From the NCBI GenBank assembly GCA_003635185.1, contig PYJA01000121.1, forward strand, positions 1-64,000: a stretch of 64,000 nucleotides of DNA, written 5' to 3'. How positions within the stretch are numbered: the first letter of the stretch is position 1; each line of letters starts with the position of its first letter. Positions 1 to 64,000 of the stretch are shown here, one piece after another. The notes below the pieces were generated by a model. That model did not search any database and was not told where the DNA came from. It was given only the letters and a program-made list of their open reading frames with translations. The DNA is from Candidatus Poribacteria bacterium (GTDB taxonomy: Bacteria > Poribacteria > WGA-4E > WGA-3G). Position numbers and translations under genes: made by a program.

Positions 1-30
1 AATAGTCCTGTATTTCACTGTTTTTAGTCT

Positions 31-88
31 TTTAACCCCCTAAATCCCCCTTATCAAGGGGGACTTTAAGAGAAAATGCGTAAGTCCT
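31..88. repeat. dispersed repeat, inverted copy of the one at 36972-37028
   Basis: The stretch carries CCCCCTAAATCCCCCTTATC, a short G-rich partner, and ends in TGCGTAAGTCCT. Its reverse complement recurs almost base for base at 36972-37028, where it sits inside an element with terminal inverted repeats. It holds no reading frame. It is probably a partial copy of that non-autonomous element. Confidence 0.7.
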
Positions 89-194
89 GTAGGTATTATA
101 CCAAATTAACGCGATAATTCTCGGTAGGTTCGGTTTCCTAACCGCACCTTATGTGTTAATTTAAGAAAATATTTCTTGTTCTAAAAGCCCTTCT

Positions 195-424
195 GAATAG
201 GCATGACGATTGGAACTGTCCACATCTTAGTCCCGTCCGGACGATATGTCCAAAATATGTCGTTGGGGGACACATATCGTCCGGACGGGACTAAAGACAT
301 ATGGACATTTCATATCTATAAACATATCGTCCCCGACAAATACCACACGCGTATTTGGCGTTGATTCACGGGACTGAAGACACTGCCACAATGGATTTAC
401 CCCTTAAATTGATGCCTATGATGG
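195..424. repeat. degenerate inverted-repeat element with a perfect 23-bp palindrome
   Basis: Positions 227-249 and 272-294 are perfect 23-bp inverted arms reading TTAGTCCCGTCCGGACGATA and onward, separated by 22 bp. The right part (about 310-424) matches the reverse complement of the left part of the 39997-40272 element: CATATCGTCC, then CGGGACTGAAGACACTG, then CCCTTAAATTGA. The outer ends are only loosely matched. No gene lies between position 1 and 426, so this leader is repeat-derived. Confidence 0.6.
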
Positions 425-426
425 TG

Positions 427-1467
427 TTAATATAAAACACCTATCTCTTCACGCCAAGTGTCTAATAGCTGCATGTTACCGAGTGTATCGTCCCACGACA
501 TCGCGGGGGCTTGCCGATCAGCAATATGGTTTGCTACCATATCTGCTTCGTAGGTAAAGAGATCGCGATCGGCTTCAACGGTTATTTCGGATGTTTCTCT
601 GTTTTGATAGGAATTAAGCACGATTTGACTCGGTGGAATAGGTGTGTCAGGCGATATCGGTGTTCTGACACCACGACATGGTGATGAGGGCAGCCAAGGA
701 CTCGGAATCGATATAATCCCACCAGACCCGTAGATAGTGACACTACTCCCAATGTTACACTCAACTGCACACGTTATCTGCGCGACGATATCGTTTTCAA
801 ATTTGAGTGTTGCCGCAGCGATATGGTCGACACCTGTTGGACCCACTTTTCCATTCGCTTTCACAGAAATCGGGTCTAAAAAAAGTTCGCCGGCAGCAGC
901 ACCCGCCACTTTGCGTGCCATTGAGGCGGTATAACACCCAATATCAAGGATACCCCCGCCACCCATTTCACGGTTGAAAAGTCGGCTCTGCGGATTGAAA
1001 TTTGATTGAAAACCGAACGTTGTATGAATGAAACGCACCTCACCGATTTCCCCATCCTGAATTACATCAACCATTTTCTGTATTTGTGGATGGCAACGGT
1101 ACATAAACGCTTCCATCAGAAACACATCGTTTTCGCGCGCTGCTTCCACCATTGCTGCAGCTTCAGCATAATTCATGCTTATCGGTTTTTCAACCAGAAT
1201 ATGTTTCTTTGCCTCAGCGGCTTTTATTGCCCATTCTGCATGAAATGGATGAATTGTCGCGATATAGACAGCATCAATATCATCATCTGCCAACAGTTCT
1301 TCATACCTACTGTATTGGCGTGGAATTTCAAAATCGTTAACAAACCTCTCTGCTTTTGATTCAGTGCGGCTGGCAACGGCAAAAATCTGCCCTGTATCTG
1401 TAAAACGCATTCCGTTGCAAAATACATAGGCGATGCCACCAGCACCGATAACGCCCCAATTTAACAT
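427..1467 (-). CDS. Gfo/Idh/MocA-family NAD(P)-dependent oxidoreductase
   Basis: The product is a cytoplasmic dehydrogenase-like protein of about 346 residues. The N-terminal Rossmann motif GVIGAGGIA starts a few residues from the start, and the family signature VEKPISMNYAEA follows near residue 100. A C-terminal alpha/beta substrate domain comes after; its GGGGILDIGCY segment is the usual place for the catalytic-face residues. An upstream in-frame TTG exists, but the ATG at 1467 is preferred because AGAAGGAG lies about 12 bases before it. The family acts on sugars, inositols and related polyols, and the substrate cannot be read from sequence. It is transcribed away from the repeat-rich left edge, with the sigma-FtsZ-DnaE frame upstream on the same strand. 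Two more paralogs of the family lie at 50421 and 56517. Confidence 0.92.
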   Translation of the reverse strand: MLNWGVIGAGGIAYVFCNGMRFTDTGQIFAVASRTESKAERFVNDFEIPRQYSRYEELLADDDIDAVYIATIHPFHAEWAIKAAEAKKHILVEKPISMNYAEAAAMVEAARENDVFLMEAFMYRCHPQIQKMVDVIQDGEIGEVRFIHTTFGFQSNFNPQSRLFNREMGGGGILDIGCYTASMARKVAGAAAGELFLDPISVKANGKVGPTGVDHIAAATLKFENDIVAQITCAVECNIGSSVTIYGSGGIISIPSPWLPSSPCRGVRTPISPDTPIPPSQIVLNSYQNRETSEITVEADRDLFTYEADMVANHIADRQAPAMSWDDTLGNMQLLDTWREEIGVLY

Positions 1468-1847
1468 CTGTTGTTCTTTATCTCCTTCTAACAAATTTGT
1501 CCTCTTACGACCTCAATTTATCATAATCTCCCTTTTTTGGCAATAGTCAACCTTTTCAGGGTGCGTAAATATTTTGGCAAAAGTTTGGGATAAGGTGCGT
1601 TGTTTGAGGCGTTTCCCATTTTTGTTGTCTGAATCACGGATTATCGCGGAGGACGCGGATGGGTGGTTGGCAGGATAAGTTCCTTTCAAGAGGTTGAGGC
1701 AAACTTTGAATAGGCATTTGGGAGTCTCAAACTCAAAAATCCGCGAAATCCGCGAAATCAGTGATAATCCGCGATTCAGATACACATGCAAAAAACTTTA
1801 CACACCCCCTATTTCAGTCCAGGGCAATTTATAGGAATGGTAATAAG

Positions 1848-1875
1848 AATGGGCAGGCATAGCGACCTGCCCATT
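1848..1875 (-). terminator. probable terminator of the sigma-FtsZ-DnaE gene
   Basis: Perfect 10-bp arms AATGGGCAGG and CCTGCCCATT with an 8-base loop lie 16 bases beyond the stop of the minus-strand gene. The following tract is only weakly T-rich, so the hairpin may need other factors. The rest of 1500-1891 holds short 'cgcgaaatc' type repeats and no gene that can be supported. Confidence 0.55.
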
Positions 1876-1891
1876 AAGGAAGGGAAATGGT

Positions 1892-4800
1892 TTATGGAAG
1901 AGTATTAAATGCCTCAGAGTCGATAAGGCTTTTGATCGCGTTTGCGTCCACTTTTGTTGAGTCAACGCGATCGCGAAAATTTTGAATAGATGTGAACAAA
2001 CCTCCGCTATTTCTTTCTGTTAGGATAGAACCTATTGCATCATCACTAATGCCTTTGAAAGCAATAAACCCGAAACGGATATCGTTCCCGTCTACGATAA
2101 AGTTCTTTTCACTGGCGTTGATATCAAGCGGTAACAAGTTTATTTCTACATCCAAAAAGTCTGCGAGTCTCACACATTCAAATTGGTAACGTTTGATCTT
2201 TTCCTTATCCGCTGCCTCTCCCGTCATCATCGCCGCCATAAATTCATGGGGATAATGCGTTTTCAGGTATGCCATACGGTAGGCTAATAGAGCATAAGTG
2301 ACAGAGTGCGATTTGTTGAAAGCATATCTGCCAACCTGTTCAAGATAGTCGTATATTCCCTCTGCTTCTTTGGTGGAGAGACCTTTTTCAACGACACTAT
2401 TGATGAATTTCGGTCGTAGTCTTTCAAGCACGTCTGATTTCCTTTTTCCCATTGCATCACGGAGGATGTCTGCCTCACTAAGCGTGAACCCAGCAACATC
2501 ACATGCAATCTGCATCACCTGTTCCTGGTAGATACAGACACCGAAAGTGCTTTTGAGCGCATTTTCAAGTAAAGGATGGCTATATTCTATCGGTTGTCCC
2601 CCGTTTTTCCTATCAATGAACTGCTGCATCATACCGCTTTCAATAGGCCCCGGGCGGTAGAGTGCAGGAATTGCGGAGAAATCCTCAAAGTTATCCGCTT
2701 TAAGTTGCGCAACAACCGTATACATGCCGGAGGAGGTTTCCAGCTGGAATATGCCAGCAATCAGACCTCTACTGATGAGTGAATAGGTCTGTTTATCGTC
2801 AAATGGGATATCTTCAAGTGCGATCTTGCGGCCATGGTTTTCCTGAATCATATTGAGGCAGTCCGCAGTTTCTGAAAGACTTCGCACACCGAGCGTATCA
2901 AATTTAATGATGCCGACATCTTCAACCGTTTTTCCTTCAAACTGCGTTGCGATTTGTCCACGTCTATCCTTAAAAAGTGGAGCGTAATTGCTAAGCGGTC
3001 CGTTTGAAATGACAATAGCAGAAGCGTGGCAGGAGACATGCCGTTTCATACCTGCTACGGCTTTGCTGATTTCGATTAACTCTCTGTTTTCAGGAAGTTC
3101 TGCAAGTCTCTGAAATTCAGGCACTTGTTCCAAAGCATCATCAAGTGTAACGCCCAAATGAGGTGGAATAAGTTTTTCCAACTTTTGAATGTTATCAACG
3201 GGAATTTCAAGTGCGCGTCCAACATCTTTGATAGCAGTTTTTGCCCCTAACGTAGCAAAGGTAGCAACTTTACCGACAGAATCATGACCGTACTTTCTCA
3301 CAAGGTAATCAATCACATCGTCACGGGCATGATCGGCAAAATCTATATCAATATCCGGCGGATTCATTCTGTCAAGGTTTAAAAACCTTTCGAACAGACA
3401 TCCATGATCCATCGGATTGAAACTGATTACACCAAGCGCATAAAGCACGAGACTACTCGCAGCAGAACCGCGAGCAGAAAGTAAATAGCCCTGTTGGTTC
3501 GCGTAGTTGACGTAATCCGCTACAATCAGGAAATAGTTGGCGTAGCCGGTTTGTTGAATAATATCCAGTTCATATTCCAATCGCTTTTGAATCGATTCGG
3601 AGAGATGCCCTCCAATTTTTTGACGCAAACCTTCGTAGCACTGTTCTTTTAAATAACTGTCCTGTGTCTGTCCTTCCGGAATCTCAAAAATCGGCATTGC
3701 CCTTTTGTCGTAGTCCAAATTTAGATTACACCGATTGGCAATTTTAACTGTATTGATAATCGCTTCAGGTGGATAATCCTTCAGTGCTTCCCGCATTTCG
3801 TCAACATTCTTAAAATAGAAATGATTGTTAAATCTTATCCGTTCTGGATCGTTAACAGTCTTCTTTGTTTGGATACAGAGAAGAATGTCGTGCATTCGGT
3901 GGTCAGATTTTCGGAGGTAGTGACAATCATTTGTGCCGACGATGGGGAGATCGTACTCATTTGCGAATTCCACCATTACCGGATATGCCGCTAATTCCAT
4001 GTCAATATAGTGGTTTTGAAGTTCGACAAAGAGATTGTCCGGTCCCATGATGTCTCTCAATTCTAACAAATTTCGGACCGCTTCATCTCTTTGATTTGAA
4101 CAGATAAGCTTCGGTACTATCCCATTGATGCATCCTGTCAATGCTATTATACCATCATGATATTCACGTAGCATTTCCATGTTGATGCGCGGTTTTCTAT
4201 CGAAACCTTGCGTATACCCAAGTGATACTAATTCCAAAAGATTGTGGTAGCCTACAGCATCTTCTGCAAGCAGTGTAAGATGGGACGGTGAACATTGAGA
4301 ATTATCTTCTGTTTTTGCGTTTTCTATTTCAACATATACCTCACATCCGACAATGGGATTCACACCTGCAGCTTTTGCAGTATTGTAAAGTTCCCATGCA
4401 CCGAACATATTGCCGTGATCAGTGAGGGCAACAGCAGGCGAACTGTTTTCAATTGCCCACTGCACCATATCCGGAATCCGACAAGCACCATCCAGCAGGC
4501 TATATTCACTGTGATTGTGTAGATGAACAAATTCTGAGGAATTTGAAGGTGAAATGACACTGTCTTGTCCGATAGATGCCTCGTGCTCGCTGGAAGTAGT
4601 CGGTCGAGTCTGATCACTTTGTGAATCAAGTCCGCTTGCTATTACAGTCACCAACACTTCATCATTCGCTTCCAACTCATCCTTGTAGACTAATCCGAAG
4701 ATAGGTCGGGCATTTTCACATGTTTCGACAATTACTTTCATAGCTTGGTCCAATTCATGCATCGTGAAATTCGGTGGAGAAGCGATATTAACAAGCATCA

Positions 4801-6217
4801 CAGCATCTCCTATGATGCTGTTTTCTTCAAGCAAAGGTGAAGTAATTGCGTTTTCTGCAGCGATCTTTGCACGATTTTCACCTTCCGCTTTTCCGATACC
4901 CATTAGGACAGTCCCTTGGTCGCGCAACGTTTCCTGTATATCGTCAAAGTCAATGTTTATTTCGCCAGTTTTTACAAGTATTTCTGCAATTGCATTAACG
5001 CCTTGGACCAGGATTTCATCGCTTTTTTGATACGCTTCGGGCATTGATAATTCTTGGTCAACCAATTCCAGTATACGCTGATTCGGCACAACGATAACTG
5101 CATCCGACTGAGGTTGTAGACCGCCCTGCAGTTGCTGTAGTCCATATTCAGCTTTTTCAGCACGGTGCTCGCCTTCAGAATCGAACGGGCGTGTTACAAA
5201 GCAGACTGTTAATGCTCCGTCTTCTCGTGCAAGAGATGCAAGCACTGGAGCGACACAAGTACCCGTTCCACCTCCCATACCAGCGATAACAATAACCATC
5301 TTGGCATCTGAGACAATAGATCGGAGCGCATCTATACTTTCCGCAGCCGCTCTTTTTCCCAGTTCCAGACTCCCCTCCGTACTTTGTCCTTGAACGGTGT
5401 TAATGCCTATTTGCACATGTGTTGCACCGTTGCATGTGTTAAGTGTGTTCTCATCGGTATCAACAACACAGAATTCAATGTCTGTCTGGGCTTCTCCAAA
5501 ATCAATAACAGAGAATCCAATGTCTGTCTGGGCTTCTTCAATCATTCGTTTTATAACATTGCAACCCGCTTCACCGACTCCAATAACTTTAAATTTGGTT
5601 CGTAAGCTTTCAGATTTTTCCTGTTTCTGTGACATCGTTTTCCCCCTTGTAGGTTCTATCTCAAATTCTTGGCGTAAAAGGTGTCTTATTTCACTTAGCT
5701 TCGTCTTGACTGTGCCGATTGCTAAGTCGAGTTCTTCAGCAATTTCTTTTACATTCCACAATTCAAGATAGTACAATATTGCGACAGAACGCACCCTTTG
5801 TGGAAGGTTATGCACAGCTTCCCTTGCTTCTGATAGAAGTCTTGCATCTTGAAAACGTTGCTCTGCTTCTCTATCAATCTGCAAAGCTAAATCTTCGTAA
5901 CTCAGTATAATTTCACTGTGCCGATGCAAGTTAGAGGCATAGTATCTATTGCAAGCGGTGAAAGCAATTCGCCGCAACCATCCGCCAAAACTTTCTGCTT
6001 TTCGTAACCCGATTATGTTTTCCCAAACAGCCAACCAAACATCCATTAAAATCTCTTCTGCATCCCGTCTTTGTCTTGAATTTTCAACAACGATGTTCCA
6101 AATTCGTGGACTATAACGAGATACCAGTTCCGCGAAAGCTGATTCATCACGTGCTTGAACAAGCCGAACCAATTCTGCATCTGTTAAGTTGTTTGGGATG
6201 ACAAAATTGTAGTGCAT
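1892..6217 (-). CDS. ECF sigma factor - FtsZ-like GTPase - DnaE polymerase core triple fusion
   Basis: One uninterrupted 1441-codon frame. Residues 1-190 are an ECF sigma factor: region 2 around 17-85 and region 4 around 135-185 (LPQRVRSVAILYYLEL, then AIGTVKTKLSEIRHLL). Residues 195-530 are FtsZ-like, with GVGEAGCN, the tubulin signature AGMGGGTGTC at 312-321 (last Gly replaced by Cys), the T7 loop NIDFDD at 421-426, and MGIGKAEGENRA. The FtsZ C-terminal tail is missing. Residues 563-1441 are DnaE: PHP domain FVHLHNHSEYSLLDG at 563, palm PDIDIDF with D957 and D959, KFDTLG with D1107, YRPGPIESG, and FNKSHSVTYALLAYRMAYLK. It stops after the helix-hairpin-helix, without the clamp-binding motif, OB fold and tau-binding domain. 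An internal ATG at residue 195 has a good Shine-Dalgarno. Each domain is clear. Whether one polypeptide is made, and whether housekeeping ftsZ and dnaE exist elsewhere, is unknown. Confidence 0.88.
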   Translation of the reverse strand: MHYNFVIPNNLTDAELVRLVQARDESAFAELVSRYSPRIWNIVVENSRQRRDAEEILMDVWLAVWENIIGLRKAESFGGWLRRIAFTACNRYYASNLHRHSEIILSYEDLALQIDREAEQRFQDARLLSEAREAVHNLPQRVRSVAILYYLELWNVKEIAEELDLAIGTVKTKLSEIRHLLRQEFEIEPTRGKTMSQKQEKSESLRTKFKVIGVGEAGCNVIKRMIEEAQTDIGFSVIDFGEAQTDIEFCVVDTDENTLNTCNGATHVQIGINTVQGQSTEGSLELGKRAAAESIDALRSIVSDAKMVIVIAGMGGGTGTCVAPVLASLAREDGALTVCFVTRPFDSEGEHRAEKAEYGLQQLQGGLQPQSDAVIVVPNQRILELVDQELSMPEAYQKSDEILVQGVNAIAEILVKTGEINIDFDDIQETLRDQGTVLMGIGKAEGENRAKIAAENAITSPLLEENSIIGDAVMLVNIASPPNFTMHELDQAMKVIVETCENARPIFGLVYKDELEANDEVLVTVIASGLDSQSDQTRPTTSSEHEASIGQDSVISPSNSSEFVHLHNHSEYSLLDGACRIPDMVQWAIENSSPAVALTDHGNMFGAWELYNTAKAAGVNPIVGCEVYVEIENAKTEDNSQCSPSHLTLLAEDAVGYHNLLELVSLGYTQGFDRKPRINMEMLREYHDGIIALTGCINGIVPKLICSNQRDEAVRNLLELRDIMGPDNLFVELQNHYIDMELAAYPVMVEFANEYDLPIVGTNDCHYLRKSDHRMHDILLCIQTKKTVNDPERIRFNNHFYFKNVDEMREALKDYPPEAIINTVKIANRCNLNLDYDKRAMPIFEIPEGQTQDSYLKEQCYEGLRQKIGGHLSESIQKRLEYELDIIQQTGYANYFLIVADYVNYANQQGYLLSARGSAASSLVLYALGVISFNPMDHGCLFERFLNLDRMNPPDIDIDFADHARDDVIDYLVRKYGHDSVGKVATFATLGAKTAIKDVGRALEIPVDNIQKLEKLIPPHLGVTLDDALEQVPEFQRLAELPENRELIEISKAVAGMKRHVSCHASAIVISNGPLSNYAPLFKDRRGQIATQFEGKTVEDVGIIKFDTLGVRSLSETADCLNMIQENHGRKIALEDIPFDDKQTYSLISRGLIAGIFQLETSSGMYTVVAQLKADNFEDFSAIPALYRPGPIESGMMQQFIDRKNGGQPIEYSHPLLENALKSTFGVCIYQEQVMQIACDVAGFTLSEADILRDAMGKRKSDVLERLRPKFINSVVEKGLSTKEAEGIYDYLEQVGRYAFNKSHSVTYALLAYRMAYLKTHYPHEFMAAMMTGEAADKEKIKRYQFECVRLADFLDVEINLLPLDINASEKNFIVDGNDIRFGFIAFKGISDDAIGSILTERNSGGLFTSIQNFRDRVDSTKVDANAIKSLIDSEAFNTLP
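5458..5541 (-). repeat. 42-bp tandem duplication inside the FtsZ-like segment
   Basis: Two copies of a 42-bp unit (about 5458-5499 and 5500-5541) share the core CAATGTCTGTCTGGGCTTCT. They encode a repeated 14-residue block with EAQTDI followed by F-x-V-[IV]-D. The block sits between the first glycine loop and the second strand of the FtsZ fold, where normal FtsZ has a single copy. Confidence 0.85.
5633..5648 (-). promoter_or_regulatory. internal Shine-Dalgarno and ATG at the sigma/FtsZ junction
   Basis: On the minus strand AAGGGGG is followed by six bases and an in-frame ATG (residue 195, MSQKQEK). This is stronger than the signals of many annotated starts in the window. It falls exactly at the end of the sigma domain. 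It could give a separate FtsZ-DnaE product besides the full-length one. Confidence 0.6.
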
Positions 6218-6504
6218 AAGTAGATTCCCAAATAGATTTGCTTATAAAGAGGGGGAATTTTTGGGAAACGGTTTAAAAAATATGGAAAAATCGTGGTTGA
6301 GGTATTTATTATCGCAAAGAAATTGTCGAATTAGGTAGGAACAATCAGAACATAAATACTTAGACATTTTATATCTCCCAAAGAAATATAAAATAATGCA
6401 ATAAGTAGTTTTGGACTTGCAACAAAATTTTAAAACCGCCCTAAACATAGATGTAGACTACATTTTTCGCTTGTTTTTATTGTGAAAACAAGGGACAATT
6501 TAGA

Positions 6505-6640
6505 TATAGTAGATTTTACAATTAACTTTACATTTTGATTGGTAGGAGGGAACTCCGATTCCCGACCACCAGTGGTTTAGTCGCGATTCGGAGATCGCTC
6601 CTACAAAGTATATGTAAACATATTTTCATAATTTACTATA
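6505..6640. repeat. TATAGT-type MITE-like element, copy 1
   Basis: A 136-bp element starting TATAGTAGATTTTAC and ending with the inverse of TATAGTAAATTATGAA. The imperfect terminal inverted repeats extend about 29 bp. The interior is a stem: GTAGGAGGGAACTCCGATTC pairing with a GGAGATCGCTCCTAC tract. No coding capacity. The TATA ends fit TA-target insertion as known for IS630/Tc1-type elements, which is an inference. Confidence 0.7.
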
Positions 6641-6669
6641 AGAAATTAGGGGTTGACAACCTCCTAAAT

Positions 6670-6708
6670 GAACAATCAGAAAAAGCGAGTTGCTTTTTCT
6701 GATTGTTC
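6670..6708. repeat. perfect 17-bp stem-loop between divergent genes
   Basis: Arms GAACAATCAGAAAAAGC (6670-6686) and GCTTTTTCTGATTGTTC (6692-6708) pair perfectly around a 5-base loop. It lies between divergent genes, so it is not a conventional 3'-end terminator. The rest of 6218-6504 shows no supportable gene. Confidence 0.65.
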
Positions 6709-6862
6709 AGTCTTATCTGATATTGTATCAGAAACCATCAAAAAAAAGCAATTCCGAATAAGGAGTATCTGATGGATTTGTGGAGGCTTTAGATCAAGCG
6801 TTTCAAACATTCAACACTTAACATTGACTGAATGACCTCTTGTAAGCAAAAAGGTCTACTAA

Positions 6863-7018
6863 TATAGTAAAACGGACAATTAATGGGACACTTCTGTACC
6901 GCAATCTGCCAGATTGCGGTTTGTGGCACAAACTGGCAGTTTATGCTACCACTTCTATTGTCCATTATGTTCCATAATAGGTTATCAAAGTGCCCCAATA
7001 ATTTCAAAGTTCACTATA
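6863..7018. repeat. TATAGT-type MITE-like element, copy 2 (unoccupied)
   Basis: A 156-bp element with ends TATAGTAAAACGG and the inverse of TATAGTGAACTTTG. The inverted ends stay similar for about 30 bp. Near its left third it has the palindrome CCGCAATCTG-C-CAGATTGCGG. The copy at 60326-60609 has the same ends and the same palindrome, but split by another element, so this copy shows the empty site. Confidence 0.8.
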
Positions 7019-7236
7019 AGTTGGGCTTTGATAAACAAGGCATCTCTATTACCTTCTACCATGTCTATCACATGTTGAGCAGTGTTTTCTGTAAAACCAC
7101 GACTTATTGCCAGGATTATTTAGTTTTAAGAGTTTCCCGTTATTGAGTTGGACTCAAAGTTAGGACCCCAGGCCGGTGTTAAAAATTCGTCCGAAAAACC
7201 GAAAACTAAATAACCCTGCCCCTAACTGATTTTATA

Positions 7237-7265
7237 TTGACAATAATTTTGAAATTTGTTACACT
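7237..7265 (+). promoter_or_regulatory. sigma70-type promoter for the 2428-residue protein gene
   Basis: TTGACA (7237-7242), a 17-base spacer and TACACT (7260-7265) lie 35 bases before the ATG at 7301. Confidence 0.7.
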
Positions 7266-7300
7266 AAAAACAAGCGAAACAGAACGAATCGGGGAATTAT

Positions 7301-10300
7301 ATGAAAATTCGAAATTATATTATAGTCTATTTATTAGTTTTTTGGGGTTGCGTTTCATTCGGTTATGCAGCAGAAGGTGGTAAAAAATTAGGGTTGTCGG
7401 AGGCTGCAATCCAAATTCGGGATGAGATATCTATCCGCAACATTCGGAAAGATATCGCACGTTTATCAAGTCTGGAAAGCCGCGTGACTGGTTATCCGCA
7501 AGCAGCAAACGGCAGTAAATATATTTTTGACCGTTTTGTTGATATGGGGTTGAAGAATGTTGAAAGTCGTGAATTTACTGTCACAGTTCCCGTTGATCAC
7601 GGTAGTAGTGCTATTGATATCCTATCCGATGATGGCAACGTGCTACACACATTTCCACTCAAACCGTTGTGGCCAAACCTTGTCCGAACATCTCTGCTTG
7701 CTGATGGTGTAAAACATACCGTTGAAGCTGGCGAAACCCTTGAAGAAATTGCAGAAAACTATGCGGTTTCCCTAACAGCCATTGCTGAAAACCCACACAA
7801 CCAATATTTACCCACTCCTCTTGTGGAGGGGAACACGGTTTTCGTCCCAACTGGCGGTCTTACCGGGCCCCTATTTTACGGAGACGATGCCCAGCTTTCA
7901 GATTTCAACGGAAGTAAAGTCGGCGGCTTTTGGTACAGACTCCAAGAAGGTGATACACTCGCTTCACTGGCGAGACGTTATCGCGTTACAAAAGCGAGTA
8001 TAACCGATGATGTACTCAACGGACATCTACAGAAAGCCTCCGATGGCATTGATAACAATGAAGATGGCGTTATTGATGAATACGGTGAAATTCCGCTTTT
8101 ATCGGAAATTCTCGGATGGGTAACAGATGGCATTGACAATAATGCTGATGGTTGGACTGATGAAATTCCCGGCGATGCGACAGATGGCATTGATAACAAC
8201 AAAGACGGTCAAATTGACGAAACCGGTGAATTCATCGCGGCAAGCGAATCTGATATTTTTATTCCAAAAGGTGCAATCGTTCTTGCCGAATTTAACTCTG
8301 GTACCCGATGGATTAACGCGGCGATGCTTGGTGCATCCGCAGTTATTTTTATAGAACCGGAAACAACAATTCGCGGTGAAGCAGAAAACAAATTCCTCAC
8401 TGTGCCAGCAAACATTCCCCGATTTTGGATTTCTAATACAGATGCTGCTCAATTAAAAGGATTCCTTGATACAGGTGAAGAGGTCAATGTTCGCTTGCGC
8501 GGCAAAATGACTTGGGAACGGCGCGTCGGTCAAAACATTCGTGGCTTCTTAGAAGGTGGCGATCCTGTCCTACGCGATGAATTGGTCGTCCTTACCGCGT
8601 ACTACGATTCTATGTCTGTTGTTCCAGCAATCGCTCCCGGTGCTGACCCAACCTGTGGGATTGCTGTCCTCATGGAACTTGCACGTTTGTTCGGACAACC
8701 AGAATACCGTCCCGGTCGTTCAGTTCTATTTGTTGCCGTTGATGCACATTTCCAAGGCTTAGCTGGGATGCGTGCGTTTATGGAAGGTATTGGACAAGAT
8801 ATTGTTGGTTCAGCAACCGATTCACCAGGAACACCCACTTTGCACGGATTGAGGCGCGGATTATCTAATGATATTATCGAATTTGAGGAATTAGGACGCA
8901 AACTGTTGCTTTCCATTGATCGAAGTATTTTGGTTGATTTAGACGCAGATTTCTACCACGGCGTTCACGGTGTAAAGGAAGACCTGAAATCACTTGCTAC
9001 AACGTTGACGGGGCTTTCTACAACACGGTCCCAAATTGATTGGTTACACAGAGCGCAACGCGATTTCTCAGAACGCCAGAAAAAACAGGTAGATCGCAAC
9101 CGCAAACGCGAAAAACAGGGATTCACAGAGGAAGAAAAATCGAGACTAAATGCCAACCTTGTCCGCTTCGAAAAAGAAGCATTGCAAACTACGCATTTTC
9201 TCCGCCAGATCGTTGAACGACTTGCACAGATTCAGAAATCTGCCATGAAAACGAGTAAGGATTCCCAGCGAGAACTCATTGAAACCATTGCTTTGCCCAT
9301 TGCACGGTTGGACACATGGGCAGTGGATAGACTCATGCGAGAGCTTGACTCAGGTGAAATAGCTGATCAATACGGCACGCATCCGAATGCATCATATCTG
9401 TTCCCTGTCAAGAACGGATCCGATTATGAAGTGCCAACACCTGACGATCTGCCGCCAGAATTGTCCGCTGACATTGAACAGTTGAACAAGACCCTTGCCA
9501 ATTGGGAGATGAGCGACTCACGGAAGTTTGCTTTAATGTGGACACCTGATAAGATCCTTGATCGCCACTTAGATTTGCCGACTCTCAGAAAAGCGCGCGC
9601 TGCGCGAAAAACCCTTGCAAATACTACTGAATCCAAGGAAGATGCGATATTACGAGAACGGGGCCTTTTGGAAAAAATAAAGGAAAATCTCAAGGACACC
9701 GCTTCCATTGAAAGTCAAATTAAAGATGCCATTACAAAATTGAGCAGTGATCGTGAGCATGATCTTCCAGATGAAGTATTAAGGCAATATCTAACGGAAG
9801 AATCACAAGAACGGATAAACAGAATTGATGATCAACTTCGGCAACGTTTGACCGAAGCAGTCTCAGCGTCTGTTGCAGGTGAAGGCGGAGACGGTTCGTC
9901 CGCATCCATCCTAATTGAAGATTTGGCACGCGATAAACAAGGTATTTTTGAGATTGCGCTGCGAAATGCCCGTTTAGAACAAGCGCGCATCCAGTATCTT
10001 CTTGATTTCCATGAAACTCTTACCCGTGAGTTTCTTGATGAAGAGTTATTAATTCTGAACAGTTACTTATCGGGTGAGGAGGTCGAACAAGTAAAAGAGG
10101 CACGCAAACATGTTGCAGCGTATCTGGTTGAGGCTGAAATCTTGCAGGCAGTCAAACAGAACGCAGCTTCGGATGTGATCGCCCTTGAAAATCTAATCAA
10201 GCAACTCCCATCGCTAACAAGGGATATAGACGCACAGACAAAGGTGCTTCTCCGTGATAATATGCTCACCTTGAGGAATGCGCGATTCCGAAACATTCAA

Positions 10301-13300
10301 AGCAGGGTTGAGAAGATGTCACGCATAAGCGAGATAGAATATAATCGCAAACTCACACAGATTGAAGCCGCAGTCGCGCTACAAGACCTTTTCAATCGGT
10401 ATTATACATCGCTTTTCTGTAGCATAGATCTTTCCTCTCAATCGAATCAATTCGGCGTATTTAACAAAGGTTGGTTTTACGATCAACAACCGGAATTTGT
10501 GCTGCGGCGTGAGTTCGCGAGTATCGGCAATAAACTTGCAGCCTATGCTGCGGATGCCGATTTCGGAGTGCGTGTTAGAAAATTATGGCGGGCAACGGAT
10601 GATCAAATTCGCCAAGCAGTGATGGCACGTCAATGGTCAGTAGCAAGCCAAATCTCCGATAAAGCTGACCTTGAAGGGAAAACGCTTGAAACACTTCTCA
10701 GCGCACATTATGGGAAGCTCACAGGTTTAGGTGGGGTGAGCCGACTCATGAGGATGCAGTTTGAACAGTGGCGAAACCGAGGTGAACCGTCTGAGGATAT
10801 GCTCAAAGATATGGACTATATCCGCAAGGAAGTTGAGCGGTTTATCCGAAACGATGTACGTAGCGCAAAGAAAAACCGAAAAAACAGCATCCGCATGCGC
10901 GAACAGTTAGATGCCATGCTCAGACTCCGACACGAAGACCCCGACACATTCACAGAAGATGAGATAGAGGATATCAAAACATTAATTTCAATTGTCGGAC
11001 TGGGCGGCGGTTCCAACTTTGTCAACGCAATCTCTGCAAGTGGTGGCAAAACTTGGAAAACCTATATTCCGGGGAAAATCGCTTTTGACAGTGAAGTTGC
11101 AACGCTTGTAGGCAAAACAGGTATTGCCTTTGCAACGATTGAAGATGCGCGCGTTCTCACCGACACACCACTTGACACGATTGATCGTGTTGACCTACGT
11201 GAAGGTGGTAATCTACATCAACAAGCAAAAACATTAGCATCTCTACTGATACAGGCACTACGGGACCCACAGATGCCCACTGCAGCACGCGTTGGAAACT
11301 TCTACTGTAACCTTTTCGGTGATGTGGTTGAATTTGATGCACGCGAATCTGCATTACCAAATAAACCCGTGCCATACCCGATTGTAACGCTTCGTCGTAG
11401 ACATAAAACGATGATGGGGGTCCGCGGTGACCTCTTTGCCATGGGGGATAATAAAGGCAATTTTGAAGTTGCGGGCTTGGCAATGGAAGGCAGGGCAACT
11501 CGCAGGCTTGGTGGTGCACAGGAAGTTGAGGCATACATCCTTGACCCCGATTCTGGGGATATTGTCTACGCTCCCGATTTGGGAAATTACGGTGCTAAAT
11601 TGCTACCGAATAAAGTGCCGATTAACACACGGCGACGCGGATGTCGAGTTGTTACCTTCCCGTGTGTATCCACAACTATCTATGATTTGGTTGACCAACG
11701 CTATCTCCGCACCTTGCGCGAATTAGAGGTATATGATGCGCTGTCCGATAGCCCACCTGAGAAATTCGGTGTGTCTAAACCGTGGCAACAGGAAGGTGTT
11801 TCTGCCGCTGAACCTATCGCACTTGTCTATAGCGAACCGCAAAGCCGTATAAAAATCGGAATGGCGTACGGGCAAATCGGTAAACGCCTACTCCTGATTA
11901 AAGCAACCAAAAGCGGTATGAAAAACCCAACGCTTTACACTGGCGAAGGGTTTGTCGTGCGAGAAAACGGCAGTATCCGTCTTACCCCTTATGTGGTTGT
12001 ACGTGATATGTGGTGGCTTGATGAAAACCGATCGCGTCTTTACAAACGGTTCGGTATTTCAAGCGATCGACTTGATAAATTGCATCAATTTGCCAATGAG
12101 TATCTTAATCGTGCAGAAACGGCGCTTTTTCAAAACGATTATCAACAAGCACTCAAGTTGGCTCGCGCTGCATGGGGATACGAATCACGCGCGTATCCAG
12201 ATGTTAAAAGAACAGGCAACGATGTCGTTAACGGTATTATGTTCTATCTTGCGCTTCTGATGCCGTTTGCTTATTTTATGGAACGACTTATATTTGGTTT
12301 CCCGAATATTCATAAACAGATTATAGCCACTTTCGGTATTTTTCTCCTCGTCTTTTACTTCTTAAGTCAAGTGCATCCTGCGTTCCAAATAACAACAACA
12401 CCCATAATTATATTAATAGCCTTCGTTGTGCTTGCGTTGACGGTGCTTGTCATCAGTATTATCGTTAGGAAATTTGAGGAACAACTTGAAAAGATTCGTC
12501 AACAAGGTAATAAGGTGTATAAGGCAGATGTCGGTAGACTGAGCGCAAGTGCTGCAGCATTTAGTCTCGGTATATCCAACATGCGAAAACGGAAAGGGCG
12601 CACCATTCTGACCTGCGCAACACTTGTTATCCTTACGTTCACTGTTATTTCGTTTACATCAGTACGGACATTTATGCGTCCGAACCGAACCAGTTTGCCA
12701 CAGGTTACACCGCGTTATACTGGCTTACTCATCCGAGATCAGTATTGGCGCCCGCTTGAAGAACCTGTCCTTAACTCAATTCTGAACGACATGCAGAAGA
12801 CACAAGTTACTGTAGACGATTTAGAACGACTTCTGGAACAGAAAAACCTACTCCTGGCTAAGCGAGGACAAGCACCGCTGGATGTCCCTGCAGCAATAAC
12901 AGAATTACAGGAAAATGGGTTTATCACAAACATTGACGAGGAACCAGTTCTTGCCGTTCGAAATGTTGTTGCACCGCGCGCATGGTACCAATCTTCTGGA
13001 ACAGGCGACCAATCTTTTGTTCAATTGACGCGAAGTCCAAACCCGCAAGACCCTGTACCTCCGACACACCCACTCACAGGTGAAGCGTTGCGTTTCGCCG
13101 CAAACATGCTTGTCGGCATGAGTGAGACAGAACCCGCAGTCACGGGTATTGATCGTTATCTCCAATACGGAAAATGGTTTAACCGCGCCGATGCTGCCAA
13201 TTGGCCAACTGAGTGGCCTTATGCTATTGTGCTTCCCAAGGGAATGGCAGATCTCCTCAAACTAACCGAAAGTGATATGGGGAAAGCCACAATTTCTGTA

Positions 13301-14587
13301 TACGGTGCTGATTTTACCGTCGTCGGTGTTTTGGGAATAGGATTCAAGGATTTGACCGATAACGATGGCGAAGAAATGACACCTGTTGACTATCAATTAA
13401 TGCAACAGCAACAAAGTCGCGGTGGTACAGGTGATGAAACGCTTGAGGGGGAATTACAAAAATATCTCCATCTCACCCCAGACAGCATTGCCGTTTTACC
13501 TTATGAAGTTGTGATGAACCAAGGTGGAACGCTGAGAAGTGTCGCAGTTAACATGGAACCTCAAGAAGACGATCCGAAACTATTAGGCGCAATTGATAAA
13601 CTTGATCTCATCATGGCTCCACTGATGAACCGCATTGCGCTTGACTTCTTTGTCGGTCGCGACAAAGATACCTACCTTTATAGCAGTATCGGTATGACAA
13701 GTTTTAGCGGGATGGGTAACCTATTCGTGCCAATCCTGATTGCTGCGTTGATTGTTTTGAATACGATGCTCGGTGCGGTTTATGAACGTGTGCGTGAAAT
13801 CAGTATCTACAGTTCTGTGGGACTTGCTCCTATCCATATCGCTTTCCTTTTCCTTGCCGAAGCGTGCGTATATGCGATTGTTGGGGCTGTTTTAGGGTAC
13901 CTGATGGGACAGGTGATCGCAACAACGTTGGTGCATTTCGGTTGGCTTGCTGGCTTAACGCTCAACTATTCTTCAATGTCTACTGTTGTAGCAACGGTTA
14001 TTGTGATGATTGTGGTACTGCTCAGCACGCTGTACCCTGCTATTAAAGCCTCGCGCATGGCAGTGCCAGATATTGAACGGAAATGGAAATTGCCTGAACC
14101 TGAAGGCGATGTGTGGCATTTCAATCTGCCTTTTACCGTCTTGGCGGAAGAAGCACTCGGTTTGAACGTCTTTATGCGCGATTATTTTGATGCACATGCT
14201 GATGAATCTGCCAGCGATTTCTACACGGATAATGTTACTTTCAGCACAAAACCCGAAGAGGATTCTTACGAAATAGGGATGATGGTCTGGTTAGCACCTT
14301 ACGATTTGGGCGTGAGTCAATCTATCCAGTTTATCACCTCGCCCGTTGGCGGAGAAGAGGAAGACTTATACAAAATCACGTTAGATGTGAACCGCGAAAG
14401 TGGTGAGATAGCTTCTTGGAAACGGGTTAATCGTCGTTTCCTCAATCTGTTGCGAAAGCAGCTGCTGATATGGCGAACTTTCAGTGTTGATGTTCGCTCA
14501 GAATTCCATGAACGTGGCAGAACCGAAAACACGGATACGGAGGAAGGCACTGCACGACTGGACCCCGTCGTAGCACCAGCGGACTAA
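7301..14587 (+). CDS. giant exported LysM / degenerate M28 peptidase-like / FtsX-like permease protein
   Basis: 2428 residues starting with a signal peptide (hydrophobic IIVYLLVFWGCVSFGYA). A peptidase M28-type N-terminal part begins near residue 30. It is interrupted by two LysM motifs (about 136-182 and 210-250) and three DGIDNNxDG repeats (near 248, 276 and 294), which resemble calcium-binding loops. The M28 core begins near 430 with VVLTAYYDS and GADPTCGIAVLMELARL. The usual AHYDS and ADDNxSG metal ligands are altered and the downstream Glu pair is missing, so it is probably not a peptidase. A charged helical stretch of roughly 900 residues follows. Three membrane helices lie near 1644-1725, then an FtsX/MacB-like permease part with helices near 1769, 2140-2215 and 2228-2255 (YERVREISIYSSVGL). 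No ABC ATPase gene is adjacent. It could be a cell-envelope sensor or an ABC permease. Domain calls are firm; function is unknown. Confidence 0.85.
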   Translation: MKIRNYIIVYLLVFWGCVSFGYAAEGGKKLGLSEAAIQIRDEISIRNIRKDIARLSSLESRVTGYPQAANGSKYIFDRFVDMGLKNVESREFTVTVPVDHGSSAIDILSDDGNVLHTFPLKPLWPNLVRTSLLADGVKHTVEAGETLEEIAENYAVSLTAIAENPHNQYLPTPLVEGNTVFVPTGGLTGPLFYGDDAQLSDFNGSKVGGFWYRLQEGDTLASLARRYRVTKASITDDVLNGHLQKASDGIDNNEDGVIDEYGEIPLLSEILGWVTDGIDNNADGWTDEIPGDATDGIDNNKDGQIDETGEFIAASESDIFIPKGAIVLAEFNSGTRWINAAMLGASAVIFIEPETTIRGEAENKFLTVPANIPRFWISNTDAAQLKGFLDTGEEVNVRLRGKMTWERRVGQNIRGFLEGGDPVLRDELVVLTAYYDSMSVVPAIAPGADPTCGIAVLMELARLFGQPEYRPGRSVLFVAVDAHFQGLAGMRAFMEGIGQDIVGSATDSPGTPTLHGLRRGLSNDIIEFEELGRKLLLSIDRSILVDLDADFYHGVHGVKEDLKSLATTLTGLSTTRSQIDWLHRAQRDFSERQKKQVDRNRKREKQGFTEEEKSRLNANLVRFEKEALQTTHFLRQIVERLAQIQKSAMKTSKDSQRELIETIALPIARLDTWAVDRLMRELDSGEIADQYGTHPNASYLFPVKNGSDYEVPTPDDLPPELSADIEQLNKTLANWEMSDSRKFALMWTPDKILDRHLDLPTLRKARAARKTLANTTESKEDAILRERGLLEKIKENLKDTASIESQIKDAITKLSSDREHDLPDEVLRQYLTEESQERINRIDDQLRQRLTEAVSASVAGEGGDGSSASILIEDLARDKQGIFEIALRNARLEQARIQYLLDFHETLTREFLDEELLILNSYLSGEEVEQVKEARKHVAAYLVEAEILQAVKQNAASDVIALENLIKQLPSLTRDIDAQTKVLLRDNMLTLRNARFRNIQSRVEKMSRISEIEYNRKLTQIEAAVALQDLFNRYYTSLFCSIDLSSQSNQFGVFNKGWFYDQQPEFVLRREFASIGNKLAAYAADADFGVRVRKLWRATDDQIRQAVMARQWSVASQISDKADLEGKTLETLLSAHYGKLTGLGGVSRLMRMQFEQWRNRGEPSEDMLKDMDYIRKEVERFIRNDVRSAKKNRKNSIRMREQLDAMLRLRHEDPDTFTEDEIEDIKTLISIVGLGGGSNFVNAISASGGKTWKTYIPGKIAFDSEVATLVGKTGIAFATIEDARVLTDTPLDTIDRVDLREGGNLHQQAKTLASLLIQALRDPQMPTAARVGNFYCNLFGDVVEFDARESALPNKPVPYPIVTLRRRHKTMMGVRGDLFAMGDNKGNFEVAGLAMEGRATRRLGGAQEVEAYILDPDSGDIVYAPDLGNYGAKLLPNKVPINTRRRGCRVVTFPCVSTTIYDLVDQRYLRTLRELEVYDALSDSPPEKFGVSKPWQQEGVSAAEPIALVYSEPQSRIKIGMAYGQIGKRLLLIKATKSGMKNPTLYTGEGFVVRENGSIRLTPYVVVRDMWWLDENRSRLYKRFGISSDRLDKLHQFANEYLNRAETALFQNDYQQALKLARAAWGYESRAYPDVKRTGNDVVNGIMFYLALLMPFAYFMERLIFGFPNIHKQIIATFGIFLLVFYFLSQVHPAFQITTTPIIILIAFVVLALTVLVISIIVRKFEEQLEKIRQQGNKVYKADVGRLSASAAAFSLGISNMRKRKGRTILTCATLVILTFTVISFTSVRTFMRPNRTSLPQVTPRYTGLLIRDQYWRPLEEPVLNSILNDMQKTQVTVDDLERLLEQKNLLLAKRGQAPLDVPAAITELQENGFITNIDEEPVLAVRNVVAPRAWYQSSGTGDQSFVQLTRSPNPQDPVPPTHPLTGEALRFAANMLVGMSETEPAVTGIDRYLQYGKWFNRADAANWPTEWPYAIVLPKGMADLLKLTESDMGKATISVYGADFTVVGVLGIGFKDLTDNDGEEMTPVDYQLMQQQQSRGGTGDETLEGELQKYLHLTPDSIAVLPYEVVMNQGGTLRSVAVNMEPQEDDPKLLGAIDKLDLIMAPLMNRIALDFFVGRDKDTYLYSSIGMTSFSGMGNLFVPILIAALIVLNTMLGAVYERVREISIYSSVGLAPIHIAFLFLAEACVYAIVGAVLGYLMGQVIATTLVHFGWLAGLTLNYSSMSTVVATVIVMIVVLLSTLYPAIKASRMAVPDIERKWKLPEPEGDVWHFNLPFTVLAEEALGLNVFMRDYFDAHADESASDFYTDNVTFSTKPEEDSYEIGMMVWLAPYDLGVSQSIQFITSPVGGEEEDLYKITLDVNRESGEIASWKRVNRRFLNLLRKQLLIWRTFSVDVRSEFHERGRTENTDTEEGTARLDPVVAPAD

Positions 14588-14600
14588 AGGACAGGAAATT

Positions 14601-16802
14601 ATGATTGAACAAGATGTGCGATATCAGATAGATCGTTCTTTGGAAGCGAACGGTTGGATACTTGATGCTCATGATACCCGACAAAATGTTTTTTTTGAAA
14701 ACGCGGTTAAAAGTCGGTTGCCGCAGCTGAATCTCAAGAAACTGGGACAGAAAAAGCCTGACTACACACTGTTTGATGGTGTTCAGCCGATAGCCGTGAT
14801 AGAAGCAAAAAAATCTAATATCGTGAATCTTGATGATGCACTCAATCAGGCGAGCGATTATGCAGAGTGCATGGACGTGGACATCGTATTTGCTTGCAAC
14901 GGTTTAAGTCTTAAATCTCGGCATTTGAAGAAATCTGAACCACTGTTCTTTAACGGTGTTGAGCTCAATGAACTGCCTTCACTGGATTTATTGAGAAAAT
15001 ATTACATTGATAAAACCAACGAAGTATTCACTGTATCCAAGGAGGTCATTAAATCCAGAGACGAATTGATCAGTCTATTTTCAGAACTCAATGAGGATTT
15101 CAGGGCAGTCGGGATTCGCGCTGGTATTGAGCGATTCAGCGAATTCGCCAATATCCTTTTTCTAAAACTGCTAAGTGAAAAAGGTGAGGACGACATTTGG
15201 GACACTTTGATGAGACTCCCCGAAAATGATATTGTGCAGTATTTGAATTCAGTCATCGTTAACCGACTTAAAGAGAGTTACGGTGGAGAAGTTATTTCAC
15301 CAGTAACTACCGATAGCACCGCTATAATTAAAAAGATTGTGCAAAAACTCAATCCATTAAATCTTACCGACATTGACGAAGATATTAAGGGATCAGCATT
15401 TGAGTATTTTATGGAGAAGACAACCACAGCAACAAACGACTTAGGTGAATATTTTACGCCGCGACACATCGTCAAATTCATGGTTAGACTCCTCAATCCA
15501 AAGTTCGGTGAAACCGTGTTTGATCCATTTTGTGGAACTGGTGGGTTTCTTACGGAGGCCTTCAAACATATTAGTCAACAAGCCAAACTGTCAAGAATGA
15601 CTTCAGAGAAACTACAAAATAAAACGGTTTTTGGTAGTGAGATCACAACCACGGCACGAATTGCCAAAATGAACATGATATTATTTGGTGACGGTCATTC
15701 TGGTGTATCCCAAAGAGACAGTCTCTTGACAAATACTACCGGTGAGTATAACAATGTTCTTTCAAATATACCTTTTTCTCTTGACCTTTCCACAGATATA
15801 TTGGATAGGTCCAAAGGACATAGTGCAAAAGATGCTGACGAAGCCTGTGTACTTAAGTGTTTTAACAGTCTAAAAGTCGGAGGTTCAATGGCAATTGTTG
15901 TACCAGAAGGGTTACTTGTAAACAAAGTTCATCGCAAATTGCTGCGGTTCATTTTAGGCAACTCTTGTGTCAGAATGCTGGTTAGGCTTCCGCGCGGTTG
16001 CTTTGCTCCTTATACTGATGCTAAAACGGGTATCATTTATTTGACTGACAAGGGAGTTGGTCAGACAGACTGGTTTTACCGAGTGACAGTTGACAACGAT
16101 GGTTTTGACAGTAAGAGAAATCCAAAAATAGGTATAAACGATTTGGATAATGTGCTGTTTTTCCATACCCCGTCTGATATACCTGTGGAAAACTTGCCAG
16201 AAGGTCTTGAAATTGGCATAGTCCAAGTGAAAAATGTTCAAAGCGATAGAGGTTTCAGTTTACATGAGGATTGGAAAGTTGGCGACCACATGGATTACGT
16301 GAATCTTGAAGATGTCGCCTTTTTGAAAAACGGCACATCAATTACAGAAGCTACTACCACAGAGGGCAACATTCCGGTAATAGCAGGCGGCAGAGGCACT
16401 GTTCCATATACACATGGTGAGTCTAACTACCCTGGAAACGTGTTTACTGTTAGCAAATCAGGAGCGTATTCAGGTTATGTGTGGTGGCATAACGATCCAA
16501 TATGGGCTTCCGATTCTATCGTCGTCCAAAGCAAAGATGAATCAAAGTATTTGACACGCTACCTTTATATGTGTCTGAAATCTATGCAAGACCCACTTTA
16601 TCGTCGTCAGCAAGGCACAGGGCAACCTCATATTTATATTGAGCATATCAGAGATTTTCCTATACCCGTTATATCTATTGACGAACAAAAAGCGAAAATC
16701 AAACCTATTGAAGATATAGACGCAAAATTGAGAGCAGTCAAAGCGGAGTTATCAGTACGCGAATCTGATGTAAACGAGTTCATTAAATCATGCTACGAAT
16801 AA
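14601..16802 (+). CDS. single-chain restriction-modification enzyme (HsdR-N nuclease, HsdM, HsdS)
   Basis: 733 residues. The N-terminus resembles the type I HsdR nuclease module: KPDYTLFDG and AVIEAKK at about 52-72 give the PD-(D/E)XK pattern. The HsdM part has YFMEKTTTATNDLGEYFTPR and motif I FDPFCGTGGFL near 307. Motif IV reads SNIPF near 388 instead of the usual NPPF. From about 555 comes an HsdS-like target-recognition domain ending in a helical EQKAKIKPIEDIDAKLRAVK tail. There is no helicase, so this is closer to a type IIG enzyme than to type I. It starts 13 bases after the giant gene. It would cut and methylate a sequence-specific site. The substituted motif IV residue is worth noting but also occurs in some HsdM relatives. 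Confidence 0.82.
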   Translation: MIEQDVRYQIDRSLEANGWILDAHDTRQNVFFENAVKSRLPQLNLKKLGQKKPDYTLFDGVQPIAVIEAKKSNIVNLDDALNQASDYAECMDVDIVFACNGLSLKSRHLKKSEPLFFNGVELNELPSLDLLRKYYIDKTNEVFTVSKEVIKSRDELISLFSELNEDFRAVGIRAGIERFSEFANILFLKLLSEKGEDDIWDTLMRLPENDIVQYLNSVIVNRLKESYGGEVISPVTTDSTAIIKKIVQKLNPLNLTDIDEDIKGSAFEYFMEKTTTATNDLGEYFTPRHIVKFMVRLLNPKFGETVFDPFCGTGGFLTEAFKHISQQAKLSRMTSEKLQNKTVFGSEITTTARIAKMNMILFGDGHSGVSQRDSLLTNTTGEYNNVLSNIPFSLDLSTDILDRSKGHSAKDADEACVLKCFNSLKVGGSMAIVVPEGLLVNKVHRKLLRFILGNSCVRMLVRLPRGCFAPYTDAKTGIIYLTDKGVGQTDWFYRVTVDNDGFDSKRNPKIGINDLDNVLFFHTPSDIPVENLPEGLEIGIVQVKNVQSDRGFSLHEDWKVGDHMDYVNLEDVAFLKNGTSITEATTTEGNIPVIAGGRGTVPYTHGESNYPGNVFTVSKSGAYSGYVWWHNDPIWASDSIVVQSKDESKYLTRYLYMCLKSMQDPLYRRQQGTGQPHIYIEHIRDFPIPVISIDEQKAKIKPIEDIDAKLRAVKAELSVRESDVNEFIKSCYE

Positions 16803-16876
16803 AGTTGCCACAAGCCAAGCTCGAAACGACTAATTACGCCAGGTAAATCGGAATCTAACTAAACAAGGAATTGTAC

Positions 16877-17068
16877 ATGGAAAAATTAGCAAGTGTTATC
16901 ATCATCATCGGGACTGCCTTCTGGTTCGTCAGCGTTCTGTTCTTAGGGGGGCGTTGGCAATGGCAGATGTTTGCAGCACTTATCTTAACTATCGGCATTT
17001 TCATCGCGCATTTTTGGGAAGAGCTCAGCGAAGGAAAGAACAAAAATACACCGAAAGATGATAATTGA
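16877..17068 (+). CDS. small two-helix membrane protein
   Basis: 63 residues with two hydrophobic helices (LASVIIIIGTAFWFVSVLFL and MFAALILTIGIFIAHF) and a charged C-terminal tail. The ATG at 16877 is chosen over an upstream TTG because AAGGA lies 7-8 bases before it. It stands 104 bases ahead of the transporter gene on the same strand and could be an accessory subunit of it, by position only. No family recognised. Confidence 0.7.
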   Translation: MEKLASVIIIIGTAFWFVSVLFLGGRWQWQMFAALILTIGIFIAHFWEELSEGKNKNTPKDDN

Positions 17069-17172
17069 ATAGTATTCGGTTTTTAGTATCTGTGGCATGC
17101 ACATTAATTTGCCACAGCAAAGTTATTTACTGACAGCTGAAAACCGAATGCTAACATAAAGGAGAACATTAA

Positions 17173-19161
17173 TTGGCGAGAGAGAGAATCTCACAAGCAG
17201 ATGAATGGCAAACGTGGGCACAACGCTACGACATAGAAGGCGGTGTCCGAACCTTTGAATCCGGATTGACCGGCAAAGTGTTCTTCGGCGCACTCTTTGT
17301 TGGGTTGCTCATGATGCCCGGTTCCATCTATCTAAGCTATGTGTCTGGTCAATCCGGTGCAGCGGCTGCGCCTTGGGTTGCAGTCATCCTATTTACTGAA
17401 TTAGCCCGACGGTCCTTCACCACGGCACGCCGTCAAGAACTCTATATGCTGCTGAGCCTCACCGGCGCAGCAGTCGGCAGCGGTATGCAGTACCGGAGTT
17501 TTATTTGGTATGCATACTTTGTAAACACACAGCAAGCCATCTCTTATGAAATTGCTGATAAAATCCCTGCATGGGTCGTGCCATCCGGTGATTCCGTAGC
17601 CATTGCAACACGAAGTCTGTTACATCCCGATTGGTTGTTGCCTGTAGGTATCTATCTGGCAAGTAAGTTCCTTGGTACATTACGGGTTGTCAGCGGTCAG
17701 TATATTCTCTTTAGACTGACCGCTGACCTTGAACGACTCCCCTATCCGATGGCACCGATTACTGCACAGGGTGCAACTGCTTTAGCAGAGACGACCGGTA
17801 AACAGGAAACATGGCGATGGCAGGTCTTTTCTATCGGGTCTATGGCGGGCTTAATATGGGGATTCATCTATATCGGTATTCCTGCGCTTACTGGCGTGAT
17901 GATGAGTCAACCGATACAAATACTAAAGATACCGTGGATAGACTTTACACAAAGCATTGAGGGATTCGCGCCGACAGGGGTCTTTGCACTCCGAACAGAC
18001 TTCGGACAGATGCTTTTCGGATTTGTCTTGCCGTTCCCTGTGGTGATGTCAGAGTTTGTCGCCGCGATGCTATCGCAATTTGTTCTCAATCCGCATATTC
18101 TCTACGTAAATGAGATATTACACCAATGGGAACCAGGGCTTGATGTGCGTGCAACTTCACTTTTTAACGGTCTCGATTTTTGGAGAAGTTACGATATCGG
18201 TAAAACGTTTAGTCTGGGTCTCGTTGGCATGGCAGCCTCTGTGCCAATGCTTTTCAAGCTTCGCAGCACCCAGAAAAAGGCGGGACAACGGGGTTCACTT
18301 GCTACGCCACCGAACCGTGGTGATTTTCCATTATGGCTTATGGGGATACTATGGCTTATCGGTATGGGCGGATTTGTCTGGCTCATCCATTGGATGGTGC
18401 CGAATTTCCCACTGAGTTTCCTACTTGGGTTTGCGTTCTTGTATACACCGATAAATTCGTATATCACTGCACGGACGTTTGGCGTACTCGGTCGCGACCT
18501 GTTTGAAATACCTTATTTGCATGAGATCACCTTTATTCTCAGCCGGTACGAGGAAATTGATATCTGGTTTGCACCGCTGCCCGATGAAGATTACGGAGCA
18601 GGCACACAAGGGTGGCGCGTGCTTGAATTGACGGGAACAACTTTTACATCAAACCTCGCTGCGACACTACTGATTATGCCTATCCTGATTATCTGTGGAA
18701 TCTTGGTACAACACTTTATCTGGCAAATAGCACCAATACCGAGCGCGCAATATCCGTTTGTTCAGATGATGTGGCCGATTAACGCAACAAATGAATGTCT
18801 TATGAAAACATCACTGCGCGATGGGAATAGTGAGATCATACAAGCTATTCGGGGTGATTATGTTGCTGCAGGATTTACCTCCAGCCTTGCTATCTATGGG
18901 CTGCTTTGGGTGTTAAAATGCCCATCCATGTGGTTTTACGGTATCATCGGTGGAATTGGGGCTGACCCGGGCAGCATGGTTGCGCGGTTACTCGGTGCTA
19001 TCATCGGTAGATTCTATATGATTAAGCGGTTTGGGTTGAAACGTTGGTTTATGTTCAATCCGGTGTTGGCAGCAGGTTTTGCTTGTGGCGTAGGTTTGGT
19101 CGGGATGGGTACTGTCGCAGTTGCTCTTGTCTCTAAAGCGGTTATTGTTAAACCGTTTTAA
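17173..19161 (+). CDS. polytopic membrane protein, OPT/DUF6784-6785-like transporter
   Basis: 662 residues with about 14 hydrophobic segments and few soluble stretches. Blocks such as LFRLTADLERLPYPMAPITA, LGFAFLYTPINSYITARTFG and GGIGADPGSMVARLLGAIIG recall oligopeptide-transporter-like families seen in planctomycete and poribacterial genomes. Translation begins at TTG (17173), eight bases after GGAG; no ATG fits better. It probably resides in the inner membrane and imports an organic solute. The substrate cannot be predicted. The preceding small membrane protein may be co-transcribed. Confidence 0.7.
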   Translation: MARERISQADEWQTWAQRYDIEGGVRTFESGLTGKVFFGALFVGLLMMPGSIYLSYVSGQSGAAAAPWVAVILFTELARRSFTTARRQELYMLLSLTGAAVGSGMQYRSFIWYAYFVNTQQAISYEIADKIPAWVVPSGDSVAIATRSLLHPDWLLPVGIYLASKFLGTLRVVSGQYILFRLTADLERLPYPMAPITAQGATALAETTGKQETWRWQVFSIGSMAGLIWGFIYIGIPALTGVMMSQPIQILKIPWIDFTQSIEGFAPTGVFALRTDFGQMLFGFVLPFPVVMSEFVAAMLSQFVLNPHILYVNEILHQWEPGLDVRATSLFNGLDFWRSYDIGKTFSLGLVGMAASVPMLFKLRSTQKKAGQRGSLATPPNRGDFPLWLMGILWLIGMGGFVWLIHWMVPNFPLSFLLGFAFLYTPINSYITARTFGVLGRDLFEIPYLHEITFILSRYEEIDIWFAPLPDEDYGAGTQGWRVLELTGTTFTSNLAATLLIMPILIICGILVQHFIWQIAPIPSAQYPFVQMMWPINATNECLMKTSLRDGNSEIIQAIRGDYVAAGFTSSLAIYGLLWVLKCPSMWFYGIIGGIGADPGSMVARLLGAIIGRFYMIKRFGLKRWFMFNPVLAAGFACGVGLVGMGTVAVALVSKAVIVKPF

Positions 19162-19168
19162 TCTTTAA

Positions 19169-19377
19169 TATAGTGTTAGGCGTTTGTATAGGGGGACTCT
19201 GAATTATTGCTTGGCATACACTATTACTCTATAAAACGTTATAATACCATTTCTATCAATTTTTGTCCCATTAGCGGCTGACTGTGCCGTAGCATAAACT
19301 GCCAGTTTGTGCATCGTCCTATGCAAACTAAAAGTTTGCTCTACAATTGTGTGCAAGTAATTATGGTTTCCACTATA
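19169..19377. repeat. probable degenerate TATAGT-type element
   Basis: The left end TATAGTGTTAGGCG and right end GGTTTCCACTATA fit the family ends loosely. The interior has GCATAAACTGCCAGTTTGTGC and CAAACTAAAAGTTTG palindromes. The remaining 19378-19639 shows no supportable gene. Confidence 0.4.
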
Positions 19378-19639
19378 ATAACCAGTGACCAACCGTTTTT
19401 CGGTGGACACCTAACGTCTCAGCGACTTATGGACGAGTTGTGGCTTGACCACTACGAAGTAGATAAATGGCTGTCAACCTTTGCTTTTGATAACCTATTG
19501 ATGTTTTTCTCAACAAACTTTTCAACTCTGAAACACTTTCTGTCCTCTGTGGAGGTTTGATGTTCATTAGGGACACTCCTATGATTTGTAAATCTGACTC
19601 AAGTCCAAAGACTTGGGATTTTTAAGGAAGTCCCTTCAA

Positions 19640-19945
19640 TTACGTTTGAACTTTTATCTCCTCATCTTCTACAATGACAGGGTAGGTTCTAATCCGTAGC
19701 CGCGGATCAGTTTGGCATTCACCCGTTTCTGTCCTATAGGCATATCCATGAACTGGGCAAACAACAATCCCGTTCCGGACCCTTCCTCTACCAAGTGAAC
19801 CCATTGCATGCGGACAAGTATTATCCACCGCACAAAACTTGCCGTTTTCATTCAAAATAGCGATCCGCCTACCGTTGACAGTAAAAGATTTTCCGCGCCC
19901 TTCCTTAATCGCAGATATTTTTGTGACCGTTGTCCATTCAGACAT
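19640..19945 (-). CDS. Rieske [2Fe-2S] ferredoxin (NirD/BphF-like)
   Basis: 101 residues, about the length of free-standing Rieske ferredoxins. Cluster ligands are visible as CPHAMGSLGRG near 43 and CPVHGYAY near 62, that is C-x-H and C-x2-H. It carries one electron at a time to an oxygenase or reductase; no such partner is adjacent. It is the last gene of the minus-strand operon, starting 5 bases after the ABC permease stop. It could serve the molybdenum hydroxylase encoded divergently, which is only an inference. Confidence 0.88.
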   Translation of the reverse strand: MSEWTTVTKISAIKEGRGKSFTVNGRRIAILNENGKFCAVDNTCPHAMGSLGRGRVRNGIVVCPVHGYAYRTETGECQTDPRLRIRTYPVIVEDEEIKVQT

Positions 19946-19950
19946 AGTGT

Positions 19951-21657
19951 TTACTCCTTAACACTTCCAAGGGTAATACCTTGAACAAATTCGCGTTGCA
20001 TTGCTAAAAAGAGGATTACGATTGGTAGCAACGACAGCAGCGTTCCTGCCATTAACATGCCGTAATCTTGCCGATAGATACCTACAAGATTTGCTAAACC
20101 GATGGGTAACGTGTATTTTGCTTCATCGCGTAAAACAATAAGGGGCCAAAGATAGCCGTTCCATGAACTCAAAAAGGAATAGATTGTCAATGCACCAAGT
20201 GCCGGTTTGATGATGGGTAAGACTATTCTATAATATATCCCAAATTCGGAACAGCCATCAATCCGTGCAGCATCAAGCAGTTCAGATGGAATCGTGACAA
20301 TAAATTGACGCATCAGAAACACACCGAATGCCCCCACAGAAAATGGAATTATTATCGCTTTGTAGCTATTGAGCCAACCGATGTCATACATCAATCCAAA
20401 CAACGGAACAAGTAATACTTGAAACGGTACCATCATGGAAGCAAGCAGGATACCGAACAAAACTGTCTTACCACGGAACTGATATTTCGCAAACGCATAC
20501 CCTCCAAGTGAACAGAAAAACAGGGTGAGAAGCGTTGACGCTGTCGCTATGAAGACGCTGTTAATGAAATACCGATTATACGGCACTGCTTTCCATAAAT
20601 TGCGATAGTTAGAAGTGAGTTTATTCCATACAATTGATAGGTATGCTGGACGGTGGATAGTTAATTGTAGGCGTAACCTGTTTTCAGCGTTTGTTTCTAA
20701 TGCTTTGTTAGGTGTGCCAGTTTCATCATTCACCTCAATTTGCCGCATCGGGATGTGCGATGATTCTAACTCGCCAGGAATCCCATGTAACCGCCAGACA
20801 GTATTCTCCGGTAGAGCAGTATATAAAACAAAAGGATGTGTTGGTTGATATGTAGTGCCGTTCACTGAAACAGCTAAAGAAAGGTGATGATAAGACGCAT
20901 CTCCGCGCACCGGCAGTATAATGCGGCGGATTCGGTTTATCGGAATAGGGGATGAAATAGTTGTTGTCAAGCGCACATCGTTTTTATCTTGGTAATTATA
21001 AGATAACGCGGTAAAAGGTTTGGGAACATCGGGATCGAAAATTTGCTGTAATGTAATTGAATCAGCATCCCATTTTACAGATTCAACCTCCACTCGGTTA
21101 AATTCTATATCTTCTATTTCAATAGTGCCTAAGGTAACCTGGCGGTAGACTGATTTCCAGATAGTTTCAACTGTTTCAGGAATAATAGCATTTTCTACTT
21201 CGTTGACAATAGACGCTGTTGTGCCATTCCATACTTCGGTCGGTAGTGTAGCAACATGCTGCTGCCAGGCACCTTTTGTCATTTCGGTTTGTAAATCCTG
21301 TGAAAAGTTTGAAGTGGTCAGTTGTGAATTTTCGGCAATGTGTTTCTGTACATTTTTCCAGATTGCTTGTTCTAATTCAGGTTGCAGATTTTTCCATACA
21401 TCAGGATCAACTGAAGCAGGTTTTTTTATTTTTGGATAGGCACTGTTGACAATATAAGGTGAGGATGTTACACGCGGCGGCAATTTAGGAAACCACCGAA
21501 TCGGCACAGCAAAAACTTCATCAGCTGTTTTGAAAGAGGAACTCAATAACCACAGAAGTGGCACCATAGTACAAAAAGCGGCAACAACGAGAAGTGGGTA
21601 CCCGATACCGATGAAGATTTTTCTTTGAACACGTCGGTGTTTATTGCTTCGATTCAT
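19951..21657 (-). CDS. MalG-type ABC permease with a large extracytoplasmic insert
   Basis: 568 residues from ATG 21657, which overlaps the end of the AAA ATPase gene by 17 bases and suggests translational coupling. The first helix YPLLVVAAFCTMVPLLWLLSS leads into SFKTADEVFA, then about 300 mainly hydrophilic residues replace the short loop of ordinary permeases. Five further helices follow from about residue 360 (YFINSVFIATASTLLTLFFC onward). The EAA loop reads ELLDAARIDGCSEFGIYYRI. This is the carbohydrate-uptake (CUT1) inner-membrane subunit type. The partner permease, binding protein and ATPase are not in this window. The insert might act as a tethered binding or scaffolding domain. The family is certain, the role of the insert is not. 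Confidence 0.85.
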   Translation of the reverse strand: MNRSNKHRRVQRKIFIGIGYPLLVVAAFCTMVPLLWLLSSSFKTADEVFAVPIRWFPKLPPRVTSSPYIVNSAYPKIKKPASVDPDVWKNLQPELEQAIWKNVQKHIAENSQLTTSNFSQDLQTEMTKGAWQQHVATLPTEVWNGTTASIVNEVENAIIPETVETIWKSVYRQVTLGTIEIEDIEFNRVEVESVKWDADSITLQQIFDPDVPKPFTALSYNYQDKNDVRLTTTISSPIPINRIRRIILPVRGDASYHHLSLAVSVNGTTYQPTHPFVLYTALPENTVWRLHGIPGELESSHIPMRQIEVNDETGTPNKALETNAENRLRLQLTIHRPAYLSIVWNKLTSNYRNLWKAVPYNRYFINSVFIATASTLLTLFFCSLGGYAFAKYQFRGKTVLFGILLASMMVPFQVLLVPLFGLMYDIGWLNSYKAIIIPFSVGAFGVFLMRQFIVTIPSELLDAARIDGCSEFGIYYRIVLPIIKPALGALTIYSFLSSWNGYLWPLIVLRDEAKYTLPIGLANLVGIYRQDYGMLMAGTLLSLLPIVILFLAMQREFVQGITLGSVKE

Positions 21658-22534
21658 CTGTTTGCTTATCCAATTCGCTTGTCTCCGCTGCCCGAGCACG
21701 TTGAATGTCATCTTGATATTTGAAGACACAGCCAAGGGTTTCAGCGACGATATCAGCATCCAATTGTGTTTTGCCGAGTGCTAAAATCGCTAATCCCCAA
21801 TCCAATGTTTCGGCAATCCCTGGTTTTTTGTAGTAATCGTCTTCACGCCACAGTTGCATCATCTCACATAACTGCTGTGCAAGGTGTTCATTGATCTGTG
21901 GAAGTTTTGTTTGAACAATTGCCAATTCCTTCTCTACAGTCGGATAATCTATCCATTGATAGAGACAACGGCGTTTGAGTGCCTCATGAACCTCGCGTGT
22001 TCGATTTGAGGTCAGGACAACGTAGGGAATCTGTTTTGCACGGATCGTGCCGATTTCGGGGATCGTAATTTGAAAGTCGGACAAGATTTCAAGCAGAAAT
22101 GCCTCAAATTCACTATCACTCCGATCAACTTCGTCAATAAGTAGAACAGGTGGTACATCCCCGTTGCCTTGGATCGCTTCAAGCAGTGGTCGTTTTAGCA
22201 AAAATTTTTCGCTGAAAAGATCCGTTCCAATCTCTTTTTTATCGCGCCCCTGTGCTTCATCTATACGGAGTTGCAAAATCTGCCGTGTATAGTTCCATTC
22301 ATACAACGCGCTGTGAACATCTAAGCCTTCATAACACTGCAACCGAATTAATTTTGCTCCTGTGGCATCTGCCAGGACTTTTGCTACCTCAGTTTTGCCA
22401 ACACCCGGTTCACCTTCCAAAAATATCGGTTTTTTGAGATGATGGGCGAGATAGAGCGTTGTCGCTAATCCCTTATCTGCAATGTATGCCTGTTTTTCAC
22501 ATGAAGTCTGTACGTTTTCAATTGATTCAAACAT
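21641..22534 (-). CDS. MoxR/CoxD-like AAA+ ATPase
   Basis: About 297 residues. Walker A is GEPGVGKTE, Walker B is VLLIDEVDRSD, and sensor 1 lies in YVVLTSNRTRE; the LKRRCLYQWIDYP arginine segment follows. MoxR proteins are chaperone-like ATPases that help load metal or cofactor centres. CoxD, the member near molybdenum hydroxylases, is the closest functional match given the xanthine-dehydrogenase-type operon transcribed divergently. The usual VWA partner (CoxE) is absent. The start is uncertain: the frame opens further upstream inside the neighbouring gene, and the ATG at 22534 has no strong ribosome site but best fits the family N-terminus. Confidence 0.85.
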   Translation of the reverse strand: MFESIENVQTSCEKQAYIADKGLATTLYLAHHLKKPIFLEGEPGVGKTEVAKVLADATGAKLIRLQCYEGLDVHSALYEWNYTRQILQLRIDEAQGRDKKEIGTDLFSEKFLLKRPLLEAIQGNGDVPPVLLIDEVDRSDSEFEAFLLEILSDFQITIPEIGTIRAKQIPYVVLTSNRTREVHEALKRRCLYQWIDYPTVEKELAIVQTKLPQINEHLAQQLCEMMQLWREDDYYKKPGIAETLDWGLAILALGKTQLDADIVAETLGCVFKYQDDIQRARAAETSELDKQTDESKQ

Positions 22535-22568
22535 AGTTTTAGCGGTGTAAGTCCAAATATCCTTTAGG

Positions 22569-23195
22569 TTATCTATTTTCGCGTAAGGCATGTTCATAAT
22601 CTTCACGATAGTCAATATCGCGTAGAACATCATCAGTGTCCACATTGACGTAATGAATATCTTCACTGTGCGATTTAAAAAGAGATCGGACTCCACCACT
22701 CTCTTTACTTAATGCTAAGATTTCATTAGCGTACTGATGCTGAAAAATGACAGGGTGCCCGCGCTTATAATTGTAACTCGGCAAAGCAATGCCTTTATCA
22801 GTTTGTGTGTAGGCATCGATCACCTTGTCAATCAATGCGGATGTAATAAAGGGTTGGTCAACCAACATAAGTGAGAATGCATCTCTATCAAGTTTTTTCC
22901 TTGCATTTTCCAAGTAAAGTGACCGTATCCCCGCTTGCGCAGAAGTTAACATGCCTTCACGGTAGTTAGGATTAAAAACGATTTTTACCGGACGGTCACT
23001 TAATAAACCTTGAATTTGATCAGCACAGTGTCCAACGATAACAATAACCTCACTAAACTTTGCTTCAAGCATATTGTCAACCACAGTTTCAACGATTGTG
23101 CTTTTGCCAAAAGGAAGCAACTGTTTCGGGTGTCCCATCCTTGTAGATAGCCCCGCAGCGAGCAGTATTCCTGAAATAAACGGTATTTCCGCCAT
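22569..23195 (-). CDS. MocA/MobA-like molybdenum cofactor nucleotidyltransferase
   Basis: 208 residues starting ISGILLAAGLSTRMGHPKQL, the NTP-transferase signature LAAGxSxRMGxxK. MLVDQPFITSALID and the GHPVIF segment are typical of MocA (cytidylyltransferase) and its relatives. It would convert molybdopterin to its dinucleotide form, the cofactor type used by xanthine-dehydrogenase-family enzymes, and such a large subunit is encoded at 27759. It starts 3 bases after the preceding operon gene. MobA-like nucleotide choice cannot be told from sequence alone. Confidence 0.85.
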   Translation of the reverse strand: MAEIPFISGILLAAGLSTRMGHPKQLLPFGKSTIVETVVDNMLEAKFSEVIVIVGHCADQIQGLLSDRPVKIVFNPNYREGMLTSAQAGIRSLYLENARKKLDRDAFSLMLVDQPFITSALIDKVIDAYTQTDKGIALPSYNYKRGHPVIFQHQYANEILALSKESGGVRSLFKSHSEDIHYVNVDTDDVLRDIDYREDYEHALRENR

Positions 23196-23198
23196 AGT

Positions 23199-24158
23199 TC
23201 AATATTTGATGTCAAAAGACTTATAATCACCTGTGAAGGCGCGCTCCTCAATTTTTAGGTCGTCTACCTTTGCAGCGGGGGGACCTTGCCGTAGTTTTTC
23301 CACTAATGCATCTAACTGCATTTTATCGCCTTCCGCGACGACCTCTACCTTGCCATTCCTTAAATTCTTAGCATAGCCGTTAATGCCAAGTTGCTTAGCA
23401 TTCTCTTGCGTGAATTTACGGAAGAAGACTCCTTGTACTTTTCCGCTGATTAACACATATAGCTGCATTTTCCGGTTTACCTCAATAATCAGTTTGACGG
23501 AAGTTCCAAGTTCTGGCAATAAGTCGTCATTCTTTTTATATAGATTCTCCTCTTCCGATTCAGGTAACGGGTTAATAAACAGTGTTGTCGGGTCTACATG
23601 ACTGAGTGCGGCCATATCGTTAGTGGAATATGCCAATGGGATCATTGCGTCTTCGTCCTCCCCATCAAGATCATATACCATTCGTGAACCTGTATAGATC
23701 CAAGCGACATGTTTCATAGGTTTTTTGGTTTTCACATTATATAATAGGTCTTCACCCCGTACTTTTTTTGTTTCTTTGTCAACCGTCCATTCAACGTTGA
23801 TGATAACAGTGGGACCTTTAGCAGGAATCTTTTCCTCCGTTTCCATGTCTTGGTCAACAGGATTGCCAGGTTTCACCCCAAGTTTGTCCATCGCTTCATA
23901 TATTTCTTGCGCTGATGCATCAACAACGATGATACTTTCATACTCTTTACCGTTAGGACCACAAAAAAGATATTCAACAGCACCTCTTAGATGTTGGTCA
24001 TATTCACCAAGTGCTTTGGATATTTGCCCTTTTAAAACAATTTTCTTCTCTTTCTCTATAATCTGAAGATGACCATCTGTCCAAGCAATGTTTGATATAG
24101 AGAAAATGCTTAAACCTAAACAGATAATTATAGCGGATGTATAACACAGAAATTTCAT
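23199..24158 (-). CDS. exported YdjY-domain protein fused to acylphosphatase
   Basis: 319 residues. An N-terminal signal helix (AIIICLGLSIFSISNIAW) is followed by a YdjY-like domain from about 35 to 215 (KEKKIVLKGQI, YLFCGPNGKEYESIIVV). From 231 there is a full acylphosphatase: LYVLISGKVQGVFFRKFTQE, then GINGYAKNLRNGKVEVVAEG, with the catalytic Arg in GVFFR and Asn in KNLRNG. Acylphosphatases are normally cytosolic single-domain enzymes, so export of one is odd. An in-frame ATG at residue 231 with GAGGT about ten bases upstream may start a free cytosolic form. First gene of the five-gene operon. Confidence 0.85.
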   Translation of the reverse strand: MKFLCYTSAIIICLGLSIFSISNIAWTDGHLQIIEKEKKIVLKGQISKALGEYDQHLRGAVEYLFCGPNGKEYESIIVVDASAQEIYEAMDKLGVKPGNPVDQDMETEEKIPAKGPTVIINVEWTVDKETKKVRGEDLLYNVKTKKPMKHVAWIYTGSRMVYDLDGEDEDAMIPLAYSTNDMAALSHVDPTTLFINPLPESEEENLYKKNDDLLPELGTSVKLIIEVNRKMQLYVLISGKVQGVFFRKFTQENAKQLGINGYAKNLRNGKVEVVAEGDKMQLDALVEKLRQGPPAAKVDDLKIEERAFTGDYKSFDIKY

Positions 24159-24175
24159 GAGAGAACTCCTTATTG

Positions 24176-24465
24176 TATTAACCCAAGTTGCTACCTATAA
24201 GTTTTTAGACATGGAAACACCGTCTTTAATGAAAATATGCTGATAATTAGCCAATATTTTCGTAGCGCAAACTGTTAGTTTGCGCACTTGCAGCCACAAT
24301 CTAAATGAAGTTTAAGTTATTAATTCGGTAATGTGGCGAGGTTAGGAAACCTCGCCAGCAGAGATGTACACTTGCTGCTGGCGAGGTTTCCTAACCTCGC
24401 TAAATTACCCAATTTATTTTTAATCTTCATACAGATTGTGCTACAAGGTGGCAACTTAGGTTATA
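24176..24465. repeat. outer inverted-repeat element hosting a second element
   Basis: The left end TATTAACCCAAGTTGCTACC pairs with the right end, the inverse of TATAACCTAAGTTGCCACCT (24446-24465). Inside, a palindrome with CACAATCT and AGATTGTG arms is split by the nested element at 24305-24430. No reading frame. It fills the gap between the divergent operons. Confidence 0.65.
24305..24430. repeat. ATGAAG-type nested element, copy 1
   Basis: 126 bp with imperfect inverted ends of about 28 bp (ATGAAGTTTAAGTTATTAAT against ATGAAGATTAAAAATAAATT) and a central stem GGCGAGGTTAGGAAACCTCG. A nearly identical copy lies at 60373-60499. Both copies sit at the centre of an unrelated palindrome. Confidence 0.85.
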
Positions 24466-24634
24466 TTAAAACAGTGTATTTAGAAAGTATAACTTAACCT
24501 GTAAAAAATTTCCAGATCATGTTTATGGAGGGTGTGTCCAGTTTTGTCACTTATCTGTCTGAATTGGACAAAATAGCCGTTTCACGTTAAAATACAGAAA
24601 ATTTTTTCGCATATCAAACGACGGAATGTAAACA

Positions 24635-25600
24635 ATGCATAGAATTCTTATAGATACAGACCCGGGAGTAGACGACGCGCTGGCAATCCTTCTCACGATG
24701 AAATCACCAGAATTACGTGTAGAGGCAATAACAACCGTGAGTGGAAACGTGCACGTTGAACAAGCAACGCAAAACCTACTGACGATATTAGGTGTCCTTG
24801 AATTATCTGAATTTCCTATTGTTGCAAAAGGTGAGGCGCAACCACTTATAAAACCGCTCGTGAAGGCAGAACACGTCCACGGTGAGGATGGATTAGGCAA
24901 TATCAGTAAACTGCGCAATTCTGATGGGAGTCTACGTTATCCATTGGCGAACTGTGAAATTTCAACACTTGCGGGTGTTGACTTGATACTTGAAATGGTA
25001 GATCGTTATTCTGAGGAGTTGATTGTAGTTGCTTTGGGGCCCTTAACAAATATTTCGAGGGCAATCCAAAAAGACGCAGAAAGCATGCAGAAACTTCGGA
25101 GCATCGTCTTGATGGGGGGTGTGTTTAGAGAATATGGAAACGTTACAACTACTGCAGAATTCAATATCTTCGTTGACCCACATGCTGCGCATGAGGTCTT
25201 TAATTTCGGTATCCCTGTTCACATTGCCCCGTTAGATGTGACACATCAGGTGGTTTTAACAGGTGAACGACTGAATGCAGAAATCAAAGGGCGAAGTGAT
25301 AAAATATCCTGCTTTCTTATAGAATCCACCCAAGCCTGCATGGAATTTTACCGTGAGCATATAGGTTTTTACGGATTGCATATCCACGATGCACTACCTG
25401 TCGGCATGTTGACACATCCAGCCTTTTTTGAAAGTGTTGATGCTAATGTACAAGTTGAAACCGAGGGTAATTTGACAAGCGGTATGACTGTTGCTGACCT
25501 GCGGCGCGAACGTCAAGGGACAATCTCGAATGCCAGTGTCTGTGTTCAAGTAGAATCAGATACCTTTCTAAACCACTTTTTCCAGCGAGTCCTCTCGTAA
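24635..25600 (+). CDS. inosine/uridine-preferring nucleoside hydrolase
   Basis: 321 residues. The calcium and ribose-binding DTDPGVDDA motif is at residues 7-15, EFNIFVDPHAA near 175, and the active-site region GLHIHDALPVG near 245. The enzyme splits purine or pyrimidine nucleosides into ribose and free base in the cytoplasm. It lies 210 bases before the molybdenum hydroxylase operon on the same strand, so the pair could release and then oxidise purine bases. That link is inferred from position. Confidence 0.93.
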   Translation: MHRILIDTDPGVDDALAILLTMKSPELRVEAITTVSGNVHVEQATQNLLTILGVLELSEFPIVAKGEAQPLIKPLVKAEHVHGEDGLGNISKLRNSDGSLRYPLANCEISTLAGVDLILEMVDRYSEELIVVALGPLTNISRAIQKDAESMQKLRSIVLMGGVFREYGNVTTTAEFNIFVDPHAAHEVFNFGIPVHIAPLDVTHQVVLTGERLNAEIKGRSDKISCFLIESTQACMEFYREHIGFYGLHIHDALPVGMLTHPAFFESVDANVQVETEGNLTSGMTVADLRRERQGTISNASVCVQVESDTFLNHFFQRVLS

Positions 25601-25687
25601 TCAAAATTTGCGTAATCCCCTCACCTTTTTCGTTAAAGGATACAAAAAACCAAAAACGAATTTCTGAATTCTTCAAAGAATTTAAGG

Positions 25688-25716
25688 TTGACAATTACGC
25701 TTTAATTCGGTATCCT
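25688..25716 (+). promoter_or_regulatory. sigma70-type promoter for the molybdenum hydroxylase operon
   Basis: TTGACA (25688-25693), 17-base spacer, TATCCT (25711-25716), 95 bases before the first gene of the operon. Confidence 0.65.
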
Positions 25717-25810
25717 AATAGTAGCAAAATAATCAGGTGTTCACGGAGTAAAAGAAGATAGAAACGGAACATCACACCCTGAAGAGACAAAATGAAACGG
25801 AGGAACAGAT

Positions 25811-26665
25811 GTGAAAAATTTTGAGTATTTTGAACCGACCACCCTTGCAGAAGCGTCCCACCTGTTTGCACAAGGGCACGCGCAGCTTCTTGCAGGTGGG
25901 ACAGACCTTGTTATCGGCATGAAGGCATATACCGAGACACCGCAATCTGTGATAAGTCTACAGAAAATTCCAGACTTAGATGGCATCACTACTGATTCTG
26001 ATAACGGCATTACCATCGGTGCAATGACGAAGGTGCGAGAAGTTGAATTGTCCGAAGATGTACAAGAACATCACACTGCATTAGCGGAAGGCGCATCCGA
26101 AATCGGGTCCATCCAAATTCGCAATCTTGCGACTATCGGTGGCAACATTGCACACGCTTCTCCTGCTGCAGATACGGTTGCGGGCTTGCTCGTCGCAGAT
26201 GCACAGGTCAGCATCGCGAGTGCTGAGGGTGAACGAACTGTACCAATTAATGAGCTATTCACCGGTCCAGGGCAGACTGTCTTAAAACCGGGTGAAATTA
26301 TAACACAATTCCATCTACCGAGCCCTGCATCTGGTTCTCACTATATTAAACATAAGATCCGTGAAGTCATGGATTTAGCATTTATCGGTGTGGCTTCTGC
26401 AGTCAATTTACAGAACGGTGTAATTAAAGACGCACGAATCGGACTTGCTGCTGTTGCCCCAACACCAATTCGCGCAACAGAAGCAGAGAATCTTCTAAAA
26501 GGAAAAGGACCCACACCTGAACTTCTGCAACAAGCAGGCGAAGCCGCGGCTGCCGCAACCAGTCCGATATCTGATTTACGATGCTCCGCAGAACATCGCA
26601 AGGAGATGGTTGATGTCCTTACAAGACGAACCCTCCGATACGCTTTGGACAGAGCAACAAGGTAA
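25811..26665 (+). CDS. molybdenum hydroxylase FAD-binding (medium) subunit
   Basis: 284 residues of the CoxM/XdhB type. FAD-binding motifs appear as LLAGGTDL near 34-41 and IRNLATIGGNIAHASPAAD near 100-118. A CO-dehydrogenase flavoprotein C-terminal domain follows. It passes electrons from the iron-sulfur subunit to FAD. The start is GTG at 25811, seven bases after GGAGG; the overlapping ATG is out of frame. The 2Fe-2S subunit gene follows 67 bases downstream. Confidence 0.92.
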   Translation: MKNFEYFEPTTLAEASHLFAQGHAQLLAGGTDLVIGMKAYTETPQSVISLQKIPDLDGITTDSDNGITIGAMTKVREVELSEDVQEHHTALAEGASEIGSIQIRNLATIGGNIAHASPAADTVAGLLVADAQVSIASAEGERTVPINELFTGPGQTVLKPGEIITQFHLPSPASGSHYIKHKIREVMDLAFIGVASAVNLQNGVIKDARIGLAAVAPTPIRATEAENLLKGKGPTPELLQQAGEAAAAATSPISDLRCSAEHRKEMVDVLTRRTLRYALDRATR

Positions 26666-26732
26666 AAGCATTCATATTTACGCGAGGATTGACTCTCACA
26701 CCTCACATCGTATTTAAGTTAAGGAGAAAAAT

Positions 26733-27248
26733 ATGGCACGTTCTACAACAAGTTTTGGCTTGCAAGCTACGCCAAAACATCCCGTCAGTCTAACAGTTAA
26801 CGGTGATGAACACGATTTACTGATTGAACCGCGCAAAACACTACTTGCAGTGCTTCGCGATACAATCGGTTTGACAGGTACCAAAGAAGGATGTAGCACA
26901 GGGGACTGCGGTGCATGCACCGTCATCGTTGATGGCAAAGCCGTCACGTCTTGTATGGTGCTCGGTGTTACCGCTTCTGGAAAAGAGATTACCACTATTG
27001 AAGGGTTAGCCAGTGATGGCGAACTGCACCCTATTCAACAAGCATTTATTGACACCGGCGGCTATCAGTGCGGTTTTTGTACGCCCGGTTTTATCATGGC
27101 ATCAAAAGCACTTGTAGATGAAAACCCTGACCGGACTGAAGAAGAATTCAGACATGCACTTGGTGGAAATATCTGCCGCTGTACAGGATATACAAAGATT
27201 CTTGAAGCAGTCCTACAAGCCGCAGAAGAGATACGTACAATTTCATAG
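26733..27248 (+). CDS. molybdenum hydroxylase [2Fe-2S] (small) subunit
   Basis: 171 residues of the CoxS/XdhC type. The plant-type cluster is bound by CSTGDCGAC with a later Cys in VTSCMVLG. The second cluster uses CGFCTPGFIM and CRCTGYTKI. It has about 15 residues more at the N-terminus than most relatives. The AAGGAG ribosome site fits the ATG. It relays electrons from the molybdenum centre to FAD. Confidence 0.93.
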   Translation: MARSTTSFGLQATPKHPVSLTVNGDEHDLLIEPRKTLLAVLRDTIGLTGTKEGCSTGDCGACTVIVDGKAVTSCMVLGVTASGKEITTIEGLASDGELHPIQQAFIDTGGYQCGFCTPGFIMASKALVDENPDRTEEEFRHALGGNICRCTGYTKILEAVLQAAEEIRTIS

Positions 27249-27292
27249 AGAACAAACAATTCTGATCTATTTTAGTTAAAAAGGAGAAAAAC

Positions 27293-27544
27293 ATGGCAAA
27301 AACACGTCGTGGAGTAGGTATAAGACATCTATACATTGCTCCGAACGGAACTGTCCATGAAGGTCTATACAATAATGGGCGTGGCACTTGCCCCGCTTGT
27401 GGACGTACCGGTGTCAAAGTACTGCCTGATCATTATAGCGTAGAGGTAGGTGAGGATACCGTAGTAGTCTGTAAAAGATGTTATACAGCTATTGGGCGTG
27501 GAAAAATAGAACTCCCAGCTGTAAGCAAAGTTGCAGAAGAATAG
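27293..27544 (+). CDS. small zinc-ribbon protein inside the molybdenum hydroxylase operon
   Basis: 83 residues with two Cys pairs, CPAC (near 38) and CKRC (near 63), typical of a zinc ribbon, after a basic N-terminus (MAKTRRGVGIRHLY). A strong AAGGAG site lies before the ATG. It sits between the 2Fe-2S and molybdopterin subunit genes, where such operons normally have no extra gene. It could help assembly or be an unrelated insertion. No family recognised. Confidence 0.75.
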   Translation: MAKTRRGVGIRHLYIAPNGTVHEGLYNNGRGTCPACGRTGVKVLPDHYSVEVGEDTVVVCKRCYTAIGRGKIELPAVSKVAEE

Positions 27545-27573
27545 CATGTTCCAAGTGTTAATATACAACTTGT

Positions 27574-27724
27574 TATAGTGAAACCTAAAATTACTTTTAC
27601 AGTTCTTTAGAGGTTTGATGCGTTTGTAGTCGCGCAATTCATTGCGCCTCTTACATTGAACGGTAGGCGAGGTTTCCTAACCTCGCTGGTATAGAGTGTA
27701 AAAGTAATTCCAAAATCTACTATA
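27574..27724. repeat. TATAGT-type MITE-like element, copy 3
   Basis: 151 bp. The left end TATAGTGAAACCTAAAATTA and right end, the inverse of TATAGTAGATTTTGGAATTA, pair over about 27 bp. The interior carries GGCGAGGTTTCCTAACCTCG. The sequence ATATACAACTT occurs just before (27561-27571) and just after (27725-27735) the element, as a long target duplication might. It interrupts the spacing between two operon genes. Confidence 0.8.
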
Positions 27725-27758
27725 ATATACAACTTAACGAAAGTGAAAGGAGAATTGC

Positions 27759-30059
27759 ATGTCAGAATATAGTGTTGTCGGTCAAAAACTACCGCGCGTT
27801 GATGCAGTTGAAAAAGTAACAGGTGCCGCACAATACGGTGCGGATGTGCACCCCGCTGGAATGCTCTACGGCAAAATCGTCCGAAGTAAGCATGCACACG
27901 CCAATATCCTCAGCATTGATACAAGCGAGGCTGAAAAGCTGCCCGGGGTCAGGGCAATTATCACGCAAGATGATGTGCCGAGTGGTCGTCGTGTCTTCGC
28001 GACTGATAAGGTGCTTTATTTGGGTGAACCGCTCGCCGCTGTCGCTGCTACCGATCCTGATATTGCCGAAGAAGCGGCAGAACTCATTAAGATTGAATAT
28101 GAAGTTTTGCCCGTTGTGCAAGATGTGATAGAGTCAATAAAGTCTTCTGCCCCTCGTCTACACGGAGATGCAACAAAAGATGGTCCAAATCGGAGAGACA
28201 TCAGTGCCAAAATCAAGAAATTAGCTGATCAAGTGGATAGTAATTCCGATGAAATTCGTAAACTTGAGACAGAATTAGAAAAACACACCGATGAAGTTTA
28301 CTATAATATTTCTGCTGAAAGCCATACCGAAGCAGGCGATGTTGAAAAGGGATTTGCTGAATCAGATGTCGTTGTTGAAGACACATACTTTATTCCGCGC
28401 GTGCATCAGACCTACATGGAACCCCATGTTTCTGTTGCCAGTGCAGACTCATCCGGTAAGATAACTGTCTGGGCATCTACGCAGGGTCCGTTTGCTATCC
28501 GTTCAGGTATTGCAGGTACGCTCGGCATCCCATTGACGCAAATTAACGTTATTGGCACAACAATGGGGGGCGGTTTTGGAGGACGTTTTGGTGTAATTAT
28601 TACACACGTTCCTGCTGTGCTACTCTCACAGAAAAGTGGGCGCCCAGTTCGTGTGCAAATGACACGTGAAGAGGAATTCCTTGATGGCAGACCCGCCCCC
28701 GGATGTGTTATCAAACTCAAAACTGGTGCAACCAAAGACGGGCATATTCTTGCACGACAGGCACTTGCATTTTGGGATTCCGGTTCAGTCTCTGGGGCAT
28801 CTATTGGTAGTACTATCCGAGTTCGCGGTGTCTATAAGATTCCAAACATCAAGGTGGACGCTTACGGTGTGCATACCAACAAATCTGGCACGGCTGCCTA
28901 TAGGGCACCGGGCGCACCACAAGCCATTTTCGCAGGTGAATCGCAACTTGACGATATTGCTGAACAGATCGGCATGGATCCTGTCAAATTCCGTCTGATG
29001 AATATGCGTGAAGAAGGTGACGCTGTCCCCGCAGGGGGAAGCGAACCGAAAGTCGGGTACAAAGAAACTTTGGAAGCTGTCGCTGATGCCGCTGGCTGGT
29101 GGGATCGAGAAGCAGATGAAAACCAAGGTTGGGGCGTGGCAGTTGGTGATTGGACAAACGGATGTGGTCCCGGGGGTGTCTATGTTTCCGTCCATGAAGA
29201 TGGCAGCGCGCGGATTTTTCACGGTTCCATGGACATCACAGGCACGGATACGGCAATCACACAAATTATCGCTGAAATCTTGACTATTCCGTACGAAAAC
29301 GTCACAATCCGACGTGGTGATACAGATTCAGCTCCGTATTCTACGGGTTCAGGCGGTAGTGTTGTCACCTTCACCATGGGGAACACTGCTAAACTTGCGG
29401 CTGAAGACGCACGCAGACGTATTCTTGAACTCGCCTCTGAAAGACTCAATACAAATGAGGATAATCTTGAACTTAGAGACGGTGCTGTTCATGTTATCAC
29501 TGCAGACCCGCCGAAGTCCATCTCATTAGGTGAACTCGCGGCGTATAGTCTCTCAACAACAGGCGGTCCCATCGTTGGTAAAGGTTCTTTTGCGCGGCAA
29601 CCGAGCACGCCTGCACTCGCAGCACAAATCGCTAAAGTTGAGGTGGACCCCGACACTGGCAGAACGAGAGTCCTGAAGCTTGTTGCCTCTCAAGATGTTG
29701 GCTTCGCCATTAACCCGATGGCGGTTGAAGGACAAATTGAAGGTGGTACTGTGCAAGGCTATGCTTGGGCTATGATGGAAGAGATGCAATACGGTGAAAA
29801 TGGAAACATAAATCCTGGATTTGTTGATTACCGTGTACCTACCTCTGCCGATCTGCCGACAGTTGAATCTGTGATCGTTGAAGTGCCTGCGCCGAATGGC
29901 CCCTACGGTGCTAAAGGTGTTGGCGAACCACCTATCACGCCTACATTAGCCACGATGGCAAATGCTGTCAATGATGCTATCGGTGTCCGCATTACCGAAC
30001 TGCCGATCAAACCTGAAAAGATTGTTGATGCACTGAAGAATAACGGGCACGAAGCGTAG
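27759..30059 (+). CDS. molybdenum hydroxylase molybdopterin-binding (large) subunit
   Basis: 766 residues of the xanthine dehydrogenase/CoxL family. Visible signatures are TMGGGFGGRFG (near 270), AAYRAPGAPQAIFAGE (near 380), GSGGSVVTFTMGN and the C-terminal GAKGVGEPP with the catalytic Glu. The CO-dehydrogenase form I loop AYxCSFR is absent, so CO is unlikely as substrate. Around residues 148-185 a charged stretch (RRDISAKIKKLADQVDSNSD, then KLETELEKH) looks like an inserted coiled coil. With the nucleoside hydrolase upstream, a purine or other N-heterocycle is a reasonable guess. The family call is firm. Confidence 0.92.
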   Translation: MSEYSVVGQKLPRVDAVEKVTGAAQYGADVHPAGMLYGKIVRSKHAHANILSIDTSEAEKLPGVRAIITQDDVPSGRRVFATDKVLYLGEPLAAVAATDPDIAEEAAELIKIEYEVLPVVQDVIESIKSSAPRLHGDATKDGPNRRDISAKIKKLADQVDSNSDEIRKLETELEKHTDEVYYNISAESHTEAGDVEKGFAESDVVVEDTYFIPRVHQTYMEPHVSVASADSSGKITVWASTQGPFAIRSGIAGTLGIPLTQINVIGTTMGGGFGGRFGVIITHVPAVLLSQKSGRPVRVQMTREEEFLDGRPAPGCVIKLKTGATKDGHILARQALAFWDSGSVSGASIGSTIRVRGVYKIPNIKVDAYGVHTNKSGTAAYRAPGAPQAIFAGESQLDDIAEQIGMDPVKFRLMNMREEGDAVPAGGSEPKVGYKETLEAVADAAGWWDREADENQGWGVAVGDWTNGCGPGGVYVSVHEDGSARIFHGSMDITGTDTAITQIIAEILTIPYENVTIRRGDTDSAPYSTGSGGSVVTFTMGNTAKLAAEDARRRILELASERLNTNEDNLELRDGAVHVITADPPKSISLGELAAYSLSTTGGPIVGKGSFARQPSTPALAAQIAKVEVDPDTGRTRVLKLVASQDVGFAINPMAVEGQIEGGTVQGYAWAMMEEMQYGENGNINPGFVDYRVPTSADLPTVESVIVEVPAPNGPYGAKGVGEPPITPTLATMANAVNDAIGVRITELPIKPEKIVDALKNNGHEA

Positions 30060-30132
30060 TCTTTCTAACAACGGTTTTGCGGGGCATTCGTGCCTCGCAT
30101 ACAAAATCGCTATTTAGTAAAAACGTTACTTG

Positions 30133-30885
30133 ATGAGAAAATACACGGCAATTAAACCGACTGTCTATGTTGAAACATCGGTAATCAGTTATTTAACTTC
30201 ATTCCCGAGCCGCGATAGTCTTGTATTATCTCGACAAGAAACAACTCGGCAGTTATGGAATGAACACTTTGATGATTTTGAGTTCATTGTTTCAGATTTA
30301 GTTGTCACCGAAATTAAACGGGGTGATGAAAGTGAAGTTCAACAAAGAATAAGGAGTGTAGACAACTTAACCATATTGCAAACAACATCAACGTCAAACA
30401 GACTCGCACAACTCTTGATAGATTTCGGGGCATTACCAGAGAAGGCATGGACTGATGCCCAACATATATCAATTGCAACGGTAAACAGACTCGACTATCT
30501 GATTTCATGGAACTTTAAGCATATTGTTAACGAAACAATGAAGGAATATATAAACAGAGTTTGTCGAAACGCAGGTTATTCACCTACAAACTTGTGTACA
30601 CCTCTTATACTTATTGAGGATATTCAAATGAAAGAAAAACTTGATAATCAGACTGATCCTATACTTGAAGAATATTTTAGGATGAAAGAAGAATTCAATG
30701 CCCAATTCAACTCAATGGAAGAACTCACTGCTTATCTGAAAGAAGTCAATACACAGGAGAAAGCGCGCGGTAGGAAATACCGCCCCGCGCCACCGCCACC
30801 ACCTGACTTTGAAGAAAGAATAGAAAAAATGTACAAAGAACTTGGAATCGTAAGGAAATCTGAAGACAAAGTTTCCGATGAGTAG
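30133..30885 (+). CDS. PIN-domain toxin fused to antitoxin-like tail, copy 1
   Basis: About 250 residues. Residues 1-160 form a PIN ribonuclease-like domain: VYVETSVISYL, VVTEI, DAQHISIATVNRLDYLISWN. Residues 166-250 look like the separate antitoxin that follows PIN genes elsewhere: DPILEEYFRMKEEFNAQFNS, then RGRKYRPAPPPPP. An in-frame ATG (30628) with GAGGA seven bases upstream stands at the junction, so free tail may also be made. A tandem paralog follows at 30997. A decayed PIN with a truly separate antitoxin lies at 37532-37922. The TTG three bases upstream is an alternative start. Confidence 0.8.
   Translation: MRKYTAIKPTVYVETSVISYLTSFPSRDSLVLSRQETTRQLWNEHFDDFEFIVSDLVVTEIKRGDESEVQQRIRSVDNLTILQTTSTSNRLAQLLIDFGALPEKAWTDAQHISIATVNRLDYLISWNFKHIVNETMKEYINRVCRNAGYSPTNLCTPLILIEDIQMKEKLDNQTDPILEEYFRMKEEFNAQFNSMEELTAYLKEVNTQEKARGRKYRPAPPPPPDFEERIEKMYKELGIVRKSEDKVSDE
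30616..30630 (+). promoter_or_regulatory. internal Shine-Dalgarno/ATG at PIN/antitoxin junction, copy 1
   Basis: GAGGA (30616-30620), seven bases, then in-frame ATG (30628) opening MKEKLDNQTDP. It coincides with the domain boundary. Confidence 0.5.
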
Positions 30886-30996
30886 TTCTGAATCTGCTTC
30901 TTACACATCATATTAAATTATCCATATTAGGAAAACAAAGAACTTATGTTGGTAAAATTAGAAACGAACAAGGCAAGGGTCCAACCCGAAATTTAG

Positions 30997-31749
30997 ATGC
31001 AAGAATACGCGGCAATTAAACCGACTGTCTATGTTGAAACATCGGTAATCAGTTATTTAACTTCGTTCCCGAGCCGCAATAGTCTCGTGTCATCTCGACA
31101 AGAAGCGACTCGGCAGTTATGGAATGAACATTTTGATGATTTTAAATTTATTGTTTCAGATATCGTTATCACCGAAATTAGAGATGGGGATGAAGAAGAA
31201 GCTCAACTTCGGCTTAAGGCGATTGCCAACCTTACAAGACTGGATATTTCACCACCAGCTGATGGACTTGCACAACTCTTGCTGGATACTGTTGCTGTGC
31301 CTCATAACTCGCCTCAAGATGCTCAGCATATTGCAATTGCAGCTGTCCATAACCTTGATTACCTCATTTCTTGGAACTATAAACATCTTGTCAATGAAAA
31401 CAAGCGGCAGTACATCAACAGAGTTTGTAGGGATGCGGGGTTTCAACCTACAACGATTTGCACACCTATAGACCTTATTGAGGAGATTAAAATGAAAGAG
31501 AAACCTGATCCACCAACGGATCCTATCCTTGAAGAAATCTATCGGATGAAAGAAGAGTTTGCTGCCAAATTCAACTCAATGGAAGAACTCACTGTTTATC
31601 TGAAAGAAGTCAATGCACAGGAGAAAGCACGCGGCAGGAAATACCGCCCCGCGCCGCCACCGCCACCTGACTTTGAAGAAAGAATAGAAAAAATGTACAA
31701 AGAACTTGGAATCGTAAGGAAATCTGAAGACAAAGTTTCCGATGCGTAA
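30997..31749 (+). CDS. PIN-domain toxin fused to antitoxin-like tail, copy 2
   Basis: 250 residues, tandem paralog of the preceding gene. The first 55 residues and the last 60 are nearly identical between the copies, down to the bases, while residues about 58-185 have diverged clearly. The PIN residues are kept: YVETSV, VITEI, DAQHIAIAAVHNLDYLISWN. At the junction the in-frame ATG (31492) follows GAGGAG with six bases between, a textbook start. The proline run RPAPPPPPDFEER is shared. Likely role: toxin-antitoxin activity from one frame. Not shown experimentally. Confidence 0.8.
   Translation: MQEYAAIKPTVYVETSVISYLTSFPSRNSLVSSRQEATRQLWNEHFDDFKFIVSDIVITEIRDGDEEEAQLRLKAIANLTRLDISPPADGLAQLLLDTVAVPHNSPQDAQHIAIAAVHNLDYLISWNYKHLVNENKRQYINRVCRDAGFQPTTICTPIDLIEEIKMKEKPDPPTDPILEEIYRMKEEFAAKFNSMEELTVYLKEVNAQEKARGRKYRPAPPPPPDFEERIEKMYKELGIVRKSEDKVSDA
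31480..31494 (+). promoter_or_regulatory. internal Shine-Dalgarno/ATG at PIN/antitoxin junction, copy 2
   Basis: GAGGAG (31480-31485), six bases, in-frame ATG (31492) opening MKEKPDPPTDP. Confidence 0.6.
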
Positions 31750-31910
31750 TTCTCAAAAAGTTTTTACATAGTGCTTCAGATCATAATTTCTATTGGTCTA
31801 TATTAGAAATGCCATAACAGATTGTGCGGCAATGGAAGTGCCATTGAGCGAGTACTGTTCAAACATATCTGCAGCAGAGAAAGGTACGTAAGTCCAAAGG
31901 AAATTAACAA

Positions 31911-32324
31911 ATGAAACGGACGACCCAAATTAAACTCGCGAATTTGAAAGATATAATTTTGGCAGAGGCAGGCATTATCAAGTCTGAGGAAATTAGACAG
32001 TTAACCGTTGAAAATGCAATCGTTGACACTGGCGCAACTCGGTTGTCGCTGCCTAAACCGATCATTGAACAACTCGGTTTGGATCCAGTCGGGAATACAC
32101 GAGCACGAACGACAAATGGTATTGTCAACCGTACTATCTATTCAACGGTCCAATTCACGGTTTTAGACCGAGATGGAACGATGCCGGTAACGGAGCTCCC
32201 CGGAAATGTACCTGTTCTTGTCGGACACATAGTTTTGGAAATGCTTGACCTTTGTGTAGACATCAGAAAAGGATTAATTCATAATCCAGACCACGACGAT
32301 GAATGGACCGAAGATCAGCTTTGA
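31911..32324 (+). CDS. clan AA retropepsin-like aspartic protease
   Basis: 137 residues. AIVDTGATRLSLP near 38-50 carries the catalytic DTG(A) motif. VPVLVGHIVLEMLDLCVD near 100-117 matches the hydrophobic-Gly flap-side motif (ILGxxxLe). Small bacterial retropepsin-like proteins of this kind are often found with toxin-antitoxin genes; here it follows two PIN genes. It probably works as a dimer because only one Asp motif is present. Substrate unknown. Confidence 0.82.
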   Translation: MKRTTQIKLANLKDIILAEAGIIKSEEIRQLTVENAIVDTGATRLSLPKPIIEQLGLDPVGNTRARTTNGIVNRTIYSTVQFTVLDRDGTMPVTELPGNVPVLVGHIVLEMLDLCVDIRKGLIHNPDHDDEWTEDQL

Positions 32325-32347
32325 CAAACGGGTTAAAAAGGTGAATT

Positions 32348-33064
32348 ATGTTAGGTGAAATTAGAAACGAACACGGTGAAAAACTTGACTATACATATCA
32401 CAAAGGCAAAGACAACAGAATTGTGATAATCGGGCACGGAGTCACTGGCAATAAAGATAGACCTGCCCTCATTGCTTTGGCAGGAGGACTTGCTGATGCT
32501 GGTATCTCTGCCTTGCGCTTTTCATTCTCTGGCAACGGTGAATCAGAAGGTGCATTTACAGACTCCACTATCACAAAGGAGGTAGCAGACCTCGGCAGCA
32601 TTATTGATGTGCTTGATGATTACAAGATTTGTTATGTTGGGCATAGTATGGGTGGTGCAGTCGGTGTGCTGCGTGCCGCTATTGATGAACGGATTGAAGT
32701 TCTCGTCTCGCTTGCGGGGATGGTGCATACAAAAGCATTTGCTGACCGTGAATTTGGCGATGTGACACCCGACGAAGGCTTTATGTGGGATGAACCCGAT
32801 TGTCCCCTCTCACAAGCCTATATGGACGACATGGCAACGATTGATAGTGTTGCAAAACACGCAAGTAAATTTGGCGGCCCATGGCTTTTAGTTCACGGTT
32901 CAGAGGACGATATCGTTCCAATCCAAGATAGTATTGATATCCTTCAATTCGCAAATGAACCGACGGAACTCCTTGATCTCCCTGGTGCAGACCATGTTTT
33001 CTCTGGCGATTCCACTGCTGTCATGGTCGAAAAAGTTGTCGCGTGGATTAGCCAAAAGCTATAA
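32348..33064 (+). CDS. alpha/beta hydrolase (serine hydrolase)
   Basis: 238 residues. Oxyanion region IIGHGVTGNKD, nucleophile elbow GHSMGG near 98-103, acid in HGSEDDIVP near 187-195, and His in GADHVF near 217. The triad is complete and the length fits small esterase/acyl hydrolases. The gene begins 23 bases after the protease gene with GGTGAATT before the ATG. The substrate is unknown. Confidence 0.9.
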   Translation: MLGEIRNEHGEKLDYTYHKGKDNRIVIIGHGVTGNKDRPALIALAGGLADAGISALRFSFSGNGESEGAFTDSTITKEVADLGSIIDVLDDYKICYVGHSMGGAVGVLRAAIDERIEVLVSLAGMVHTKAFADREFGDVTPDEGFMWDEPDCPLSQAYMDDMATIDSVAKHASKFGGPWLLVHGSEDDIVPIQDSIDILQFANEPTELLDLPGADHVFSGDSTAVMVEKVVAWISQKL

Positions 33065-33077
33065 AGAATCAATCAGC

Positions 33078-33305
33078 ATGGCACGTATTGATAAACTCAA
33101 AGAAGAAATTGGTTAGCTAAAGGTTATATTCGCTATTTTGATTGCCACAGATATTTCATTAATTGCGTGGCTGGTTGAAAATTACGGAAAAGCGAATCCA
33201 TTTCTTTTTGTATTGGGCCTGATTGTAGCAATACTAATTGCCCTTGTAATTGTTTGGATAAATAACATTACCTATCGAAAGATTAATAAATTGGAGGAAT
33301 TGTAA
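33078..33305 (+). pseudogene. small two-helix membrane protein with in-frame TAG
   Basis: The frame reads MARIDKLKEEIG, then TAG at 33114-33116, then continues for 62 sense codons: LKVIFAILIATDISLIAWLV and a second helix FLFVLGLIVAILIALVIVWI, ending KLEEL. Without the stop it would be a 75-residue two-helix protein with a coiled N-terminus, a pattern seen in small membrane protein pairs of other bacteria. The stop probably inactivates it. Its end overlaps the ATG of the next gene (TAATG). Confidence 0.65.
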
Positions 33306-33406
33306 TGGACTGGAGAGAATTAGCTGTCCTCGGCGTTTGTATAGTGTTTCTTGTTTGCCTTGGTATAATTGTGGGAACTGCTATTAGACATGCCAATAAA
33401 AGTTAA
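33305..33406 (+). CDS. tiny single-helix membrane protein
   Basis: 33 residues: MDWRELAVLGVCIVFLVCLG, then IIVGTAIRHANKS. One membrane helix with a charged short tail. The start overlaps the stop of the preceding pseudogene as TAATG, with TTGGAGGAATTG as ribosome site. Such partners usually follow the two-helix gene upstream. Function unknown. Confidence 0.6.
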   Translation: MDWRELAVLGVCIVFLVCLGIIVGTAIRHANKS

Positions 33407-33493
33407 TCCTATAACAATACAACAAACGGGACATACGACTTTCTATTGATTCCTTACTCTCATACTTGAGATTATTGATTTGGAGGAATTGTG

Positions 33494-33574
33494 ATGGAAT
33501 GGATTCCAATTACTGCTTTTGTAGTATTTCTCCTGGGTCTCGGTATAGTAGTACGAAGAGCCACAAAAAAGTAA
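33494..33574 (+). CDS. tiny single-helix membrane protein, degenerate duplicate
   Basis: 26 residues, MEWIPITAFVVFLLGLGIVV then RRATKK. Its leader TTGGAGGAATTGTGATGGA is almost the same as that of the 33305 gene, and the protein has the same plan (M-[DE]-W, helix, basic tail). It looks like a partial duplication of that gene. Whether it is translated is uncertain. Confidence 0.5.
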   Translation: MEWIPITAFVVFLLGLGIVVRRATKK

Positions 33575-33633
33575 GAATGTTTTTTAGAAACTTGTAGTAG
33601 TGATTTTAAAATTCCAACTTTGGAGAATTTATT

Positions 33634-34458
33634 ATGCCAAAACCTCGCCTGTCAGTCTCAACGTGGAGTTTACATCGTCAACTTGGAAAGCCCGGATTTA
33701 CCGGACCTGCTAACGACATGCAAATCCCTATTGAAACCCATAACAAAGGTCCCATTTCGCTCTTGGATCTGCCCATGCGTATCGCTGAATTCGGTATTAA
33801 CACGGTGGAGATTTGTCATTTCCATCTCCCATCAGTTGAAAAAAGTTATCTATATGAACTCCGCGCTGCACTTCAAGCTGCTGACGTAGAACCTTTCTCT
33901 CTGCTAATTGACGATGGTGACATCACGCACCCCTCTGATGCAGAACGCGACATTGTTTGGATTGAAAAATGGATTGACATCGCTGCTGAACTTGGCGCGC
34001 AGTGTGCGCGCGTTATCGGCGGTAAAGCAGCACCCTCCGCTGAAACATTAGCACAAAGCCAACATGCCCTCTCACGACTCACCGAGCGCGCAGAGACTGC
34101 GGGCATCCGTTTGATGACCGAAAACTGGTTCTCAATCTTTTCCACACCTGAAAATGTCAATACCATTTTAGACAAATTAGATGGGAAGGTCGGGCTATGT
34201 TTGGACTTCGGCAACTGGCATGGTGAAACAAAATACACTGATCTCGCGGCGATTGCACCGAAGGCAGAATCATGCCACACGAAAGCACATTTTGATGCCC
34301 CGCGCGAAATGGATAAGGAAGATTACGTCCAATGCCTTGAACTTACGCAGAAAGCTGGATTTGCTGGACCGCATACCCTCATCTACGACGGTCCCGGTGA
34401 TGACGAATGGGAAGGCTTGACACTGGAGCGCGAGGTTGTGAACTTATACCTCAATTAA
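33634..34458 (+). CDS. xylose-isomerase-like TIM-barrel sugar phosphate isomerase/epimerase
   Basis: 274 residues of the AP endonuclease 2 / IolE-like fold. Metal-site residues are suggested by TVEICHFHLP (Glu), MTENWFS, LCLDFGNWH (Asp, His) and CHTKAHF. It probably interconverts a keto or aldo sugar or inositol derivative. A ribosome site TTGGAG precedes the ATG. It has no Gfo/Idh/MocA neighbour here, unlike the paralog at 57927. Confidence 0.85.
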   Translation: MPKPRLSVSTWSLHRQLGKPGFTGPANDMQIPIETHNKGPISLLDLPMRIAEFGINTVEICHFHLPSVEKSYLYELRAALQAADVEPFSLLIDDGDITHPSDAERDIVWIEKWIDIAAELGAQCARVIGGKAAPSAETLAQSQHALSRLTERAETAGIRLMTENWFSIFSTPENVNTILDKLDGKVGLCLDFGNWHGETKYTDLAAIAPKAESCHTKAHFDAPREMDKEDYVQCLELTQKAGFAGPHTLIYDGPGDDEWEGLTLEREVVNLYLN

Positions 34459-34475
34459 ATTGGGAGGATCTAACA

Positions 34476-34706
34476 ATGGCTTCTAATGCAATTACTACCA
34501 TTATCAAAATGATGGAGACACTACCAGAGCCAATACAGAATCAGATTGTGGAACATCTACGCGAGTATATTACTGAGTTGGAAGACGAACTTCATTGGGA
34601 AACCTCTTTTAACAATACGCAAGATCAACTTACTGCGGCTGCCCGTCGTGCAAAACAAGAAATTGCTGAAGGGAAAGCTGAACCTATGGATTTAGATCGG
34701 TTATGA
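34476..34706 (+). CDS. antitoxin of a RelE-like pair
   Basis: 76 residues from ATG 34476, with GGGAGGAT eight bases upstream; a longer frame into the previous gene is not credible. Helical, acidic, with EPIQNQIVEHLREYITELED and ending RRAKQEIAEGKAEPMDLDRL, the usual DNA-binding/toxin-neutralising plan of small antitoxins. It overlaps the next gene by four bases (ATGA), typical of toxin-antitoxin operons. Confidence 0.75.
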   Translation: MASNAITTIIKMMETLPEPIQNQIVEHLREYITELEDELHWETSFNNTQDQLTAAARRAKQEIAEGKAEPMDLDRL

Positions 34707-34966
34707 AGTCTGCAACATTACCATCTTTTTGGTTGGCTTATCAAAAACTTGATAGCACAATCAGAAATCAAGCCAAAAAGGCTTACCGTTTGTGGATTTC
34801 TAATCCATCTCATACATCTTTACGTTTCAAATGTATTAATGCCAAAGAAGATATTTGGTCTGTCCGAATCACTCGTGGTTATCGTGCAGTTGGTATTTTT
34901 GAAGGTGATACGGTTACATGGTTCTGGATAGGGCATCACGATGATTACAAGCGATTCTTTTTCTAA
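34703..34966 (+). CDS. RelE/ParE-superfamily toxin
   Basis: 87 residues. The strand pattern and motifs DSTIRNQAKKAYRLWISNP, LRFKCINAKEDIWSVRITRG and YRAVGIFEGDTVTWFWIGHH match RelE-like mRNA interferase folds, with the conserved RITRGYRAV core and the C-terminal His pair. Start overlaps the antitoxin stop. Expected to inhibit translation when free. Order antitoxin-toxin is as usual. Confidence 0.82.
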   Translation: MKSATLPSFWLAYQKLDSTIRNQAKKAYRLWISNPSHTSLRFKCINAKEDIWSVRITRGYRAVGIFEGDTVTWFWIGHHDDYKRFFF

Positions 34967-34989
34967 TACTACCTACAGGTTAAAACCGG

Positions 34990-35787
34990 ATGAATAACGA
35001 ATTTATCTCAATCATGACAGACCGCATTGTGCGTGAGTTTGACCCGCTACAGATTATCCTCTTCGGTTCACAGGCACGAGGAGACGCGGATCCAGATAGC
35101 GACATAGATCTACTGGTCGTTTTTTCGGAACTCACAGATAAACGGAAAATCGCCGTTGACATTGAGCGCGCACTAGCTGATGTGCCCGTGGCAAAGGACA
35201 TCCTTGTCTCAACACCGGAAGAATTGGAACGCAGCCGCACGCGAATCGGATCAGTGCTGCGGTATGCCCAACAAGAGGGTAAAATCCTTTGGAAGAACTT
35301 GAACGCAGCCACCCACCAATCAGATCAGTGCCGCAGCATGTCCAATAAGGAAGTAAAATCCGCTATGCAAACAGCTGATAGACTTGCAGACACCGCCCGC
35401 TGGTTCCGTTATGCAGAGGAAGACTTAACTACAGCCGAAACATTTTTAGGGCATCCACACGTTCCACCCCGACAAGCGTGTTGGTTTGCACAACAATCTG
35501 CTGAAAAGGCTTTAAAAGCAGCATTAATTTTCTTACAGATAGATTTTCAGAGAACGCATAACTTAAATGTTCTACAGGATTTGTTACCTGATAGTTGGCA
35601 ACTCAAAACCGCGCAGCCAAACTTGGGGGATCTAAACAGATGGGCGGTTGAAGCCCGTTACCCAGCAGTCATGCGAGAAGCCACCACGGCAGATGCATCC
35701 AAGGCTGTTGAACAAGCACGCGCCGTTTGGACATCTGTATCTACTGCGCTCACAGAACACGGTTTTCCTGTAGAGCAAAACCTATAA
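34990..35787 (+). CDS. fused MNT nucleotidyltransferase-HEPN protein
   Basis: 265 residues. The N-terminal minimal nucleotidyltransferase has LFGSQARGDADPDSDIDLLV near 23-42 with the GSxxRG and DxD residues. From about 130 there is a HEPN domain: RWFRYAEEDLTTAETFLGH, WFAQQSAEKALKAALIFLQI and FQRTHNL. MNT and HEPN are usually two genes forming a toxin-antitoxin pair in which MNT modifies HEPN; here they are one chain. It starts 23 bases after the RelE-like toxin. Alternative: a kanamycin-nucleotidyltransferase-like regulator. Confidence 0.85.
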   Translation: MNNEFISIMTDRIVREFDPLQIILFGSQARGDADPDSDIDLLVVFSELTDKRKIAVDIERALADVPVAKDILVSTPEELERSRTRIGSVLRYAQQEGKILWKNLNAATHQSDQCRSMSNKEVKSAMQTADRLADTARWFRYAEEDLTTAETFLGHPHVPPRQACWFAQQSAEKALKAALIFLQIDFQRTHNLNVLQDLLPDSWQLKTAQPNLGDLNRWAVEARYPAVMREATTADASKAVEQARAVWTSVSTALTEHGFPVEQNL

Positions 35788-35843
35788 TTCATTAGAAAAA
35801 AGAAAGCTTAAGAAATTCTAAAGAACTACCAAATGGATAAAAT

Positions 35844-36686
35844 ATGTTTTCACTATCAAAAACACAACACAGTCTTACTATCGCTTGGGACGACCAGCAA
35901 GTTTTAGGTTACCATTTTCCTGAAGATGGCAACCGTCCCTTCTGTCATCCGTTGAATTTACCCGGTGCGCCATCGCTCACAATGAACGAACCCGGTGATC
36001 ATGTGCATCATCAAGGTCTATGGGTGGCATGGAAAAAGGTCAACGAGGTCAATTTCTGGGAACAACCCGCACAAGGTGCAGACCCGACAGGCTTCGGCAA
36101 AATCGTCCATCAACAGATTATTTCCCTAAATACAACGACAGATAGCGCGAGTTTAGCAACAGAAAACGCATGGATAGATTGGCAAGGCACAACACATCTA
36201 ACTGAATACAGAAAAATAACCGTTCATGCGCCTACCGCAGATGCCATGCGGATTTCAGTATCGTTAACCCTCCATCCAAACGACCGTGAAGTTGTACTTG
36301 ATCTGCGACGTGGTGATCCTGGGGAGATGGGTAGATACTACAGCGGCATGGCAATCCGATTTGACAATATCATCACACCGGGCAACCTATTAGACGCAGA
36401 TGGACGTACCGAACCGATGGACATCTTCGGTAAACAGAGTCGGTGGTGCAGTTTCACCTCGCAACACCCGACTGACAATGAAACCTACGGTGTGGCAATC
36501 ATAGACCATCCCGACAATCCCCGTTATCCGACAACATGGTGGGTACGCAACCGAAAAAACTACTGCTTAATCCATCCCTCACCTGTCTATTATGAACCGT
36601 TCCATCTTGCATCTGATGAAACTTTGAGGTTGCAGTACAGTGTTGTTCTCTACCTGGGGCAGCCTGATGCAGCGTTGTTTGAGTAA
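35844..36686 (+). CDS. DUF6807 (PmoA-like) protein
   Basis: 280 residues, no signal peptide. GDHVHHQGLWVAWKKVNEVNFW near 51-72 is the hallmark His-rich segment of the DUF6807 family, formerly named methane oxygenase PmoA by similarity. It ends in WWVRNRKNYCLIHPSP and a beta-rich stretch. The family is common near sugar-degrading genes in Poribacteria, Planctomycetes and Bacteroidota, and a beta-sandwich sugar-related role is likely. No enzymatic activity can be stated. Confidence 0.8.
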   Translation: MFSLSKTQHSLTIAWDDQQVLGYHFPEDGNRPFCHPLNLPGAPSLTMNEPGDHVHHQGLWVAWKKVNEVNFWEQPAQGADPTGFGKIVHQQIISLNTTTDSASLATENAWIDWQGTTHLTEYRKITVHAPTADAMRISVSLTLHPNDREVVLDLRRGDPGEMGRYYSGMAIRFDNIITPGNLLDADGRTEPMDIFGKQSRWCSFTSQHPTDNETYGVAIIDHPDNPRYPTTWWVRNRKNYCLIHPSPVYYEPFHLASDETLRLQYSVVLYLGQPDAALFE

Positions 36687-36970
36687 AGTGTTCACTCTTA
36701 ACAATTTAGTGAAATTATGCCAAACAGCGAAGGGCCTACTATAGCAAAGCCTATAATTATTTAGACACCACTGTAGCACAAACTTTAGTTTGTGCATCCG
36801 TGTGACGCAAACTAAAAGTTTGCGCTACAAAAAAATAGCTTGGACCGAGCTCACTTTAAAAATGTATTGATACCTCTTCTGTCCGAACGATTTCCGAATC
36901 GCGACGAAGGACTTTGATAGTTGGGAATCGGAGTTCCCTCCTACCAATCAAAATGTCAAGTTGATTATAA

Positions 36971-37084
36971 CAGGACTTACGCAGTTTCTCTTAAAGTCCC
37001 CTTGATAAGGGGGATTTAGGGGGTTAAATCACTCATCAAATAGCACCGTTTAACCCCTTATCAAGGGGGAATGCGTAAGTCCTG
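36971..37084. repeat. non-autonomous element with CAGGACTTACGCA ends
   Basis: 114 bp with perfect 13-bp terminal inverted repeats CAGGACTTACGCA (36971-36983) and TGCGTAAGTCCTG (37072-37084). Inside are CCCCTTGATAAGGGGGATTT and its inverse. The left half recurs inverted at window positions 31-88. Around it, 36740-36960 carries GCACAAACTTTAGTTTGTGC and GGAATCGGAGTTCCCTCC palindromes. Confidence 0.75.
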
Positions 37085-37178
37085 ATATAAAAATTGCGAA
37101 AAACTATACATATTTGGTTTTTGAAGGCAGTCCAAGGGTGTGTAAAGTTTTTGTCACTAATTATTTTTGAAAATTAAC

Positions 37179-37207
37179 TTGACAAACCAATATATTTATG
37201 TTAATAT
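37179..37207 (+). promoter_or_regulatory. orphan sigma70-type promoter
   Basis: TTGACA (37179-37184), 17-base spacer, TAATAT (37202-37207). No credible reading frame follows for over 300 bases; instead a hairpin and direct repeats do (37323-37413). Confidence 0.5.
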
Positions 37208-37322
37208 TATTATCACATAATTAAATAATATTCTCAATATACGCAAAATTTCTAAAGAACAAAGAGAAGGAAAAACAAAAAAGCTGAAAATCACGTCCCA
37301 ATCCTTGTCCTGATTGACTTTT

Positions 37323-37413
37323 GCACGTCCCAAGGACGTGCAAAACGTCCTAAAATGCCCTAAATATGACGTGCAAAACGTCCTAAATGTGACGTGTAAC
37401 GTCCTAATTGAAG
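37323..37413. repeat. hairpin plus short direct repeats downstream of an orphan promoter
   Basis: GCACGTCC-CAA-GGACGTGC forms a perfect stem at 37323-37341. The unit GACGTGCAAAACGTCCTAAA then recurs with variations (GACGTGCAAAACGTCCTAAA, GACGTGTAACGTCCTAA). Spacing is irregular and the spacers are too short for a CRISPR array. Confidence 0.6.
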
Positions 37414-37531
37414 GTGTCCATTGAGAAGGCGAAGCGAAACTCAACCGACAATATACTTTGTACGAAAACTTTACACACCCCACAGTCCAGAGCGCTTGCA
37501 CCAAAAAGTTTTTTATGTTATCATTTAATGT

Positions 37532-37743
37532 ATGAAAACCCATCCGCAAGAAAGGCAGAGTGTGTTTACTGTTTACGTTGACTCGACGGTCCCAAGTTAT
37601 CTGGTCTCAAAACCGAATCGTGTTCCACAAAGATCAGAATGGCAAAGAATTACCCGTGAGTTATTGAACAGATTTGTCGTGAAGCAGGTTATTCACCTCC
37701 GCACATTGCATCACCAAAGATGATACTGGAGGAACTCTCATGA
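37532..37743 (+). pseudogene. decayed PIN-domain toxin gene
   Basis: It opens MKTHPQERQSVFTVYVDSTV, matching the PIN start VYVETSV of the 30133 and 30997 genes, and jumps after RITRELL to the PIN C-terminus in another frame: QICREAGYSPPHIASPKMIL then EELS and TGA at 37741. The whole middle of the PIN domain is deleted. The stop overlaps the next ATG. Confidence 0.75.
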
Positions 37744-37922
37744 ATGATAAGATTTTGAACGAATGCCGACAAGCGAAGGAGCGGATTGCAGCTCTGTTTG
37801 GGGACGTGGACACCCTTATGGATTTTTTGATGAAACGTCGGGAACAACGTCTGAAGCAGGGTAAAAAGTACATAGATTTCTCACCCTATCGGGAAAGAAA
37901 ACAAAGCAACCGTAAATCCTAA
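37740..37922 (+). CDS. stand-alone antitoxin-like protein left from a decayed PIN locus
   Basis: 60 residues: MNDKILNECRQAKERIAALF then GDVDTLMDFLMKRREQRLKQ and GKKYIDFSPYRER. It corresponds to the fused tails of the PIN proteins at 30133 and 30997 (helical, ending RGRKYRPAP or QGKKYIDFS). GGAGG lies seven bases before the ATG, and the ATG overlaps the PIN remnant stop (ATGA). This arrangement is the two-gene form of what is fused upstream. Confidence 0.7.
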   Translation: MNDKILNECRQAKERIAALFGDVDTLMDFLMKRREQRLKQGKKYIDFSPYRERKQSNRKS

Positions 37923-38043
37923 TAGGACAGACGCATTCCCCTCGCTTGCGGGGGGTTAGGGAGGTAAAAAGCAGTTAAACACCCTCTACTCTTTTAGAAA
38001 TGGTATAACAATAAGAGATAAAATCTTCAATAGGAGGTCCATT

Positions 38044-39888
38044 GTGCAAAATCTAACTTCAACCCTTGGAGAAACCGGCATTGGCTCCATAAACGTCGAA
38101 CCAATTCCACCACCAGAAATAGAAGAAACCCAACTTATCTACCACCAACTCTGTCCCGCTGAGGATTTTGAGGAGCTGGAAGGCAAACCCTTCCATGTCA
38201 ACGGCACACACCTCGCTGTTTTCAAAAACAACGACAAATATTATGCCGTTGACAATCGTTGTCCACACATGGGGTACCCGATGTCCAAAGGAAGTATCCG
38301 TGACGGTGTGTTAATCTGTCATTGGCATCACTGGGAATTTGACCTCAAATCGGGAGCATGTTTCTTAGCGTCCGGTGATGACCTGAAGGCGTTCCCTGTT
38401 GAAGTCCGAGATGACGGTTATTTATATGTCGGGTTAGCCAAAGGCGAGCGAGAGGCAGCAAAACAACGTGTCATCGCAAATGGCAAACGTGCACTTGAAC
38501 GTGGTCTTAAGGACCGCAGTACCTTCTTTATTGCTAAAGCTGTCACAGCACTCCGTGATGCAGGTGCAAACCCAGCGGAGATTATTCAACAAGGACTCCA
38601 CTATGGCGCACATAAGAGCAGTGATGGATGGTCGTCAGGTGTAGCAATCCTTACACTCGCAGCTAACATGTGGGATGACGTTGATCCAGAGGACCATAAC
38701 CTATTCCTTGTACACGGGTTAAGTCAGATCAGTCGTAGAACAACGGGAAGTGCCCGTCCCTATCGCGCCCCCTTTCCACGTGTCAAAGATGATCATGATC
38801 TGGGAACACTAAAACGATGGTTCCGTTATTTTGTCAATAAACGCCATAGAGGTGCAGCGGAACGTATCTTGCTAACACTCAATGATAGAGACTATGATAA
38901 ATCTATCATCGCAGACTTCGTGTACACAGCAGCAACAGACTTTTACTTCACTGGCGATGGACACGCGCTCGATTTTGCGAATAAAATGTTTGAAGCGTTG
39001 GATTATGTTAACTGGGAAGGATCGCATGAGATTTTGCGTCCGATAGTCGTTGACCTTGTGAGTAGAACACGCCATGAGGAAACATCTCGATGGGCAGATG
39101 CTGTACCTGTCTTACGCCCCATCTTTAAAAGGATCGATAGTATATGGGAGGACAACCAAGCAAACGAAGCAGAACTGGATATATCGGCATTTACACAGAC
39201 GCTCCTCGCTGATGAGTTTGAACCTACTGTTGTTACAGTTGAGGAAGCACTCCGCAACGGAGTCAAGCCAACTGACATCTGCCGTGCAATGACTTACGCC
39301 TCTGCTATTCGCACTGCCCGGTTCCATCTCAAAAACGAAGGCGACTGGCACGATGTCGCGAACATTTACTCTTACGCTCATGCCCTTTATCACGCTTTTC
39401 AATATGCACCAAGTGCTAACTTATTGCGTGGTATATTTCACGGTGTGGTTTACTTGGCATATCTGCGCTGGCTGAACATGCCTGCCGCTCGCATTCCCAA
39501 GCCCGGACAACGGATACCGGATGAGACTTACGATTCGCCTAAAAAAATGTTGGAACGGCTACAAGAATTCGCTGACTTCCAAAAAGTCTATGAAGCAGAG
39601 ATTTTGGTAAATCAGTATCTCGAAGAAGGGCATGACGTTGACGCGCTAAAGCGAACGCTTGCACACATCCTACTCCGTGAAGACGCAGAACTCCACATGT
39701 TCCAGGTCCTTGAAGTCGCTTTCCGGCATTACGATTTGTCAGATGACTTTGAAGAACAACGGATGCATCTATTGGCAGCCACACGTTACATCACAGCACA
39801 GAAACTGATGAAGAACATTCTGTGGTCCACCGAGAACGCGGAACGTCTTGCGCGAGGTGAGTTGCTTAGTGAACGCGACGATGATTAG
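38044..39888 (+). CDS. Rieske [2Fe-2S] protein with long helical C-terminal domain
   Basis: 614 residues. A Rieske domain spans about 35-135: CPHMGYPMSKGS (near 78) and CHWHHWEF (near 98) give the C-x-H and C-x2-H ligands. The following roughly 470 residues are helical with no motif I recognise (GLHYGAHKSSDGWSSGVAIL, YSYAHALYHAFQYAPSANLL and regular histidines). The His-rich repeats HYGAH, HALYHAF and FRHYD might bind metal. GTG start with AGGAGG ten bases upstream. Possibly an oxidoreductase whose catalytic domain is not described; the first domain only is certain. Confidence 0.8.
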   Translation: MQNLTSTLGETGIGSINVEPIPPPEIEETQLIYHQLCPAEDFEELEGKPFHVNGTHLAVFKNNDKYYAVDNRCPHMGYPMSKGSIRDGVLICHWHHWEFDLKSGACFLASGDDLKAFPVEVRDDGYLYVGLAKGEREAAKQRVIANGKRALERGLKDRSTFFIAKAVTALRDAGANPAEIIQQGLHYGAHKSSDGWSSGVAILTLAANMWDDVDPEDHNLFLVHGLSQISRRTTGSARPYRAPFPRVKDDHDLGTLKRWFRYFVNKRHRGAAERILLTLNDRDYDKSIIADFVYTAATDFYFTGDGHALDFANKMFEALDYVNWEGSHEILRPIVVDLVSRTRHEETSRWADAVPVLRPIFKRIDSIWEDNQANEAELDISAFTQTLLADEFEPTVVTVEEALRNGVKPTDICRAMTYASAIRTARFHLKNEGDWHDVANIYSYAHALYHAFQYAPSANLLRGIFHGVVYLAYLRWLNMPAARIPKPGQRIPDETYDSPKKMLERLQEFADFQKVYEAEILVNQYLEEGHDVDALKRTLAHILLREDAELHMFQVLEVAFRHYDLSDDFEEQRMHLLAATRYITAQKLMKNILWSTENAERLARGELLSERDDD

Positions 39889-39996
39889 ATTTAACGCTTT
39901 GGGTTGGATTCCTACTCCTTTCGTAGTAGGAGCAAGACTTTTCACTCAGATCGGTGCGGTTTCCTAACCAATGCAGAATACCAAACGCGTATTCTG

Positions 39997-40272
39997 CCAT
40001 AGGTGTCAATTTAAGGGATAAATCCGTTGTAGCAGTGTCTTCAGTCCCGTAGGGACGATATGTTTATAGAAAAAATGTTTTCCTCCCCTCTTGAGTTCCG
40101 TAGGAACGGCATAGAAAGATAAACATATCGTCCCTACGGGACTAAAGTGAAGGTTTTTAACGTTATCTATAAACATATCGTCCCTACGGGACTAAATATA
40201 GGACAGCCTCAATGATAATGGGTATTGAACCATATTTAAAAATGCAATCGTTTTTTTAATTGACACCTATGG
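39997..40272. repeat. CCATAGGTGTCAATT inverted-repeat element with three palindromic blocks
   Basis: 276 bp bounded by perfect 15-bp inverted ends CCATAGGTGTCAATT (39997-40011 and 40258-40272). Inside, AGTCCCGTAGGGACGATATG and its inverse occur once and twice respectively, each followed by the TTTATA tract. It is related to the degenerate copy at about 195-424. Confidence 0.8.
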
Positions 40273-40345
40273 TGCGGTTTCGTAACCGCACCCTACTGCT
40301 TTCGTGGGAGGAAAAAATCCCGAATCTTTCTCAGAAAAGTATCAA
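40272..40345. repeat. upstream repeat shared with 45018-45095
   Basis: GTAACCGCACC, CTTTCGTGG, AGGAAAA, TCCCG, AGAAAAGTATCAAA follow in the same order as in the block at 45018-45095. Each lies about 110 and 20 bases before a gene start, so the pair may also act as a leader. Confidence 0.55.
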
Positions 40346-40455
40346 ACTGGACGAAGTCTTGAACTAACAGTACCGCATTGTCCTTTACCACAGGTGCCCC
40401 GACACGGTATAATTTGAGCAAAATGTTGACTCCCAAATAATTCGGTTCAGAAACT

Positions 40456-43400
40456 ATGGCAAATAGTGAAAACACAATTACCAGCGCATTTGTAAGCGTG
40501 TTACGCCCCATGCGAGATGCATGGTGTGTCGATGAACAAATTACGAAGCCATTCCTTAACGCCACACAGAAACCTGATGTGATCGTCACCGAAACAGGAC
40601 GAAATCCAATCGTCATTGAAGTGAAAATTGACGGTACAACACCAAATCTTTCAGGCATGACACAGGCAAAAGCACATTTTGGAATGCTACTTGATCCCAC
40701 CGTTTTCTCAGGACTCACTTACGATACCGTTGAGAATGTCCTACGCGTCCGCATGCCTGCCCGATTCAAAACGATGTCACAAGGAAACATTGATCCTGAA
40801 ATGCGGGAGGCAGAAGATATCGCCTACATGCTTCTCAATAGACCGGAAACAGGAAACGAATCGGAACCGGAGCCAGATATGTTCATCAATGAAGCGGAAG
40901 AAACAGAACCGAACAATGAGACAGAACCCGAACGTTTTCCCAAAAAAGGTTGGTTAACAGGCAGTGTCGCTGACATCGCAACCGCTATTCGTGTCGGATC
41001 AACCCCCATCTCCAAAATCAACGCTGCCGCCGACTTATTAGAGGCACGTATAGAAATTGCCGCGCAGCAGCTTGAGGCAGCAATTTCAGAACGCCCCAGC
41101 ATCGGCGAGGAAATTGAGGGAATTCTTTTCCAAAAATCTGGTGAACAGACCTCACGAATGGCAATGCTTATCATTACCAACGCCTTTGTGTTTCAGAGCG
41201 CACTTGCAGGTAAACTCGAAATGAAAGATGTCTTATCTCTCACACAGATGCTATCCGATAAAGCGAGACGCCTCCGTTACGATCAAGTCCTTACAGGATG
41301 GAACATTATTCTCAACGTTAATTATCGCCCAATTTTCTATGTTGCAAAACGACTCATTGAAGCAATTGCAACCGACGACGAACTGATTGATAGAGTGTTG
41401 GCAATTCTCTGTAGGGCAGCGAGGGAATTGGTTGACCAACGACTCACGCAGGTACACGAACTCGCCGGCACCGTTTTTCAACGGCTTATTGTTGACAGAA
41501 AGTACATCGCAGCCAACTACACGCGCCTCGAATCCGTTTCCCTGTTGTCTGCGTTAGTCTTGCCGAAAACCCAAGAAAATTTAAGCGAATTAAAGGTCGC
41601 AGATTTCGCCTGCGGGACAGGTTCTCTTCTCAACGGGACATACCAACGTATCCTTGAACTCCATGAACAAGCTGGCAGCAAAGGCAGCTGCATTCACACA
41701 CAGATGATAGAGAATAATCTTGTTGGATGTGATGTTATGCCGAATGCAAGCCACCTGACTGCCTCACTATTGACAAGCACCTATCCCGAACTGAAAATCG
41801 GTAACACGCGAATATATACAATGCCTTACGGCAAACAGAGAGATGGAAGTTACGCCCTTGGTTCGCTTGATCTGTTTGATATCCCTGAAACACTTCCTCT
41901 CCCGATGATGGGTACAGAAGTGCAACAAGTCGGTGGAGAAGACGACACGATAGTGATTCCACAAAAGGAATTTTATCACAAAGAATTTGATATTGTCGTC
42001 TTAAATCCACCGTTTACCCGACCCGATTCTGATCCAAAAAGCAGTATGCCAAAAGCGGTGTTCAAAGGAAGCAGTAGAGAAAAAGAGGAAGAACAGAAGA
42101 TGCGGCAAGCACGCAAGCGAAAAGATTGGCGAGTCGGCGATGGAAACGCAGGACTCGCATCCGACTTTGTTGACCTTGCAGACAAGATGCTAAAGGAAAA
42201 TGGCAAAAGCACAATGGGGTTCATTTTGCCCATTACGTCTCTATCGGCCTTTGACTGGCGGAAAGTACGAAATATGTGGGCGACTGAATACCACGACGTG
42301 GTTGTCTTAACCATCGCGGATGCCAAGGGTGAAAGCTGCGCATTTTCTGCAGATACAACCATGGCAGAGTGCATAGTAGTGGCAACCAAGGGAGAAAAAA
42401 ATAATAACACAGGACGCGGCACGTTTATATCCTTAAACCATCGTCCTCGGAGTGTGTTAGAAGCGAGTGTCGTAGCAAATGCCGTCCATAGACACGATAG
42501 CATTCGTCGGTTAGAAGATGAACCGAGCGGGGGCGATCCACTTAAAGTTGGGGACGACTTACTCGGACATGCCCTTAACTGTCCGCTATGGACAGACAAA
42601 GCGTGGGAAGCTATCCGTATCAAGGAGATGGCTTTAATCCAATCCGTATATCGTTTAGCAAAAGGTGAAATGTGGCTACCAACACAAGTGGAACCGATAA
42701 GAATTCCAATATGCAATGTAGCTGATATCGCTGAGATTGGTGCAACGCATCGCGATATTTATGAAAAGAGTGAGCGTGGTGCGTTTGACGTCGAAAAAGG
42801 TTGCAACGATACTGATCTCTATCCAGGATTGTGGCATGTTAATGCCCCAGCACAACGGGCAATGGTGGTTGACCCCGATTGCCATCTTATCACACGTGCC
42901 AACTGTCATGACAAAGCGCAAAAGATACTTGGACGCAATGGACGTGTACATTTCAACCTGAATATGGGATTTAACGCTAACTCCCTTGGTGTTCTCTTTA
43001 CTACAAAACCTACAATCGGTGTTGCTTTGATGCCTAATATTGCCTTTAAGGATAAGAGTTGTGAATATGATTATGTATGGACCCTGTGGGGCAATTCAAT
43101 ATTAGGGCTTATGCTACACTGGGCACATAGCGGGAAACAGCAACCTGGTAGAGGCATGAGTGCGCGCAAGATGTTACTCCAAATGCCTACGTTGGATGTG
43201 CGGTGCTTATCAGAAAAAGCATTGGCAAACGCAGAACGTATCTTCCATGAATTGAAACATAAACGCATGTTACCTTTCAATGAGGCAGATCATGATCCGG
43301 TGCGTCACGAACTTGATCGTCTTTTGTTGAATGAAGTATTGGACATCACAAGTGAAGATGTCCACAATGCTGTCCATCGCCTCCGCGAACTTTTGTGTGC

Positions 43401-43473
43401 CGAACCGAGTATTCACGGCGGAAAGAAATCTAAATGCAATCTTGAAAAAGAATGGGAAAAACTGAAGCGTTGA
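40456..43473 (+). CDS. single-chain N6-adenine methylase with N-terminal nuclease-like domain
   Basis: 1005 residues. PDVIVTETGRNPIVIEVKID (about 37-56) gives a D...EVK nuclease-type pattern. A charged spacer follows around 130-165 (EPEPDMFINEAEETEPNNET). Methylase motif I VADFACGTGSLL lies near 381 and motif IV VVLNPPFTRP near 514. The remainder (750-1005) may include target recognition. No helicase and no separate HsdS are adjacent, so a type IIG-like restriction-modification or a defence methylase is most likely. It differs from the enzyme at 14601 in all domains. Confidence 0.8.
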   Translation: MANSENTITSAFVSVLRPMRDAWCVDEQITKPFLNATQKPDVIVTETGRNPIVIEVKIDGTTPNLSGMTQAKAHFGMLLDPTVFSGLTYDTVENVLRVRMPARFKTMSQGNIDPEMREAEDIAYMLLNRPETGNESEPEPDMFINEAEETEPNNETEPERFPKKGWLTGSVADIATAIRVGSTPISKINAAADLLEARIEIAAQQLEAAISERPSIGEEIEGILFQKSGEQTSRMAMLIITNAFVFQSALAGKLEMKDVLSLTQMLSDKARRLRYDQVLTGWNIILNVNYRPIFYVAKRLIEAIATDDELIDRVLAILCRAARELVDQRLTQVHELAGTVFQRLIVDRKYIAANYTRLESVSLLSALVLPKTQENLSELKVADFACGTGSLLNGTYQRILELHEQAGSKGSCIHTQMIENNLVGCDVMPNASHLTASLLTSTYPELKIGNTRIYTMPYGKQRDGSYALGSLDLFDIPETLPLPMMGTEVQQVGGEDDTIVIPQKEFYHKEFDIVVLNPPFTRPDSDPKSSMPKAVFKGSSREKEEEQKMRQARKRKDWRVGDGNAGLASDFVDLADKMLKENGKSTMGFILPITSLSAFDWRKVRNMWATEYHDVVVLTIADAKGESCAFSADTTMAECIVVATKGEKNNNTGRGTFISLNHRPRSVLEASVVANAVHRHDSIRRLEDEPSGGDPLKVGDDLLGHALNCPLWTDKAWEAIRIKEMALIQSVYRLAKGEMWLPTQVEPIRIPICNVADIAEIGATHRDIYEKSERGAFDVEKGCNDTDLYPGLWHVNAPAQRAMVVDPDCHLITRANCHDKAQKILGRNGRVHFNLNMGFNANSLGVLFTTKPTIGVALMPNIAFKDKSCEYDYVWTLWGNSILGLMLHWAHSGKQQPGRGMSARKMLLQMPTLDVRCLSEKALANAERIFHELKHKRMLPFNEADHDPVRHELDRLLLNEVLDITSEDVHNAVHRLRELLCAEPSIHGGKKSKCNLEKEWEKLKR

Positions 43474-43989
43474 AAACCTCTAAAATCATTCAATTCTCTA
43501 ATAATCTCTTCCTTTACCCAACCTCTAAAAATCAGCATCAACTTTTCTGCAAACTTATTGGAAATATATTGGATACCTATTGTCCAACATATCACAAAAA
43601 CTTCTGGCCACCGCACAAAACCAGGTACAATATCAGTATGAAAAGACGACAACACAAAACTTATCAAAATATCAATAAATAACAAAGGAAAACCTTGTTC
43701 CGCAATACAGTGTATCACCTACATAGATACGCTCCCAGATGGGTTTGAAGTGGATTAGTAATCTGTGACTGTTAAGTGCATAACTCAATCAAACTTGAAA
43801 CGTGATGTGCCAAAACTCCGTTTCTTCCAAGACATTGTGCCTGGGGAATTAGAAAAAAAGTTGCAACGAAAATTTTTTTCTGGTACCATATTCTTATGCA
43901 GTGGCAAACTTGCCCCAAGTATAAACGTGTTTTCAATCAATTAGGTTACATTAAATTTTTTAGATATTTGCTCAGAAGGAAGATTGTTT
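43474..43989. other. AT-rich spacer without a supportable gene
   Basis: About 515 bases between the methylase gene and the AT-rich membrane operon. Short frames only, and no clear inverted repeat. Composition turns visibly AT-rich from here to about 44940. Confidence 0.5.
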
Positions 43990-44616
43990 ATGGGAAATAG
44001 CAAAGTTAGTGATTCTAATAATGGCACAATAGACGATCAGTATTTAGAGATTTATAAGTTGCATTTCAACAACATGAACGAAATGAGTAATAGAAGGGTT
44101 AATGTTAATAGATATTATATACTTGCCTTATCTGTAATAATTTTGGCATTAACAGCATTGCTTCGCAGCGGAGATTTTCTAAGCACACTATTCATTGGAT
44201 CAAGTGGAAATGAAGATTTAAGCGGAGATTTAATTGCACTTTCAATGTGCATTATAGGTATTTTAGGTGGTATGTTATCAGATTCATGGGCGAAAAATGT
44301 GTTAGGATATTTGGAAACTAGTTCTCATAGATATGAAGTTATTAAGCAGATGGAATGTGATCTTGCATATTGCTTTATTAATAAGGCTTACGACAGAATA
44401 CCTGATGGAGATAAAGATACAGAATATTTCTCATTAGCATTTCATGAGTTGTATGCGCCTTTAATATTTCAATTAGGATTTACGGTGCTGTTATTTTTAG
44501 GTGTTTTTCAGCTGACTAAATTCGAAAGTAAGTATATGATACCTGTTTCATTTACAGTGTGTCTAATTTTTATATATTTTATTATAATATTTTCAGAACT
44601 AAGATCGAGGAGGTAA
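43990..44616 (+). CDS. four-helix membrane protein, RipA/SLATT-like
   Basis: 208 residues from ATG 43990 (AAGGA about 10 bases upstream; a TTG six bases earlier is less likely). Hydrophobic helices: YYILALSVIILALTALL, LIALSMCIIGILGGML, LIFQLGFTVLLFLGVF, VSFTVCLIFIYFIIIF. The cytoplasmic part NVLGYLETSSHRYEVIKQME resembles the RipA octameric membrane family and SLATT proteins, often found next to defence genes. Its last two codons AGG-AGG double as the ribosome site of the next gene. Composition is AT-rich, suggesting recent transfer. Confidence 0.65.
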   Translation: MGNSKVSDSNNGTIDDQYLEIYKLHFNNMNEMSNRRVNVNRYYILALSVIILALTALLRSGDFLSTLFIGSSGNEDLSGDLIALSMCIIGILGGMLSDSWAKNVLGYLETSSHRYEVIKQMECDLAYCFINKAYDRIPDGDKDTEYFSLAFHELYAPLIFQLGFTVLLFLGVFQLTKFESKYMIPVSFTVCLIFIYFIIIFSELRSRR

Positions 44617-44618
44617 TC

Positions 44619-44927
44619 ATGATTTTTACTAAAAGTAATTTGCTTTACGTTTTTTATATAGCTATTGGTGTTTTCGTGCTATGGGTTTTTATGTTTGGGA
44701 AGACTAGGGACAGTAATCCGCCTAATTCCGATATAGAAATTATAAGACATCTAAATAGTCCAAGTGGTGAATATGACTATTATATCAAGAATCCGAAGTT
44801 TCAATTTTTAGACAGTGAAGGCAATGTTAAAGTAATGGAGGTATTAGGATTATATGTTAAAATAGGTAGTCCTGTAGAAATTACATGTAAAGTGGAATCC
44901 GTTGATAAATCATTTAAGCCAAATTAG
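44619..44927 (+). CDS. small membrane-anchored protein of the AT-rich operon
   Basis: 102 residues from ATG 44619: an N-terminal helix LLYVFYIAIGVFVLWVFMF, then an extracytoplasmic-looking domain (IIRHLNSPSGEYDYYIKNPK). The start lies two bases after the stop of the membrane gene, with AGGAGG partly inside that stop. Together they form a two-gene membrane module of unknown function. Confidence 0.65.
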   Translation: MIFTKSNLLYVFYIAIGVFVLWVFMFGKTRDSNPPNSDIEIIRHLNSPSGEYDYYIKNPKFQFLDSEGNVKVMEVLGLYVKIGSPVEITCKVESVDKSFKPN

Positions 44928-45017
44928 ATGCTAATTAAAACGGCATTGGTAGTTAATCAGTGTCGTTTTCCTATGCAAATACTTTGTGTTAATGAATATC
45001 TTAAGGAAACGATTTAA

Positions 45018-45095
45018 AACTGTTTCCTAACCGCACCTTACTTCTTTCGTGGTAGGAGGAAATCCCGTCCTTTTTTTAGAGAAGTGTCAAATTGT
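45018..45095. repeat. upstream repeat shared with 40272-40345
   Basis: CCTAACCGCACC, CTTTCGTGGTAGGAGGAAAT, CCCGTCC, AGAGAAGTGTCAAAT match the 40272-40345 block in order. It ends just before the sulfite-oxidase-family gene. Confidence 0.55.
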
Positions 45096-45112
45096 AAAAT
45101 AGAACACGAACC

Positions 45113-46390
45113 ATGCAAAACATAAAGCACAAACCTGATTTTACAGATTGGTTTGAAACTTCACCCAACTCCAGGCGGGACTTTCTTACCAAGATAGGCA
45201 AGGGCGCGTTACTTGCAAGTTTGGGCATGTTTGGCGCAGGCTGCGAAGCTGTTAACCGTGGACTGTTGGGTAGAGGACTCATGCCCGTTGTCTTGGAAGA
45301 CCTGCAAGCAGCGGGACTCCCGAAACCGGGCATGCTTGTCCATTCGGAGAATCCTTTTAATGGCGAGCTTCCTCCGCACCTCCTTAATGACGATATAACA
45401 CCTACAGCGCGACACTTCGTACGCAATAACAGCGGCATCCCAGAACGAGCGATTAAAAACGATCTGCATGGGTGGAAACTGATAATTGATGGTGAAGTGC
45501 ATAAAGAACTGGCATTGTCAATGAAGGATTTGCTTCGCTTTCCGCAAGTCACTATGCAGGTAGTGTTGGAATGTGCGGGGAATGGTAGAAGCCTATTTTC
45601 GCCAGAGGTTGATGGCACGCCGTGGCAACGCGGGGCAGTCGCTTGTAGTGAATGGACAGGAGTCCGCTTACGCGATGTCCTACAAGCAGCGGGTTTGAAA
45701 CCGAGTGCTGTCTATACGGGAAACTATGGTGAAGACCTTCCCACTGATGGTAGTGAGCAATTTTCACGTGGTATTCCGATTGAGAAAGCAATGGACGCGC
45801 ACACACTCATCGCGCTTAAGATGAACGGAGAAGTTTTACCCGCAGCCCACGGTTTTCCCGCGAGATTGATTGTACCCGGATGGATCGGCAGTTCCATGCA
45901 GAAATGGCTTAACCGAATCTGGGTGAGAGATCAGGTTCACGACTCACAAAAGATGAGCGGGTACTCCTACCGCATTCCAGCGTATCCTGTAGAACCCGGA
46001 AATAAACCGCCAGTAGAGGATATGCAAATTGCGACATCATTACGTGTTAAGTCCCTTATTACGCAGCCAGAACCACTACAAAAATTTAGCAAAGACACGT
46101 TTATAAAGGTCCGAGGGCATGCATGGGCAGGAGAAAACTATATCAATAGCGTCCGTGTTTCAACAGATTTCGGTATTCAATGGCAAGAAACCATGTTGAT
46201 CCCACCATCAAATAGGTATGCCTGGACCCACTGGGAAACCGAATTGACCTTTACAAACAGAGGTTATTATGAAATATGGGCACGCGCTTTTGACGATATA
46301 GGCAACGCGCAACCTTTTAGTCAACCGTGGAATCCTAAAGGGTATCTCGGTAATGTCATTCACAGAGTGCCTATTTCAATAACCGTATAA
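45113..46390 (+). CDS. exported sulfite-oxidase-family molybdopterin oxidoreductase
   Basis: 425 residues. A twin-arginine signal (SRRDFLTKIGKGALLASLGM) leads to a molybdopterin domain: VVLECAGNGRSLF near 148 has the active-site Cys, then WTGVRLRDVLQAAG, HGFPARLIVPGW and IGSSMQKWLNRIWV. A C-terminal dimerisation domain follows (TFIKVRGHAWAGENYINSVR). It is likely folded in the cytoplasm and exported with its cofactor. It probably oxidises sulfite or another small S- or N-compound. ATG 45113 follows the shared repeat block. Confidence 0.9.
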   Translation: MQNIKHKPDFTDWFETSPNSRRDFLTKIGKGALLASLGMFGAGCEAVNRGLLGRGLMPVVLEDLQAAGLPKPGMLVHSENPFNGELPPHLLNDDITPTARHFVRNNSGIPERAIKNDLHGWKLIIDGEVHKELALSMKDLLRFPQVTMQVVLECAGNGRSLFSPEVDGTPWQRGAVACSEWTGVRLRDVLQAAGLKPSAVYTGNYGEDLPTDGSEQFSRGIPIEKAMDAHTLIALKMNGEVLPAAHGFPARLIVPGWIGSSMQKWLNRIWVRDQVHDSQKMSGYSYRIPAYPVEPGNKPPVEDMQIATSLRVKSLITQPEPLQKFSKDTFIKVRGHAWAGENYINSVRVSTDFGIQWQETMLIPPSNRYAWTHWETELTFTNRGYYEIWARAFDDIGNAQPFSQPWNPKGYLGNVIHRVPISITV

Positions 46391-46407
46391 ATAGAAAGGA
46401 TTTAAAA

Positions 46408-46893
46408 ATGAAACTTGGTGTTATGTCCGACAGCCACGACAACATTCCAAATGTCAAACGCGCTGTCGCACTTTTCAACGAAATCGGTGTAGACCTCGTT
46501 GTCCATGCAGGCGATTTCATCGCCCCGTTTGCGATTGACCCGTTAGCCGATTTAAACTGTCGTGTTGTCGGTGTTTTTGGAAACAATGATGGTGAACGTG
46601 TTGTCCTTGTGAAAAAGTTTGAAGCCATCGGAGGTGAGGTGCATCCCAACCTTGCAAGCACATCACTCGGCGACACAACCATCGCTGTGATGCACTATCC
46701 CGAACTCGCCATCCCAATTGCAAAGAGTGGAGAATACGATATTGTCGTCTATGGACACACGCATAAGATAGACATCCAAAAGGAAGAATCTTTATTGCTC
46801 AACCCAGGGGAAACAGGTGGTTGGACAACGGGGAAGGCCACAATCGCAGTTGTGGATATTGAGACACTTGAGGCGAAAATATATGAAATCTGA
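46408..46893 (+). CDS. YfcE/MJ0936-type metallophosphoesterase
   Basis: 161 residues. Metal-binding set is complete: DSHD (residues 8-11), HAGD (near 34), GNND (near 59), and YGHTHK (near 115). The length fits the small phosphodiesterase group. AAGGAT precedes the ATG. It lies 17 bases after the sulfite-oxidase gene, so is probably co-transcribed. Phosphodiesterase activity is likely, substrate unknown. Confidence 0.92.
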   Translation: MKLGVMSDSHDNIPNVKRAVALFNEIGVDLVVHAGDFIAPFAIDPLADLNCRVVGVFGNNDGERVVLVKKFEAIGGEVHPNLASTSLGDTTIAVMHYPELAIPIAKSGEYDIVVYGHTHKIDIQKEESLLLNPGETGGWTTGKATIAVVDIETLEAKIYEI

Positions 46894-46939
46894 ATAGGTT
46901 AATTGTTGATATTTCTGATCTGTAGAATGGACCATAAAC

Positions 46940-47455
46940 TTATGAAAATAGATGTTGCGCTACATTAGTGCCTTTTAGGGCATCTGCTACCTCTACCATT
47001 CTATCCCAATATTTGCTTTCTTTGCCAGGTTCAGGGATTAATTTCATATCCATCGCTTCAAACGCAGTGTTGCTACAATTCATCAATATCCTCCCGTACT
47101 TGAGTTGATCTGCTTCCAAGTTTTTAGTGCCATCTTGTCCAAAATAAAAGTTTTCCCAGTAGGCGCGTAATTCTTGTTGCAAATCGGAAGCTAATAAACG
47201 AATTTCACATAAAGTGCCATGTGCTAACAGCATACGGAAAACTGAAACCTGTTTCGGATCGGGATATAACTCAAGGAATGCAGTCTTTTCTGATACATAA
47301 GTAATCTGTTCTGCTGATACTAAATAAGCAAGACGGGCATCTATTTCCACAGCTGCACTTCTTAATACGCCATCTGAAAATACAATTCGTTTCAAACTGA
47401 CTGCCTCAAGTATATAAATGTCCTCATGAAGATCTTCAAAGGTATATTTATTCAT
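46940..47455 (-). CDS. hypothetical protein, 171 residues
   Basis: A soluble mixed alpha/beta protein with no motif I recognise. Visible: MNKYTFEDLHEDIYILEAVS, ASDLQQELRAYWENFYFGQD and WDRMVEVADALKG. The reading frame is credible because GAAGGAG lies eight bases before the ATG and the gene opens away from the phosphoesterase gene. No operon partner. Confidence 0.65.
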   Translation of the reverse strand: MNKYTFEDLHEDIYILEAVSLKRIVFSDGVLRSAAVEIDARLAYLVSAEQITYVSEKTAFLELYPDPKQVSVFRMLLAHGTLCEIRLLASDLQQELRAYWENFYFGQDGTKNLEADQLKYGRILMNCSNTAFEAMDMKLIPEPGKESKYWDRMVEVADALKGTNVAQHLFS

Positions 47456-47584
47456 AATTTTTCTCCTTCGTTACGGGGCACATTGGAAGTTTGCAATTCA
47501 TTTATAGTCCAATCCAAAAATATATACACACTTTTGGCACGTGGGATCTAAACCGCCAGACTGTGCTGTAGCACAAACTTTTAG

Positions 47585-47675
47585 GCTCATGTAAAAAATG
47601 AGTGCTAATGAAAAAGTTAAATCTATGTTACTATTGCGTTCATTGAAAGCAACCGCACACACTTTTTACATGAGC
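47585..47675. repeat. short inverted-repeat element in a gene-free gap
   Basis: GCTCATGTAAAAAATGAGTG (47585-47604) pairs imperfectly with the inverse of GCTCATGTAAAAAGTGTGTG (to 47675). The rest of 47456-47909 has TGTGCTGTAGCACAAA palindromes and no supportable gene. It may hold remains of a larger element. Confidence 0.55.
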
Positions 47676-47909
47676 GGACGACATTTACAAACTCTCAAAA
47701 GCAGGAAAACTTATTTTCCGAACCTGCTGAACGATCTTGGCTATCCGTTGGTTGAAGAGTGTAACCCCTATTAGTCTAATTAATGTCAATTGAAATAAAT
47801 TTATTAACAATATAATAATATTTCATTTTTCGTCAAAAACTACTGATTGCGAAAATGTTTAAAACTAAATAACCCTGGTTATCTCCGCATGGATCTGTTC
47901 TTCAACCGA

Positions 47910-48968
47910 TTACGTCAAATCCGTTAATTGCGGCATCACTTCATTCTTGAGAAGTTCCATTGAATGCAGCCACTGCTCCTTAGGCTCCCATTCGTGTCCC
48001 ATCGCAAGTAACACACCAAACCCACCGACATCCTCATAGAGTTGACGCAAGCGATTTGCAACACGGTCAGGGCTACCAACAATCCATAGCGTGTCTAATA
48101 AGACCTCTAAACACGTTTCTACGTCGGGAATATCAGGACCCATCTTGAATTTCTCCCATCCAAAGAGTCTAAACCAATAATTTCGAAAATCGCGTCCGAG
48201 TGTGCCTTCAATAGCCTCTTTTCGTGCTTGCTCATCGGTATCTGCAACGTATACCTCGCGTGCAATGCGCCATGTGGACCGAGATGGGGAGAGTCCAGTC
48301 TTTGCAGCACCCTCTTCAACAGCATCCCAATGCGTTTTTATCACAGAAACAGGTGCCAGATTAATACTCATCGGAATCCAGCCGCGTTCACCTGCAAAAA
48401 TAAGCGTGTCAGATTTTGGGGATGACCCCGCCAACGCAATCGGCGGATGCGGTTTCTGATACGGCTTCATGTGAATGCTCACGATGTCTGGATGCCCTTC
48501 GGGGATTTTAAACTCCCAGAAATCGCTTTTATAATGACCAGGTTTAGGATCCGTCCAAATTTTGAGAACAGCATCAATTCCTTCTCGAGTTGCCTGTCGT
48601 CTGTCTGCAGATGCCATGAACATTTCAGCATCACTCGGTGTGGAACTGGAGCCAACCCCCCAATGAAAACGTCCGTGTGCAAGATGGTCTAACTGCGCGA
48701 TACGATGTGCAACAACTGCCGGATTATGTATCGGCATGCACGTTATACCGGTACCGAAAATGATGTTCTCTGTCATTGCAAGCGCTTTGGCGATAAAAAG
48801 GTCAGGAGACGGTATATTTTCCCACGTAAACGTAAAGTGTTCACCAATATACGCTTCCTTGTAGCCTAACCTGTCTAACGTCACCACCTGTTCAAGGTCA
48901 TCGTCTAATGTTTTGGTCGTGTTGCTACCGGGCGGGTGCAAAGGCATTGTGAAAAATCCGAGTTCCAT
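47910..48968 (-). CDS. luciferase-like (LLM class) flavin-dependent monooxygenase
   Basis: 352 residues. N-terminal MELGFFTMPLHPPG and YIGEHFTFTWE, then IIFGTGITCMPIHNPAVVAH and GRFHWGVGSSSTPSDAEMF, the FMN-site pattern of bacterial luciferase-family enzymes. Near the end VANRLRQLYEDVGGFGVLLA is the usual closing segment. AAAGGAG precedes the ATG. Needs a reduced flavin; a dedicated reductase is not adjacent. Substrate unknown. Confidence 0.9.
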   Translation of the reverse strand: MELGFFTMPLHPPGSNTTKTLDDDLEQVVTLDRLGYKEAYIGEHFTFTWENIPSPDLFIAKALAMTENIIFGTGITCMPIHNPAVVAHRIAQLDHLAHGRFHWGVGSSSTPSDAEMFMASADRRQATREGIDAVLKIWTDPKPGHYKSDFWEFKIPEGHPDIVSIHMKPYQKPHPPIALAGSSPKSDTLIFAGERGWIPMSINLAPVSVIKTHWDAVEEGAAKTGLSPSRSTWRIAREVYVADTDEQARKEAIEGTLGRDFRNYWFRLFGWEKFKMGPDIPDVETCLEVLLDTLWIVGSPDRVANRLRQLYEDVGGFGVLLAMGHEWEPKEQWLHSMELLKNEVMPQLTDLT

Positions 48969-49104
48969 AAATAAACTCCTTTATGTGTATAAAACGAACG
49001 GAGTAGGTAAAAGCTTCTTGTCTGTGCTCCTATAAGTTGGACTATATTAATTGAAACGCGATATGTTGTTTTTGAATAGATAATTTGAGGATATATTTCT
49101 AAAC

Positions 49105-49133
49105 TTGACAAGATCAACGGAATCTGTTATTGT
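49105..49133 (+). promoter_or_regulatory. sigma70-type promoter for the LivK-like gene
   Basis: TTGACA (49105-49110), 17-base spacer, TATTGT (49128-49133). The ATG lies 78 bases downstream at 49211. Confidence 0.6.
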
Positions 49134-49210
49134 TTTTACAAGTCTATCAAGAGGTTACCAAAAATCTATATATTTTTCAAGCGTTTTACGCTGAAGGAAA
49201 ATTACACATA

Positions 49211-50401
49211 ATGAATATAAAAAATCTATTCTCGGTTTCAGTTGTCTTATTAACAATTCTAAGTGTATCTCTGTTAGGATGTGAACGAATTGATCAGATG
49301 ATTCCATCCGACACTACGCCTCCGATGGAAACAACACTAAAAATAGGTGTTATTCAACCATTGCACAGTTACACGACCTTTAGTCAAGGTGCTGAAACCG
49401 CGCGTGTCCAAATTAATGAAAATGGTGGGGTACTTGGCATGGCGGTAGAGTTTATCACTCGAAATAATCAACCTATAGCAAGTGAACCGCCAACACCGGA
49501 AGCGAGCATCGGCGCAGCGAAAGAACTCATTGAGATGGAAAACGTATTTGCGTTACTTGGCCCCGTTCGTTCAACCATGGCACTTGAAGTCGGACCAATT
49601 GCACAGCAGGCGCAGCGACTCATGCTTCCCGGTTCAAGCGGTTCAAATGTGCCAGAATCAGGTGATTACATTTTTCTCATCACGGTGCCAAACCCATTTC
49701 AGGGAAAGGTAATGGCAAGTTTCGCTATGAATCCTGACGAGCTCAATGCTAAAACTGCAGCAACTGTTTATGAAGAAGGTGATAACTACTCTATCGATCT
49801 TGTCCAAGCGTTTGAAGCAGCTTTTAAGGGAATCGGTGGTCAAATCGTTCACAGCGGATCCTACGCAGCTGGCGATACCACTTTTACCACACTACTGACA
49901 GAAATTCAGAGTGCTACACCTAACGTTATCTTCTGTCCTGGCCATCAACCAGAAGTACCGCGTTTAATAAATGAAGCAAAACAACTTGGCATTAAAGCAA
50001 CTTTTCTCGGTGGTAGCGCATGGGATGACAGAGAACGGTTTCTTGGTGTCTTAAGTGATAGCACTATGTTGGATGGTAGTTATTATCCAACTAATTTCTC
50101 CGTAGCCACACAAGACGTATCTGTTCAGGAATTTGTGAATGGATACATGGCGTTGTACGATAGTCCACCTGATGGCGTTGCAGCATCTGGCTATGATGCG
50201 ATGCGGCTATTGGCGCGTGCTATAGAGACAGCGGGTTCGCTTGATCCGGTTGCGGTTCGCAATGCTTTTGCAGAAGTTAAAGATTACAAAGGCGCGACAA
50301 CCATTTCGCATTACGATGCAAACCGACATCCCGTCAAAAGCCTCGCGATTCAAGTAATCCAAAACGGGCAGGTTCAACACTACAAAGTTGTAGAACCGTA
50401 A
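49211..50401 (+). CDS. LivK-like periplasmic-binding lipoprotein
   Basis: 396 residues from ATG 49211; the longer frame from 49130 overlaps the promoter and lacks a signal-like start. Lipobox VSLLGC gives Cys23 as the lipidated residue. The mature protein is a type I binding fold: TLKIGVIQPLHSYTTFSQGA, INENGGVLG, ALLGPVRSTMALEVGPIAQQ and AASGYDAMRLLARAIETAGS. It would bind a branched amino acid, amide or similar solute. No ABC permease or ATPase genes are adjacent. Next gene begins 19 bases on. Confidence 0.9.
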   Translation: MNIKNLFSVSVVLLTILSVSLLGCERIDQMIPSDTTPPMETTLKIGVIQPLHSYTTFSQGAETARVQINENGGVLGMAVEFITRNNQPIASEPPTPEASIGAAKELIEMENVFALLGPVRSTMALEVGPIAQQAQRLMLPGSSGSNVPESGDYIFLITVPNPFQGKVMASFAMNPDELNAKTAATVYEEGDNYSIDLVQAFEAAFKGIGGQIVHSGSYAAGDTTFTTLLTEIQSATPNVIFCPGHQPEVPRLINEAKQLGIKATFLGGSAWDDRERFLGVLSDSTMLDGSYYPTNFSVATQDVSVQEFVNGYMALYDSPPDGVAASGYDAMRLLARAIETAGSLDPVAVRNAFAEVKDYKGATTISHYDANRHPVKSLAIQVIQNGQVQHYKVVEP

Positions 50402-50420
50402 CAAATAGGATAAATCTCAT

Positions 50421-51461
50421 ATGTCAAACCAAATCATTCAACTCGGAGTCGTCGGGTGCGGATGGGCAGGCTGCCAAGCTATCAATGCTGCCAATGCCAG
50501 CTCTCGACTGAACGTCATCGCAATCGCAGAGCGCGATCCAACCCGTCGTGAGCAAGCAGCAAATGACTACGCAGTCCAAGAACAATACACTGACTATCGC
50601 GAGTTGTTGGATAATCCCTCCGTTGATGCTGTTTATCTCGCCACTTCTCCAGATGGGAGACTCCAGCAAGTCTTGGACACGCTCAATGCAGGTAAACATG
50701 TCTTAGTCCAAAAACCGCATGCTATCCGCGCACCGGAAGTATTAGAAATGGAGGAATCTGCACAACAGTCCGGCAAAACGCTCCAATTCTGTTATTTTAT
50801 GCGTCACTTTCCGCACAATCGGCAAATTCGGAGTGCTGTCCAAAATGGGGCAATCGGGGACCTATATCACGCCCGCATCTTTGGAAAATTCAACGCCATC
50901 CCCGACTTCAATGCGAACAGTCGTTGGCTGCACGTCTATGGACAGAAAGGCGGTTCGTTAGGGCAACACTACTCCCATGAACTCAACCTGACATGGTGGT
51001 GGATGGGATGTCCAAAACCTGAGTGGGCATTTGCTTCAAAGCATGTGCTTTACCCGCAATACGATGGACCTGAAGGCGCAGCAGAAGACTATTTCACGGG
51101 TCTCCTCGGTTGCGAAGGTGGGAAAACTATCCAGATTGACTGTTCCCGTATGAGTCATTCAGATTCTGGCAGTGTTGTGGAACTTTACGGCACTACTGGC
51201 GCAATCACAAACGGCGGCATTTCACGATTCAAAGACGGTGGTTTTGTCCGAGAATCGATTGATGAACCTATTGAAATTGATCACGGAGAATTGCCTGAGG
51301 AAGTACCTGTTTTCTACTATGAACTCAATCATTTCGCTATGGCAATAGCAGGGGAAGTCGCACCCGATGTTTCTTCTGATGATGCTTATACCTTTATGCA
51401 AATATTGGATGCACTCTACGATAGCGCGAAAAGTGGCGAAAAGGTCTATATCTCTTCGTAG
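50421..51461 (+). CDS. Gfo/Idh/MocA-family oxidoreductase
   Basis: 346 residues. Rossmann motif GVVGCGWAGCQA near 8-19 and VQKPHAIRAPEV near 97 in place of the EKP motif: the Glu is replaced by Gln in QKP, while the Lys and Pro are kept. C-terminal domain has GSLGQHYSHELNLTWWWMG. Probably NAD(P)-dependent oxidation or isomerisation of a polyol or sugar. It lies 19 bases after the binding lipoprotein gene and could use the imported solute. Confidence 0.9.
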   Translation: MSNQIIQLGVVGCGWAGCQAINAANASSRLNVIAIAERDPTRREQAANDYAVQEQYTDYRELLDNPSVDAVYLATSPDGRLQQVLDTLNAGKHVLVQKPHAIRAPEVLEMEESAQQSGKTLQFCYFMRHFPHNRQIRSAVQNGAIGDLYHARIFGKFNAIPDFNANSRWLHVYGQKGGSLGQHYSHELNLTWWWMGCPKPEWAFASKHVLYPQYDGPEGAAEDYFTGLLGCEGGKTIQIDCSRMSHSDSGSVVELYGTTGAITNGGISRFKDGGFVRESIDEPIEIDHGELPEEVPVFYYELNHFAMAIAGEVAPDVSSDDAYTFMQILDALYDSAKSGEKVYISS

Positions 51462-51541
51462 CAACAGTTGGTATTGTCTTATTTTTTTCAAAACTTTTAT
51501 GTAGGAAGTTTACTTCATTGTAGACAGAAATCAGGAAATTA

Positions 51542-52375
51542 TTAAATTGGGAGAACACTGCTCTGCTGAAGATCGGCATGGATCAACCTGTAACACTCAT
51601 CCACAAAATTGATTGTTTCATCATAGGCATTTTGACAGAAAGCGATCATTTCGGTATCATTGTGTTTGGGTGGAGTGTTTTCTGGAAAGAACAAGTTGTT
51701 GAAATACAAATTGGTGTCCGGTGAAAAACCTAAGAGGGTCAGTTCTGGGAAAATTACTACTTCTTTTATGTCGCCATGCACTAACTCGTTCCTGATTTCC
51801 CTTGCGATATTGAATGGAGAGCCTTTCTTGTCGGGCTTTCTATTCTGATCTATTGCGTAAAAGGTACCTAAATGGGCAATCAATGGAGCGTTTGGTGCTC
51901 TGTTTTCCAACTCTTGACGTATCTTGGAACCGGAACGATCATCCTGAAGCAAATCGTAGGCTATATTGATAATTTTTGTTACACAATCATCTGAACTAAT
52001 CACGGTTGAAAAGAAACCTTGCAAAATAAGAAAAACCATCATTGGAAAAGGTCCGGGATTCAACAAATTTACTTGAACATTAAGGTTGCTATCTGAAAAA
52101 TCAATTAACGATCCTTGCTCTTGGGAAAAGTAGGATTGACTTCCAAGATAGGGAACATAATTCATGTTTTTCATCGCATCAAGATAAAATTTCGCAGCAC
52201 TAAGTCGTTGTCGAGTTGTCGGAATCAATTTCTGAATTTTTGTTTCAGCATCTCGCGCGGGTAACTTTGATCCATTAGTTTGTGCAGTTAAAGCTACAGA
52301 GTCTCGAATTTTTCCACTTTCAGAAAGGTTTTTAATTTTCTGAAGAAGACTGTTTTCATTCGTCAGTTCTACCAT
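51542..52375 (-). CDS. hypothetical protein with RX4H (HEPN-like) motif, partner of a STAND NTPase
   Basis: 277 residues, soluble, helical. IAREIRNELVHGDI near 190-203 contains R-N-E-L-V-H, the RX4H spacing used by HEPN ribonuclease-like domains, in the usual RN-x-x-x-HGD setting. Overlaps the STAND gene stop by seven bases, so it is translationally coupled. It could be an RNase effector, an accessory of the STAND protein, or a structural HEPN without activity. No full-length family recognised. Confidence 0.7.
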   Translation of the reverse strand: MVELTNENSLLQKIKNLSESGKIRDSVALTAQTNGSKLPARDAETKIQKLIPTTRQRLSAAKFYLDAMKNMNYVPYLGSQSYFSQEQGSLIDFSDSNLNVQVNLLNPGPFPMMVFLILQGFFSTVISSDDCVTKIINIAYDLLQDDRSGSKIRQELENRAPNAPLIAHLGTFYAIDQNRKPDKKGSPFNIAREIRNELVHGDIKEVVIFPELTLLGFSPDTNLYFNNLFFPENTPPKHNDTEMIAFCQNAYDETINFVDECYRLIHADLQQSSVLPI

Positions 52376-55300
52376 TCTTCTCCTTCAATAAACTCTTGAT
52401 CTCCTTGCAGCTGTTTTTCAATATCTTGTTCTGTCATACTTATGAGATCTTCGGCAAATCTTTCAACAATCTGTGACTGTGTGCCATCTCGTAGAACTTT
52501 TAGGTCTTTGATACGTTTCTCAAGTTGAGGTGTTGGTTCACCGATGTTCCTTGAATAAACCCCCGAATACAGGGCTGCTGTTATTTCGCTTTGTACCTGT
52601 TTGTCCCCCTTACTTTTTATAAGAACCGCCTCCGCAAGCGAATAAAAAACTGCGTCTGTCTCAAAACCCCTCATTAGATAAGCAGCCTCTCTCATCAGTT
52701 CTAAATCTTCTGAGTCTATCCATTCCTCAAGCAGTTCCTGCATTGCCGCATTAATTTTAATTCCATTACTACGCGGATCGTTTCCACCGACCATAGATGT
52801 AAGCAAGATGGGTGCCTCAAATCTCAGGAGGTTTGAGGATGTAAGAACCCAGTCTCTCACGCGTTTCAAGGCTGCTAATCCGTTTCGATCGTTCCAATCT
52901 ATATCCTCAAACAGATAATGCGGGCGATGTGGGACCGCATCAAACTTAAACAACTCTGGTGGACGATCTGAAAATGAATCGTAGCGTTTAGATTCGTTCT
53001 CTTTGTAAGCAATTCGCTTCTCAAAAAATTCTATAACCCAGATAGGATCGTGCTTGAAGATAACACCAAGGGCATGCTCAGTGTCATAATCAAGACGTTC
53101 TAAACAAACACAATTGAGCATCACTTGCTTGTATTTTTCCAGATGATTTTGTGGTGAGAATTTAATATCCTTGCCGGTAAGCGCGTGGATGATCTGTCTC
53201 TTAACTGTAGGTGATTCATCACTTGACAGTCTAACCAAAATCTCAAGGACAGTATTCACATCCATATCATAGAAATTTGGAAGACTTTCAGATATATACA
53301 GCTGCAGTTGTGGATCTGACGTTTTAGACAGTTGGTCTAAAATAGAAAGATCCGTTTGTCCAATAAGCTGGTCGGTTTTATTTTTCCACAAATAACTTCT
53401 TGCAACGATACGTTTGGCAAAGATGTTGTTCAGATTCAAAAGCCGTTGAGTTGCTTCGCGTGCTTTATCCTTGTCAGAACAGCGAATACCACTGAGCAAT
53501 CCAGAGGCACAATGCGATTCCTCTGTTTGCCAAGCAACAATGTGGTACAATAAATCAGAACCGTAGGATGGGTTAAGTTCACCGATAGACTGAAGCAGTG
53601 ATGTAGCACTTCCAGGATTCCATCCCTTTTCTGCCCAGATGCTATCTCTATTACCGCTATACTCCTTGTCTCTTTCAGCAATCTGTATACATTCTTGCAT
53701 TAGATTTGAGAGTTGTACCGGTTTGTATTTCTTAATATACTTTTCCAAAAACACTTGCGTTTGCTCATCACTCTCCCTCATTTTCCAATTTTGGAACTTT
53801 CCAGTAAATTGACGATAGAAAAGATACTTTTCATAGTTCTCATGTTCTCCGAATGTTGCGAGCAATTCTGCTGCCTTTTCTTTCGGAAAACCTTCTACAT
53901 AAGTGTTTTCTGCATATCCTTGTAGACACTGATCTATAGCATTTAGAACAGTGAAATCGGTCTCTGTTGAGATTTGGTCAACTAATATGTTGAATAGTCT
54001 ATCCTGTTCTTTTTGTAATAGAACCTGTTCCTCTTCTGCGATTCCCTGCCGAAATGGACTCTCCAAAGGATTTATCGCTCGACTAATAGAACCTATCGCT
54101 TCTGTTCGGACAATACTATGTTGAGATTTTCTCAGGCAATACTCAATTAAGTCAATCGCCTTTGCTCTTAGATGGGTTAATTCAGGTGTATATTTTAAAT
54201 GGTGCCAACCAAACTTCAAAGAGCTGCCTTCACTAACAGTTTCACTGAAATCCAGCACGAGAAGTGAGTCCAGTGCATTAAGCAAAGCCAAGCTCAGTTC
54301 CGGTTTATCTTCCTTTTCCCACACCTCAAACTCTTCAAGTGCCTTAATTTGGAATACGCTGGGTTTGCTCGTTTGGAAACCTGCCATCCTTTTCAGTAAC
54401 TCCTGCGGTGAGTCGTGATTCGGAAGTTCCAAATCGTTCATCAGCAGAAGTTTCCGAATTATTTCCAGTGTTTTTGTGAATCCAGAGAGCGTATTGATTG
54501 TCTTCTGCGCTTCTTTAGCGATCCTCTGTACCACATCTTGATGGGTCCGTGTGGATGTCCACCCCGTATATTGCTTTACACAGTCTTCTTTAGGATTATC
54601 CAAAATAATATTGAAAATATTAATTGCATCATCTGGACGAAAATAACTGACACCCTCCATCTGTTCCAGAATATCCATCCGAACAAAATTATCACCTTCA
54701 CGTACTTGGGTTTTCAGAGAATCAACGTGTTCATCAAGTAGACTTTTTTCACCAGCGATGTTTTCCACACGAGCAAGATTGATGATTACCTTGACAGGGA
54801 GAAGTGGTAAAAATTCCTTCAATAGACTTTTGTGAAAAGAAGATGGTCGCCCGTTGGACAGAAAACATGCCTTCCGTAAAATATAGTCACTGAGTGCATC
54901 AGGAAAGACACGTTGTTTTCGCCCAATTTGGACGAGCAAACCGTATTCCATCAGATCATCTCGGTACTGCTCTATTTCATAGGATTCTACTTTTAAGATT
55001 TCAGCCAATTTTTCGCATATTTGGCTATCTTCCGCTTCGATCGACCCAATTCCACTGAGCCAATTCAACAATTTTCGGTGATGCTCGTTGGATTCTGGTA
55101 GATGCTGGCTAAAGATGTCCTTTAGATAGACATCAAAGGTGCGTTCAATCCGTTTTTCATGTGTTGTTAAGTTGTTCAGATGGACTCTCTTCTTGAAAAG
55201 ATGTATCACCATAACAGCAAGTAGCGGTGTATCTCGTCCGATCTGTGCTAATCCCGCCAAAAGAGATCCATCGGGTATATCTGTATACGTGCTAATAAAT

Positions 55301-56289
55301 TCCTTCGTTTTCTCCAAAGAGAGTTTCTGGATTTCAAGTTCATCAGCCGCATCATCTGGTAGGATAGTCAGAAAACAACTTTCCAAAAATGCTTTGAATG
55401 GCTTCCGCGTTATGAGAACCGCTTTGGATTCACTGTATTCGGAACTATTCAGGACTATTCTGATACCGCCGAGATTGTCAAGAAAGTCATGTGCATCATC
55501 TATAAAGAAAATGTATTTCCTGTTTGGTGGAATGTCTGCTAAGGCACTCTCAAAACTATCGCCAGCCATCTGAACAAAGAGAGGCTCATAATCTGTGTGC
55601 TCCTGTTCGACTGTCTTGGCAAACTCAATAGCAAGTTTGGTTTTTCCAATGCCGCCGCTACCGTAGACTGTGAGTAGTCTTTTCTCCGGATCTCCAACAA
55701 AATTTTGAAATTGACGCAGCTCTTCCTCACGTCCGAAGGTTTCATAGTCGTATCTTAACAGTTGATGTCTACCTGCAATTTGATTTCGGAATATATCATG
55801 CCAAGGAAGGAATATAGGTAGGAATGAATTTAAAATATACGGAAACTCATCGGTCATCGTGAAGATATCTTCTGCATCCCAACATGTTAATGAAAAGGTA
55901 TATCCTTTCTCGTTTTTCGATTTCTCAATTGTGCTTTTGTTTCCAGCAGTTAGTCGAATATTGGTCATTAGGACGTAATGGTCACATTTCAGTGCTTGGG
56001 CTTTATCAAGTTCTCCGTTTTTTTCTTTTTTCCTTCTATCTCCTTTCATCATAGAAATGATATTATATCGTGACTTCTCCATATTTGCCGGATCACGAAA
56101 TTTATACTGAAAAATCCAACGCCCATTTTTATCTGCGTAGGCTCCGCAATATTCCGCATCAATTCCACTATCAGGACCTGCCGCATCGTAAACCTTTACG
56201 AGCGGAGATACTTCCTTCTTTAGAAATAGATTGCAAAATCGTTCAAACTCTTCTTTTGATTTTATGTAATCTGATAAAACTTTTTTCAT
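52369..56289 (-). CDS. STAND NTPase with N-terminal PD-(D/E)XK-like domain (Avs-like)
   Basis: 1306 residues. Residues about 10-170 resemble a Mrr/PD-(D/E)XK nuclease: GPDSGIDAEYCG near 39 and WIFQYKFRD near 58, i.e. D followed by QxK. The STAND ATPase has Walker A VYGSGGIGKTKLA near 206 and Walker B YIFFIDDAHDFL near 265, plus FPDALSDYILRK in the winged-helix part. Residues about 470-1306 are helical repeats, the place of ligand sensing in Avs and other STAND proteins. It likely triggers DNA cleavage on phage recognition. The partner gene overlaps its end. Named Avs type not assignable from sequence alone. Confidence 0.8.
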   Translation of the reverse strand: MKKVLSDYIKSKEEFERFCNLFLKKEVSPLVKVYDAAGPDSGIDAEYCGAYADKNGRWIFQYKFRDPANMEKSRYNIISMMKGDRRKKEKNGELDKAQALKCDHYVLMTNIRLTAGNKSTIEKSKNEKGYTFSLTCWDAEDIFTMTDEFPYILNSFLPIFLPWHDIFRNQIAGRHQLLRYDYETFGREEELRQFQNFVGDPEKRLLTVYGSGGIGKTKLAIEFAKTVEQEHTDYEPLFVQMAGDSFESALADIPPNRKYIFFIDDAHDFLDNLGGIRIVLNSSEYSESKAVLITRKPFKAFLESCFLTILPDDAADELEIQKLSLEKTKEFISTYTDIPDGSLLAGLAQIGRDTPLLAVMVIHLFKKRVHLNNLTTHEKRIERTFDVYLKDIFSQHLPESNEHHRKLLNWLSGIGSIEAEDSQICEKLAEILKVESYEIEQYRDDLMEYGLLVQIGRKQRVFPDALSDYILRKACFLSNGRPSSFHKSLLKEFLPLLPVKVIINLARVENIAGEKSLLDEHVDSLKTQVREGDNFVRMDILEQMEGVSYFRPDDAINIFNIILDNPKEDCVKQYTGWTSTRTHQDVVQRIAKEAQKTINTLSGFTKTLEIIRKLLLMNDLELPNHDSPQELLKRMAGFQTSKPSVFQIKALEEFEVWEKEDKPELSLALLNALDSLLVLDFSETVSEGSSLKFGWHHLKYTPELTHLRAKAIDLIEYCLRKSQHSIVRTEAIGSISRAINPLESPFRQGIAEEEQVLLQKEQDRLFNILVDQISTETDFTVLNAIDQCLQGYAENTYVEGFPKEKAAELLATFGEHENYEKYLFYRQFTGKFQNWKMRESDEQTQVFLEKYIKKYKPVQLSNLMQECIQIAERDKEYSGNRDSIWAEKGWNPGSATSLLQSIGELNPSYGSDLLYHIVAWQTEESHCASGLLSGIRCSDKDKAREATQRLLNLNNIFAKRIVARSYLWKNKTDQLIGQTDLSILDQLSKTSDPQLQLYISESLPNFYDMDVNTVLEILVRLSSDESPTVKRQIIHALTGKDIKFSPQNHLEKYKQVMLNCVCLERLDYDTEHALGVIFKHDPIWVIEFFEKRIAYKENESKRYDSFSDRPPELFKFDAVPHRPHYLFEDIDWNDRNGLAALKRVRDWVLTSSNLLRFEAPILLTSMVGGNDPRSNGIKINAAMQELLEEWIDSEDLELMREAAYLMRGFETDAVFYSLAEAVLIKSKGDKQVQSEITAALYSGVYSRNIGEPTPQLEKRIKDLKVLRDGTQSQIVERFAEDLISMTEQDIEKQLQGDQEFIEGEEW

Positions 56290-56353
56290 CGGAATTTACC
56301 CAAAAAGTTAGCAGAAAGTGATACGAAAAACAGGTACACCTTTTCAAGATTGT

Positions 56354-56382
56354 TTAATACGCAGACACTGTTTGTTGGTCAA
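56354..56382 (-). promoter_or_regulatory. sigma70-type promoter for the STAND operon
   Basis: On the minus strand TTGACC (56377-56382), 17-base spacer and TATTAA (56354-56359), 65 bases before the ATG at 56289. Confidence 0.55.
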
Positions 56383-56449
56383 TATATTAACATAATATTA
56401 AGGTGAAAATCAAGCCGTTTTTTATATAAAATTGAGGATTTAATAACGT

Positions 56450-56478
56450 TTGACAAGAACACACCTTTTTGATAATCT
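56450..56478 (+). promoter_or_regulatory. sigma70-type promoter for the 56517 gene
   Basis: TTGACA (56450-56455), 17-base spacer, TAATCT (56473-56478), 39 bases before the ATG. It is back to back with the STAND operon promoter. Confidence 0.65.
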
Positions 56479-56516
56479 AATAGCAAACTAATACGTTTCT
56501 AACTTAGGAGAATTTT

Positions 56517-57554
56517 ATGTATAAAAGTGCGATGTTAGGGTGCGGTGGACGCGCAGGCGGCCATGCAAGTGCCTATCGTTTTGTTAAAGGTGGAAAACTC
56601 GCAGCAATCTGCGATATGAACGAAGAACAACTAAACAACTTCGGTGATAGATTTGAAATCTCTTCCCGTTACACAGACTTAGACGAGATGCTTGAAAAAG
56701 AGAAACCGGATCTGTTGCATATTGTCACTGCGCCAGTACTACGCGGTTCCAATGAGCGAATACGTTACTCGTTAATGAAGCAAGCGTCAGACCACGGTGT
56801 GCCAGCTGCAATTGTTGAGAAACCGATTGCCGTTGAAAGCGAAGATTGGAAACAAATTGCCGAATTAGCAGAAGAGACAAATACAAAATTTGTTGTCAAC
56901 ACACAGCTTAACTTCCATCCCAAAAACCTTGAACTGAAGCGAGATGTTGCGGACGGTAAGATAGGCGAGCTTAAGTTCATTGATGCAAGTGCCCGGAGTA
57001 CGCCAGTAGATCAGGGACCGCACGTACTTCAGCTGGTGTCCTCCTACATTGATAACTCTCGACCTGTAAGTGTGCTTGGGCAAATCTCTGGGAGAGATCA
57101 TTTAGATTCAGCGCAACCTTCCCCGATGCATGCCGCAGCACAAGTCATATATGAAAATGGACTTCACGTTTCTCTTGCATTTGGGCAGGGCATGGGCACG
57201 ATGGCATCCGATGATCAAGGCATTTATTGTCACAAGCGAGTTTTTGTCATTGGCACAGAAGGATTCGTACATTGGCGGTTTAGCAGTTGGGAACGCGCTA
57301 CACAAAAAGGTGGCTACGAAGGTGGTCCACTCAACTATGGCGAACAGGATGTTGAAGCACAAGGAAACCTAACAGAGGCTGTCTTTGATTGGCTGGACGA
57401 CGAGAAAAACGAACATCCGACACATCTCAAACAATCACTTGCCGAATTCAATCTCCTTCTGGGAATGTACTATAGCGGTATAACTAATCAGATTATTGAT
57501 CTTCCGTTTGAACCACCCGACGGGTTAATGGATTCACTGAGAGAGAAGTTGTAA
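56517..57554 (+). CDS. Gfo/Idh/MocA-family oxidoreductase
   Basis: 345 residues. The start is MYKSAMLGCGGRAGGHASAY with the glycine-rich NAD site. AAIVEKPIAVESEDWKQIAE near 101-120 holds the EKP motif. A C-terminal domain with QGIYCHKRVFVIGTEGFVHW follows. AGGAG lies eight bases before the ATG. Downstream, after repeats, come a TIM-barrel isomerase and an alpha-toroid-like protein, which may share a polyol or sugar pathway. Confidence 0.92.
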   Translation: MYKSAMLGCGGRAGGHASAYRFVKGGKLAAICDMNEEQLNNFGDRFEISSRYTDLDEMLEKEKPDLLHIVTAPVLRGSNERIRYSLMKQASDHGVPAAIVEKPIAVESEDWKQIAELAEETNTKFVVNTQLNFHPKNLELKRDVADGKIGELKFIDASARSTPVDQGPHVLQLVSSYIDNSRPVSVLGQISGRDHLDSAQPSPMHAAAQVIYENGLHVSLAFGQGMGTMASDDQGIYCHKRVFVIGTEGFVHWRFSSWERATQKGGYEGGPLNYGEQDVEAQGNLTEAVFDWLDDEKNEHPTHLKQSLAEFNLLLGMYYSGITNQIIDLPFEPPDGLMDSLREKL

Positions 57555-57588
57555 CACGACTTTAGATTTTTCTTCTGTAAAGATTGGT

Positions 57589-57616
57589 GGTAGCAGCGAA
57601 TTTATTTGCTGCTACC
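57589..57616 (+). terminator. hairpin after the Gfo/Idh/MocA gene
   Basis: Perfect 9-bp stem GGTAGCAGC / GCTGCTACC with a 10-base AT-rich loop, 35 bases after the stop. The T tract after it is poor. Confidence 0.55.
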
Positions 57617-57682
57617 GTTAATTATTATCTCTAATGTAAGAGTGAATGTGGATTCAATTGGGTTTCGTTATCGCTTTACCCT

Positions 57683-57843
57683 TATAGTAGATTTTAGAAG
57701 GACCTGAACACTTTGACATAAGCGTTTAGCAACCTAACGGACTGTGTTCTGTAGCATAACCTATTAGGTTGTGTTGCTCCGTTTCTGCACAACCTAACAG
57801 GTTATGCTACAGAAATGTCCAAGTAATTATATGTTTTACTATA
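57683..57843. repeat. TATAGT-type MITE-like element, copy 4
   Basis: 161 bp, left end TATAGTAGATTTTAGA, right end the inverse of TATAGTAAAACATATAA. The interior has paired GCATAACCTATTAGGTTGTG and CACAACCTAACAGGTTATGC, a long stem. It ends 27 bases before the promoter of the next gene. Confidence 0.75.
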
Positions 57844-57870
57844 TGTGTCAATGAGCGATCTCCAAAATAC

Positions 57871-57899
57871 TTGACAAAAACTCAAAAACCGTTTAGAAT
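57871..57899 (+). promoter_or_regulatory. sigma70-type promoter for the isomerase gene
   Basis: TTGACA (57871-57876), 17-base spacer, TAGAAT (57894-57899), 28 bases before the ATG at 57927. Confidence 0.7.
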
Positions 57900-57926
57900 T
57901 CACAAAAACACGGACTGGAGACAAAA

Positions 57927-58736
57927 ATGAAGCTCGCAATATGCAACGAGATGTTTGAAAATTGGAAAGTTGAAGATGTGTTTGTTTATGCTGCAGAACT
58001 TGGATATGATGCAGTCGAAATTGCCCCATTTACGTTGGCAGACTCGGTTTTGGACATAAGTGAAACTGAACGGGCGCGAATCCGAAAAGCCGCCGAAGAC
58101 GCAAAGATAGAAATCGCAGGATTACACTGGCTACTCGTTTCACCGCCAGGACTCTATATCAACCATCCGGATGCTGACATCCGCAAGGAAACACGGGATT
58201 ATTTACTTGCCCTCATTGAACTCTGTGCAGATTTAGATGGACAAGTCCTGGTTTTTGGGTCGCCGCAGCAACGCAACGTCATGGAACCGCTTACCTTTGA
58301 AGAGGCGTGGGGCTATGCGCAAGATACCTTTGCAGAAGGAGCAGAACTCGCTGGTGAAAGAAACGTAATATTGTGCATGGAGCCTTTGTCAAGCGATCAA
58401 ACTAACTTTATTTCCCACCCTGACAAAGCCGTTGAAATGGTTAATGCTGTGAACCATCCCAATTTCCAGATGATTTTGGATGTTTGTAGTACCGCAAAAG
58501 AAGGGTTAGACATGCCGACACAGATTCGCAACTGCGCCAAACACGTGGCACATTTCCATTCTAACGATGATAACGGTTATCTCCCCGGTTCTGGCAATGT
58601 AGGCTACCCACCAATTATTGAAGCACTGAAAGAGATTGATTATCAGGGTTACCTCTCAACCGAGGTTTTTGATTTCAAACCTGACCCAAAGACAATCGCT
58701 AAACAAAGTATTGAATTTTTGAACTCTCTATTATGA
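57927..58736 (+). CDS. xylose-isomerase-like TIM-barrel sugar phosphate isomerase/epimerase
   Basis: 269 residues. Start MKLAICNEMFENWKVEDVFV, with DAVEIAPF (Glu), VILCMEPLSS (metal Glu near 152), FQMILDVCS (Asp), VAHFHSNDDN (His) and YLSTEVFDF (Glu near the end): the metal set of the 3-keto-6-P-gluconate/tagatose epimerase-like family is present. Its stop overlaps the next ATG by four bases (ATGA), indicating coupling. Probably epimerises a keto-sugar. Confidence 0.9.
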   Translation: MKLAICNEMFENWKVEDVFVYAAELGYDAVEIAPFTLADSVLDISETERARIRKAAEDAKIEIAGLHWLLVSPPGLYINHPDADIRKETRDYLLALIELCADLDGQVLVFGSPQQRNVMEPLTFEEAWGYAQDTFAEGAELAGERNVILCMEPLSSDQTNFISHPDKAVEMVNAVNHPNFQMILDVCSTAKEGLDMPTQIRNCAKHVAHFHSNDDNGYLPGSGNVGYPPIIEALKEIDYQGYLSTEVFDFKPDPKTIAKQSIEFLNSLL

Positions 58737-60346
58737 TATCCGAATTCCGTGAATGCTATAACGTTTATAGCAAACTCAGAGTAGAAATGGGGCGTTGGCT
58801 CAAACAGAGCATGCTGCTTGACCCACCCGGTCCGAACAATGGCGGAGAGGATGAGGCAAACTATGCACTGGCATGGTTTCCACACTACCTAATCACAGGT
58901 GATCCGGCCGTGCTGCAACATTTTGACGCGCTTAAAGCAGCACTTCTCGGTTGGGTAGAACGGGACTGTGTGCATGGATATGAACCGAAGGCGGAAGCAC
59001 ATCACGGGACGGAACCTTTTCTATTATTCCTGCCTCGTTACATTGGGATAAAGCCTGATGATACTGAGGCGATTTCTCTTTTAACAGATGCAGCTGAACA
59101 TATCGGAAATTGGGTGCCGGAAATACCGTCTTGGTACGATTACACACGAGACACCTTTATCGGCTACAATATCGGCACGCAATTTGTAGAAAACGATGAA
59201 AAGAACGCTTATGAACTTGCAGAGCACTTCCGTTTTATTCATATAGCCTTAGCAGCGTATAATGTTACAGACGAAAAGCGATATATGGAATGGGCATTGC
59301 GGTATGGACGAAAACGGGCTGAGCGGATCATCGCTGCGCCAGAGCCGATGCCGCTACTCTGGGATTTGGATGGAAATGGTCTTAGCGAAGCAGAAGTTGA
59401 TGCCCAAAATTTACACCGACTTGTCGCAAGTTCACATCACATTCCCGGAGATCCGTTGGCAGGAATTGAAAACCTACTGGCTTCCGGTGCCATCTATGCT
59501 TTAGGCGACCTCTATCTTTTATCTGGAGAAGAAATTTTCCGAACAGCAGCAAAACGTATTGTTGAACCTTTGGTAACATCTCTCAAAGATCCTTACAATG
59601 ACCCTGCAGCTGCAGCACTCAGTTATTATCGATGGACATTTAATGATACTTGTTTTGATGCTGCCATCACTGAAGGCTTACAGGAACTTCCATCTGCTTC
59701 ACCTGAATTGCTGGCACTTATCTTTCCGCAGGAGACTCGTCGCAGAGAACTTGGTGTAGGGAAACGGGCAGATATGGCGTATTGGGGAGAATGGTCGGAT
59801 GATGGTTCAGCCAAACCCATTCAAGAACCGTCAACAGCAACACTAACACTTGCCTATCAAATAACAGGTGAAGTTGCTTATGCTGTTAGAGCATTGCGGA
59901 ATGCCGCCACACGTCTGAATATGGCACGTCGTGTGTTACGCGGTGGGAGAGAGCATGCAGATATGGGAGGGGCGGTTTGCTCTGTTGCTGCAGGACACGG
60001 GCGCAATTGGGGACAAGGTGCAGTGACCGCGTGCTATGGGCCTTTACTTCTCGGCACTCGTGAAATTTTAGGGCAGGTCGTCTCACTAATAGACATCAGA
60101 AAAGTAGATGGGACAGGTAAGATGCCATCAACACTTCTCACCTTGGCCCGTCCTATTATCGGGACGGAAAACATAGCAGAAGCGATCTTTTACAACAGTG
60201 GTGATTCGTCTCTCAAATTTTCGTGGCAGCCACGAAATTATATTAATGTGTCAGGTAGGAAGGTTAAAGAGAGTCCGTGGTACGAGGAGACACTTGCAGC
60301 AGACGAGATTCAAAAACGGGCTTTGTATAGTAAAACGGACAATTAA
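58733..60346 (+). CDS. probable (alpha/alpha) toroid protein, unknown carbohydrate-related function
   Basis: 537 residues without signal peptide. Repeating helix pairs with aromatic and acidic residues (ANYALAWFPHYLITGDPAVL, ERDCVHGYEPKAEAHHGTEP, NDEKNAYELAEHFRFIHIAL) resemble alpha/alpha-toroid glycoside hydrolases and lyases, but no catalytic signature is recognised. GGREHADMGG and GRNWGQGAVTACYG are conserved-looking loops. It is coupled to the isomerase gene by an ATGA overlap. The last codons (SKTDN and TAA) come from an inserted repeat element starting at 60326, so the original C-terminus has been replaced. Confidence 0.7.
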   Translation: MISEFRECYNVYSKLRVEMGRWLKQSMLLDPPGPNNGGEDEANYALAWFPHYLITGDPAVLQHFDALKAALLGWVERDCVHGYEPKAEAHHGTEPFLLFLPRYIGIKPDDTEAISLLTDAAEHIGNWVPEIPSWYDYTRDTFIGYNIGTQFVENDEKNAYELAEHFRFIHIALAAYNVTDEKRYMEWALRYGRKRAERIIAAPEPMPLLWDLDGNGLSEAEVDAQNLHRLVASSHHIPGDPLAGIENLLASGAIYALGDLYLLSGEEIFRTAAKRIVEPLVTSLKDPYNDPAAAALSYYRWTFNDTCFDAAITEGLQELPSASPELLALIFPQETRRRELGVGKRADMAYWGEWSDDGSAKPIQEPSTATLTLAYQITGEVAYAVRALRNAATRLNMARRVLRGGREHADMGGAVCSVAAGHGRNWGQGAVTACYGPLLLGTREILGQVVSLIDIRKVDGTGKMPSTLLTLARPIIGTENIAEAIFYNSGDSSLKFSWQPRNYINVSGRKVKESPWYEETLAADEIQKRALYSKTDN

Positions 60347-60609
60347 TGGGACACTTCTGTACCGCAACCTGCATGAAGTTTAAGTTATTAATTCGGTAAT
60401 GTGGCGAGGTTAGGAAACCTCGCCAGCAGAGATGTACACTTGCTGCTGGCGAGATTTCCTAATCTCGCTAAATTACCCAATTTATTTTTTTATCTTCATC
60501 CAGATTGCGGTTTGTGGCACAAACTGGAAGTTTATGCTACCCCTTCTATTGTCCATTATGTTCCATAATAGGTTATCAAAGTTCCCCAATAATTTCAAAG
60601 TTCACTATA
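60326..60609. repeat. TATAGT-type MITE-like element, copy 5, interrupted by a second element
   Basis: Ends TATAGTAAAACGGACAATTA and the inverse of TATAGTGAACTTTGAAA as in the 6863-7018 copy. The central palindrome is split by the 60373-60499 element. It begins inside the 3' end of the preceding gene and supplies its stop codon. Confidence 0.85.
60373..60499. repeat. ATGAAG-type nested element, copy 2
   Basis: 127 bp, almost identical to 24305-24430; visible differences include GGCGAGATTTCCTAATCTCG in place of GGCGAGGTTTCCTAACCTCG, a compensated pair that keeps the stem. It sits in the middle of CCGCAACCTG / CAGATTGCGG. Confidence 0.88.
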
Positions 60610-60647
60610 AAAAAGATCTCACGCAAATAATTTTGGAATGTCCCTGA

Positions 60648-61451
60648 TTAATCTCCGAAATTCTGTGCCACAAGTACCAAATCCAGAATATTAACTGTCC
60701 CGTCGTTATTTACATCTCCCTCCGCATCCTCCTGACCGAACTGAGAAGCCACAAAAGTAAGGTCTAAGATATTTATAACACCGTCCCCTGTTACATCATA
60801 GAGTAGATTGGAACTGACCAATTCATAAACAATATCTTGAGTATTTTCAAATTTCACGGGACCAAAGTTTGGGGCAAGCCATTGGTAAGCGGTGCCGCGT
60901 GTTACGCCTAAAGTAGTCATAGATTTTGTCCTTATCCTGATCTTTAGGCAGTTTTCAAACGTTCCTGCTGGTGTCACAACATTTTCTACAGCTACAACTT
61001 CGTTAGTACTTGTGAACGTAACAGGTCCCACTAAGTCCACCTCTGAATTAGCGGTAAACTCCCACGAGACTCCGGCTGCTAAAGCAAATGGGTAGAAAAG
61101 GGCAGGTGGATATAACACAGCAGTTGCTACCCCAAATACTGGACCGAGTTCCACTTCAAGTTTATAGAGTTTAATCCCATCTTCATCAAAATAGATAAGA
61201 TACTTCTCGGTTATGATTGAATCTGTTCCTAAAGTTTCAGTTGTAATTTTGAGTAGCGCAAGGGCTTGACCGTTAATGGATTCATCAGATGTTTCAACGG
61301 TGTATGTAAGTCGTTCAGCTTTATCTTCGCTTTCCATGACCCATATATTGCCGAGAGTTGTCGGATAATAATTTTGTGCTATTGCCATATCAATACAATT
61401 AGAGATGAGTATTGCTGCTACAAGAGTCACCAATAAAGCATTTTTAAACAT
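60648..61451 (-). CDS. secreted protein with dockerin-type C-terminus
   Basis: 267 residues. Signal peptide FKNALLVTLVAAILISNCID then AIAQ; a beta-rich domain (YYPTTLGNIWVMESEDKAER, VTPAGTFENCLKIRIR) shared with the protein at 61595. The last 55 residues are a type I dockerin-like pair: DVTGDGVINILDLTFVASQF and DVNNDGTVNILDLVLVAQNF, with DxNxDG calcium loops. Dockerins bind cohesins or, in such phyla, may simply be calcium-binding surface modules. GGGAGG before the ATG. Confidence 0.85.
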   Translation of the reverse strand: MFKNALLVTLVAAILISNCIDMAIAQNYYPTTLGNIWVMESEDKAERLTYTVETSDESINGQALALLKITTETLGTDSIITEKYLIYFDEDGIKLYKLEVELGPVFGVATAVLYPPALFYPFALAAGVSWEFTANSEVDLVGPVTFTSTNEVVAVENVVTPAGTFENCLKIRIRTKSMTTLGVTRGTAYQWLAPNFGPVKFENTQDIVYELVSSNLLYDVTGDGVINILDLTFVASQFGQEDAEGDVNNDGTVNILDLVLVAQNFGD

Positions 61452-61498
61452 TTAATCCTCCCTATTATCCGTGAACACTGATGTGCTTGTATAAAAGG

Positions 61499-61571
61499 AA
61501 ACGCCTTGATTTAGCCATCTCAGTACAATCTGTAAAGTTAACCGGATTGCTCGTGAAATCAAGGCGTTTCA
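61499..61571 (-). terminator. long-loop inverted repeat, likely terminator of the 61595 gene
   Basis: Perfect 15-bp arms GAAACGCCTTGATTT (61499-61513) and AAATCAAGGCGTTTC (61557-61571) lie 24 bases beyond the stop of the minus-strand gene; on that strand the stem is followed by CCTTTTATA. The loop is 43 bases, longer than usual. Confidence 0.5.
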
Positions 61572-61594
61572 CTCAAACAATTTTGCAGCTATGC

Positions 61595-63340
61595 TTACTT
61601 AAGGATTACCATTCGGCGCGTAGCCGAGAAGTTCGCTGTTTGGAGGGTATAGAAATAGATACCGCTTGCAACAGGTTCCCCCGCTCTATTTTTGCCATCC
61701 CAATAAGCTGCAGCCGAGGTCGTTAGGTATAAACCCTTCGACTTGTGGCCTAAGTTTAACGTCCGAACTGCCTTACCAGAAACATTATAAATCTGAATCG
61801 TTACGTTGGCATCACGACTCAACTGATAAGGTATCCAAGTTTCTGGATTGAATGGGTTCGGGAAGTTTTGACCAAGAATCGTTTCCTTGGGACGTAAGTC
61901 CCCAACCTTCATCTGTACACTCAGATATGCATTGTGAATATCCGAAGCAGTTACAGTGCGCTGGAAAGGACCGGACACAATGGTGCCGAGTTTATCAAGG
62001 AGTGCAATCTCAATTTTATCACCAGCTTTAACGATGCTCTTGTGATTTAGATCTGCCCATACAGCAGTACCGTATTCTTTATCGTTGGCAACTTTTTTAG
62101 TAGCGACAACCCCTGTCCGAAGGTTTTTGGCGACAATAGTGTAAGTTGCACCGGTCTCTTTATGCTGCAAGCTGGATGTGACGACAAATGCCCATGCGTT
62201 CTTATCTGTAGAAACTTTAGGTGCAGCAGCTACGGCATCGGACTTGTTTGCCCACGCTGTACCTGTAAATGTGACAACACCACCAGCAGAAGTATTCACG
62301 ATATAACCACTGTTACCATCAATTCCGAAACCTTCGCCATCTTCAGCAACGGAGTAACCGACAAAACTCTGTTTGGCGGCATCTAACTTAATAACAACCG
62401 TCGCGCCTAACATTTCAGCAAGTGATTTTGCCGTGTAAGGTTCTGGTGGCATCAGTGGGATAGAGACCATGTTTAGTCCTGACTCAAGGGCAATATCAAA
62501 ACTACTGGTTTTGATTGGCACCATCGGTTCTTCTGGCATTTCCACCGTCGGTTCTTCTGGCGTTTCAGGTTCTTCAGGGGTTACTGCTGGTGTTTCCACC
62601 GTCGGTTCTTCTGGCGTTTCAGGTTCTTCAAGGGTTACTGCTGGTGTTTCTACTGCGGGTTCTGCAGGTGTTTCTTCCACCAAGTCATAACTCTGCAATT
62701 CATAGACAATACCTAACTCAACATCTTCAAATTTGACAGGGCCGACATCAGGTGCTAACCATTGGTAAGAATTGGTCCGGATAGTTGCGAGTGCCGTAAC
62801 GGATTTTCGCCGTATCTCAAGTTTGACACAGTTTTCAAATGTTCCAGCCGGGGTTTCAAGAACCTCAGAATCTACAACTTCTATGGTACTGGTAGTTGTG
62901 GCTGTACCAACCAGATTGAGTTCTGCTACCGTAATGATATCCCATGTGTGTCCGACCGGTAAATCTGCGGGGAAGAAAAGTGCAGGCGGATCAAGCGTTA
63001 CTGCTGCGACACCAAACGCGCCTTCTTCTGTCCTTACACGGTGCAGTTTTAGGTCTCCGTTATCATCAGAAATAAAATATAAATCGGTATCAACTGTGTC
63101 TGTGCCGAGTGTTTCAGTAACGATTTTTAGAACCATAATTCCTGCATCCTTTTCCTTGTCATTATCGGATTCCTCAATAGAATAGGTGCGCCTTTCACCA
63201 CCATCGGTACTTAGGAAAACCCAGGTGTTGCCGACAGTCGTCGGATAATAATCCTGTGCTGTGGCTGTAAGCGCAAAACTACATATAAGGCTTAGTCCTA
63301 AGATCAGATTCAGCCAAGACATAGGTCTGGTAATTTTCAT
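61595..63340 (-). CDS. secreted protein with FlgD-like/type A sorting domain
   Basis: 581 residues. Signal peptide (LNLILGLSLICSFALTATAQ); N-terminal beta domain as in the 60648 protein (YYPTTVGNTWVFLSTDGGER, LETPAGTFENCVKLEIRRKS); a Pro/Glu/Thr linker with 18-residue repeats (about 230-264); a middle domain (SGLNMVSIPLMPPEPYTAKS); and a C-terminal FlgD Ig-like domain GQNFPNPFNPETWIPYQLSR ... GEPVASGIYFYTLQ with RRMVILK, like type IX secretion sorting tails. Likely surface-attached or secreted. Function unknown. Confidence 0.85.
   Translation of the reverse strand: MKITRPMSWLNLILGLSLICSFALTATAQDYYPTTVGNTWVFLSTDGGERRTYSIEESDNDKEKDAGIMVLKIVTETLGTDTVDTDLYFISDDNGDLKLHRVRTEEGAFGVAAVTLDPPALFFPADLPVGHTWDIITVAELNLVGTATTTSTIEVVDSEVLETPAGTFENCVKLEIRRKSVTALATIRTNSYQWLAPDVGPVKFEDVELGIVYELQSYDLVEETPAEPAVETPAVTLEEPETPEEPTVETPAVTPEEPETPEEPTVEMPEEPMVPIKTSSFDIALESGLNMVSIPLMPPEPYTAKSLAEMLGATVVIKLDAAKQSFVGYSVAEDGEGFGIDGNSGYIVNTSAGGVVTFTGTAWANKSDAVAAAPKVSTDKNAWAFVVTSSLQHKETGATYTIVAKNLRTGVVATKKVANDKEYGTAVWADLNHKSIVKAGDKIEIALLDKLGTIVSGPFQRTVTASDIHNAYLSVQMKVGDLRPKETILGQNFPNPFNPETWIPYQLSRDANVTIQIYNVSGKAVRTLNLGHKSKGLYLTTSAAAYWDGKNRAGEPVASGIYFYTLQTANFSATRRMVILK
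62544..62651 (-). repeat. 54-bp tandem repeat encoding the Pro/Glu/Thr linker
   Basis: Two almost identical 54-bp units (62544-62597 and 62598-62651) beginning ACCGTCGGTTCTTCTGGCGT, with partial units on each side. In-frame, 18 residues each (EEPETPEEPTVETPAVTP-like). Confidence 0.9.
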
Positions 63341-63398
63341 AATTCAAATCTCCTTTAAGAATATATATTGAGTAGTGTTAGAAAAAGGTAACACTATT

Positions 63399-63581
63399 TC
63401 AGTAGATTGTTAATTGATAGATGTGTAGGTAGTATCGGGGTTCCTGGTTGGAAAACTCATGTTGTGCGCTTGGGCGAATTTCGTCCTGTTCCGATATGTA
63501 TCTATATCCTAACCACATTCCGATTGCCATAAACAGAATGCCGATGCCGACCACAACTAATACGACTTTCCAAGTTACCAT
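63399..63581 (-). CDS. small single-helix membrane protein
   Basis: 60 residues: WKVVLVVVGIGILFMAIGMW then LGYRYISEQDEIRPS. One N-terminal helix and a hydrophilic tail. GGAAAAATCAAT stands before the ATG, a moderate ribosome site. No family recognised; it might be a cell-envelope peptide. Confidence 0.5.
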   Translation of the reverse strand: MVTWKVVLVVVGIGILFMAIGMWLGYRYISEQDEIRPSAQHEFSNQEPRYYLHIYQLTIY

Positions 63582-63692
63582 ATTGATTTTTCCAAATGCT
63601 GCATGATGGTAGTCATGTATTTTACTATACTTTTAAACATTGTTCAAGGTTAATTGCTAAAATTTTTTGAAGGTGTACAGACCAAAAAAACT

Positions 63693-64000
63693 TTAGTAAC
63701 GCAGAATTGTCGTTGAATCACCAACAATCCATAACGTCCCATTCGAGGTTTTTATAATATCTCTCAGGTTATTTAGAGTTGGGGAACTGAACTTCAACCA
63801 TGTAACACCACCATCAGTAGTGTGTAGAATTGTGCCTTTGTCCCCGACTGCCCATCCTGTTTTTTCGGTTACGAAGAGAATAGCGTTGAGATTTTCTTCA
63901 GTGGGAACAGTTTGATCTCTCCATGTTTCACCACCGTCAGTGGTAACCATGATTGTACCTTGGTTCCCGGCAGCCCAAGCAGTTTGGGAGTTAATTGCAT
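63693..64000 (-). CDS. Ycf48/BNR-repeat protein, 5' part outside the window
   Basis: The frame is open to the window edge: upstream of the internal Met it reads SQTAWAAGNQGTIMVTTDGG. Repeats TDGGETW, GWAVGDKGTILHTTDGGVTW and IVGDSTTILRY are photosynthesis-system-II-assembly-factor-like/BNR propeller units. Usually a secreted or periplasmic beta-propeller. Only the last 102 codons and stop are present here. Confidence 0.8.
   Translation of the reverse strand, partial: AINSQTAWAAGNQGTIMVTTDGGETWRDQTVPTEENLNAILFVTEKTGWAVGDKGTILHTTDGGVTWLKFSSPTLNNLRDIIKTSNGTLWIVGDSTTILRY

Follow-up and report, generated by a model that had tools for sequence, protein, structure and literature searches.

On the minus strand of a 64,000-nucleotide stretch of poribacterial DNA (the window) one reading frame of 1441 codons runs uninterrupted from an ATG at 6217 to a TAA at 1892 and joins an ECF sigma factor, an FtsZ-like GTPase and a DnaE polymerase core in a single chain. 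This architecture is near certain, as opposed to its mechanism, which we infer from the sequence. An initial annotation of the window had described the frame and had proposed a device tying gene expression to a polymerising GTPase; the frame is confirmed, and the device remains the leading hypothesis. In its present, tentatively favoured form a self-regulating ECF sigma factor would be tethered in cis to captured FtsZ and DnaE modules. The gene is composed of the following parts:

1892..6217, minus strand: sigma-FtsZ-DnaE fusion reading frame, 1441 amino acids (reading frame, Pfam, orthologues)
5933..6127, minus strand: ECF sigma region 2, residues 31-95 (Pfam Sigma70_r2, 1.1e-5)
5684..5827, minus strand: ECF sigma region 4, residues 131-178 (Pfam Sigma70_r4_2, 1.5e-7)
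5060..5590, minus strand: Tubulin/FtsZ GTPase domain, residues 210-386, with GGGTGT at 315-320 (Pfam, 7e-37)
4625..4915, minus strand: FtsZ_C, residues 435-531, with the NIDFDD T7 loop (421-426) just N-terminal of it (Pfam, 5e-18)
4541..4612, minus strand: variable FtsZ/DnaE linker without a DnaE start codon (alignment, dN/dS, model)
4010..4525, minus strand: DnaE PHP domain, residues 565-736, presumed metal ligands conserved (Pfam, 7e-52)
2888..3658, minus strand: DNA_pol3_alpha core, residues 854-1110 (Pfam, 7e-85)
3338-3358, minus strand: palm motif PDIDIDF, from residue 954 (motif reading)
2897-2899, minus strand: aspartate of KFD, KFD being residues 1105-1107 (motif reading)
2381..2863, minus strand: DnaE finger domain, residues 1119-1279 (Pfam, 1e-54)
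1898..2143, minus strand: DnaE HHH motif, residues 1359-1440, where the frame terminates (Pfam HHH_6, 1e-19)

Pfam recovers every domain in the order ECF sigma, FtsZ, DnaE with E-values of 3e-5 to 7e-85, far beyond chance. This confirmed the sigma regions 2 and 4 named in the initial annotation; both lie above their gathering scores, other sigma regions are not listed by Pfam, and the sigma part passes the TIGR02937 model (63.2 bits, cut-off 42.9). By profile it is a bona fide ECF factor (sigma-70 family, group 4), and the principle of extending such a factor is already known. Here the C-terminal extension is joined to the sigma factor in frame, as seen in the reading frame, the alignment and the relatives. 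The tubulin signature GGGTGT and the T7 loop NIDFDD that had been claimed for the FtsZ part are both present. For DnaE, the PHP domain, PDIDIDF and KFD are there as described, but the polymerase is incomplete and covers positions 3-884 of the 1146-position DnaE model.

Among 59 genomes including that of the window the fusion is 92% identical in G004 and 80-83% identical in three more congeners. Carriers of the fusion are sponge-associated Poribacteria. A search of 58 family genomes with the sigma-FtsZ part as query yielded, among the matches listed, 29 genomes with a frame of at least 1349 codons and 12 with a sigma-FtsZ frame of 554-630 codons, too short for DnaE; the other full-length sigma-FtsZ matches in the family are partial, frameshifted or shorter. 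The DnaE part is confirmed by sequence in 25 genomes; among these the genes of G010 and G025 run off contig ends and that of G067 is frameshifted. G059, G060, G061, G068, G071, G075 and G076 are counted among the 29 by frame length alone. At least 44 of the 58 genomes have a shorter paralogue of about 400 codons, consisting of sigma and the GTPase half of FtsZ. No stop codon separates sigma from FtsZ in any junction-spanning row among the matches listed in the family search. In 84 genomes of the phylum, 26 of them outside the family and each scored for its best 17 candidates at most, no fusion outside the family was found at an E-value of 1e-85 or better, the sole match there being a standalone FtsZ.

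The sigma part also led to 78 named loci (from the best 80 of 113 matches), all from Candidatus or uncultured Poribacteria and from different projects; some lie in records titled 'chromosome: 1', and some come from genomes that also bear a G handle here. Of these loci, 32 encode sigma with the FtsZ GTPase half, 19 sigma with FtsZ and DnaE, 15 sigma with a WD40-like part, 10 sigma with FtsZ including its C-terminal domain, one sigma with DnaE and one sigma with a short unassigned domain. Junctions are identical in the records titled as whole chromosomes. As the architecture recurs in independent genomes, an assembly chimera is ruled out, and the initial claim of a genuine fusion of three central machineries holds across independent assemblies; related genomes carry some sigma fusion at the loci examined and not three separate genes. 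As far as the architecture is concerned, a chimera of assembly or binning, or a decaying pseudogene, is already refuted and can practically be dismissed. The truncation of DnaE in many relatives, its frameshift in G067 and the deviating synteny upstream of the window gene would fit such an artefact or decay, but the closely similar G004 orthologue, the shared junctions in the chromosome-titled records, a low dN/dS in every domain and the DnaE tree contradict it.

In this tree (24 fused, 25 standalone, 4 second-copy and 2 outgroup sequences; midpoint root, quick method) all fused DnaEs fall on one side of one branch with an SH-aLRT of 97 and are split by genus. A single fusion that preceded the divergence of the two genera, followed by inheritance, fits this best. 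That the genome fused its own dnaE only recently is ruled out by the split of the 24 fused from the 25 standalone DnaEs and by the third-position identities given below; among the matches listed, fused DnaE is 67-71% identical to the best standalone DnaE of the family genomes. Values of dN/dS (Nei-Gojobori) are 0.14-0.39 for FtsZ and 0.04-0.18 for sigma in 19 pairs, and 0.08-0.18 for DnaE in 14 triple-fusion pairs. For the FtsZ/DnaE linker, where the estimate rests on 26 codons and dS above about 1.4 is saturated, dN/dS exceeds 1 in three of 14 pairs, is 0.12-0.67 in eight and not estimable in three. Linker identity between triple-fusion pairs ranges from 19 to 92%, and the frame is still open. 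Between the window's genome (G000) and G004 dS climbs toward the 3' end. Third-position identity of the fused gene to two standalone dnaE genes is 0.38-0.60, leaving aside two comparison windows nearly devoid of aligned codons. Given this low identity and the split of fused and standalone DnaEs in the tree, exchange among fusion alleles appears to be a better explanation of the 3' rise than conversion with a standalone dnaE.

In all 13 relatives with long flanking sequence the same ABC-permease gene (named by eye) lies upstream of the triple gene, separated from it by no more than one small reading frame on the opposite strand; it also lies upstream of the shorter sigma-FtsZ forms in nine of nine. 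The window locus differs, its upstream neighbour being a divergent gene of 2428 amino acids. Conserved synteny partners look, by eye, metabolic or transport-related.

At the junction of sigma and FtsZ a second translation start can be read:

5642..5648, minus strand: internal Shine-Dalgarno-like AAGGGGG (dG -10.5 kcal/mol; conserved in relatives)
5633..5635, minus strand: in-frame ATG, codon 195, putative start of a sigma-free FtsZ-DnaE (Shine-Dalgarno strength, conservation)

The duplex with the 16S tail reaches this -10.5 kcal/mol in the window gene as compared to -4.2 at the sigma factor's own start, and all 32 other in-frame ATGs of the frame have weaker Shine-Dalgarno sequences than codon 195. 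Across relatives an ATG or GTG is conserved at the junction behind a purine-rich ribosome site, the bases of which are conserved while the encoded residues vary (RGKT, EGVR, RRNT, KENT, RSKS). Ranked by duplex energy, the junction start comes first among the in-frame ATGs in 33 of 39 genes; in L068 it is misplaced or missed both in this ranking and in the alignment listing, and in the latter L025-L027 and L031 have no call. In the 78 named loci, which partly overlap with the 39 genes, its duplex is at -7 kcal/mol or better in at least 68 and it outranks all other in-frame ATGs in at least 62, both being lower bounds since no start was picked in L308 and an earlier codon in loci such as L243 and L291. 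The conserved ribosome site and start in frame at the junction make it likely that a sigma-free FtsZ-DnaE is produced besides the full sigma-FtsZ-DnaE, i.e., that the gene has two products. At the FtsZ/DnaE junction a start codon was also sought, and none was found in the alignment, so that DnaE would be made only as a fusion. The internal start counts against the tether in one respect, as the partner could act mainly without sigma.

Upstream of the gene a conserved element is found:

6245..6279, minus strand: promoter-like motif TTTTTAAACC-N18-CTCTTTA, presumably autoregulatory (conservation)

It ends 27 bases before the sigma start codon of the window gene. The first box, TTTTTAAACC, precedes all 37 sigma-clade genes printed, with the second box varying in some; the upstream listing omits L006, L009 and L014, which belong to other sigma groups, and L037, L038, L065 and L068, the N-termini of which are not full. 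Exact matches of the motif number 16 over eight genomes (1 to 3 each; control 0), the only one in G000 being that of the window gene. Thirteen of the 16 stand directly before sigma-clade genes, and another, in G023, is a degenerate copy located 164 bp ahead of a sigma-clade site. The two exact sites away from sigma genes, before a transposase-like gene in G080 and, with a spacer of 19, before an unrelated reading frame in G079, count against the reading as an autoregulated tether. With zero or one mismatch 14 of 16 matches in five genomes lie directly before sigma-clade genes (G000 3/3, G004 5/5, G009 2/2, G023 2/3, G034 2/3), and the remaining two are the degenerate copy in G023 and a site before a permease gene in G034. 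At a spacer of 18 and up to two mismatches, 29 matches are obtained in the five genomes; the 13 with two mismatches equal the 13 of the control, and no wider regulon is therefore claimed. Three motif sites in G034 and G023 precede genes for MacB/FtsX-type permeases (named by eye), which are a possible but unproven regulon of the sigma factor. From the occurrence of the motif mainly at the clade's own genes we infer that the sigma factor regulates itself.

The partners of the sigma factor are exchangeable and comprise FtsZ, the FtsZ half, DnaE, the DnaN clamp, PurC and WD40. In G011 sigma is fused to DnaE without FtsZ; this DnaE has the palm sequence PDINIDF and forms a long branch inside the fused group. 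Nine DnaE-less forms end, by alignment, in an apparent remnant of the DnaE start, from which it seems that DnaE has been lost repeatedly from sigma-FtsZ-DnaE. As DnaE is often truncated or lost (12/58 genomes), it is not essential to the device, which counts against the tether. Eight of 30 genomes searched with the sigma part encode sigma fused to DnaN, one of these genes being internally deleted and three lying at the same permease locus as the triple fusion; in L150, the one gene tested, Pfam recognises all three DNA_pol3_beta domains. In this first type AAGGAGG precedes the DnaN ATG in seven of seven genes (two of them identical), and the older internal ATG is gone in four of the seven. G034, G027 and G072, out of 12 genomes searched, have another DnaN joined to an ECF sigma that differs from the first. 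The two groups of fused DnaN form separate, well-supported clades, and DnaN was captured independently by two sigma groups. G070 has sigma joined to PurC, the sole PF01259 match in this 84%-complete genome. That the partners replacing FtsZ-DnaE are largely subunits of division or replication (FtsZ, DnaE, DnaN) would support the tether; WD40, found in 15 of the 78 loci, and PurC, found in one genome, do not fit this theme and count against it.

Relatives have standalone DnaE and FtsZ among the matches listed, and a standalone DnaN occurs in 11 of 12 genomes searched. Of the separate housekeeping genes sought in the window's own genome, ftsZ was found, but neither a separate dnaE nor a separate dnaN was found in this 82%-complete assembly. 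At this completeness their absence is probably an assembly gap. The dnaE of G004 sits in about 8 kb missing from the G000 assembly, where the flanking matches lie on different contigs.

Such a variety of partners might arise if a duplicating sigma cassette, carrying its promoter and a 3' ribosome site, recombined in frame with other genes and so placed them under its autoregulated promoter, the link being incidental and the partners keeping their ordinary functions. This we regard as unlikely. It would account for the diversity of partners including PurC, for the promoter and internal ribosome site shared by the sigma-WD40 kin and for a degenerate copy of promoter and start upstream of the sigma-DnaN gene of G023; linker dN/dS is moreover below 1 in most comparisons, so that the open linker may face ordinary constraint. 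It is less easily reconciled with the fact that the fused FtsZ and DnaE exist alongside housekeeping copies and are devoid of the machine contacts of these, and with a frame that stays open across so dissimilar a linker.

The state of the fused FtsZ and DnaE bears on what they may still do; the FtsZ, PHP and palm residues mentioned here are taken in the roles usually ascribed to them. The FtsZ part reaches 278.5 bits with the TIGR00065 equivalog model, below the cut-off of 295.2. The GGTG signature persists in all 38 rows covering the region, with G004 having SGGTGT where GGGTGT is expected. Among the triple fusions 17 of 18 retain the aspartate of the T7 loop, as do four of nine DnaE-less sigma-FtsZ forms but none of 11 half forms, in which the T7 region itself is absent. 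Read together, the retention of GGTG as against that of the T7 aspartate suggests that docking outlives catalysis in the fused FtsZ. The window's genome, G004 and the g2 genomes have glutamate, aspartate or asparagine in place of a conserved glycine of the T1 loop; this change may impair the binding of nucleotide and to that extent counts against the tether. Within FtsZ one further feature was noted:

5453..5536, minus strand: 42-bp tandem duplication within FtsZ, 14 amino acids (sequence; low-confidence loop in the model)

Among 39 aligned rows only the window's genome and G004 have this duplication. A model of the sigma-FtsZ part (mean pLDDT 74, pTM 0.57, the relative placement of sigma and FtsZ being unreliable) matches FtsZ structures with TM-scores by target of 0.83-0.95 among the 50 matches listed. 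Its linkers 188-204 and 531-560 are of low confidence, which would fit a flexible tether. The DIPAFLR peptide, which we take to be the conserved C-terminal peptide of FtsZ for membrane anchors, is present in the standalone FtsZ of G000 and absent from the fusion on sequence comparison.

In the DnaE part, the model of which is too poor for use (mean pLDDT 49.5), the three palm aspartates are found in the window protein (PDIDIDF and KFD). Both aspartates of the palm DxD are retained in 23 of 25 fused DnaEs inspected, and the loss of a palm aspartate in the other two, L134 of G011 and L139 of G069, counts against the tether. Over 15 rows the presumed PHP metal ligands, the first palm aspartate and the KFD aspartate are invariant and the second palm aspartate is found in 14. 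The QMNLF or QMSLF of four standalone DnaEs, presumably the clamp-binding motif, is absent, since in the alignment the fusion stops before it, and so is the C-terminal region that follows. The fusion has thus lost the regions by which housekeeping FtsZ and DnaE are anchored in their machines.

In bacteria gene expression has to keep pace with the replication of the chromosome and with division, and the links known to us are indirect. In the tether preferred here the sigma factor would transcribe its own gene or operon, from which two products would be made. The FtsZ part would hold sigma at filaments of FtsZ, and the DnaE part, devoid of the contacts to clamp and tau, would dock on primer-template or on intermediates of replication. 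Docking would set how much sigma is free for RNA polymerase, so that transcription would track the state of division and replication, with the internal-start product balancing the loop; the sigma-DnaN sisters would resemble a covalent form of the clamp-sigma arrangement of phage T4. In favour of the tether stand the conserved architecture with an origin that fits a single event, the low dN/dS of all three domains, the motif found mainly at the clade's own genes and the conserved internal start. This suggests that in these Poribacteria expression is physically tied to division and DNA copying. More tentative still is the extension to a whole class of machine-tethered sigma factors, in which an autoregulated ECF factor would be built into FtsZ, DnaE or DnaN as swappable modules with an internal start, initiation of transcription would be coupled directly to division and replication in cellular bacteria, and sigma-DnaN would be a one-chain counterpart of T4.

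The same features might instead describe a brake on the cell cycle, which we consider rather improbable: a self-amplifying sigma factor would flood the cell with defective FtsZ and DnaE (or DnaN) and poison Z-ring and replisome, the internal-start product being the effector. The strength and conservation of the internal start would suit this, and an FtsZ without DIPAFLR and a DnaE lacking everything from the clamp motif onward have the look of dominant-interfering variants. Filaments would be expected to be capped by those FtsZ halves that have no T7 loop. However, most catalytic residues are kept in the triple fusions, PurC and WD40 do not fit as partners, and a sigma factor that merely provides a promoter would not need a junction with FtsZ free of stop codons, as it is in the matches listed.

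The main partners are all classical phage targets. It is hence conceivable, if very improbable, that the fusion is an anti-phage decoy or sensor, in which phage inhibitors of FtsZ, DnaE, DnaN or sigma would be caught by the duplicate and sigma would thereby be set free or activated. Besides the choice of main partners, a restriction-modification-like gene at 14601-16802 in the window could be quoted in favour, but no PADLOC family matches the fusion, by which a known defence system is ruled against, and the synteny is, by eye, with metabolic- or transport-looking genes. The earlier suggestion that the gene is phage-related fared no better. No relatives of the sigma part were found in viral contigs, and of the 36 phage records that match, not one reaches 80% coverage of sigma-FtsZ; with the gene inherited at a syntenic chromosomal locus, a phage origin is unsupported.

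The initial annotation knew of no described fusion of the three families, and none of sigma with FtsZ, DnaE or DnaN was found in the titles and abstract starts of openly accessible journal papers. By term search, FtsZ, DnaN, polymerase III and sliding clamp are absent from the ECF review PMC8999054, and FtsZ, DnaN and sliding clamp from PMC8103513. Within the titles and abstract starts covered, no published counterpart was found for the type of extension, its exchangeability or the internal start. New here are the junction start, the motif at the clade's own genes, the exchangeable partners and the lost machine-contact parts. If the tether holds, a conserved single protein would directly link expression, division and replication, testable by cloning one gene, and parts of replisome and divisome would prove recruitable as regulatory modules. 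The swapped modules on a common sigma factor offer a natural set for studying the evolution of fused domains.

Among known systems, ECF factors with regulatory extensions come closest and are well known, e.g., WD40 in ECF57 (PMC8999054). The window protein resembles them in that its sigma of two domains (regions 2 and 4) is followed in the same chain by a C-terminal module and has WD40 relatives in its clade; it differs in that the module is a polymerising GTPase plus a polymerase core, or a clamp in the sisters, and in its internal start. With bacterial FtsZ (TIGR00065) it shares the fold, GGGTGT and the T7 loop, whereas it scores below the cut-off, has no anchoring peptide and is fused at both ends. 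With the DNA polymerase III alpha subunit DnaE it has PHP, palm, fingers and HHH in common, while the fused copy ends at model position 884 of 1146, ahead of the clamp motif. In late transcription of phage T4, according to PMC7892883, the sliding clamp gp45 works together with the sigma-like gp55 and gp33, a clamp thus serving as activator for a sigma-like factor, and engineered fusions of clamp and activator, as cited there, work. The window gene stands apart from this system, as it has FtsZ-DnaE with neither clamp motif nor clamp. The likeness, a promoter-recognition factor linked to a clamp, applies to the sister sigma-DnaN proteins only, and these differ from T4 in turn, since T4 uses a clamp-binding motif on a linker whereas sigma-DnaN unites both in one chain.

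The last 80 codons of the sigma-FtsZ-DnaE fusion frame (codons 1361-1440; window 1898-2137) share a nucleotide identity of only 0.75-0.76 with each of four other fused alleles, whereas three of those four are 0.86-0.88 alike to the fourth, that of the related genome G004. As the allele of the window is thus equidistant from all four, and three of them lie closer to G004, the sequence comparison suggests an allele exchange at the 3' end of the frame. Neither a standalone dnaE nor a dnaN of any kind was found in the 82% complete assembly of the window's genome, which is probably due to the incompleteness of this assembly.

The following features of the window lie around the fusion gene or recur along the stretch:

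7301-14587, plus strand: divergent neighbour of the fusion gene, 2428 amino acids
14601-16802, plus strand: single protein of 733 amino acids with HsdR N-terminal-like, N6-methylase and type I specificity domains
24268-24442 and 60365-60538, also about 1746-1807: dispersed-repeat members

The 2428 amino acids protein combines LysM, peptidase M28 and FtsX-type permease domains and has partial similarity to a CARF-LolE TM model. The dispersed repeats measure about 60-175 bp in the window, and members in both orientations are carried by about 30 contigs of the same genome.

Upstream of genes named by eye as MacB/FtsX-type permeases (L226, L228 (G034), L232 (G023)) lie copies of the two-box promoter motif in which one or two positions are mismatched, and these genes in G034 and G023 possibly form a regulon. 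Another copy, followed by a degenerate sigma start, is likely a remnant of an older sigma gene. This copy and further sigma fusions of the relatives are located as follows:

L155:8778-8812 (G023): second promoter motif copy, lying 164 bp before the promoter of the sigma-DnaN gene
L187 (G070), 4868-3360, minus strand: sigma + PurC, adjoining a sigma-FtsZ gene
L218:5036-6781, L219:2388-4133 and L220:1283-2680, all plus strand: second ECF sigma group + DnaN

In G073 (L135, minus strand) the triple fusion continues into an added C-terminal stretch without any Pfam match, yielding a total of 1758 codons. The copy fused to sigma is the sole PurC match in G070. The sliding clamp DnaN has been captured independently by a second, different group of ECF sigma factors.
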